Shown here: positions 1 to 28,805 of the stretch, in pieces | How the letters are laid out: each line of letters starts with the position of its first letter | Numbering within the stretch: position 1 is the stretch's first letter | Virus record (IMG/VR): IMGVR_UViG_3300044982_000031 | Span: 1 to 28,805 of that record | Length of the DNA: 28,805 nt | Direction: 5' to 3' (one strand) | Source of the DNA: a virus | The notes under the pieces: generated by a model | What the model was told of the DNA's origin: nothing | Seen by the model: only the letters and a program-made list of their open reading frames with translations | The model's database searches: none | Made by a program: the position numbers and the translations under genes

Positions 1-111
1 CGATGCTTACGCTATACCGAGGCATTCGGAAAAGCACGCGATTTCCCGCAAGTCGACAGGGCGGCGAAAGTGCTACTAACAGAATTGATATGTAGGGAGC
101 TATGCGCCTAG
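1..111 (+). other. possible 3' end of a truncated ORF
   Basis: Frame 1 is open from the window edge to a TAG at 109-111, giving 36 codons with no recognisable motif. It would converge on the terminator at 160-188. The other two forward frames close earlier or have short ORFs. With no start visible and no homology that I recognise, this is only a candidate. I see nothing else in positions 1-159. Confidence 0.18.
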
Positions 112-159
112 CGTGCTCGCCTAGTGGCCTTCAAATTCCGAGGCGCAATGATAGCGGCG

Positions 160-188
160 AAAAAATAGGGCGCCACACGGGCGCCCTA
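160..188 (-). terminator. rho-independent terminator of the left minus-strand block
   Basis: A perfect 9-bp stem (TAGGGCGCC at 166-174 with GGCGCCCTA at 180-188) encloses a 5-nt loop. It is followed on the minus strand by a T-run, read as six A at 160-165. It lies 22 bases past the stop of the 211-483 gene and so ends the leftward transcript. Confidence 0.85.
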
Positions 189-210
189 AGCGATTTAAAC
201 GGCTATCGGA

Positions 211-483
211 TTAGGCGTCAGCGTCGCAAATTGAGCAACCGACATAGCCGCACTTGGCGGGCGGCGCCGCCTCTAACGCGCGTTGCGCGGCATCGATCCT
301 ATCCCATAGTTCGCCATGCTGGCGCCTGATCCGCTCGCACGATTGCGCCTCCTGATCATTGCCCATCTCGCGCGCAAGCTTCGCCCTTTCGCCCCATGCC
401 ATGGCGGCGGAATTCAACGCCATACGAACGTCTAAAGCTTCTGACGTAGTGAGCGCGACAATTACAGTCTGCGGTTGTGCCAT
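211..483 (-). CDS. small hypothetical phage protein with C-terminal cysteines
   Basis: A 90-aa product that I do not recognise. The middle (about residues 12-72) looks alpha-helical and charged. The last 15 residues contain three cysteines (KCGYVGCSICD) that could hold a metal or form a short zinc-binding tail. The ATG overlaps the TAA of the upstream gene (TAATG), so it is probably translationally coupled to the 483-677 gene. It is the last gene before the terminator at 160-188. Function unknown; an accessory early gene is inferred from its position. Confidence 0.7.
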   Translation of the reverse strand: MAQPQTVIVALTTSEALDVRMALNSAAMAWGERAKLAREMGNDQEAQSCERIRRQHGELWDRIDAAQRALEAAPPAKCGYVGCSICDADA

Positions 484-677
484 TAGATTGCCTCCACTAA
501 TTCAGCGGCAATCGAGAATTTACGGACGCGTCGCGACGCGTCGCACCGCACGTGAACTAGATCGCGGCCAATCTTAACCACTTCGCCATAGCGGTCGCCT
601 TGCATCCACGCGTCGGTTGCGGGATGGATTTTGACGCGGCGCCCAACTTGCGGGACGTTTTCAGATGACCTGTACAT
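483..677 (-). CDS. small KOW/SH3-like hypothetical protein
   Basis: A 64-aa product. The central part (residues 12-50: GRRVKI, then GDRYGEVVKIGRDLVHVR) has the alternating beta pattern of small KOW/SH3-like phage proteins of the type 'G..GeVvk.gr..v.Vr.D', which are common in phage early regions. Molecular role unknown. The start is chosen because the ATG at 675-677 directly follows GGAAGGCAACC, the leader shared by the early genes of this block. It is first in a two-gene unit with 211-483. Confidence 0.7.
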   Translation of the reverse strand: MYRSSENVPQVGRRVKIHPATDAWMQGDRYGEVVKIGRDLVHVRCDASRRVRKFSIAAELVEAI

Positions 678-724
678 GGTTGCCTTCCTTCAGTGACAAT
701 GTGTCACGCAATAGGTATGACACA
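678..724 (-). promoter_or_regulatory. leader of the 483-677 gene: hairpin and TGACAC box
   Basis: Next to the GGAAGGCAACC ribosome-binding leader is a 6-bp hairpin (GTGACA 693-698 / TGTCAC 702-707). Overlapping it is an inverted pair of GTGTCA/TGACAC boxes (701-706 and 718-723). The string CAATAGGTATGACACA (709-724) is almost identical to CAATAGGTTGACACA at 3856-3870, apart from one inserted base. A clean -35/-10 pair is not obvious, so promoter status is inferred from position and motif sharing. Confidence 0.45.
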
Positions 725-725
725 A

Positions 726-755
726 AAAGAGGGCGCCGTCTAGGGCGCCCTCTTT
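726..755 (-). terminator. rho-independent terminator after the DUF932 gene
   Basis: A perfect 12-bp stem (AAAGAGGGCGCC 726-737 / GGCGCCCTCTTT 744-755) with loop GTCTAG. On the minus strand the stem runs into five T (A-run at 724-728). It lies 18 bases past the DUF932 stop and insulates the two-gene unit that follows. The T-rich foot on the other arm could give some activity in the plus direction. Confidence 0.9.
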
Positions 756-773
756 GTCGCGAGTGCTAGCGGC

Positions 774-1820
774 TTAAGCTGGTATCAAAACTTTATCGCG
801 GAACAAGCTCTGATCAATGAGCGGAAATAGCAGGTTCATTGCCTTTCCCTTCATTTGGTCGCCGCTCCCAAATGTCCCGCTATCGAAACGCCCAACGGTT
901 TCGTTCGGGGCATTGCGCACTGTCCTGTCGTGATCCACGTAACGCGTCACGGATTGCAGCGCGGTCCAAACGTCATCCCGCTCTGAATTGCGCTCGCGTT
1001 GCGTGCGGCGATAGGAGGCGGCCAAATCTTGCGCGATGTTTTTAGTTCGCGTCGAAATGTCCGCCGCCTTCGCATCTGGCGCAACGCCTAGCAGTGTCGC
1101 AAAGAACGATTGAACGCTATCGCGCGTCATACTGGTCTGCGCCATCGCGTCTCCCATAGCCTTAAACTCGGCGAACGATTGCGCGATTTGGCCGAGCTCA
1201 CGCGCGACTTGACGCCCATCAAACCGCGTGTTGTGGCGCGTCTTAACCAGCGCCTTTGCGCTCATGTGCGCCGCTCGCAAAGTGTTCTGGCATACCGCGC
1301 GCGTCAGCGTTGCTTCGTTGCGCGTTGCTTGGCTTGCATCGAAGCTTGTCGACATGAGGAGGCGCGCAAGATGCCGGTCGCCAGCGATTTCTAACGAGCC
1401 GTTGAAACGAGCCGTGCACCATAGGCGTTCACCTGATCCGAGCACACCAGCGGCATCGATATGAAAACGGTCGTCAACTGTGATATAGTTCTCAAACCAG
1501 TCGAAAACGTCGGCGGGTTGCACTACCTGATAGCCGTCGCCAGCAATTCCCAGAATATGGCCGTTGTCTTGACGCGCCAAGAATTTTTTGTCGGTTTCGA
1601 CAAACCGATCTTCCGGCGCGATGTGATCAAAGGCCGGGCCGTTCAATGACGCAATGGCCGGAACCTTTTCCACGTGATAGGTGAGGCCCGCCGCCTTGAG
1701 CCATTGTTCGCGCGTTGCGCTTGCGTCTAATTCCTGCCCTAGCCGATGCCAGATTTCGGAGCGTTCGCCAGTGAACGCGAACGAATAGACGCCGTCTTTG
1801 TTTTCGATACCATGTGCCAT
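774..1820 (-). CDS. DUF932 phage/plasmid-like protein
   Basis: A 348-aa protein that matches the DUF932 / 'phage-plasmid-like protein' family by its opening MAHGIENKD and then WHRLGQELD (about residues 22-30), by 'GDGYQVVQPADVFDWFENYI' near residue 95, and by ARFNGSLEI followed by 'TSFDASQATRNEATLTRAVCQNTL' in the middle. Family members occur in phages and plasmids; the biochemical role is not firmly established. An upstream ATG at 1904 would add 28 residues, but that extension runs through the promoter and hairpin. The start at 1820 sits right after the GGAAGGCAAAACC leader and gives the family's usual N-terminus. It forms its own unit with promoter upstream and terminator downstream. Confidence 0.9.
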   Translation of the reverse strand: MAHGIENKDGVYSFAFTGERSEIWHRLGQELDASATREQWLKAAGLTYHVEKVPAIASLNGPAFDHIAPEDRFVETDKKFLARQDNGHILGIAGDGYQVVQPADVFDWFENYITVDDRFHIDAAGVLGSGERLWCTARFNGSLEIAGDRHLARLLMSTSFDASQATRNEATLTRAVCQNTLRAAHMSAKALVKTRHNTRFDGRQVARELGQIAQSFAEFKAMGDAMAQTSMTRDSVQSFFATLLGVAPDAKAADISTRTKNIAQDLAASYRRTQRERNSERDDVWTALQSVTRYVDHDRTVRNAPNETVGRFDSGTFGSGDQMKGKAMNLLFPLIDQSLFRDKVLIPA

Positions 1821-1904
1821 TTTGGTTTTGCCTTCCACATGAAAACAGCGTCGCGACATTGCGACGCTGTCAACTTCTGTAGCATGACACTTCGCCAGTG
1901 TCAA
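1821..1904 (-). promoter_or_regulatory. promoter and leader hairpin of the DUF932 gene
   Basis: On the minus strand, -35 TTGACA (1899-1904), a 17-bp spacer and -10 TACAGA (1876-1881) make a good sigma-70-type promoter. Just downstream is a second GTTGACA box, then a 10-bp perfect hairpin (ACAGCGTCGC 1845-1854 / GCGACGCTGT 1861-1870), then the GGAAGGCAAAACC leader and the ATG at 1820. The same order of elements precedes the 2186-2404 gene. Confidence 0.75.
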
Positions 1905-1925
1905 CTCTAACGCGCGACGATTGGT

Positions 1926-2189
1926 TTAGGCCAATTTCTCGCGACGCCAAACGCGCATTGTCTCGCGTGGCGTGACGCTACGCGTGAATTCTTCAATGCC
2001 CATGTAGCAGATGACGCCTCCCGTATATGAAAAGCTTGCGTTTGCGCCGTAGGGGCGAAAGAACGTGATTAGACCGTCTTCGATCTTTTTCACGATTGCG
2101 GTTCCATAGGGTCCGTCGAAAGCTTCCACGCAATCCGCGAGACGCAATTCGGATAAGGGAAGTTCCTTCCCGTTGAGATACTCAGTCAT
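1926..2189 (-). CDS. hypothetical protein
   Basis: An 87-aa product of unknown function. It looks beta-rich, with short strands around VEAFDGPYGTAIVKKIEDGLITFFRP, and could be a small SH3-like fold. The ATG at 2187-2189 overlaps the TGA of the 2186-2404 gene (ATGA), so it is coupled to it. An in-frame upstream start would extend it into the previous gene and is less likely. It is the last gene of this short unit. Confidence 0.65.
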   Translation of the reverse strand: MTEYLNGKELPLSELRLADCVEAFDGPYGTAIVKKIEDGLITFFRPYGANASFSYTGGVICYMGIEEFTRSVTPRETMRVWRREKLA

Positions 2190-2404
2190 TGCACCGCCTC
2201 CGCGCGACCATTTCGCCACACATGGGAAACAGGATCGCTGCTTTCGCCAGCGTTCCTATTCTCGGCGCCGCCCTTGCAACCCATCCAACGCGATTGCAGA
2301 TCAGTGGCGTACGCCAAAGCTTCATCGGCTGTCGCGAAGCGCAAGCCATTGCCGCTCCACTTGTCTTCGCCGATGCCTTTGATTTGAGGAATAAAGCTGG
2401 TCAT
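2186..2404 (-). CDS. small conserved phage hypothetical protein
   Basis: A 72-aa product with 'FATADEALAYATDLQSRW' (residues 23-40) and a C-terminal 'SSDPVSHVW'. This pattern (F.T..EA..YA..L..RW ... S.DPV...W) is one I recognise from small uncharacterised phage proteins. Function unknown. The start follows GGAAGGCAAAACC. It is first in its unit, coupled by ATGA to the 1926-2189 gene. Confidence 0.7.
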   Translation of the reverse strand: MTSFIPQIKGIGEDKWSGNGLRFATADEALAYATDLQSRWMGCKGGAENRNAGESSDPVSHVWRNGRAEAVQ

Positions 2405-2487
2405 TTGGTTTTGCCTTCCGTGGAAAATGAGTTGACGGCGCGACTCGCGCCGTCAACCTATATACATGACACTTTGCGCCGCGTCAA
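2405..2487 (-). promoter_or_regulatory. promoter with perfect 27-bp palindrome in the leader
   Basis: Minus-strand -35 TTGACG (2482-2487), 17-bp spacer, -10 TATATA (2459-2464). The -35 overlaps the TGA of the upstream gene. Immediately downstream is GTTGACGGCGCGA-n-TCGCGCCGTCAAC (2431-2457), a perfect 13-bp inverted repeat around one base. It could be a protein operator or an RNA hairpin at the transcript start. The GGAAGGCAAAACC leader and ATG follow. Confidence 0.8.
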
Positions 2488-3137
2488 CCAGCTTGTTTTT
2501 GCGCCGTCTTGACGCGGTCGATTTCAGTCTGCAACGCCTTCGCGAGTTCGCGCAGACGATAAATCGACATGTTCGCGGCAATCGTCGCGGCGATTATTTT
2601 CGTGCTGTCCTGTTTCAGATCGAACAGGGAGCCGTCTTTTTCCGCCTTGTGCTTCCACTTGTCGCGCTCCGCAGCAACCGCCTCTAACTCGCGTTCGAGC
2701 GCCTTGGAGCGCGGCTCCTTTTTTTCGGCGGGGTCTTTTTCGCCTTCGCGTTGCGTGCGCTCCCAATGGCGGCGCATTGTCGTTGGATGGTTCGCGTTGT
2801 CGCGCTTGGTCGCGCCCATGTTCTGGCGCAACCGCTCCAACTCCTCGACATGGTCGACGCACCACATGGCGTGGGAACGCGTCGCCTTGTCGATGACGCG
2901 TAGCCATTGCCGCGCGTCCAGCCATTCAGCGAAAGCTTTGTTGTAGCGAGCGCCGACTGGTTCGTTCGTGCCCGACCGCAGCATCGCCTTGTTGCGGCCA
3001 ATCGCCATCAAGCGGCCGATGGCGAGCCAATCACTCCATTGCTGGCCTTCGCTGAGATGCTTGGCGGCGGCCTCCGCTTCGCGTTCGATGCGAGCCTCGT
3101 ACTCGCTATCGACCGCCTCTTGGATTGCGTCGGTCAT
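2484..3137 (-). CDS. hypothetical coiled-coil phage protein
   Basis: A 217-aa protein with high helical content. Residues about 1-105 contain 'WSDWLAIGRLMAIGRNKAM' and a Trp-rich helix pair. Residues 125-175 are a highly charged coiled coil. The C-terminus (about 185-212) has 'MSIYRLRELAKALQTEIDR'. The architecture resembles uncharacterised phage early proteins, and I cannot assign a function. The ATG overlaps the TGA of the upstream 3134-3352 gene (ATGA). The -35 of the next unit is embedded in its stop codon region. Confidence 0.75.
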   Translation of the reverse strand: MTDAIQEAVDSEYEARIEREAEAAAKHLSEGQQWSDWLAIGRLMAIGRNKAMLRSGTNEPVGARYNKAFAEWLDARQWLRVIDKATRSHAMWCVDHVEELERLRQNMGATKRDNANHPTTMRRHWERTQREGEKDPAEKKEPRSKALERELEAVAAERDKWKHKAEKDGSLFDLKQDSTKIIAATIAANMSIYRLRELAKALQTEIDRVKTAQKQAG

Positions 3138-3352
3138 GATCCAAGCGCCTCCACTTTCGCAGCGACTTTCAACAGCTCAGCGACCGGCAGCGAGAGAATG
3201 CAATCTCCGTTGCCGTGGCCGTCATCGAAATAGACCGAGAACATGAGGACGCCGCTTGGCGGATCGGTTGCGACTTCCAGCGAAGTCACCTTGAAACCAG
3301 CGTCCGCAATCGCAGCGATTTTTGACGCGTGATAGACAGGTTGCGCTTTCAT
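3134..3352 (-). CDS. small hypothetical protein
   Basis: A 72-aa product. An upstream in-frame ATG at 3478 is rejected because the extension crosses the palindrome and leader. The ATG at 3350-3352 sits right after GGAAGGCAAACCCAA. Residues 25-55 have an amphipathic beta pattern (VLMFSVYFDDGHGNGDCI) followed by a helix. Function unknown. It is the first gene of a two-gene unit with 2484-3137. Confidence 0.7.
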   Translation of the reverse strand: MKAQPVYHASKIAAIADAGFKVTSLEVATDPPSGVLMFSVYFDDGHGNGDCILSLPVAELLKVAAKVEALGS

Positions 3353-3446
3353 TTGGGTTTGCCTTCCATTTGAGGCGCGAGAACCGCCGTGAGCGGCCTC
3401 GCGCCATGGAAGTGTAACACATATAGGTTGACAGTCAACCCTATAT
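3353..3446 (-). promoter_or_regulatory. promoter/operator palindrome and nested leader hairpin
   Basis: ATATAGGTTGAC-A-GTCAACCCTATAT (3421-3446) is an almost perfect inverted repeat, one extra base in one arm. It contains a minus-strand -35 TTGACT (3433-3438) spaced 16 bp from -10 TACACT (3411-3416), so a bound regulator would block the promoter. The leader then carries GGCGCGAG (3374-3381) / CTCGCGCC (3398-3405) with a nested GCCG-TGAG-CGGC, followed by GGAAGGCAAACCC and the ATG at 3352. Confidence 0.7.
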
Positions 3447-3502
3447 CGCGCCCGAGAAAATCCGAGGATCGTTCTCAAATAATTCCCAAAAAAAATCTGT
3501 TC

Positions 3503-3787
3503 TTAATCCACGACCCACACGTGAATCGTGATCGACACGCCGCGCGTTGTGATCCCTTCGTGGCTGCGCTGCTGTTCGCCAATCGAGGCGCGATACCAGC
3601 CATCACCGCGCGACGCGGCGGCGATGAAACCGACTGACCCCGCTTTCTCGTATCGCCGGGCGGCGGCAATCTCGGCGACTTTCTTCGCCGCATCCATTGC
3701 GTCGGTCGCTTCAACCGGAACAACGGCGAAGTGATCTTCGTCGCCGGGCCGCACTGAGTGATGACTAACGTCCGCTGCGTATCTCAT
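3503..3787 (-). CDS. hypothetical protein
   Basis: A 94-aa product of unknown function. It has an alpha/beta feel: 'HFAVVPVEATDAMDAAKKVAEIAAA' near residues 20-44 resembles a beta strand then a helix, and the C-terminus ends in beta-like 'ITTRGVSITIHVWVVD'. The ATG at 3787 is chosen over the one at 3871 because it follows GGAAGGCAACC at the right distance and the longer version would run through the leader hairpin. It is transcribed divergently from the 3923 gene. Between its stop and 3446 I see only an A/T-rich tract (3486-3494), without a stem. Confidence 0.7.
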   Translation of the reverse strand: MRYAADVSHHSVRPGDEDHFAVVPVEATDAMDAAKKVAEIAAARRYEKAGSVGFIAAASRGDGWYRASIGEQQRSHEGITTRGVSITIHVWVVD

Positions 3788-3922
3788 GGTTGCCTTCCTT
3801 TTCACGATGACGCCGTGACGGATGGCGATGACCAAGCGTTCATGCGGCGTCATGTCAATAGGTTGACACATTGCGCGAACGAGCGCAAGAGCAAGCTGTC
3901 AAACCCAACAGGAGGCAAACCA
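3788..3922. promoter_or_regulatory. divergent control region with TGTCAA-TAGG-TTGACA operator
   Basis: This gap separates the leftward and rightward blocks. TGTCAA-TAGG-TTGACA (3853-3868) is an inverted repeat near its middle. On the left-gene side, ATGACGCCG (3807-3815) and CGGCGTCAT (3845-3853) can pair as a 9-bp leader hairpin around 29 nt. On the right side, AGGAGGCAAACC precedes the ATG at 3923. I cannot pick a confident -35/-10 pair for either direction. Confidence 0.5.
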
Positions 3923-4135
3923 ATGGACAGGGACGAGCATCTCGCATGGTGCAAACAACGTGCGCTCGAATATGTCGACGCTGGCGAGCTTGCCAACGCC
4001 GTCGCCAGCATGGGCAGCGACATGGCCAAGCATCCCGAATTGGGAGCGAATCAGTATCTCATGATGCTTGGATTGCTCCACGTTGACGCTGGCGACAGCT
4101 TGGCGGTGCGGCGCTGGATCGAGGGCTTCCGATGA
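3923..4135 (+). CDS. small conserved phage hypothetical protein
   Basis: A 70-aa product beginning MDRDEHLAWCKQRALEYVD and containing 'NAVASMGSDMAKHPEL' and a closing 'RRWIEGF'. This combination is familiar from a small uncharacterised family in many actinobacterial and proteobacterial phages (typically about 70 aa). Function unknown. The start at 3923 follows AGGAGGCAAACC; the longer upstream reading frame runs through the divergent regulatory gap. It is first in the rightward early unit and its TGA overlaps the next ATG. Confidence 0.8.
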   Translation: MDRDEHLAWCKQRALEYVDAGELANAVASMGSDMAKHPELGANQYLMMLGLLHVDAGDSLAVRRWIEGFR

Positions 4136-4350
4136 GCGAGCTTTTCGATGTCTGGCAATATCTGCCCGACGACTGGCACGAAAAAGTCGGCGAAAACCTG
4201 TCGGCCGAGGACGCCGTCAAACTGGCGCACAGTTACACGACCAGACCGGCGGCGCAGATGGGCGTGATCCGCATGGTTCGCATCATCGGCCTCGATGACG
4301 ACAGCGTGTGTTTTGAATGGCAATTCGGCAAGGGAGTAACCTTCAAATGA
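4132..4350 (+). CDS. hypothetical protein
   Basis: A 72-aa product, unrecognised. The N-terminal half is acidic and helical (SELFDVWQYLPDDWHEKV); the C-terminal half has a beta hairpin pattern (GVIRMVRIIGLDDDSVCFEW). It starts in an ATGA overlap with the preceding gene and ends in another with the next, so three genes form a coupled operon. Confidence 0.65.
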   Translation: MSELFDVWQYLPDDWHEKVGENLSAEDAVKLAHSYTTRPAAQMGVIRMVRIIGLDDDSVCFEWQFGKGVTFK

Positions 4351-4667
4351 ATCACCCGACCGTCATCATCCTCGACATGCGCTACGCGGACCCGAACTAT
4401 GTCGGGTTCATTCCGACGTTCCTCGACCTTGACGATCCGCGCCCGGCGAGAGAGCAATTCGCCGAGCGTTACGTCCATGGCGGTTGGCATCCGCAAGAGG
4501 GCTTTACCAACCGCGACGGGACGCCGATCCTGCACTATCCCGGCGATCCGCCGTTCGAGCCGATAGCCGTCATGCGGCTGCGCGAGGAAATGATCTTCGT
4601 CTATCTCTACGGCTACGTGTCGATTTTCCAGCCGGACAACACCTTCGAAGCGTGCCGGATGGATTGA
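4347..4667 (+). CDS. hypothetical protein
   Basis: A 106-aa product with no family that I recognise. It contains 'HPTVIILDMRYADPNYVGFI' at the start and a YVHGGWHPQEGF segment near residues 48-59, followed by 'PILHYPGDPPFEPIAVMRLREE'. It looks like a compact soluble globular protein. The start is the ATG at 4347, overlapping the upstream TGA (ATGA), not the upstream ATG at 4317, which lies inside the previous gene. Its own stop codon overlaps the -35 box of the next promoter. Confidence 0.65.
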   Translation: MNHPTVIILDMRYADPNYVGFIPTFLDLDDPRPAREQFAERYVHGGWHPQEGFTNRDGTPILHYPGDPPFEPIAVMRLREEMIFVYLYGYVSIFQPDNTFEACRMD

Positions 4668-4719
4668 CAAGCGACACGTGTAAAGCGTATAGCTTGACAG
4701 TCACCAGAGGAGGAAGGCA
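4664..4719 (+). promoter_or_regulatory. promoter with GTTGACA-type box upstream of the 4720 gene
   Basis: -35 TTGACA (4664-4669), 17-bp spacer, -10 GTATAG (4687-4692), then CTTGACAGTCACC (4693-4705). As with the minus-strand promoters, a second TTGAC box touches the downstream edge of the -10, and the leader ends in AGGAGGAAGGCA before the ATG. The -35 overlaps the TGA of the 4347-4667 gene. Confidence 0.75.
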
Positions 4720-4974
4720 ATGAAATATCTATGCGCCGCCGTTGTCGCGCTCGCGCTTGGCGGAACTGCGAACGCGCAACTGAGTATGCGGGGCTCGCCG
4801 ACTGACGGCTACGAACGGGGCTGGGATCAAGGCTACGAGGCACTCAATCCGGGGCAGCGTGGCCCGGTCTTTTACTCCCGGCCGTATCTCCGCGACCCAC
4901 TCGACAGTCGGAGCGATTTCCAGCGTGGAATTGCCGATGGCGCGGAACGCGGCCGAGAAGACAGCGGCGAGTAA
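4720..4974 (+). CDS. small exported hypothetical protein
   Basis: An 84-aa product with a clear Sec signal peptide: MKYLCAAVVALALGGTANA, cleavage likely after ANA at residue 19. The mature 65 residues are charged and Tyr/Arg/Asp-rich (DGYERGWDQGYEAL ... FQRGIADGAERGRED) with no domain that I recognise. A periplasmic role during infection, such as superinfection exclusion or lysis help, is possible but speculative. It has its own promoter, a strong AGGAGG site and hairpins downstream, so it forms a single-gene unit. The signal peptide has no lipobox cysteine at the cleavage site. Confidence 0.7.
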   Translation: MKYLCAAVVALALGGTANAQLSMRGSPTDGYERGWDQGYEALNPGQRGPVFYSRPYLRDPLDSRSDFQRGIADGAERGREDSGE

Positions 4975-4978
4975 AAAA

Positions 4979-5050
4979 CGCCTCCGGTATGACCCGGAGG
5001 CGAAACCCTATAAGCATGGCGCCCGGTCCCGCGACAGGACCGGGCGGTTT
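4979..5050 (+). terminator. two tandem hairpins after the 4720 gene
   Basis: CGCCTCCGG (4979-4987) / CCGGAGGCG (4994-5002) is a 9-bp stem. CGCCCGGTCC (5020-5029) / GGACCGGGCG (5037-5046) is a 10-bp stem followed by GTTTCGCGTTT. The second is the better plus-strand terminator but its T-tract is interrupted. The first is preceded by six A, so it would have a T-run only in the minus direction. Confidence 0.55.
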
Positions 5051-5071
5051 CGCGTTTAGCACGAGGCTCCC

Positions 5072-5416
5072 ATGCCTGACCACCCTGAGTTGCCTTGGCC
5101 CGAGCTGGAGGAAAGCGTCGCCTCGATTGACGCGACGCTGAAAGACGAACACTCGGTCGCCATCGCCATCGCCGAGAGCTTGGACAAAATCGGCGGCGAG
5201 CTGAACGTCATCCGCCGCATGGCCTTCCCGCCCAAGCACGCCGCAGAGCCGCTGGCCGCGCCGATCCCGCCGGGCACCGCAGCGCAGGGCTATCTGTCAA
5301 GCCGCTGGAATCGACGCAATGGAACCGTGTACGGTGTGACGCTCACAGGAGACGAACATGCCGTCAAAGAAAATCCCCGAAGACGTAAACAATCACGAAT
5401 TGGACCCGTTGCTTGA
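5072..5416 (+). CDS. hypothetical protein at the start of the late block
   Basis: A 114-aa ORF. The first 65 residues look real and helical: acidic 'PELEESVASIDATLK' then 'IAIAESLDKIGGELNVIRRM'. The last 20 residues overlap the 5358 gene in another frame and are Arg-rich, so the tail may be unimportant. The ATG follows GAGGCTCCC. Its position two genes before terL makes a small-terminase or packaging role conceivable, but I see no DNA-binding motif. Confidence 0.55.
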   Translation: MPDHPELPWPELEESVASIDATLKDEHSVAIAIAESLDKIGGELNVIRRMAFPPKHAAEPLAAPIPPGTAAQGYLSSRWNRRNGTVYGVTLTGDEHAVKENPRRRKQSRIGPVA

Positions 5417-5567
5417 CGCGCTGCTGATCCATCTCCCGGCGCCCGGCGACTATTTCTCTCTCAACGACCGCCAGCTTTGGCTGCAAATGTGCGAGCTGTC
5501 GTTCCAACTCGTTTACAGCAACGAACCGGACCAGACCGACATAGGCGAGCATCCGCACGGTGGCTAA
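5358..5567 (+). CDS. small acidic protein upstream of terL
   Basis: A 69-aa acidic product (VNNHELDPLLDALLIHL ... FSLNDRQLWLQMCELSFQLVY) with two predicted helices. The start has a good site, AGGAGACGAAC-ATG. It overlaps the previous ORF by 59 bases and ends 8 bases inside terL. Candidate for a minimal terminase small subunit by location only; too short for a typical TerS with HTH. Confidence 0.55.
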   Translation: MPSKKIPEDVNNHELDPLLDALLIHLPAPGDYFSLNDRQLWLQMCELSFQLVYSNEPDQTDIGEHPHGG

Positions 5568-7359
5568 GCCGTCGATTCGGCGCGGCATTTACGACCTCCT
5601 GCAAGCGGTCGAGATCGACACCAAGGAGGAAGGGCGTTGCCACGTCGACCCTTGGCCGTCGCAACGGATGATCATTGACGCCGTCGCGAAGGGGCTCACC
5701 GAGGACGTTCACGAGTTCGCCATCCTGAAGTGTCGCCAAGTCGCCGCGACCACGACGTGCAGCGTGATCGAACTGTTTTGGGCGCTCGCCAATCCGGGCG
5801 TGCAGGGGGCAATCATCGCCGACCGCACCGACAACCTCGAGCGGTTGCGGCGCATCTTCGCCGCGCTCCTCGAGACTTTGCCGCCCGAATGGCGGTCGAG
5901 CGAACACCGGCTGATCCAGAACAACCGCAACGGGATGGCGTTCGCCAATCGCAGCGTCATCGATCTAATGGCGGCAGCGAGCAATCCCGATCTTGGCGCG
6001 TCGCGCGCCCTCAACATGTGCCACATGACCGAGTGCGGCCAATGGAAGTCGCTGGCGGGCGTCGAATCGCTCAAGGCCTCGCTGGCGCGCGTCAATCCGC
6101 ATCGGCTCTACATTTGGGAGTCAATCGCGAACGGATTCAATTGGTGGTACAATTTCTGCCAGCAAGCCAAGCAGGACCGCCACATGCGGTTCATTTTTTT
6201 GGGCTTTTGGAGCAATCCGACCTATTCGATCCCGAAGTCAGACCCGGACTACAAGGTCTATTGGGACGGGCGGCTTGACGACGACGAGCTGAAGCGCGCC
6301 CGCGACGTGCGCTCGCGCTACAACGTGATCGTCTCACCGGAGCAAGTGGCATGGTGGCGGCGGGAAAGCGAGTTTACGGCGGAGGATTATATGCTCCGTC
6401 ACTATCCGTGGAACGAGCGGGAATGCTTCATCGCTTCGGGCTCGTCTTTCTTCCCATCAGCGCGCACGTTGGAATTAGCCGAGACCCTAGCGGAGGGACC
6501 GCCCTATCAGGGGTACAAGTATCGCTTCGAGGATGCCTTCCTTGGCTCATCGATCGTGCAGACGACGAACAAAGACGAAGTGATGCTGCGCGTCTGGGAG
6601 CCACCGGAGGAAAAGGGGGTGTACGTCATCGGCGGCGACCCAAGCGGGGGCGGGGGCGGCGAAGCTAACGACCACGCGTTGGAAGTGTTCCGCTGCTACG
6701 CCGACCGGATCGTTCAAGTCGCCGAATTCCAATCGAACAAGCCGCTGACCTATCAATTCGCGTGGGTTCTCTCGCACCTCTGCGGAGCCTACAAGGATCA
6801 TCTCGCCAACATCGAAGTGTCGGGCGTCGGGGCCGCCGTCATCCCCGAAGTGCGCAACCTTCGCCAGCTCGCGCAGCGCGGGATCATCCAAGCCGAGCCG
6901 GGTCCAGACAGCATCCTCAACATGATCGGAGCCGTGCGCTGGTTTCTCTATCGCCGGGCCGACACGCTGGGCGGCGCGGGGAACGTGATCAATTGGAAGA
7001 CGAACCAAGACAACAAGCAACACGTGTACAGCGCCATGCGCGACAGCCTCATGCTGCGCACCATCGAGTTGCGCTCGATTCGGCTGGTCAAGCAATTGCA
7101 GGCGATTGTTGAAGACGACGGTTGGCTGGGCGCGGGGCCGGATACCGGCGAGAACGATGACCTCGTGAGCGCGGCGGTGCTGGCCCACCACACGTGGGTT
7201 GAATGGCGGCGGGCCGGGCTGATCGCCAGAAACTTGACGTGGGATAGCGTCAAGGGCGAGCGGCCTCCCGCCAACGCGGGGACGGTGCTATCGTTTGCCT
7301 TCAGCGAGCACATCCGGCGAATCAACCAGCAAGCGACCCGGCGCAGGGAGACGTTTTGA
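5560..7359 (+). CDS. terL: terminase large subunit
   Basis: A 599-aa protein that packages phage DNA into proheads using an ATPase motor and a headful or site-specific nuclease. Residues 32-36 (WPSQR) fit the adenine-binding Q motif. KCRQVAATTT (58-67) is a deviant Walker A of the kind 'ILK.RQ.G.ST'. NMCHMTECGQW (152-162) is Walker B with catalytic Glu159. The RNase H-like nuclease is marked by IGGDPSGGGG (Asp360) with Asp371, by NIEVSGVGAAV (Glu419), and by GENDDLVSAA (Asp533/534). Length is normal. The start is a GTG inside the end of the 5358 gene; its ribosome site is weak, which suggests coupling. The stop overlaps the next ATG (TGATG). Confidence 0.93.
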   Translation: MAKPSIRRGIYDLLQAVEIDTKEEGRCHVDPWPSQRMIIDAVAKGLTEDVHEFAILKCRQVAATTTCSVIELFWALANPGVQGAIIADRTDNLERLRRIFAALLETLPPEWRSSEHRLIQNNRNGMAFANRSVIDLMAAASNPDLGASRALNMCHMTECGQWKSLAGVESLKASLARVNPHRLYIWESIANGFNWWYNFCQQAKQDRHMRFIFLGFWSNPTYSIPKSDPDYKVYWDGRLDDDELKRARDVRSRYNVIVSPEQVAWWRRESEFTAEDYMLRHYPWNERECFIASGSSFFPSARTLELAETLAEGPPYQGYKYRFEDAFLGSSIVQTTNKDEVMLRVWEPPEEKGVYVIGGDPSGGGGGEANDHALEVFRCYADRIVQVAEFQSNKPLTYQFAWVLSHLCGAYKDHLANIEVSGVGAAVIPEVRNLRQLAQRGIIQAEPGPDSILNMIGAVRWFLYRRADTLGGAGNVINWKTNQDNKQHVYSAMRDSLMLRTIELRSIRLVKQLQAIVEDDGWLGAGPDTGENDDLVSAAVLAHHTWVEWRRAGLIARNLTWDSVKGERPPANAGTVLSFAFSEHIRRINQQATRRRETF

Positions 7360-7598
7360 TGCCCACCGAACAGTATGTGGCGAGCGAGAGCGACGAGCGC
7401 ACCGTCAACAATGACGTGCGACATCAATACCGCGTCCTGTCCGACGTGGAGAGGGCGGGCATGGTCCGCATCAAAGACGCGGGCGCGGCGTTCCTGCGCG
7501 AGATTGACCGCAGCATCCCGTCCGGGCGCGAGGCGTCGCTCGCCAGAACGAAGTTGGAAGAAGCCGTCATGTGGGCCGTCAAGGGGCTCACCGCATAG
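7359..7598 (+). CDS. acb2-like: Acb2-like cyclic-nucleotide sponge (anti-CBASS/anti-Thoeris candidate)
   Basis: A 79-aa product. From residue 17 on it has the family layout that I know for Acb2/Tad1-hairpin proteins (DUF7681): an N-terminal 'YRVLSDVERAGMVRIKDAG' helix, a middle 'AFLREID', then 'SREASLAR'-like and 'EEAVMWAVKGLT' at the C-terminus. Known Acb2 proteins form hexamers that bind cyclic di- and trinucleotides made by CBASS cyclases and so prevent effector activation. Tyr24 and Lys39 are 15 residues apart, the same spacing that I recall for the ligand-contacting Tyr11/Lys26 of the Pseudomonas phage Acb2. The ATG at 7359 overlaps the TerL stop (TGATG); a TTG three bases earlier is less likely. 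Confidence 0.75.
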   Translation: MPTEQYVASESDERTVNNDVRHQYRVLSDVERAGMVRIKDAGAAFLREIDRSIPSGREASLARTKLEEAVMWAVKGLTA

Positions 7599-7608
7599 GA
7601 GGCAACCG

Positions 7609-7790
<182 letters not shown>

Positions 7791-7794
<4 letters not shown>

Positions 7795-7973
7795 GAAGCC
7801 CACTCGGCATCGTCATCCTGATCCTCCTGATCCTGATCCTGTTTGGAGGCTTTGCCGGGCCGCGCTTCAATCCGAATTGGCAGTACGGCTATGGCTACGG
7901 CAACGGCGGGCTAGGGATCGTCGGCGTCGTCCTCGTGATCTTCCTGATCCTTTGGTTGCTGGGCTTCGTCTGA
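7791..7973 (+). CDS. DUF3309-like small membrane protein
   Basis: A 60-aa product with two hydrophobic helices (about residues 4-22, ILILLILILFGGF, and 41-58, LGIVGVVLVIFLILWLLG) separated by a Tyr/Gly/Asn loop (WQYGYGYGNGG). This is the pattern of DUF3309 proteins, common in alphaproteobacteria, whose function is unknown. In a phage it could be a holin-like or envelope protein, but its place is the packaging block, not an evident lysis cassette. Starts in an ATGA overlap and ends in TGATG. Confidence 0.7.
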
Positions 7974-8155
7974 TGCATGAGTTCCAAACAATCTTCTGGC
8001 ACCCGACGGGGCCAAAGCTGAGCTGGGACGGCAAGACGTTCCTCATCGAGGATCTAAACCCGGACGCGCGGATCGAATGGCGAATGGAGGCGCGCGAGCT
8101 GGAGCAAATCGGCGAGCGATGCCTACAACTCGCCCACGACGCGAAGGGCGAGTGA
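7973..8155 (+). CDS. small hypothetical protein
   Basis: A 60-aa product, unrecognised. The first half is beta-like (FQTIFWHPTGPKLSWDGKTFLIEDL); the second half is an acidic helix (EWRMEARELEQIGERCLQL). Starts in TGATG overlap with the preceding gene and is coupled to the next by another TGATG. It occurs between the membrane protein and the zinc-ribbon protein in the late operon. Confidence 0.65.
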   Translation: MHEFQTIFWHPTGPKLSWDGKTFLIEDLNPDARIEWRMEARELEQIGERCLQLAHDAKGE

Positions 8156-8625
8156 TGCCGATCATGCGCTCGTACATGTGCCCGGAGTGCGGCCACCGGA
8201 TGGAGGTGACGCTTTCGGCCGAGCAATGGGACGCGCCGCCGCCGTCATGCGAGGCGTGCGACGCACGCGAAGTGCGGCAGGAGTTCAGGCCGCCCGCGAT
8301 CGGCGGCTCCGTCAGCATGAAAGCCCACCGAATCGCCGAAGACATAATGGCGAACGATTACAACGTGGCGAATGCAACCTTCGACAGCCGCGAGGGCGGC
8401 AGGCCGAAGGTCCGCTACAAAGACCAAAGCCCGAGCCAGCTCGCCAGCTCGTGGAACAGCGCGGTCGTCAACGAGGCGCTGAACACGGCAATCAAGATCG
8501 GCAAGCAGACGCGGTCGGAAAGCGGCGGCTTCGACGGGCTCGACATGCTCAAGGCGAACCTTGCCAATGGAAACCAACCGGACCTAATTGAGGCGAGCAG
8601 GCGGCGAGCCCTCAAGGTCTGGTAA
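8155..8625 (+). CDS. phage protein with N-terminal FmdB-like zinc ribbon
   Basis: A 156-aa product. Residues 8-38 carry two CxxC knuckles (MCPECGHRME and SCEACD), as in FmdB-type zinc ribbons. The rest is soluble and helical with 'MKAHRIAEDIMANDYNVANATF' and 'EALNTAIKIGKQTR'. Phage proteins of this layout sit next to the portal gene in related genomes; the role is unknown, perhaps a structural or packaging accessory. Starts in TGATG and its TAA overlaps the portal ATG by one base. Confidence 0.75.
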   Translation: MPIMRSYMCPECGHRMEVTLSAEQWDAPPPSCEACDAREVRQEFRPPAIGGSVSMKAHRIAEDIMANDYNVANATFDSREGGRPKVRYKDQSPSQLASSWNSAVVNEALNTAIKIGKQTRSESGGFDGLDMLKANLANGNQPDLIEASRRRALKVW

Positions 8626-10361
8626 TGGCGCTTTCGATCCCCAAAAAGTCGGAATTCCTGACCGTCTGGATCAAAGAGATGATCGATGAGTGTATGGCGT
8701 CCTCCGAAGAACGGGGGATGATCTACACCCGCGCCGCTCAATACTACTACATGGGCAGTACGGACAATCGGGCCGCGCTTTACAACAAAATCAAGCCGTT
8801 CGTGGATAAGCTGGCCGGGTTCCTCATGCAGCCGGTCGATGTCCGCTTCCAGCTCGTCTACGACAGCGGCGAAGACGACGAAACCGTGCTCGAACGCTCG
8901 CAGCTTGTCGCCGAGAAGCTGAGCGCCGACTTTCGCCAGACCGACGCCGACATCGCGTTCGCCGAAGCGGTGATTTGGGGCATGGTCAACGGTTGCCAGA
9001 TTTTGAAGGTGCTGCCGGACGGCGACAGCGGCACGTTCAAGACAGCGCCCGTGCATCCGCAGAATTTCGGCGTGCTATCCGAGACGACCCTCAATCTCGA
9101 TGAGCAAGAGGCGTTCTGTCACGTCAGCTACCCGACCAAGTCGCGGCTGCGCACGATGCTCATGGATCATCCGCGCTACGAAGAAATCATGAAACAGATC
9201 GGCGACGAGCCGGGACCGAAGCGCGACGAGGAAGAACCAACCTACTTTCACCAAATGGTTGTAGGAGGGCTGCAACCGTTGGGGGACGTTGGCGATGCGC
9301 CGTCATCCGCTGCCGGTATCGTCAACGTCTTTCCGATTCCGACCCCTTGGCGGCCGAATCGCCGCTTCGCGCCGACCGTCAAGCTGTGCGAGGTCTGGAT
9401 CAAGGACCGGGACCGCGAAGAAGACTGGACGACCATCCAGTGCATCTATGGGGCCGATCCGATCATCATCGAAGGCGACAACACCCGGCGCAATCTGTCG
9501 CGCGTCCCCGGCAAGTCGAGCTTCGTCAAGGTGCAGCCGCAGCCGACGCCCGGCTATTTTTGGGGCCGCTCGATCATCGCCGACGTGCAGATGCTTCAGG
9601 ACATGCTGAACAAGCGGATGCGCGACATCAAAGTAATGTGGGACCGCAATGTCAACGCTCCACAGGTCTTCTCCGGGTTCACCAGCGTCACCGAGGAACA
9701 ATATTTTAAGATTGTCAACGAGGGAGGTTTCATTAACGATCCAAACCCTAACGCAAAAGCGTCGAAACTACTGGACCCGCCGCCGGAAAACTACTTGGAA
9801 GAACTCGAATTTATTTTCAAATTGTTTGATGAAGCAAGCGGCTTTAGCCCAATCATGTCCGGACAGGGAGAGCCGGGTGTCCGCGCTGGCGTCCACGCTC
9901 AAACTCTGGTTAGAACTTCGTCCCCCCACCTCATCAAGCAAGCCTCGACGCTCGAGCGGCAGCTCGCCGATTGTGGGTGGCTGGCGCTCCGCATCATGCA
10001 AGCCATGGACGCCCTCATTTACACCACAGCCGATAGCAAAACCGAATTCCTCCTCTCGCAGCTTCCGGGCAATTTTCAAGTCCAAGTCGACAGCCACTCG
10101 GCGTCGCCAGCCTTCGCGGAGGACAATCGTCAAGTCGCTATTGCGCTCGCTAGAGCGGGCGCGATCGACAGCGAAGACCTGATCCACATGCTCCATCCGC
10201 CCGGCGCTGAGCTGTTGCTGGCGCGCTTGAAACAGCGCCAGAAAGCCCAAGCGGCGACCGCGAAAGAGGAAAAACAGGAGGAGCTGGTCAAGGGATTGCT
10301 GGGAATCGGCGGCGGCAGTCGGAGGCAGGCTTCCAAGCCCCGTGGACAAACCGCCCACTGA
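8625..10361 (+). CDS. portal protein
   Basis: A 578-aa protein that would form the dodecameric ring at the capsid vertex through which DNA enters and leaves. Evidence is size, place after terL, and portal-like features: an early Tyr-rich helix (IYTRAAQYYYMGSTDNRAALYNKIKPFVDKLAGFL), a beta-rich wing (residues about 80-240), 'YFWGRSIIADVQMLQDMLNKRMRD' near 305-330 as the crown/stem helix lead-in, and a Gln/Lys-rich C-terminal coil ending in RRQASKPRG. No Walker or enzyme motif. It is the last gene of a coupled run; a 120-base structured gap follows. Confidence 0.85.
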   Translation: MALSIPKKSEFLTVWIKEMIDECMASSEERGMIYTRAAQYYYMGSTDNRAALYNKIKPFVDKLAGFLMQPVDVRFQLVYDSGEDDETVLERSQLVAEKLSADFRQTDADIAFAEAVIWGMVNGCQILKVLPDGDSGTFKTAPVHPQNFGVLSETTLNLDEQEAFCHVSYPTKSRLRTMLMDHPRYEEIMKQIGDEPGPKRDEEEPTYFHQMVVGGLQPLGDVGDAPSSAAGIVNVFPIPTPWRPNRRFAPTVKLCEVWIKDRDREEDWTTIQCIYGADPIIIEGDNTRRNLSRVPGKSSFVKVQPQPTPGYFWGRSIIADVQMLQDMLNKRMRDIKVMWDRNVNAPQVFSGFTSVTEEQYFKIVNEGGFINDPNPNAKASKLLDPPPENYLEELEFIFKLFDEASGFSPIMSGQGEPGVRAGVHAQTLVRTSSPHLIKQASTLERQLADCGWLALRIMQAMDALIYTTADSKTEFLLSQLPGNFQVQVDSHSASPAFAEDNRQVAIALARAGAIDSEDLIHMLHPPGAELLLARLKQRQKAQAATAKEEKQEELVKGLLGIGGGSRRQASKPRGQTAH

Positions 10362-10380
10362 AGGTTTAGCTTCCCGCCCG

Positions 10381-10468
10381 TCCTATGGCTCAAACCCCCG
10401 AGAGCCGCACCACATAGGATGGACCGCCCCCGTCCCAACCATTGCCCCCCAATCTGAGCCGGGGGCGG
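10381..10468 (+). promoter_or_regulatory. structured gap after the portal gene
   Basis: Two potential RNA stems occupy the largest gap of the head block. TCCTATG (10381-10387) can pair with CATAGGA (10413-10419), with an inner GGCTC/GAGCC. CCGCCCCC (10424-10431) can pair with GGGGGCGG (10461-10468) around 29 nt. There is no T-run, so these could be processing or attenuation elements instead of a terminator. I see no credible gene in 10362-10484. Confidence 0.4.
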
Positions 10469-10484
10469 CCTCCGGGTGACGAGT

Positions 10485-10973
10485 ATGGCGAACGGCGACG
10501 TAACAGACGACGATCCCGAGATGGGACAAGCGCCCGGCGGCGCACCGCCCGGTCCTCCCACCGGAGCGCCTCCGGGCGGCCAGCCCGCCAGCCCCGGCGG
10601 GGATCTCGCAGCCTTCGCCCGCTCCAAGATGGGACCGCAAGTCTCCGCGCCCGGTCCCGGCAATCAAGCTGATTCAATGAACCTGATTATTCAGGCGATC
10701 CAAACCCTGAAGCAGGCTGGGCTGGGATTGCAGCCGGGCTCGAAGCTCCACAGCGACGTGTTTCGAACGATCAGCCAGCTTTCGCGCCACCTTGGCGGGG
10801 CTGGCGGCATGGGACCGGCAGTCGGCATTCAGAAGACGATGATCGGCGACCAGCTCAAGAGCACGATTCGCAACGCGCTGTTGCAGAAAATCCTTGGCGG
10901 ACAGGGCGGACAGGGCGGCGGACAGGGCGGGCAAGCCCCGCCGATGCCCGCAACTCCTTTGCCGGGGAGTTGA
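10485..10973 (+). CDS. Gly/Pro-rich virion-type hypothetical protein
   Basis: A 162-aa product. Residues 14-60 are Gly/Pro/Ala-rich (QAPGGAPPGPPTG), the middle (about 70-115) has two amphipathic helices (MNLIIQAIQTLKQAG, VFRTISQLSRHLGG), and the end has GGQ repeats before a terminal ATPLPGS. The same ATPLPGS ending occurs in the 21429-21803 protein. A GTG nine bases upstream is an alternative start; neither has a strong ribosome site. Probably structural; function unknown. Confidence 0.65.
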   Translation: MANGDVTDDDPEMGQAPGGAPPGPPTGAPPGGQPASPGGDLAAFARSKMGPQVSAPGPGNQADSMNLIIQAIQTLKQAGLGLQPGSKLHSDVFRTISQLSRHLGGAGGMGPAVGIQKTMIGDQLKSTIRNALLQKILGGQGGQGGGQGGQAPPMPATPLPGS

Positions 10974-11023
10974 TCGTCGTGCTACCACAGCGCGCTCAAT
11001 TTCGAGCAGCACGGGGACGCACG

Positions 11024-11587
11024 ATGAACAGATTGCTACTGGCCGCCGCTCTTTTTGCCGCAACCGGACCCGCCGCGGCGGCAACCCAAATCACGGTTGA
11101 GGACATTGGATCGATTCTCAACGAGAGCCTCGCCCTCCCGGCGCAGGACACGCCCGGCAGCGGTATCGGGTTCGAGCAGTTCTTCAGCTTCACCCTGCCG
11201 ACCCGCGAGACGGTGACGGTTTCGATGAGCGACAGCGCAACCGGCCTTCAGCGGATCACCGGCGGCGTGTTGTCGCTCAACACCCAAACCTCGACCGCGC
11301 CGGTTTCGCCGTTCCAGCCGATCGGCGCGCTGATCGAGAGTTCGCCGCTCAACAATGTCACCGGCGGGCAGGAGGCGACCGTCACCCCCGACGCGCTCAG
11401 CATGGGCAGCTACTTCATCGAATTTTCCGGGGCGAGCGGCCTCGCGCCGATCCACATCGCGATCGACGGCACCGTGACCGCCGTTCCGACGCCAGAGCTG
11501 TCGACTTGGGCGATGTTCCTGATCGGCGGCGGTTTCTTGGCGTGGGCCGCTTACCGGCGGCCGACGCTGTCAATGCGTATGGGTTGA
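11024..11587 (+). CDS. exported protein with PEP-CTERM-like C-terminus
   Basis: A 187-aa product with a Sec signal peptide (MNRLLLAAALFAATGPAAAA) and a beta-rich middle ('FSFTLPTRETVTVSMSDSATGL'). The C-terminus has 'PTPELSTWAMFLIGGGFLAW' followed by AAYRRP: a Pro-Glu motif, one membrane helix and a basic anchor, which is the layout of PEP-CTERM-type sorting signals (here PELSTWAM, a variant seen in Rhizobiales). Such signals direct sorting of bacterial exopolysaccharide-associated proteins. It is a strange passenger in a phage head operon and may be a moron or a host-derived surface protein. The ATG at 11024 is chosen because it gives the signal peptide; RBS weak. It lies between the portal and the capsid genes. 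Confidence 0.72.
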   Translation: MNRLLLAAALFAATGPAAAATQITVEDIGSILNESLALPAQDTPGSGIGFEQFFSFTLPTRETVTVSMSDSATGLQRITGGVLSLNTQTSTAPVSPFQPIGALIESSPLNNVTGGQEATVTPDALSMGSYFIEFSGASGLAPIHIAIDGTVTAVPTPELSTWAMFLIGGGFLAWAAYRRPTLSMRMG

Positions 11588-11615
11588 CAGTCTAACTTAG
11601 ACTTGGAGGAAAAAC
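11581..11615 (+). promoter_or_regulatory. GTTGACA box and palindrome before the 11616 gene
   Basis: GGGTTGACAGTCTAAC (11581-11596) matches, in reverse orientation, 16 of 16 bases at 23767-23782. It includes a GTCTAA-C-TTAGAC palindrome (11590-11602). It overlaps the end of the PEP-CTERM-like gene and is followed by TTGGAGGAAAAAC-ATG. TTGACA alone would be a -35, but I see no -10 at the proper distance, so operator is the safer reading. Confidence 0.55.
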
Positions 11616-11801
11616 ATGGCTCAGAATCGGTCATATGATCCACCGATCACGACGCCGCCCGAGACGCCGCCCCGCACCATCCTTCAGGTGGACACTCAGT
11701 CCGAAGTCAGCGAATGGGGTGCGATCCCCGCTGTCGTGCCGAAGCCCGAGGGCGGCGTGCCGTTGCAGCCGTCGATCATCGGCAAGGACAACAAGAACTA
11801 G
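11616..11801 (+). CDS. small Pro-rich hypothetical protein
   Basis: A 61-aa product, Pro/Thr-rich (SYDPPITTPPETPPRTIL) and probably disordered, ending in basic-acidic IIGKDNKN. It has a good ribosome site (GGAGGAAAAAC). No family recognised. Place between the PEP-CTERM-like gene and the scaffold candidate suggests a minor structural role. Confidence 0.65.
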   Translation: MAQNRSYDPPITTPPETPPRTILQVDTQSEVSEWGAIPAVVPKPEGGVPLQPSIIGKDNKN

Positions 11802-11810
11802 GGTCGGTCG

Positions 11811-12350
11811 ATGCCGCGCACCATCTCGGACGAAGAATGGAATTTCTTACAAAACAAGCGGATGACCGCCGACTTTGTCGAGGGCATCTACAACGATCCG
11901 AAGCTCAACAAGGAAGCCAAGTCGCTCATCAAAAAGAAATATCCGAATCTCGCGATCCCCGACTACGATCTTGAACAGAAGGTCGAGGCTCGCTTAAGCG
12001 CCGCCGATCAGGCGAAGGCGAAGGAAGCGGCCGACGCGGCGGCCAAGGCAGACCGCGACGCGTGGAACGCCAGCCGCGCCAAAGTGCAGAAACAATACGG
12101 ATTCACCGACGAGGGCATGAAAGACCTCGAAGCGTGGATGCACGAAAAAGCCGTCGCCGATCACGAAGTGGCGGCCGAATACCGGGCGAGCAAGAACCCG
12201 CAGACCTCTAGTCCGACCTATGACAGCCAGTTCTGGCATCACGAAAAGGCTCCGGACTTCAAGGAAATAGCCCAAGACCCTGAAGCGTGGGGACGAAAAG
12301 AACTTCTAGGCGCAATCCATCGCGACGAGGAGCGCGCCCGAGGGAGATAA
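11811..12350 (+). CDS. putative scaffolding protein
   Basis: A 179-aa highly charged, helical protein: residues 60-100 are an Ala/Lys/Glu/Asp coiled coil (AADQAKAKEAADAAAKADRD). The N-terminus 'TISDEEWNFLQNKR' and 'KEAKSLIKKKYPNLAIPDYD' and the C-terminal 'FKEIAQDPEAWGRKELL' match proteins that I recall directly before podovirus capsid genes. A scaffold guides capsid assembly and leaves before DNA entry. The call rests on length, composition and position immediately upstream of the capsid gene. A short gap with GAGGGAGATAACTC separates it from the next ATG. Confidence 0.6.
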   Translation: MPRTISDEEWNFLQNKRMTADFVEGIYNDPKLNKEAKSLIKKKYPNLAIPDYDLEQKVEARLSAADQAKAKEAADAAAKADRDAWNASRAKVQKQYGFTDEGMKDLEAWMHEKAVADHEVAAEYRASKNPQTSSPTYDSQFWHHEKAPDFKEIAQDPEAWGRKELLGAIHRDEERARGR

Positions 12351-12353
12351 CTC

Positions 12354-13370
12354 ATGCCCCTGCTCGGCGCTGGCATCATTCCGGCCGGTCCTATCGGTCT
12401 GGAATTGCAAGCGACCGTTCGTCGCGTCTTCGCGCAAATGGTCGTCATTCTTATCTACAAGCAGAATCCGCTTTTGGCGCTTTTGCTTAGGAATGCAATT
12501 CGGGCAAGCGGCGGCGTCTCGCCCTACACCCAGCCCGTGCAGACGGGGCAGTATGTCGCCTCAAGCTGGATAGGCCCGGCGGGTCAGTTCAACTTGCCGC
12601 AGGACGTGGCCGCCACCGTCAACGCCGAATTCAATATGTGTTGTCTGGCGACGCCGGTCAGCTCGCTTGGCCTCGAACAGCTCGTCACGCAGGACGCGAT
12701 CGCCGTCGCCTCGCGCCTCATGCTGAAGCTCAACGACCTGAAGAACAGCTCGTTGCAGGCGCTCACAACCGCGCTGTTCGGCCCGCCTGTGACCAACGTG
12801 TTGCAGATGTTCAGCCTCAACGACGCCTATGGCAACGCCGTCACGGCGCCCGTGTTCGGCGGACTCTCGCGCGTCACCTATCCCGATTGGCAGGGGCTCG
12901 TTGTGCCCACTGCGGGCGCAGTCCTCACTCGCGCAGCCTTCATTCCGCTACTCTTGCGGGCGGTGAACAACGCAGGCGGCGAGGCGCTCGACTTCGTCGT
13001 CACGTCGGTACAAGACTGGACGACGCTCTTGACCGACTTCATGGCCGTCGAGAGGTACAACAATGATCCCAGCTCGCGATGGGGCAAGGATGATCCTGTC
13101 AACAGCGGCTTTAGGGGGCTCTTGCTGGGCGACACGCCGATCTTTTTCGACCTCAATTGCCCGGTCGGAACAGCCTACGGTTTCAATTCCAAGTACATCA
13201 CCTTGGTCGTTCACGAGGACGCGAATTTTGCATGGACCGGGTGGTACTCCACCATCCCACAAGGGCAGATTGCGAGCGTCGGGCTCAGCCTGACCGCGCT
13301 CAATCTGGTCTGTAGCAAGCCGTCGACCGGGATGATCGTCACCGGCATCACCGGGGGAGCGCCGTTTTGA
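12354..13370 (+). CDS. major capsid protein
   Basis: A 338-aa protein. Its core 'SSLQALTTALFG' ... 'NVLQMFSLNDAYGN' ... 'VFGGLSRVTYPDWQGLV' ... 'LDFVVTSVQDWTTLLTDFM' matches the pattern 'Nl.gL.dai...yGGisR.ty..W......PD.ivts...y..' of HK97-fold coat proteins. The C-terminal part holds 'GLLLGDTPIFFDLNCPVGTA' and 'WYSTIPQGQIASVGLSLTALNLVCSKP', as expected for the axial-domain strands. It lacks an evident protease-cleaved delta domain. RBS GAGGGAG. The stop TGA is overlapped by a TTG start of the next gene. Confidence 0.85.
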   Translation: MPLLGAGIIPAGPIGLELQATVRRVFAQMVVILIYKQNPLLALLLRNAIRASGGVSPYTQPVQTGQYVASSWIGPAGQFNLPQDVAATVNAEFNMCCLATPVSSLGLEQLVTQDAIAVASRLMLKLNDLKNSSLQALTTALFGPPVTNVLQMFSLNDAYGNAVTAPVFGGLSRVTYPDWQGLVVPTAGAVLTRAAFIPLLLRAVNNAGGEALDFVVTSVQDWTTLLTDFMAVERYNNDPSSRWGKDDPVNSGFRGLLLGDTPIFFDLNCPVGTAYGFNSKYITLVVHEDANFAWTGWYSTIPQGQIASVGLSLTALNLVCSKPSTGMIVTGITGGAPF

Positions 13371-13666
13371 GCTATTGCTGGCCGCCCCCGGCAAGATGGA
13401 CGTGGCCGCCCCCGGTCACGGCATGGCCGCCGCCGTGGGTCCAGCCGTTTCTTCAGGACAATCCATGCCGGGCGCCGGGGACCGGAATTTTGCCGGGGAC
13501 CGTCCGGCCCACGCCACATTGTCCGCCGCGCACCTTGTGGCCGACGCATGACCAATACCTCGAGGCGTGGCGAGCTTGGCAGCGCAAGGTCGGCTGGTCA
13601 GATCCGATCCAGCGTCCGCAACCGGGCATCTATCCGCCCAACCTGTTCATTCCGATATGCCGCTGA
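13367..13666 (+). CDS. Trp/Pro/Cys-rich small protein, TTG start
   Basis: A 99-aa product, unusually rich in Pro and Trp (WPPPARWTWPPPVTAWPPPW) with several cysteines (CWPP, NPCRAPG, HCPPR, PICR). It begins at a TTG inside the capsid stop (TTGA), with GGGGGAG upstream, and ends 10 bases into the next gene. A head decoration or surface-exposed role is possible from position, but nothing in the sequence proves it. Confidence 0.6.
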   Translation: MSYCWPPPARWTWPPPVTAWPPPWVQPFLQDNPCRAPGTGILPGTVRPTPHCPPRTLWPTHDQYLEAWRAWQRKVGWSDPIQRPQPGIYPPNLFIPICR

Positions 13667-14460
13667 TCATTGGCACTGACGAAGAAAACAGCGCGCCCGG
13701 CATTCCGCAGCCGGTGATCGTGACCGGCGGCGAATCGCTGCCGCCGTCCTTCCCTCTCGGCACCGCCGGAACGTGGATGCCCCCGCCGCTGGTCGGCGAA
13801 GGCGGCAACGTTCCGTTCCCGACGCCCGTCGTCCCGCCGGGAAGCGGCTTGCCGGGCGTGGTGCAGCCGCAATACGCGACCGGCGGCCCACTCCTGCCGA
13901 CCGCAGCGAGCTGGTTTCCGTCCTACAGCGCGCCCGGCCCGATGCAGCCGATCATTCTGACCAACATCATGCAGATCGGCTTAGGGCCGCCGCCGTTCAC
14001 GCCGGGCAATCAGCCGATCACGATCTCGAACGTCCCCACCATCCCGCAATTTCCGTGGGTTCCGTTCCCGCCGCCCCCGCCGACCAATTCCGTCCCGCCA
14101 AGCATCGTCGTCATCACCCCGCCGCCGACAGTCGGGGGGCAGCTCGCCGTCACCAGCAACGGAACGTGGACCGGCAGTCCCAGCTTCGCGCGGCAATGGC
14201 TGCGCGACGGCGAGCCGATCGCCGGGCAGACTACAGTTGGCTACAGCATGGTCGCCGCCGATGAAGGCACGATGCTGTCTTGCCGGTTGACGGGCACGAA
14301 CGCAGGCGGCTCATTGAGCGTGATCAGCAACGTGATCGGCCCGGTCCAAGCGCCAGCCGACACAGAGGAGCCCACCGAGCCCGTCGAAGCCGATCCCGCG
14401 CCCGAGCCCCACCGAGCCGTCACGCACCGCGCGCCTGCCAAACGGGCCAAGAGGCGTTAA
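13657..14460 (+). CDS. virion protein with Ig-like domain
   Basis: A 267-aa product. Residues 1-146 are Pro/Gly-rich and probably extended. Residues about 147-231 fit a phage/bacterial Ig-like domain: 'WTGSPSFARQWLRDGEPIAG' with core Trp181 and then 'YSMVAADEGTMLSCRLTGTNAGG', matching the common 'qWlrdG..i.gatg..Ytv..aD.G..i.v.VTatN..G' pattern. Ig-like domains decorate many phage heads and tails and can help weak binding to surfaces. The tail is Pro/Glu-rich and then basic (RAPAKRAKRR). Start ATG 13657; gene overlaps the upstream gene by 10 bases. Confidence 0.8.
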   Translation: MPLIIGTDEENSAPGIPQPVIVTGGESLPPSFPLGTAGTWMPPPLVGEGGNVPFPTPVVPPGSGLPGVVQPQYATGGPLLPTAASWFPSYSAPGPMQPIILTNIMQIGLGPPPFTPGNQPITISNVPTIPQFPWVPFPPPPPTNSVPPSIVVITPPPTVGGQLAVTSNGTWTGSPSFARQWLRDGEPIAGQTTVGYSMVAADEGTMLSCRLTGTNAGGSLSVISNVIGPVQAPADTEEPTEPVEADPAPEPHRAVTHRAPAKRAKRR

Positions 14461-14468
14461 GATGCGTC

Positions 14469-15203
14469 ATGCTGGCTCAATACATCAACGAGGTTCAGGG
14501 ACACCTTAACGACAATCAAGGGCAGTTCTTCTCTCAAGCGACCCTGACCAATTACATCAACCGTTCGCGCCGCCGAATCGCCGCCGTGAGCGGTTGCCTG
14601 CGTGTCATCCCGCCGGGCACGACGACCAAGCCGGGACAAGAGGTTTACCCTTTTTCCAATTGGCGGACGTTGGTGCAGGGGCTTTGCCCGCAAGCGCAAT
14701 CGGTCCTCGCCTGCCGCTCGCTCGCCATCGGCATCGGCGGCAAATGGGCGCCCGACGAGAACGGCGTGTGGTCGATCCAAAAGGGCACATGGAAGCCGCT
14801 ATGGAAGCGGCTCGTATGGACCGACTTCCAAGCGCGCTTCCGGATTTACGGCGGGACGTTCTACGGAACCATCAGTCAGCCCGGCTGGTATGCCCAATAT
14901 GGCGCTGGGCCTTTGGCCGCCCTCTACCTCGCGCCGATTCCTTCCATCGAAGCGCCGATGGAAGTTGACCTCACCCTGATCCCCGGTCCCTTGCTGACCG
15001 ATGACGACGCCGAGCCGATCCCCTACCCGTGGGTCGACGCCGTCAGCTATTGGGCCGCGTGCCTCGCCTACTTGCAGCAGCAGCGCAAGGAGGACGCGCA
15101 GGCAATGGCCGAGCTGTTCAACACGGACCTACCGATGTGCGCGAGTGTCGTTTGTCCGCAAATGATTCAGAACGCCTATGGCGCAACACTCCGTTCAGCG
15201 TGA
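14469..15203 (+). CDS. putative head-tail adaptor
   Basis: A 244-aa product. N-terminal 'MLAQYINEVQGHLNDNQGQF' with 'TLTNYINRSRRRIAA' resembles the short helical opening of phage adaptor/head-completion proteins. A beta-rich middle follows, and a C-terminal helix pair 'WVDAVSYWAACLAYLQQQRK' ends the domain. This arrangement is common in adaptor proteins located between capsid and tail genes. Start ATG 14469 gives a natural N-terminus; the longer in-frame reading runs backwards through the Ig-like gene. Confidence 0.65.
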   Translation: MLAQYINEVQGHLNDNQGQFFSQATLTNYINRSRRRIAAVSGCLRVIPPGTTTKPGQEVYPFSNWRTLVQGLCPQAQSVLACRSLAIGIGGKWAPDENGVWSIQKGTWKPLWKRLVWTDFQARFRIYGGTFYGTISQPGWYAQYGAGPLAALYLAPIPSIEAPMEVDLTLIPGPLLTDDDAEPIPYPWVDAVSYWAACLAYLQQQRKEDAQAMAELFNTDLPMCASVVCPQMIQNAYGATLRSA

Positions 15204-15214
15204 GGGCCGGGCTC

Positions 15215-15337
15215 ATGGAGACAATCCAAGACGCCCGCGATTGGCGCTACCACGACGAACCGCCTTGGCTTCAGCCGGTCTGGAAAGCGGCGGTCGAGCT
15301 GGGCGTCTGGCTAGGTGAAATCAAATGGGAAACTTAG
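15215..15337 (+). CDS. 40-aa hypothetical protein
   Basis: METIQDARDWRYHDEPPWLQ opens a 40-aa Trp-rich, acidic peptide ending in WLGEIKWET. The ATG follows GAGGG at a good distance; a GTG at 15200 overlapping the previous TGA (GTGA) would give a 45-aa version. Overlaps the next gene by 13 bases. Too short to assign. Confidence 0.5.
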   Translation: METIQDARDWRYHDEPPWLQPVWKAAVELGVWLGEIKWET

Positions 15338-15891
15338 ACACCCTCAACCAGCTCATGCGCACGTGGTTGCTGTCCGAAGACCCCTATGGCACGCAAGGCG
15401 GCGGCACGCCGACGATGCAGCAACCGACGATGCCCGACCCACGCGCCGCCATTGCAGGACAAGCGGCAGTCGCGGACGCGCTCGCACCGCCGCCTCCTCC
15501 TCCTCCCGATCCGCGCGCAGCGGCGGCTGGACCGGACGCCGTCGCACAACAGCTCTTTGGCGGGCAGGGCTCCCGCTATTCGGAAGCCGAGCGCAGTCCG
15601 AAAGCGCAGGCGCAAGGCGAGCAAGCCGTCGACCGGGCGCTCGCCCCTTCGCCGACCGCCGAGGTCGACCGCACGCGAGGGCAGATGCACGGCGAGAGCG
15701 CCGTCGACCGGGCGCTCAATCCGCCCACGGGAAGCGGCGCCGGGTTTTGGGCGCCGGGCGAAGCGGCCGACACGGCGAGCGCGGTCGGGGAAAACGCCGT
15801 AGCTGGCGCGCTGACGAAAAAGGCGCGCGGCAAGGTGGCGCGGGGACGGCTTAAAGACCCGGAAGACCCGGACGCCCGGCAACCCGAATAA
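15325..15891 (+). CDS. repeat-containing virion-type protein
   Basis: A 188-aa product with a short helical start (TLNQLMRTWLLSEDPYG), a Pro-rich linker (APPPPPPPDPR) and five copies of an 11-residue unit G-x-x-AV-x-x-AL/QL: GQAAVADALAP (45-55), GPDAVAQQLFG (69-79), GEQAVDRALAP (98-108), GESAVDRALNP (123-133), GENAVAGALTK (155-165). The Arg/Lys-rich end looks disordered. Copies are spaced 24-32 residues apart. Structure or function unknown; probably a structural or DNA-associated late protein. The ATG overlaps the preceding small gene. Confidence 0.65.
   Translation: MGNLDTLNQLMRTWLLSEDPYGTQGGGTPTMQQPTMPDPRAAIAGQAAVADALAPPPPPPPDPRAAAAGPDAVAQQLFGGQGSRYSEAERSPKAQAQGEQAVDRALAPSPTAEVDRTRGQMHGESAVDRALNPPTGSGAGFWAPGEAADTASAVGENAVAGALTKKARGKVARGRLKDPEDPDARQPE
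15625..15717 (+). repeat. 18-bp direct repeat within the 15325 gene
   Basis: GCCGTCGACCGGGCGCTC occurs exactly at 15625-15642 and 15700-15717. It encodes the AVDRAL core of two of the five internal protein repeats. The flanking DNA differs, so the repeat is probably kept by the protein motif. Confidence 0.8.
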
Positions 15892-15894
15892 AAC

Positions 15895-17562
15895 ATGCCC
15901 ATTCAGTCTGACAACCCTCCCGATCTGACAACGATCGAGCAATGGCGCGGGCTCAATCAGCAGTCCGAGCGCGGATCGATCGATGATCAAGAGGAGTTCT
16001 GGAACGAGAACTTTTTCGCAGTCGGACCCGGAAATCTGCGCACGTGCTGGGGACCGACCGGCGCGATTTACACCGCGCCCGCAGGCACGACGATCCTTCG
16101 GATGTTTTTCGGCTTCTACGGCGCGCAGACGCCGCAGTTCGGCACGCCGCCGCCGGGCGCCATGGGTTGGATGTTCCTGTCTGACGGCACGATTGACGAA
16201 TTCGATCTCGCTTCAGGCGTCAAGACAACGCTCCGCGACAACGGCGTGATCTGGAACCCGATCGCCCCGGAATATTGGGCGTCGGCCAAGGTCTGGCGAC
16301 CATCGTTCTTCGGTTCGAGCCCCGGACAAGTCGGCGGCGTCCTGTTCGGCAGTCCCTCGACCGGCACAGTCGGACCCGGCGGGCTCTACGCGTGGAACGG
16401 AACCACGCTCAACCGGCCCGGCACTCCCGCGCCCGACTGGCTGACCGACGCGGCGGAAACCGGCGGCCCGGTCGTGACAATGCCCGTTGGTTTGCCGGGC
16501 ATCTACGGCATGGAGGTCTACAGCTCGCGGCTTTGGGTCATCGGCAAGGATGTCGTCTCATTCTCCGCGCCATCGAACGGCGCTGACTTCTCGACCGCCG
16601 ATGGCGGCGGCTCGTTCGGCTATTTCGGCGACCGGCTCGTGTACACGTACAACGACATCGCAGCGTCCGCCGGATACCTCTATCTGTTCGGCGACAGCTC
16701 GATTGACGCCATCAACAACGTCACCCTGATCGGCACGCCGGGCACGCTCCCCAGCCCGGTCACGACCGACTTCAACTATTTCAACATCGACCCGCAATGC
16801 GGGCAGCGATTCCCTCGCCCGGTCGGCCGACTTGGTCGCTACTTCTGCACCTTCAACGGCGCTGGCATCTATCTTCTGCAAGGCGGCGACGCCGTGCCAA
16901 TCGGCGACAAGGTCACGAACATCTGGAATACCGTCGACACCTCGCTCTATCTGCCGACGTTCGCGCCCGCGACCAAGTTTGGCTTCCGGGTGATGCTCCT
17001 GAATGGGCGCTTTACCGATCCGTTCGGCGTCACCCGGAGCATGATGCTGATGTTCCACCCGACCAAGGGCAATGAATTCTGGTCGGTCGCCACGCAAGGC
17101 CATGAGCTGACGCAAATCGGCAGCTACGAGCAAAACAGCATCATTCGGCCGTTCGGGACTGACGGGACCAGCGTCTATCAGCTCTTGGGAGTGCCGGACC
17201 CGACCCTCGTCAAGCGGCTGTCGACCAAGAAACTGCGCGGGCAGGCGAGCAAGTTCTCCGCGCTCACCATCAAGAACACCAAGCGGGTGTACGCCGAGAT
17301 CACAGACGATTCCTTTTCCAGCACGGGCGCCGCGCAAGGCGTGTCAATTACCGGGACCGTGACGAGCGGCGGCGGCGGCATCCCCGGCGGCGTCGAGGGC
17401 GTCGATTTCGAGGTCACGCCCGGCGTCAAGTCCGCCATCGTTCCATCGCCCGTGTCCGGCAGCGGCATCTGGCACGCTATCGACTTGCAGAGTCAATCTC
17501 CTGACTTTACACTTGAGCGGGTCCATCTGACGACCGAAGAACGCCAGTTGTTCGGAGCCTGA
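15895..17562 (+). CDS. large beta-rich tail/hub protein
   Basis: A 555-aa protein, mostly beta-strand by eye with many Gly/Asn/Asp turns. The order 'SSRLWVIGKDVVSFSAPSNGADFS', 'YSDRL'-like 'YFGDRLVYTYNDIAASAGYLYLFGDSSIDAI', then 'GRLGRYFCTFNGAGIYLLQGGD' resembles the propeller-type P22 gp10 / phage stabilisation family that plugs the short tail. That suggests a podovirus tail nozzle or hub protein. No depolymerase motif visible. The last 80 residues ('KKLRGQASKFSALTIKNTKRVYAEI') may be a C-terminal beta domain. RBS weak. This is inferred from pattern and position. Confidence 0.55.
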   Translation: MPIQSDNPPDLTTIEQWRGLNQQSERGSIDDQEEFWNENFFAVGPGNLRTCWGPTGAIYTAPAGTTILRMFFGFYGAQTPQFGTPPPGAMGWMFLSDGTIDEFDLASGVKTTLRDNGVIWNPIAPEYWASAKVWRPSFFGSSPGQVGGVLFGSPSTGTVGPGGLYAWNGTTLNRPGTPAPDWLTDAAETGGPVVTMPVGLPGIYGMEVYSSRLWVIGKDVVSFSAPSNGADFSTADGGGSFGYFGDRLVYTYNDIAASAGYLYLFGDSSIDAINNVTLIGTPGTLPSPVTTDFNYFNIDPQCGQRFPRPVGRLGRYFCTFNGAGIYLLQGGDAVPIGDKVTNIWNTVDTSLYLPTFAPATKFGFRVMLLNGRFTDPFGVTRSMMLMFHPTKGNEFWSVATQGHELTQIGSYEQNSIIRPFGTDGTSVYQLLGVPDPTLVKRLSTKKLRGQASKFSALTIKNTKRVYAEITDDSFSSTGAAQGVSITGTVTSGGGGIPGGVEGVDFEVTPGVKSAIVPSPVSGSGIWHAIDLQSQSPDFTLERVHLTTEERQLFGA

Positions 17563-17624
17563 TTCGGAGCTAGCCTCCCCGGTGCGCGTCCAACCTTGAC
17601 GCGGGAAAGTGCGAAGGTGCCGCC

Positions 17625-17666
17625 ATGGTTCGCTCGAAGCGCCGTGGCCGTAAACATCATCGATAG
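17625..17666 (+). CDS. 13-aa basic micro-ORF
   Basis: MVRSKRRGRKHHR: 9 of 13 residues are basic (Arg, Lys, His) and none acidic. GAAGGTG lies 5-11 bases upstream. It is the first of a chain of six basic micro-ORFs. Too short to prove alone. Confidence 0.4.
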   Translation: MVRSKRRGRKHHR

Positions 17667-17677
17667 GAGAAACCCCC

Positions 17678-17758
17678 ATGGGACCGAATACGCATTGGCT
17701 CGACTTCACTGAAGACCGCCGGGGACGGCGCGGCAGGCGAAGGGGCCGCAGACGGTAG
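17678..17758 (+). CDS. 26-aa micro-ORF with Arg-rich tail
   Basis: Opens MGPNTHWLDFTEDRR and ends in a run of RGRRRGRRR; 10 of 26 residues are Arg. A strong site, ATAGGAGAAACCCCC, precedes the ATG. The acidic-aromatic front and basic tail could bind nucleic acid or a partner protein. Confidence 0.55.
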   Translation: MGPNTHWLDFTEDRRGRRGRRRGRRR

Positions 17759-17767
17759 GAGGCACCC

Positions 17768-17830
17768 GTGGCGAAGCGTCTCCGACAAACACGCCGAGCC
17801 CGTCGCATCCGCGCCCGCAAGCGTAGGTAA
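17768..17830 (+). CDS. 20-aa hyper-basic micro-ORF (GTG start)
   Basis: MAKRLRQTRRARRIRARKRR: 10 Arg and 2 Lys out of 20, no acidic residue, helix-compatible spacing. AGGAGGCACCC sits directly before the GTG, a near-perfect ribosome site of the same type as the phage's early genes. The composition is protamine-like. Confidence 0.6.
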   Translation: MAKRLRQTRRARRIRARKRR

Positions 17831-17833
17831 GCC

Positions 17834-17953
17834 GTGAAGCGAACTGGCCTCCGCAACACTCAAAACGTGCAGAGGCAATTACGGCCAAAGGGCTGGCGTC
17901 TGCCCCGGTGGACGCCTCGCCTGTTTTCCTACAGAAAAGGCAGGAGGATGTGA
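17834..17953 (+). CDS. 39-aa basic micro-ORF (GTG start)
   Basis: A 39-aa product with 10 Arg, 3 Lys and no acidic residue (starts MKRTGLRNTQNVQRQ, ends YRKGRRM). Two Trp (RLPRW) add possible nucleic-acid stacking. It starts three bases after the previous stop and carries an AGG six bases upstream. Its end contains the ribosome site of the next gene. Confidence 0.5.
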   Translation: MKRTGLRNTQNVQRQLRPKGWRLPRWTPRLFSYRKGRRM

Positions 17954-17955
17954 CG

Positions 17956-18102
17956 ATGGCTAGAGGCGTAAGGCTTGGGCCGCGCAGCCGCGTCGACCCC
18001 GCCGGAAAACTCCCCACCAAGCGACCGACCACGCGGATCAAGCGCGCCCGAGGGCATCGCCAAGGAACCGGCCGTGGTCGTCGTGGACGGAGGAACCCGT
18101 AA
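17956..18102 (+). CDS. 48-aa Arg-rich micro-protein
   Basis: A 48-aa product with 14 Arg and 3 Lys and only one Asp. It ends in GRGRRGRRNP. The ATG is preceded by AGGAGGATGTGACG, a strong site. An upstream ATG at 17908 would extend it, but that region reads as the previous micro-ORF. Its TAA overlaps the next ATG (TAATG). Confidence 0.6.
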   Translation: MARGVRLGPRSRVDPAGKLPTKRPTTRIKRARGHRQGTGRGRRGRRNP

Positions 18103-18263
18103 TGGCCCGTCGTCACTTCAGACCGAAAGGAAACGGCCCGGTCGTCCGGATGCCGTGGAGTGACGACGCTTGGCCCGGTGATTGGGGGCGAGGCAAGCGC
18201 AAGGCCCGCCGATCGCCACGGCCGGGCGCTCGAACCGGCCCGGTCAGAGGCAAGCGGCGATGA
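18102..18263 (+). CDS. 53-aa basic micro-protein, coupled to the RuvC-like gene
   Basis: A 53-aa product (MARRHFRPKGNGPVVRMPW ...) with 13 Arg and 4 Lys against 3 Asp. A Trp/Asp segment (WSDDAWPGDWG) in the middle is followed by a basic tail (GKRKARRSPRP). GGAGG lies at a good distance before the ATG. Its TGA overlaps the ATG of the RuvC-like resolvase (ATGA), so the two are translated together. Could be a nucleic-acid binding helper of the resolvase; that is inference. Confidence 0.6.
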   Translation: MARRHFRPKGNGPVVRMPWSDDAWPGDWGRGKRKARRSPRPGARTGPVRGKRR

Positions 18264-18808
18264 GCATTCTCGGTATCGACATCGGCGCGGGCGGCGCAAT
18301 CGCCGTGCTCGCCGACACGGGCGAGCTGCTCGACGTGCAAGACATGCCGTGTCTGCGCGACGGGCCGAAGAACCGCAGGACCATCAATGCGCCTCTCCTC
18401 GCTGAAATCATCTACAAGTCTCACGCCAGTCGAGCCTTTGTTGAACGCGTCGGTCCTCGACCTATGGAAGGAGCTGTCGGCGCTTTCGCCTTCGGCGATT
18501 GCAAAGGTGTTGTCCGTGGCTGTCTCGCTGCCGCAGCTATTCCCGCCATCTTCATCCAGCCCGCCCAATGGAAGCGCATCGTCGGCATCCCGCCCGGCAA
18601 AGGCATGAAGGATCAGGCGCGCTCGAACGCCATCAATCGCTGGCCGGGCAAAGCCATTCTGTTCTCGCGCAAGATGGACGACGGCCGGGCGGAAGCCGCC
18701 TTGATCGGCCTCGCCGGGCTGATGCGCTTCAATGACGTGATCGCCCTTCCGGCGAAGATCGAAATTCGCGCGCCAATCGCTGTCATCGAGGCGTTGGCGA
18801 AGGGGTAA
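18260..18808 (+). CDS. ruvC-like: RuvC-like Holliday junction resolvase
   Basis: A 182-aa RNase H-fold resolvase that would cut branched DNA (four-way junctions) before packaging. ILGIDIGAGGAIAVL (residues 3-17) gives catalytic Asp7; 'AFVERVGPRP' supplies Glu62; 'SRKMDDGRAEAALIGLAG' supplies Asp140/141 and Glu145, as in RuvC/phage crossover-junction endodeoxyribonucleases. 'PAQWKRIVGIPPGKGMKDQAR' is a typical junction-binding loop. Length is normal. Starts by ATGA overlap. A phage uses it to trim branched replication products so that terminase can load. Confidence 0.87.
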   Translation: MSILGIDIGAGGAIAVLADTGELLDVQDMPCLRDGPKNRRTINAPLLAEIIYKSHASRAFVERVGPRPMEGAVGAFAFGDCKGVVRGCLAAAAIPAIFIQPAQWKRIVGIPPGKGMKDQARSNAINRWPGKAILFSRKMDDGRAEAALIGLAGLMRFNDVIALPAKIEIRAPIAVIEALAKG

Positions 18809-18811
18809 GTC

Positions 18812-20080
18812 ATGCGCCCCGTCCTCGATCCCCGGCTTTTCCCCGGTCTGCCGAAATTCCTTTGGTTCGATAACGGTGACGGCGGCGACGGCGACGGCGG
18901 CGACGGCGATAGCGGGCCGGGCGCCGCGACCGGGTCAAACAGCGCCGGACCCGGCGGCACGGCAACGGCAGTCGGCACGTCCGGCGCACCGGCTGGTACG
19001 GGCGCCCCCGGCGGCAGCGCGGCAAATTCAGCGGCGGCGGCGGCGGCAGGCGGCAGCACGAGCAGCGACGGCAGCGCGCCCGGTCCTAGCGGCGGGCCGA
19101 GCGGCGTGTCGGACGGCGTGGCGTCCAGCGTCAGCTTCGGCGGCCAAGGCGCGAGCAACGCGGGCGCAGGCCCGTCCGCGTCGGGCAGCGGCGCCCCCGG
19201 CGGGGCAACTGCGCCCGGCGCGTCGACCGGAGGCGGGGTCAGCACAGCCGCCGTAGGACACAGCGGCGTCACCGGCGGCGGTGGCGGAACGGCTTCGGGC
19301 GGCGCGTCATCCGGCGCCGTCCAAGGCATGAATCCGTCCGTCGTCACCGCCCTCATTCGAGCCGGATTGATGAGCGTCCCGCCCGGCGTCCTGACCGGGC
19401 AACCAGCCGTCAACCCGCTTCAACATCCAGACACCAAGTTTTCGCTGCGGGCTTCCCCTGACGTCGTTGCCCCCGGATTGAACAGCGGATTGACGGGCTT
19501 GGCCCAGCAAGTCTTCGGCACGCCCGGCCCGAATAACCCGAGCTTGGTCGGCAAAGTGACCGCTCAGACCGGGCCGACGATGGGCTTCCCCGCCTACGAG
19601 GGCGCAAGCCCCGGACTCGGCGGCTTCGGCGGCCACGCTGCCTCGCCGGGTCCGACGCAAGGCTCGCCATCGGTGATAGGACCGGCAGGCCCCAACGGAC
19701 CTTCTGCTTTCGCGTCGAACGTGGACACCTCGCCCGGCCCGACCGCCGCGCCAACCGCCGACGAAAATTCGCTCGCTCAAGCCGCCAAGACAGCGCAAGC
19801 GCAAACCAACGCCACCACGACGGCCCCGAGCTCGCCGCCCGGCGGCGGTCTCTTGGGGCTCGTCATGAACCTCGTCATGGGCAGCGCGGGGCCGCAACTG
19901 TCGCAGCTCGCGCAAAATACACCGGCGTATAATCGGACGTTGCGACAGTCCATGCCCAATGCTCCACCGGAAAGCGAGTTCTGGAACGCTCCAGAGTGGC
20001 AAGACTGGATGATGGACCCGCAAAACGCGCCTCCACCACCCCCGACCCAGCCGGTCAATCCTTCACAATTAGTCAGCTAG
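18812..20080 (+). CDS. low-complexity Gly/Ala/Ser/Pro-rich virion protein
   Basis: A 422-aa product. The front 14 residues are ordinary (RPVLDPRLFPGLPKFLW), then residues 21-33 form an Asp-Gly repeat (NGDGGDGDGGDGDS). About residues 35-170 are Gly/Ala/Ser with almost no hydrophobic core, then Pro/Gly-rich to about 335. The C-terminus (about 345-422) is more structured (LLGLVMNLVMG; NTPAYNRTLRQSMP; FWNAPEWQDWMM). Acidic DG repeats can bind calcium, but this is too short to claim a known RTX fold. RBS AAGGGG at 18802. Length and position suggest an internal or tail structural protein. Confidence 0.65.
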   Translation: MRPVLDPRLFPGLPKFLWFDNGDGGDGDGGDGDSGPGAATGSNSAGPGGTATAVGTSGAPAGTGAPGGSAANSAAAAAAGGSTSSDGSAPGPSGGPSGVSDGVASSVSFGGQGASNAGAGPSASGSGAPGGATAPGASTGGGVSTAAVGHSGVTGGGGGTASGGASSGAVQGMNPSVVTALIRAGLMSVPPGVLTGQPAVNPLQHPDTKFSLRASPDVVAPGLNSGLTGLAQQVFGTPGPNNPSLVGKVTAQTGPTMGFPAYEGASPGLGGFGGHAASPGPTQGSPSVIGPAGPNGPSAFASNVDTSPGPTAAPTADENSLAQAAKTAQAQTNATTTAPSSPPGGGLLGLVMNLVMGSAGPQLSQLAQNTPAYNRTLRQSMPNAPPESEFWNAPEWQDWMMDPQNAPPPPPTQPVNPSQLVS

Positions 20081-20088
20081 GGCGTGCA

Positions 20089-20310
20089 ATGATCGAACCG
20101 ACGTTGGACGACATCGGCCGCCGGGTGGTCTACACCGGCAATCGTTTTCCGGGCGGCCAGCTCGAGTATGGCGTGATCAAACTCCCCACGCAGTTCACGG
20201 TGTTCGTGACTTACGAGGGCGACAACCACGCGAAGGGCACGAGCCGCGAAGACTTGGAGTGGGCCGATGGCACGGGGAACGAGAGCGCAAAAGCGGGCGA
20301 GGCGGCGTAA
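20089..20310 (+). CDS. small SH3/KOW-like phage protein
   Basis: A 73-aa product. 'DIGRRVVYTGNRFPGGQLEYGVI' and 'VFVTYEGDNHAKGTSREDLEW' match a small SH3/KOW-like family with 'iGr.VvYt...G...e.GvI....d..VFVrY.....gkat..edL.w', common in phages and prophages. Role unknown. An in-frame GTG or upstream start is possible, but the ATG at 20089 gives the natural length. The last 15 residues are encoded in DNA that also codes the 27-aa micro-ORF in another frame. Confidence 0.65.
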   Translation: MIEPTLDDIGRRVVYTGNRFPGGQLEYGVIKLPTQFTVFVTYEGDNHAKGTSREDLEWADGTGNESAKAGEAA

Positions 20311-20350
20311 TCTCCGCAAAGGCCGCGCCCGTCGACGCAGGAGGAAGTAG
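20267..20350 (+). CDS. 27-aa hyper-basic overlapping micro-ORF
   Basis: Starts MARGTRAQKRARRR and ends in GRARRRRRK: 13 Arg and 3 Lys among 27 residues, no acidic residue. TGGAG lies well placed before the ATG. It overlaps the 3' end of the 20089 gene in a different frame by 44 bases and then runs alone for 40 bases. Same composition as the chain at 17625-18263, which supports it, but overlapping GC-rich frames give Arg-rich ORFs by chance, so the call stays tentative. Confidence 0.45.
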   Translation: MARGTRAQKRARRRNLRKGRARRRRRK

Positions 20351-20354
20351 TGCT

Positions 20355-20681
20355 ATGCCGAATAGACGCCAGACTTGGCCTTACAGCTCGACCGACCCAT
20401 GGCTGAATCGGGACGCGCCGCTGGGATTCTTCCAGACGCCGGACGGCGTGCTGAAATCCACGCGCTCACTCGCCGGGCCTTTGCGAACGGGAACCGAGCC
20501 ACGCGTCGGCCCGCGCGCAGACGGTCGAAACGCGGCAGGCGAAGGGCGTGACAGCGATTTCGGGATGGATCGAATTACCCCGCGTGGCTTCGATCCTATT
20601 GGAACGCCTGACGATCGCATCGGGCCAATGCCGTCGTCCAGCCTCGTCACCGAGCAAGTGCGCCGCCGAAACGACCGTTGA
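20355..20681 (+). CDS. hypothetical protein
   Basis: A 108-aa product, mostly disordered and Gly/Arg/Asp/Pro-rich (RVGPRADGRNAAGEGRDSDF), with a Trp/Tyr-rich front (RRQTWPYSSTDPWL). Start ATG 20355 follows AGGAGGAAGTAGTGCT. Its stop TGA is overlapped by the TTG of the next gene (TTGA), the same arrangement as capsid/13367. Function unknown; GC-rich third positions support coding. Confidence 0.6.
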   Translation: MPNRRQTWPYSSTDPWLNRDAPLGFFQTPDGVLKSTRSLAGPLRTGTEPRVGPRADGRNAAGEGRDSDFGMDRITPRGFDPIGTPDDRIGPMPSSSLVTEQVRRRNDR

Positions 20682-21034
20682 GCGTTCTCAACCATTGGCC
20701 GGACGATCCCCGCGCGCAAGCGATGTGGTCGTTCGACCACGCCAACGAGCACGCCAAGCTGATCGCGGCGATGGGCGCGAACGCGACCAACTATAACCTC
20801 GCCCGCTATCTCCTCGATCCGATGCCCCTCGACGCCATGAACGGCGCGACCAATTGGGACATGGTTCACCAGCAAGCCCACGACGACGCCGCCGGGTTCT
20901 TCAATGTTCAGCCGTCACTCCCTCTGATAGACAGCTCGTCGCTAATCCATGGGCAATTCCAGACGTGGCTGTTCATCAACTCACAAGAGCACGATGCACT
21001 GAACCTAGCGGCGCTCAGAACCGGCCGCGTCTGA
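20678..21034 (+). CDS. conserved phage protein with HxxEH motif
   Basis: A 118-aa product from TTG 20678 (an internal ATG at 20723 is possible). It contains FDHANEHAKLIAAMG (HxxEH at about 20-24), 'WDMVHQQAHDDAA' and 'FQTWLFINSQEHDALNLAAL' (QEHD). Phage homologues that I recall have the order 'DHa.EH..Li..l', 'HqqAHnD', 'W.f.NhqEH'. The His/Glu pattern could be a metal site or just helix packing. Role unknown, probably virion. Confidence 0.65.
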   Translation: MSVLNHWPDDPRAQAMWSFDHANEHAKLIAAMGANATNYNLARYLLDPMPLDAMNGATNWDMVHQQAHDDAAGFFNVQPSLPLIDSSSLIHGQFQTWLFINSQEHDALNLAALRTGRV

Positions 21035-21048
21035 TCCTCGAATCCGAT

Positions 21049-21432
21049 GTGCCGTGGATGGTCGACGTGGGCGACCGCCGCTACGGCGCGCACTACGACC
21101 GGCTGGCGACCGAGCAATGGGTGAGAAATCTGGTCCTCAAAGGACCGATGATCTTCCTGCCAATCAGGACAGATGACGCCTTCCTGATCGCCATGCTGTC
21201 GACCACGCCTTGGATGCCCTCCGTCCCCGAATGCAACGTCGTCATGGTGTGCGCCGACGATGGCGCAATGTGGCAGGCGGTCACGCTTCTGCGCGCCTCA
21301 ATCGAGTGGGCGAGGCGGCGGAAATGCTCCCTTTGGCGGGTCAGCTCCGAGACGGATTACGATTTAACCCCGATCGCGCTAAAACTGGGGGCGCGCGAAC
21401 TGAACGTCCGGCACGTTTTGAGGCTCGCATGA
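21049..21432 (+). CDS. putative GNAT-like acyltransferase domain protein
   Basis: From GTG 21049 this is 127 aa. 'VPWMVDVGDRRYGAHYDRLA' (first helix) and 'NVVMVCADDGAMWQAVTLLR' then 'SIEWARRRKCSLWRVSSETDYDL' resemble GNAT acetyltransferases (D..w...lg.....; then the pyrophosphate-binding turn and helix; then beta5). The consensus Q/RxxGxG/A is not intact, so activity is doubtful. The N-terminal LILESD is encoded just before any usual start; a CTG at 21031 overlapping the previous TGA (CTGA) would include it. The true start is therefore uncertain. Confidence 0.5.
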   Translation: MPWMVDVGDRRYGAHYDRLATEQWVRNLVLKGPMIFLPIRTDDAFLIAMLSTTPWMPSVPECNVVMVCADDGAMWQAVTLLRASIEWARRRKCSLWRVSSETDYDLTPIALKLGARELNVRHVLRLA

Positions 21433-21803
21433 GTCAACCCGAGAAGGGCAACATCTTCCAGACCTCCGGTGGCATCACCCCCGAGCAGGGCGCGCTTTCC
21501 GAGTACAATTTCGGCCAGAACTTGCTCGAAGGGCAGGGGCAGTTCGGGGGCGGCGACGAAGGCGGCGGCAACGCCCTGTCGACCATGGCGACCCAAGTCG
21601 CCGGTGGCGCCGGGATCGGCGAAGCGTTGAGCAATATCGGCCAGAGCCAGACCGACGCGAACGCCGAGTTGCAGGCCTTCAACATCGCACAAGGCCAAAA
21701 CCAGCAGGAACAGAACCAATTGACGCAAGGGGCAAGTCAAGCTGGCACGGCAGGCGGATCGGCCGCCGCCGCCGCAACGCCGCTGCCGGGGAGTTCGACA
21801 TGA
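21429..21803 (+). CDS. Gly/Gln-rich hypothetical virion protein
   Basis: A 124-aa product, Gly/Gln/Asn/Ser-rich (NFGQNLLEGQGQFGGGDEGG; IAQGQNQQEQNQLTQGA) with a terminal ATPLPGSST like the ending of the 10485 gene. Starts MSQ in an ATGA overlap, as do the next two genes. Probably disordered; likely structural. Confidence 0.65.
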   Translation: MSQPEKGNIFQTSGGITPEQGALSEYNFGQNLLEGQGQFGGGDEGGGNALSTMATQVAGGAGIGEALSNIGQSQTDANAELQAFNIAQGQNQQEQNQLTQGASQAGTAGGSAAAAATPLPGSST

Positions 21804-22129
21804 GCCAGCAGAGCGGCAAGGACACGCAGCCTTTCAACTTCGGCCCGAGCCCGTTCGACATCAGCGAGATTTTCGGCGCAACCGGCCAGAACGATCAGGA
21901 GATCCAAGCCCGCTACAACCAGCTTGGCATGGGCGGCTCGACGCCAGAACAGCAAGACCTGTCCAACCAAAACCTCTTGGGCGAAGCGGCAGTCGGCCAG
22001 ACCCAAACCCAAGAAGTCGGCAACCCGGCGTTCAATCCCGCACTGCAAACGCCCATCCAACCGAATATCGCGGGCGACATCGGCGCGGCGACCGGACTGA
22101 CGAAACTCGCGGGGAGCTTGGGAGCATGA
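21800..22129 (+). CDS. Gln/Asn-rich hypothetical virion protein
   Basis: A 109-aa product starting MSQQSGKDTQPFNFG. It shares a 'TPEQ..LS..NLL' stretch (TPEQQDLSNQNLLG) with the previous protein (TPEQGALSEYNFGQNLLEG), so the two may be distant relatives. The end is a Gly/Ala helix. Starts and ends in ATGA overlaps. Confidence 0.65.
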   Translation: MSQQSGKDTQPFNFGPSPFDISEIFGATGQNDQEIQARYNQLGMGGSTPEQQDLSNQNLLGEAAVGQTQTQEVGNPAFNPALQTPIQPNIAGDIGAATGLTKLAGSLGA

Positions 22130-23766
22130 GCCAAGGCGATTCGGTCACGGGCGGAACCGGCACGACCGACACGAGCGGCCTCGATCAGACCTTTTCCGAC
22201 GCCAGCCTTGGCGATCAGTTCATGGGCGGCAGCGGCGACATCTTCGGCGGCGACGCCACAGCCGCCGGCGGCTTCAATTCGTTCAACAGCATCGCCAACG
22301 CCCTCGCTGGCGGCGGGGCAGGGGCGAGCCCGCAAGCCGCGCAGGCGGCCTCGATGTCCACGCCCCCGAGCGCGACCGGCGGCGACCCGACCGGATCGTC
22401 CAGCGGCACGCAATCCTCGACCACGCCCGGACAAAGCCAGAACCAAGGACAGCCGCAGCAACAGCAGCAGCAGCAGGCATACGCCCCGCCCGACGCGGTC
22501 CAAGAGTTGAACAAGCTGTTAGAGAAAATTCAGGGCAAGCCGCCCGGCCCGACCGGCCTCACCCCGAAGCCCGGCGAAACCGGCCCGCAGTCGCCGCTAG
22601 TCCAAGGGCGGCTTCCGAATCAGGGCGGCATAACCAATCTCCCGAATGTCGCTCCGGGGGAAACCGGGGCGCAGTCGCCGCAGTACACGCTTCCGGGTGT
22701 GGCGAAGGGCGAAACCGGCCCGCAGTCGCAGCCGCCGGTGCGTGGGATGCCGCCTCCGAGGAACGAGCCCGGCGAGGTTGCGCCCGGCGGTCCCGCCCTT
22801 CCGACCCGCAAGCCGACGCCGGAAGCCGAGCAACCGACAGAAACCGAGCAACCGGCGGAACCCCCGCCGCCGCAAGCGCCGTCCCGCATAATGCAGGACA
22901 TCAGCGGCGCGTCGACCGGCGTCCCGACCGCGCTCGCCGAGCTGGCGCAGATTGCGATGCCGCTGATTGCCATGGCGCTGTCAGGCGGCGGCGGGAGGCG
23001 CGGCCGACACGGCTTCGGCGGCTTCCGAGGCGGGCGAGGCGGCTTCCGAGGCGGCTTCCATCCGCCCGGCCGAGGCTTGTGGCCCTATCACCATCCGCAA
23101 ATGGGCTGGCACTTCCACCACGGGCATCCGGGCAACGGCTGGCTTCCCCTGAACCCGCAGCAAGCCGACCAGATGGGAATGACCGGCAGCGGTCAGCAAG
23201 GCGGGCCGGGCGACCCCAACGCGCCAGACCCCAACCGGCCGCCGAAAGAGACAGGCGCAACCCCCGCGCCGCCCGACCGGACGCCGACCAGCGGCGCAAT
23301 CCCCGGCGTCGGTGCAAAGGAGGTCAACGATTATACCCGGCAGGCAGCGTCAAAGTACGGCATAGATCCGGACATTGCCTCGAGATTTTTGGGACAAGAA
23401 AGCAGTTATGGACAGGCGAGACGCCCCGGCGACAAAGGGACCAGCTTCGGCCCGTTCCAGCTCCACTTCGCTCCCGATGGCAAAGCGATGGGCGATGACT
23501 TCTACCGCGACACCGGGCTCGATCCGCGCGATCCGCGCACGTGGAAGCAACAGATCGACTACGCCATGATGCGGGCGTCTCAGGATGGCTGGTCGCCGGG
23601 CTGGACGACCACGATGAAGAAGCTGGGACTGAACCAGTGGAGCGGGATCACCACCAACCCCAAATTCGCCCGGCTTCAGCGGTCGAACCAGCAACCAGCC
23701 ACGCAAATCAACATCACGCCCGACATGCTGCCGCAGTCGAGCCAAGCAATGGTGGCGGGCCAATAG
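22126..23766 (+). CDS. large Pro/Gly-rich virion protein with C-terminal transglycosylase-like domain
   Basis: A 546-aa product. Residues 1-145 are Gly/Ser/Thr/Gln-rich. Residues 150-200 contain three GETG(P/A)QS repeats (at 150, 178 and 195). Residues about 287-313 are an RGG-type stretch (GRRGRHGFGGFRGGRGGFRG), followed by a His-rich segment (YHHPQMGWHFHHGHPGNGW). Residues 396-500 look like a lytic transglycosylase (SLT/lysozyme-like) domain: 'YGIDPDIASRFLGQESSYGQA', with catalytic Glu425 in GQESSYG, then 'SFGPFQLHF'. Such virion-associated enzymes cut peptidoglycan locally during DNA entry. The full combination is unusual. Confidence 0.72.
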   Translation: MSQGDSVTGGTGTTDTSGLDQTFSDASLGDQFMGGSGDIFGGDATAAGGFNSFNSIANALAGGGAGASPQAAQAASMSTPPSATGGDPTGSSSGTQSSTTPGQSQNQGQPQQQQQQQAYAPPDAVQELNKLLEKIQGKPPGPTGLTPKPGETGPQSPLVQGRLPNQGGITNLPNVAPGETGAQSPQYTLPGVAKGETGPQSQPPVRGMPPPRNEPGEVAPGGPALPTRKPTPEAEQPTETEQPAEPPPPQAPSRIMQDISGASTGVPTALAELAQIAMPLIAMALSGGGGRRGRHGFGGFRGGRGGFRGGFHPPGRGLWPYHHPQMGWHFHHGHPGNGWLPLNPQQADQMGMTGSGQQGGPGDPNAPDPNRPPKETGATPAPPDRTPTSGAIPGVGAKEVNDYTRQAASKYGIDPDIASRFLGQESSYGQARRPGDKGTSFGPFQLHFAPDGKAMGDDFYRDTGLDPRDPRTWKQQIDYAMMRASQDGWSPGWTTTMKKLGLNQWSGITTNPKFARLQRSNQQPATQINITPDMLPQSSQAMVAGQ

Positions 23767-23796
23767 GTTAGACTGTCAACCCCAGCAGATTGACAC
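23766..23796 (+). promoter_or_regulatory. GTTGACA box before the 23797 gene
   Basis: GGTTAGACTGTCAACC (23766-23781) is a near-palindrome; its reverse complement shares GGGTTGACAGTCTAAC exactly with 11581-11596. A second TTGACA box (23788-23793) lies five bases before the ATG. It separates two long virion genes in an otherwise tightly coupled operon. No convincing -10 is seen, and the ribosome site is weak. Confidence 0.6.
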
Positions 23797-25728
23797 ATGA
23801 GCGATACCAGCGGCGCAAGCGACCTAGACAACGACATGCCGGGGATCGGCGCGGCTTCGGGGAATGCGCGGGGGGCGCCGTCCGGCCTGCCCAGCGCACT
23901 GCAAGGCTTGGTTCAGCACTTTCAAACGCTGATGGGCGGGATGAGCGGCAATCAGCAACCGCCGCCGCCCCGTCAGCGCCAGCCGCCGATTCGCTTGGAA
24001 TCGACCGACCCGCCCGACCCGACCGCGCGAAGCTTCGCTCCCCTGCCCGCCAATGCGCCACAGCCGCCCTCAAGTTTCACGCCGTTCATGCGAAACATTC
24101 CGCGCGACTCGTCGCAGTGGGGCCAGCCCGAGGCGTTCCCCCGGCTCCCGCAAACCTTCGAGCTGCCCGGAATGATGTCGCAGATCGGAAACTATTTCGC
24201 CCAATACGGAACAGCCGCAAGCCGCCCGGTCGGAGCTGGACTCTCCGCTTACCAGAAGTCCTATGACGAAGCCTACCAAAAGGGCATGGAACACAAAATG
24301 CGGATGGCGATGGATCAGATCAAGCTCCACCGCGATCAGTTGGAGGAATTGGAGGAACGCCGCGCCATCGAGTACGGCGACGTGTGGGCCAAACATGCGG
24401 AAATGGGCGACTCCGCGGGCATTCATGACGACTTGTGGCGCAAGGCGATCGAGCTTGGCGACAATGACGTGATCCAAATGCTGGAACGCGGGGCGAGCGC
24501 CGAGCAAGTCCGTCGCTTCATGGCGGATCACGAGGCGCGGCTGCGCGACCTCAAGGCGGCGAACGCCAAGTCCGATCAGCAGGACGCCGAAGACGCCAAG
24601 CGATGGGGGCTGGATACCCCCGACACGTCCGGCGGCGACCCGTGGCAAACCGGCAGAACGACCCCGACCGGCGCGACCCCCGGCGCGACGCCAGCTCCCA
24701 ATCAGGTTGCTGGACCCGGCGCTCCACCACCGCAGCCCGGAACAACCCCAGCGCCGATCGATTCGCCGGTCCTCAAGCCCTACGAGCAAGTCGGGCTGGA
24801 CATCGCACGCGGCAGACCGGCGACCGGGCTTCCGAAGAAGGTTGCCGACGCCGCGCAGGAGTACGCCTCGACCGTCGATAACCGGATGGACAACGTCGTC
24901 GCCCACTCCGCTGGCAAGACGCAGGATCAGATCGCGCAGGAGCTAACCGGCATCAGCCCGTCCATCGCCGCCGATTGGAACAAATTGCTCAACGGCAAAG
25001 TCGGGCTTCCCGGCGGCATGGGCGCAGTCGGCGCGCGGCCCTATTGGAGCAATCTGGCCGACCTCGCGCTCGCGGTGAAACCGAGCTGGTCCGCCAAAGA
25101 TTTCGAGCGCATCGGCGAACTGAACAAGGAATATGACGCCGGGCCGCTTGGCAGGCGCATGTCGCGCACCGAAAGCATGGCGGCGGCCGGACGAACCTTG
25201 CTCGAAGCCCTGCACGAAATTCCGGAGGGCTCAAAACCGGCGCCCGACGCGATCGAGGCGTGGCTCAACCACACCTTTACCGGCGACCCCAAATGGGGCC
25301 GGGTGTTCTCGGCCTATCACACCTACGTCCAAGAGGCGCAGACCATCGCCAGCCAATCCGGCAACTTTCACGAAGGCGATGTGCAGCGGGTCTTGCGGGA
25401 AACACCCTACACTTCCGGACCTGAGTTCATTCGAGGCAGCACGCTACTGGTCGACGCGCAGAACTCTATCGACACGATGGCGCAGTTGAACGACGACTAT
25501 AAAAACGTCGTCGGCCGCGACGCCCTGCACTACAACCCGAACGCGCTCGCCACCCTCCGCACAATCGCCAGTTACGACCCGAAGACCAAGCAGTTTAGGG
25601 ACGTCCTCGACCCCACGCTGAAAGGGCTCGATCGCAGCTATGACGCCCAACAGCCCAAAGGCCCGTCCGGACAGCCCGGCGACCCGCCGTCCCGCGCGCC
25701 TTCGGCTGGATGGGGACCGCTGCAATGA
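23797..25728 (+). CDS. putative internal virion protein
   Basis: A 643-aa product. The first 75 residues are Pro/Gly/Gln-rich; residues about 150-260 are a charged helical region (YQKGMEHKMRMAMDQIKLHRDQLEELEERR). A Pro/Thr linker (about 290-325) precedes a second helical domain (about 340-610). Length and two helical domains around a disordered linker suit an internal or ejection protein of a podovirus. No enzyme motif seen. It ends in an ATGA overlap with the next gene. Confidence 0.6.
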   Translation: MSDTSGASDLDNDMPGIGAASGNARGAPSGLPSALQGLVQHFQTLMGGMSGNQQPPPPRQRQPPIRLESTDPPDPTARSFAPLPANAPQPPSSFTPFMRNIPRDSSQWGQPEAFPRLPQTFELPGMMSQIGNYFAQYGTAASRPVGAGLSAYQKSYDEAYQKGMEHKMRMAMDQIKLHRDQLEELEERRAIEYGDVWAKHAEMGDSAGIHDDLWRKAIELGDNDVIQMLERGASAEQVRRFMADHEARLRDLKAANAKSDQQDAEDAKRWGLDTPDTSGGDPWQTGRTTPTGATPGATPAPNQVAGPGAPPPQPGTTPAPIDSPVLKPYEQVGLDIARGRPATGLPKKVADAAQEYASTVDNRMDNVVAHSAGKTQDQIAQELTGISPSIAADWNKLLNGKVGLPGGMGAVGARPYWSNLADLALAVKPSWSAKDFERIGELNKEYDAGPLGRRMSRTESMAAAGRTLLEALHEIPEGSKPAPDAIEAWLNHTFTGDPKWGRVFSAYHTYVQEAQTIASQSGNFHEGDVQRVLRETPYTSGPEFIRGSTLLVDAQNSIDTMAQLNDDYKNVVGRDALHYNPNALATLRTIASYDPKTKQFRDVLDPTLKGLDRSYDAQQPKGPSGQPGDPPSRAPSAGWGPLQ

Positions 25729-26567
25729 AATCGTTCACCGTCACGATCGGCGGCGAGACGCGGACGATCCCCGGTCCAGACGACGCCACGCAGGAACAGG
25801 CGCAGGCTGAAGCCGAACGGCAGATGCAGGCGAGCCAGAGTGCCGATCTGCAAAAAGACCTGTCCGGGCCGGGTCATTTGGTCGCCCAAGCCGCTCAAGG
25901 CGGGGCTGAGCTTTTCGGCGGCCCGGCGCAATTGTTCGGCTTCAAGCCCGGCCCGCTCTTTCAGCAAGCCGAAAACGCTCCCACCACGACCGGCGACAAG
26001 CTCGCCCGCCTCGCTGGCGCGGCGCTCCCCCTTGGCCCGCTTGGCGCAGCCGCCACGACCAAGGCGACACCGGCGACGATCGCGCGCGGCGCTGGCGGCC
26101 GTATGAGGAAGATCCCCGGTATTCCACCTTTGCCCGGCGCAGCTTTGGTTCCTCCCGCAGTCGGGGCGGTCGAAGGCGCGTCCGCGCCCGCAGACAGCCA
26201 GAGCCAGCGAGCTATCAATACCGGGCTTGGCGCAATCGGCGGGAAGTTCGGCAGCATGGCGCCGGAAACCGCCAGCGCCCTCGACCACTTGGCCGGGACC
26301 GCCCTTGGCGGCTTAATGGGCCACGGGGCAGGCGGCGGCTTTAGCGGGCTGGCGTCGCTTTGGGGCGCGCGGCTTGGCAACCAGATGAGCCACTACGCGC
26401 CCGTCGTGAGCTACGCCCGGCAGCTCCTCTCGCGCTTCCCGCCCTCTGTCGTGGCCCGGATGCTGAGCGACGCCGGATACCCCGTCTCGAAAATTCTCGG
26501 TCAAGAGTTCGATTCCATGTCAAGGACACCCGATGGCGACGACCAGCGACCCGCTGAAAATCAATGA
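25725..26567 (+). CDS. putative internal virion or membrane-interacting protein
   Basis: A 280-aa product. It opens with a small beta domain, KSFTVTIGGETRTIPGPDD, then an Ala/Gln-rich helix. Residues about 95-200 are Gly/Ala/Pro-rich, hydrophobic segments without charge (LARLAGAALPLGPLGAAATT). The start at 25725 is coupled to the previous gene by ATGA. Amphipathic/hydrophobic helices are frequent in ejection proteins, so an internal virion role is plausible. Family unknown. The 3' end overlaps the next gene by 35 bases. Confidence 0.6.
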   Translation: MKSFTVTIGGETRTIPGPDDATQEQAQAEAERQMQASQSADLQKDLSGPGHLVAQAAQGGAELFGGPAQLFGFKPGPLFQQAENAPTTTGDKLARLAGAALPLGPLGAAATTKATPATIARGAGGRMRKIPGIPPLPGAALVPPAVGAVEGASAPADSQSQRAINTGLGAIGGKFGSMAPETASALDHLAGTALGGLMGHGAGGGFSGLASLWGARLGNQMSHYAPVVSYARQLLSRFPPSVVARMLSDAGYPVSKILGQEFDSMSRTPDGDDQRPAENQ

Positions 26568-26859
26568 ACGGCTGTATAAGCAGATCGGCAAACTGCTTGA
26601 CGACCTCGAAAGCGCCGACCGCGACGAAGTCATGACGACGCCGCAGCGCATTCAAGCCCTGATCGCGGTGGGCCGGATTTTGACGATCTTCGCGTCCCTC
26701 AAAAAGGCCGATTACGATTATGGCAATGCAGGATCAGCCGTCCGGAAATACGCCACCGCGTTCGCGACCCCCAATGCAGCTCGTGGCGGAAAAAGAGCTT
26801 CCCGATCCTCCAACATTGTCGAGTTTGATCGCGACGGCGGCGAAGACGACGGAGACTAA
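26533..26859 (+). CDS. small hypothetical protein
   Basis: A 108-aa product. N-terminal helices 'LKINERLYKQIGKLLDDLE' and 'PQRIQALIAVGRILTIFASLKK' suggest a helical hairpin, and the tail is acidic (FDRDGGEDDGD). Start ATG 26533 lies inside the previous gene (overlap 35 bases). The final 140 bases overlap the 26720 gene in another frame. Function unknown. Confidence 0.6.
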   Translation: MATTSDPLKINERLYKQIGKLLDDLESADRDEVMTTPQRIQALIAVGRILTIFASLKKADYDYGNAGSAVRKYATAFATPNAARGGKRASRSSNIVEFDRDGGEDDGD

Positions 26860-27115
26860 GCCGCCTGTTTCACGTGAAACAGGGGAATATATCCATCGGT
26901 CGGCGTGGAAAGCGGGCGTCATGGGCGCCCTAAACGTCGTCGCGGTCGTCCTTGCGGTCAGACTCGTGCTCTTGGTCGCGGTGATCGGGGCGCTCTACCT
27001 CGCCAAAATCGCGCTCGACGCCCCGGCGACGGTTCAGACGCCTGCCATGATCATGCTGGCGGTCTATTGCGCGACCGTCGTGATCCCGATGGTCTGGCTG
27101 TCGAGCCGAAGATAA
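26720..27115 (+). CDS. two-helix membrane protein (holin candidate)
   Basis: A 131-aa product. Residues 1-65 are soluble and Pro-rich; two membrane helices lie at about 66-95 (AGVMGALNVVAVVLAVRLVLL) and 107-127 (AMIMLAVYCATVVIPMVWL), followed by a short basic end (SSRR). Two hydrophobic segments with a charged end fit a holin or spanin-like lysis protein, but no endolysin is adjacent in this window, so the function stays open. It overlaps the upstream gene by 140 bases. The parS sequence at 26866-26881 lies in its coding region (codons for about residues 49-54). ATG 26720 has a weak AAGG site; a later start is possible. Confidence 0.6.
   Translation: MAMQDQPSGNTPPRSRPPMQLVAEKELPDPPTLSSLIATAAKTTETKPPVSRETGEYIHRSAWKAGVMGALNVVAVVLAVRLVLLVAVIGALYLAKIALDAPATVQTPAMIMLAVYCATVVIPMVWLSSRR
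26866..26881. other. parS: perfect consensus parS site (ParB binding)
   Basis: TGTTTCACGTGAAACA is a perfect palindrome and equals the universal chromosomal parS consensus that ParB/Spo0J loads on. One more base pair each side is also symmetric: CCTGTTTCACGTGAAACAGG (26864-26883). It sits after the stop of the 26533 gene and inside the 26720 gene. A 16-base exact match by chance in 28.8 kb is very improbable. ParB nucleates at such sites and spreads by CTP-dependent clamping. Binding here is inferred from the sequence. Confidence 0.9.
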
Positions 27116-27146
27116 GCCGCTCAAACCCTCTTTTAGGGGTCGCCAG

Positions 27147-27536
27147 CTATTCCGCATCGTCCGACCCCTCTAACGCCGATCCTGTCGGTGACGGTAGGGT
27201 GGGGAACGGGCGATATTTCCCCCACCTGATAGGACCATTGTCGTCCTCGATCACGACTCGATCCGCAAACCAGCCGACGCCGCCCTTCATGCTCGCGACT
27301 TCGCTGCCGTCATCGGGATTGCGGCGGCGCGTCCGCAGCGTGTCCGACCGCTGGGCCTTGCCATTGGCGAGCAACCAGCGAGCGGCGTCGCACTCCGGGC
27401 AACCCCAAGAGCCGATTTCCTCGCCCTCGAAAAACACCCGATATTGCTGTTCAGTGTTGCCCGTTGGCGGCGCGGGCCAAATCCACGCCCTTTTGCTCGC
27501 CCGCTTTCGTTGAATAGCGATGGTGATGTCGGTCAT
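27147..27536 (-). CDS. hypothetical protein
   Basis: A 129-aa product. A central WGCPECDAARWLL has a CxxC, and 'GSEVASMKGGVGWFADRVVIEDDNGPIRWGKYRPF' near the end is beta-rich. No family recognised. ATG 27536 overlaps the TGA of the upstream 27533-28048 gene (ATGA). The gene converges with the late operon; between 27116 and 27146 I see only a weak imperfect ACCCT/AGGGGT stem and no T-run. Confidence 0.6.
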   Translation of the reverse strand: MTDITIAIQRKRASKRAWIWPAPPTGNTEQQYRVFFEGEEIGSWGCPECDAARWLLANGKAQRSDTLRTRRRNPDDGSEVASMKGGVGWFADRVVIEDDNGPIRWGKYRPFPTLPSPTGSALEGSDDAE

Positions 27537-28048
27537 TCGCTACCTCCCCGGAGCTGCACGACGTTTCCCTCAAGAGCCTTGGCGCTCCACCGATTCGGAC
27601 AGAGATATTTGAACGTCAGCGGCTCAAGGACGACATACGGCTCCCGGTCCTGCCAATCACCGCGATCTGTCCTGCCGCCGTAGCGAACGACGTAGGGCGC
27701 TCCGCGCGCAATATCAACTATGACAGTCCGATAAATCCCGTCAGAAAAAGCGCACACCAAGGCGAAGGGCAGTTTGGTCAGCATTTGATAATTCAGGGCG
27801 CGCTCCAACTTGTCCAAATCGAGCGGCACGCCCCCGATCATCGCTACCATCTCATCGAAAGTGTGCTGCGGCTTCCCCTTGACTTCGAGAAAGGCGACAG
27901 CTTGCCGACCTCTCATCAACAGATGGTCGAGCCCATACGAGATGGGCAGTTTGACGGCCCGGCATCGCCAAGTCGGCTCTAGGACAATCCTTACGAGACT
28001 GCTTTCGGCCCCTTTATGCCGGTCATTCTCGTAGAGCGGCCGGGTCAC
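27533..28048 (-). CDS. PD-(D/E)XK-type nuclease candidate
   Basis: A 171-aa product. 'YGLDHLLMRGRQAVAFLEVKGK' (residues 38-59) has Asp41 followed by Glu55-Val-Lys57, the D...ExK core of PD-(D/E)XK nucleases, with 'HTFDEMVAMIGGV' helix after it and 'LPFALVCAFSDGIYRTVIV' as later strands. Recombination and restriction-type nucleases use this fold. It starts at GTG 28048 overlapping the regulator's TGA (GTGA). Neighbouring recombination genes support a DNA-processing role. Probable, not proven. Confidence 0.6.
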   Translation of the reverse strand: MTRPLYENDRHKGAESSLVRIVLEPTWRCRAVKLPISYGLDHLLMRGRQAVAFLEVKGKPQHTFDEMVAMIGGVPLDLDKLERALNYQMLTKLPFALVCAFSDGIYRTVIVDIARGAPYVVRYGGRTDRGDWQDREPYVVLEPLTFKYLCPNRWSAKALEGNVVQLRGGSE

Positions 28049-28317
28049 TGCCAGCGCCGCCAGTAGCCAACGAACTCATGATCGCGCGCCCGAATCGCCG
28101 AGGCGTCAACGAGCTGCGCCTCGCCGTCAGTCAGCTCAATCGCCTTGCCGAATATCCTCGCCACCTTGATCAGCGTCGGCAAATGCGGCTCCGTCACCCG
28201 CCCGGCCAGCCAATTGTTGATCGTCGCCTCAGAACACCCGGCCTTGTGCGCCACGTTCCACGCGCTCATGCCCGACCGGCTGATCAGATGCTTCACCGCT
28301 ACAAACACGTCGCTCAT
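28045..28317 (-). CDS. XRE/Cro-CI-type HTH regulator
   Basis: A 90-aa product. Residues about 8-58 form a Cro/CI-type HTH: 'LISRSGMSAWNVAHKAGCSE' with the recognition helix 'SEATINNWLAGR' and the closing 'PHLPTLIKVARIFGKAIEL'. This is the usual XRE layout. It may bind the GTTGACA boxes or another operator; no direct evidence. Too short for a CI with a cleavable C-terminal domain, so more Cro-like. GTGA overlap to the nuclease; ATGA overlap from the zinc-ribbon gene upstream. Confidence 0.8.
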   Translation of the reverse strand: MSDVFVAVKHLISRSGMSAWNVAHKAGCSEATINNWLAGRVTEPHLPTLIKVARIFGKAIELTDGEAQLVDASAIRARDHEFVGYWRRWQ

Positions 28318-28505
28318 GCTTCCTCCTTCGGCAGCTCGCAGCCCAATAACCGGCGCAGCTCAGCCTCCGCTTCCGGCGTCAGTCCCCTTTCGACCTTCAG
28401 CTCAGCGACCACTTCGCAGCTCGCGCAGCGCGGCCCCGACATCAGATCGCCGAAGCTGAAAACGTCCGCCTTGCAGTCAGCACACACGAATTCATGCGGG
28501 GGCAT
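28314..28505 (-). CDS. small zinc-ribbon protein
   Basis: A 63-aa product with two CxxC knuckles: FVCADCKAD and PRCASCEVV, i.e. a four-cysteine zinc ribbon, followed by an acidic helix (LTPEAEAELRRLLG). The TTG at 28511 could start a 65-aa form; ATG 28505 has GGAG at a good distance. ATGA overlap to the regulator. Role unknown, perhaps DNA or protein binding. Confidence 0.65.
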   Translation of the reverse strand: MPPHEFVCADCKADVFSFGDLMSGPRCASCEVVAELKVERGLTPEAEAELRRLLGCELPKEEA

Positions 28506-28805
28506 CGCCAATGTCTCCGTCTTCCGGGTTGATGAGCCTCAGTTGAACGTACTCGTCTTGCTGGTAGGCAACATCGGCGGGCGTCTCGACGGTGCGCACG
28601 CGCGAAAAAGCGCCAAGCGCCCGAGCCCGCACTGTCGCGTTGTCGAGCTGATCGCAGAACGCGTCGAGCGCGGCGGCAAGAATGCCTTGATAGCGCGGGT
28701 CGCGACGCACGACCTGATGAAAGGGCGGCGTGCGCGGGTTGTACGAATAGAAATGGACCGCGTCGAAACCGTCGCCGACCAGCAAGTGCCCTTGCGTCTG
28801 CGCGA
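28492..28805 (-). CDS. YqaJ/lambda-Exo-like recombination nuclease, C-terminal part
   Basis: The gene is cut by the right edge; 103 codons are visible. The end of the YqaJ fold is recognisable: 'AQTQGHLLVGDGFDAVHFYS' (motif with Q-x-Q ... G), then 'PFHQVVRRDPRYQGILAAAL'. YqaJ-family PD-(D/E)XK exonucleases resect DNA for single-strand annealing with a partner recombinase. The start and catalytic residues lie outside the window, so activity cannot be judged. It overlaps the zinc-ribbon gene. Confidence 0.72.
   Translation of the reverse strand, partial: AQTQGHLLVGDGFDAVHFYSYNPRTPPFHQVVRRDPRYQGILAAALDAFCDQLDNATVRARALGAFSRVRTVETPADVAYQQDEYVQLRLINPEDGDIGDAPA

Follow-up and report, generated by a model that had tools for sequence, protein, structure and literature searches.

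Why should a tailed phage carry a perfect copy of a bacterial centromere site within a late gene, and for which protein is it meant? ParB is a CTP-dependent sliding clamp, and the ParB-parS pair is a near-universal bacterial centromere. The site considered here is found in a stretch of viral DNA of 28,805 bp (hereafter the window), which represents a partial genome since its IMG/VR virus record is linear. The 16-mer TGTTTCACGTGAAACA at 26866-26881 (no strand assigned) is an exact match to the consensus chromosomal parS. It forms the core of the palindrome CCTGTTTCACGTGAAACAGG, which is perfect across 20 bp at 26864-26883 (again no strand) and is the longest perfect palindrome of the window. 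When the whole window was scanned, no other match within three mismatches of the consensus was found, and merely 4 of 100 dinucleotide shuffles of the window gave at least one site at this level. The first-pass annotation had described a textbook chromosomal parS, palindromic to 20 bp, present as the only copy and overlapping a coding region. All four points were borne out, the last of them by the V-S-R-E-T codons of the open reading frame at 26720-27115. A second palindrome, GACGCGTCGCGACGCGTC, perfect over 18 bp, was noted at 525-542 within a small leftward open reading frame (483-677).

The window is marked as a tailed phage by its terminase large subunit gene (5560-7359, plus strand; phrog_2, E 4.8e-18). 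The genes for the portal protein (8625-10361, plus strand; weak match to portal families) and the major capsid protein (12354-13370, plus strand; phrog_9953) served as queries for collecting relatives. The rightward structural block is closed by a 131-aa small membrane-protein gene, here called TMp (26720-27115, plus strand), whose membrane label comes from two hydrophobic stretches read from the translation. TMp matched no family in Pfam or PHROG and, as a query, no record in INPHARED, and its homologues are present across the sampled phage family. The parS site lies just ahead of the hydrophobic region, in a linker that is hypervariable among relatives in both sequence and length. An upstream 108-aa gene (26533-26859, plus strand), whose homologue adjoins TMp in most relatives, runs in another frame into the start of TMp and stops 7 bp ahead of parS. 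A DUF932 protein (774-1904, minus strand) is encoded on one side of the structural block and a PDDEXK nuclease-like phage protein (PF24579; 27533-28048, minus strand) on the other. In G011, a near-complete relative, early, recombination, replication and tail-fibre genes add about 13 kb to what the window shows; the gene content of G011 includes YqaJ, ERF, a VapE-like domain protein, a GH19 lysin and HTH proteins.

Relatives were collected from IMG/VR, where the matches listed included eight loci with TMp, 76 with the portal and 80 capsid loci. Sites were counted at up to two mismatches to the consensus TGTTTCACGTGAAACA, which the window site matches exactly. At this limit, 13 of the 45 records in the first set and 4 of the 50 in the second had a site, a single one each, compared with no record and one record, respectively, for a reversed control pattern. 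The statistics were based on 49 genomes including the window (1.75 Mb), drawn from the longer relatives. A site was found in 17 of these at up to two mismatches, in 14 at up to one and in 7 as the exact 16-mer, and no genome had more than one copy. The same search with 150 palindromes whose half-sites had been shuffled at unchanged composition gave a mean of 0.13 genomes (maximum 2) at up to two mismatches and none at one or zero mismatches. A base-composition model predicted 0.0001 exact sites and 0.15 sites within two mismatches for the 49 genomes. The motif was first noticed in the window, so the window is not counted as evidence and the other genomes are; once the window and the relatives obtained by way of TMp are set aside, 14 of 41 genomes had the site, 6 of them exactly.

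The site is thus above chance and kept in relatives, and the codon and flank comparisons described below agree with this. Its absence within two mismatches was recorded in 32 of the 49 genomes, including most relatives of about 40 kb. Since most of the near-complete relatives lack it, the site is optional and not essential to the family. A chance origin was rejected on the basis of the shuffled-palindrome controls in the family and of three control palindromes searched in INPHARED. We also rejected the idea that site-less relatives share some other palindrome, as their long palindromes were genome-specific with no common motif visible. One genome, G045 (L122), was excluded from the statistics because it had been found via the motif itself and is weakly related; this 30-kb IMG/VR contig carries one exact parS at 2290-2305.

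The location of the site differs among the relatives. Eight sites are in the TMp linker (the window, G001, G004, G011, G014, G023, G051 and G052), three are just 3' of the capsid gene (G015, G032 and G017), three fall between the g15895-g20259 homologues or at their end (G041, G074 and G085), and G025, G038 and G033 have theirs at three other places; the placements outside TMp include the left of the terminase and the far right end. In a tree built from terminase, portal and capsid, these locations were spread over several separate lineages, and G014, with its site in TMp, nested within the group that has the site after the capsid gene. Therefore, members of the family have acquired the site, lost it and moved it to new places, with the count staying at one. 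The parS consensus is reported as t/cGTTt/cCACGTGAAAca in Caulobacter and TGTTNCACGTGAAACA in Corynebacterium (PMC7022226). The one-mismatch variants of G001, G032, G051 and G074 differ at positions where published chromosomal consensuses vary. An altered centre, CATGTG, was found in G015, G023 and G025, and two mismatches in G004, G017 and G033; the variants of these two kinds may fail to bind ParB.

Within TMp, parS is read as GTT TCA CGT GAA ACA, encoding V-S-R-E-T, and all eight TMp sites share this one reading frame. The codons used are rare ones. Given the genomes' own codon usage, the probability of V-S-R-E-T in these exact codons is about 1e-5 to 3e-5, and site-less relatives that have S-R-E at the same place use GC-rich codons, such as TCG CGC GAA. 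No difference in the 16 bp was seen among the window, G011, G014 and G052, whereas their 45-nt flanks, compared without gaps, show 22-76% identity. Judged from these comparisons of sequence, the conservation of the site acts on the DNA and not on the protein. Protein constraint on V-S-R-E-T was rejected in view of the rare codons, the hypervariable linker and the sites outside TMp. The membrane-protein gene is probably a convenient place, with a linker that tolerates five arbitrary residues. According to the first-pass annotation, a function of the site would be refuted if relatives kept the protein and lost the palindrome through synonymous changes and if, in addition, host ParB did not bind. 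Most relatives do keep the protein without the palindrome, but nine other genomes have the site elsewhere, and therefore the tie to TMp is incidental and the site itself is not. A decayed copy of the site was seen at the homologous linker position of TMp in G049 (21133-21148, oriented), and G020 has a parS-like palindrome with three mismatches directly past the TMp gene (23080-23095, oriented; L261/L262).

The first-pass annotation had also proposed to search the complete genome for parA, parB and more parS copies. A phage-encoded ParABS system or a phage-plasmid would have the ParB and ParA genes on the same replicon. No ParB (PF02195, ParB_N) was detected in any of 46 family records, the window itself being partial, and the same search matched the control genomes. 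ParA (PF01656) gave nothing above the cut-off in these records and three weak, short matches below it. The tyrosine integrase (PF00589) that could mark an integrating temperate phage was likewise found in none of the 46. A ParB encoded by the phage was accordingly rejected as the binder, and since no ParB was detectable in the family, host ParB is the likely ligand. Regarding the identity of that host, an alignment of the capsid against bacterial genome contigs gave one remote match (32% over 67 residues), in a MAG labelled Proteobacteria, which carries no information on the host, and in INPHARED the capsid and terminase had remote relatives alone.

The site is also found in phages well outside this family. 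INPHARED was searched with a 30-nt query in which an 18-bp palindrome stood between Ns, a match being at least 16 exact bases. By this measure, 302 of 50,697 phage records matched. The exact 16-mer is present in no more than this number, since some matches are shifted by one base (Kittykat, TGTTTCACGTGAAACT), and the records include many near-duplicates, so that they are not 302 independent events. They span phages of Listeria, Microbacterium, Arthrobacter, Gordonia, Bacillus, Lactobacillus, Enterococcus and Ruegeria, as well as Microviridae and others, and three control palindromes of equal composition matched no INPHARED record. The reversed motif was absent from all 18 INPHARED site records checked, and ParB was above the cut-off in 1 of these 18. 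Among IMG/VR contigs picked by the exact motif, many of which are short, ParB was above the cut-off in 1 of 50. In the literature searched, which covered few subscription journals and preprints, no report surveying parS sites in phages was found.

Several of the individual records deserve description. The 16-mer occurs in microviruses, which have ssDNA genomes of about 5 kb (HQ264138 at 3904-3919, PQ006178, PQ006099 and OR149000), and the 'bajarodino' viruses have about 5 to 6 copies, with places counted on both strands. Listeria accounts for 87 matching records; large Listeria phages (Pecentumvirus) carry the 16-mer, and in LP-125 a single site at up to one mismatch (30546-30561) was found and no ParB domain. 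Bacillus phage vB_BcoS-136 (NC_071049) has four exact parS sites in about 1 kb (29256-30261). Roseobacter phage DSS3P8 (KT870145) has three exact sites, close to the record ends (841, 141133 and 143177).

Taken together, these data suggest that the site is very probably selected and meant for host ParB, and that borrowing this protein is probably why the phage family retains it. Recruitment of host ParB, as the first-pass annotation had proposed, is thus the best reading of sites that are far above the controls in a family with no detectable ParB, and segregation, localisation or interference, all named in that annotation, may follow from it. We infer binding, a role in infection and a benefit to the phage, and we presume, with less confidence but still as the probable case, that the main effect is the positioning or partitioning of phage DNA. 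In such a mechanism, the one selected parS would load the chromosomal ParB clamp of the host onto the phage DNA, and the loaded DNA would for a while imitate the origin region of the host, being gathered and positioned like it. Perhaps host ParA would also segregate it, or it would be passed on to SMC. The phage DNA might thus stay with the host chromosome in cells that are slow-growing, dividing or in a carrier state.

An unlikely alternative is a local benefit, in which loaded ParB represses or insulates late transcription over about 2 kb, recruits SMC for compaction before packaging, or shields the DNA. In Caulobacter, the spread of ParB around a single parS is limited to about 2 kb (PMC5815017), and the TMp sites stand where the rightward late block ends, ahead of a leftward gene block. 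However, the site moves among unrelated places, namely after the capsid, near g20259, to the left of the terminase and at the far right end, which speaks against control of any one fixed gene. The phage sites could instead act as decoys that titrate host ParB and disturb the segregation of the host chromosome or cell division. Replicating phage DNA would offer many copies of the site, and SGI1 turns its parS mimics on its IncC helper (PMC10954446). We regard this as improbable, since a single site per genome is weak for the purpose and titration should favour arrays, of which there are none in the family.

The first-pass annotation had further raised a phage-plasmid lifestyle, in which the site partitions a low-copy plasmid prophage via host ParAB. 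A parS is able to recruit host ParAB in trans, and G011 shows a weak CI-type HTH match. This version gained no positive support, as ParA above the cut-off, ParB and tyrosine integrase are all absent from the 46 records and many near-complete relatives have no site, and it now seems very improbable. Even smaller is the chance that some phage or host regulator with no relation to ParB uses the palindrome as its operator. Small HTH proteins are encoded by the window and by G011, but the site has no fixed position relative to promoters, and phages of Firmicutes, Actinobacteria and Alphaproteobacteria that are not related to one another share the identical 16-mer, a spread that fits a near-universal protein such as ParB alone. 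A coding coincidence, with V-S-R-E-T conserved and the palindrome as its by-product, or a neutral relic spread by recombination, would agree with the common frame of the eight TMp sites and with the many site-less relatives, but is strongly disfavoured by the hypervariable linker, a codon choice that is a 1e-5 event per genome, the sites outside TMp and the empty controls.

Recruitment of host ParB therefore stays the preferred reading of the site. If phages that lack partition genes recurrently keep the centromere tag of the host, host ParB would be a general host factor for phages. A defined site of 16 bp would open the placement and inheritance of phage DNA, in cells that are not lysed at once, to direct test. 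Our tentative proposal, on which we would hold back from a firm opinion, is that one or a few copies of the host centromere site are a widespread and repeatedly evolved phage strategy beyond spore-formers. In this view, unrelated phages that infect Firmicutes, Actinobacteria and Proteobacteria, and also small ssDNA microviruses, may use recruited host ParB to have their genomes placed or passed on together with the host chromosome when infection is slow or deferred. As part of this proposal, the family of the window would display the gain, loss and relocation of the site under way.

Bacillus phage phi29 is among the closest known systems. A passage in PMC9437464, citing Meijer et al. 2005, describes entrapment of the phi29 chromosome in the spore, mediated by host Spo0J (ParB). 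This phage has four TGTTTCACGTGGAACA sites, each with one mismatch and mostly in genes, where 0.14 matches would be expected even at three mismatches. It resembles the phage of the window in being a tailed phage with a chromosomal-type parS, and TGTTTCACGTGGAACA is the variant found in the relative G001. B103, which belongs to Salasmaviridae as phi29 does, has one exact site and one site of the TGTTTCACGTGGAACA variant, and in both phages most sites are inside genes, as in the window. The family of the window, too, has parS-type sites on a phage without detectable ParB, as the phi29 type of use implies. On the other hand, phi29 carries more than one site and infects a sporulating host, whereas the window family has one site per genome, shows no sign of sporulation and belongs to an unrelated lineage. 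The principle is thus given by phi29 in a spore-former, and the family of the window together with the signal from 302 INPHARED records suggests a wider reach.

A comparable borrowing is known from SGI1, whose parS-like elements hijack the ParABS system of IncC plasmids (PMC10954446). There, too, a mobile element without partition proteins of its own mimics the parS of another replicon and borrows its ParB, but the donor is a plasmid and the copies are two, while the phage of the window carries the chromosomal consensus of the host. Phage-borne ParABS systems, as in P1 and actinobacteriophages (PMC7157519, PMC12704722), also place a partition site on the phage genome; they bring their own ParA and ParB with their own site, and none of these proteins is detectable in the family of the window. 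The chromosomal ParABS systems of Caulobacter, Hyphomonas and Bacillus (PMC7022226) share the identical 16-bp parS consensus, but their sites cluster near oriC, in contrast to the lone site in a phage late gene. A paper in Nature (2026) mentioning parS alongside phage was set aside as a precedent, because parS is an engineered label there. The borrowing of a foreign ParB by a phage or mobile element is therefore already known, and the novelty here lies in a site that occurs singly and relocates, within an unrelated phage family for which no sporulating host is known, and in a broad statistical signal.
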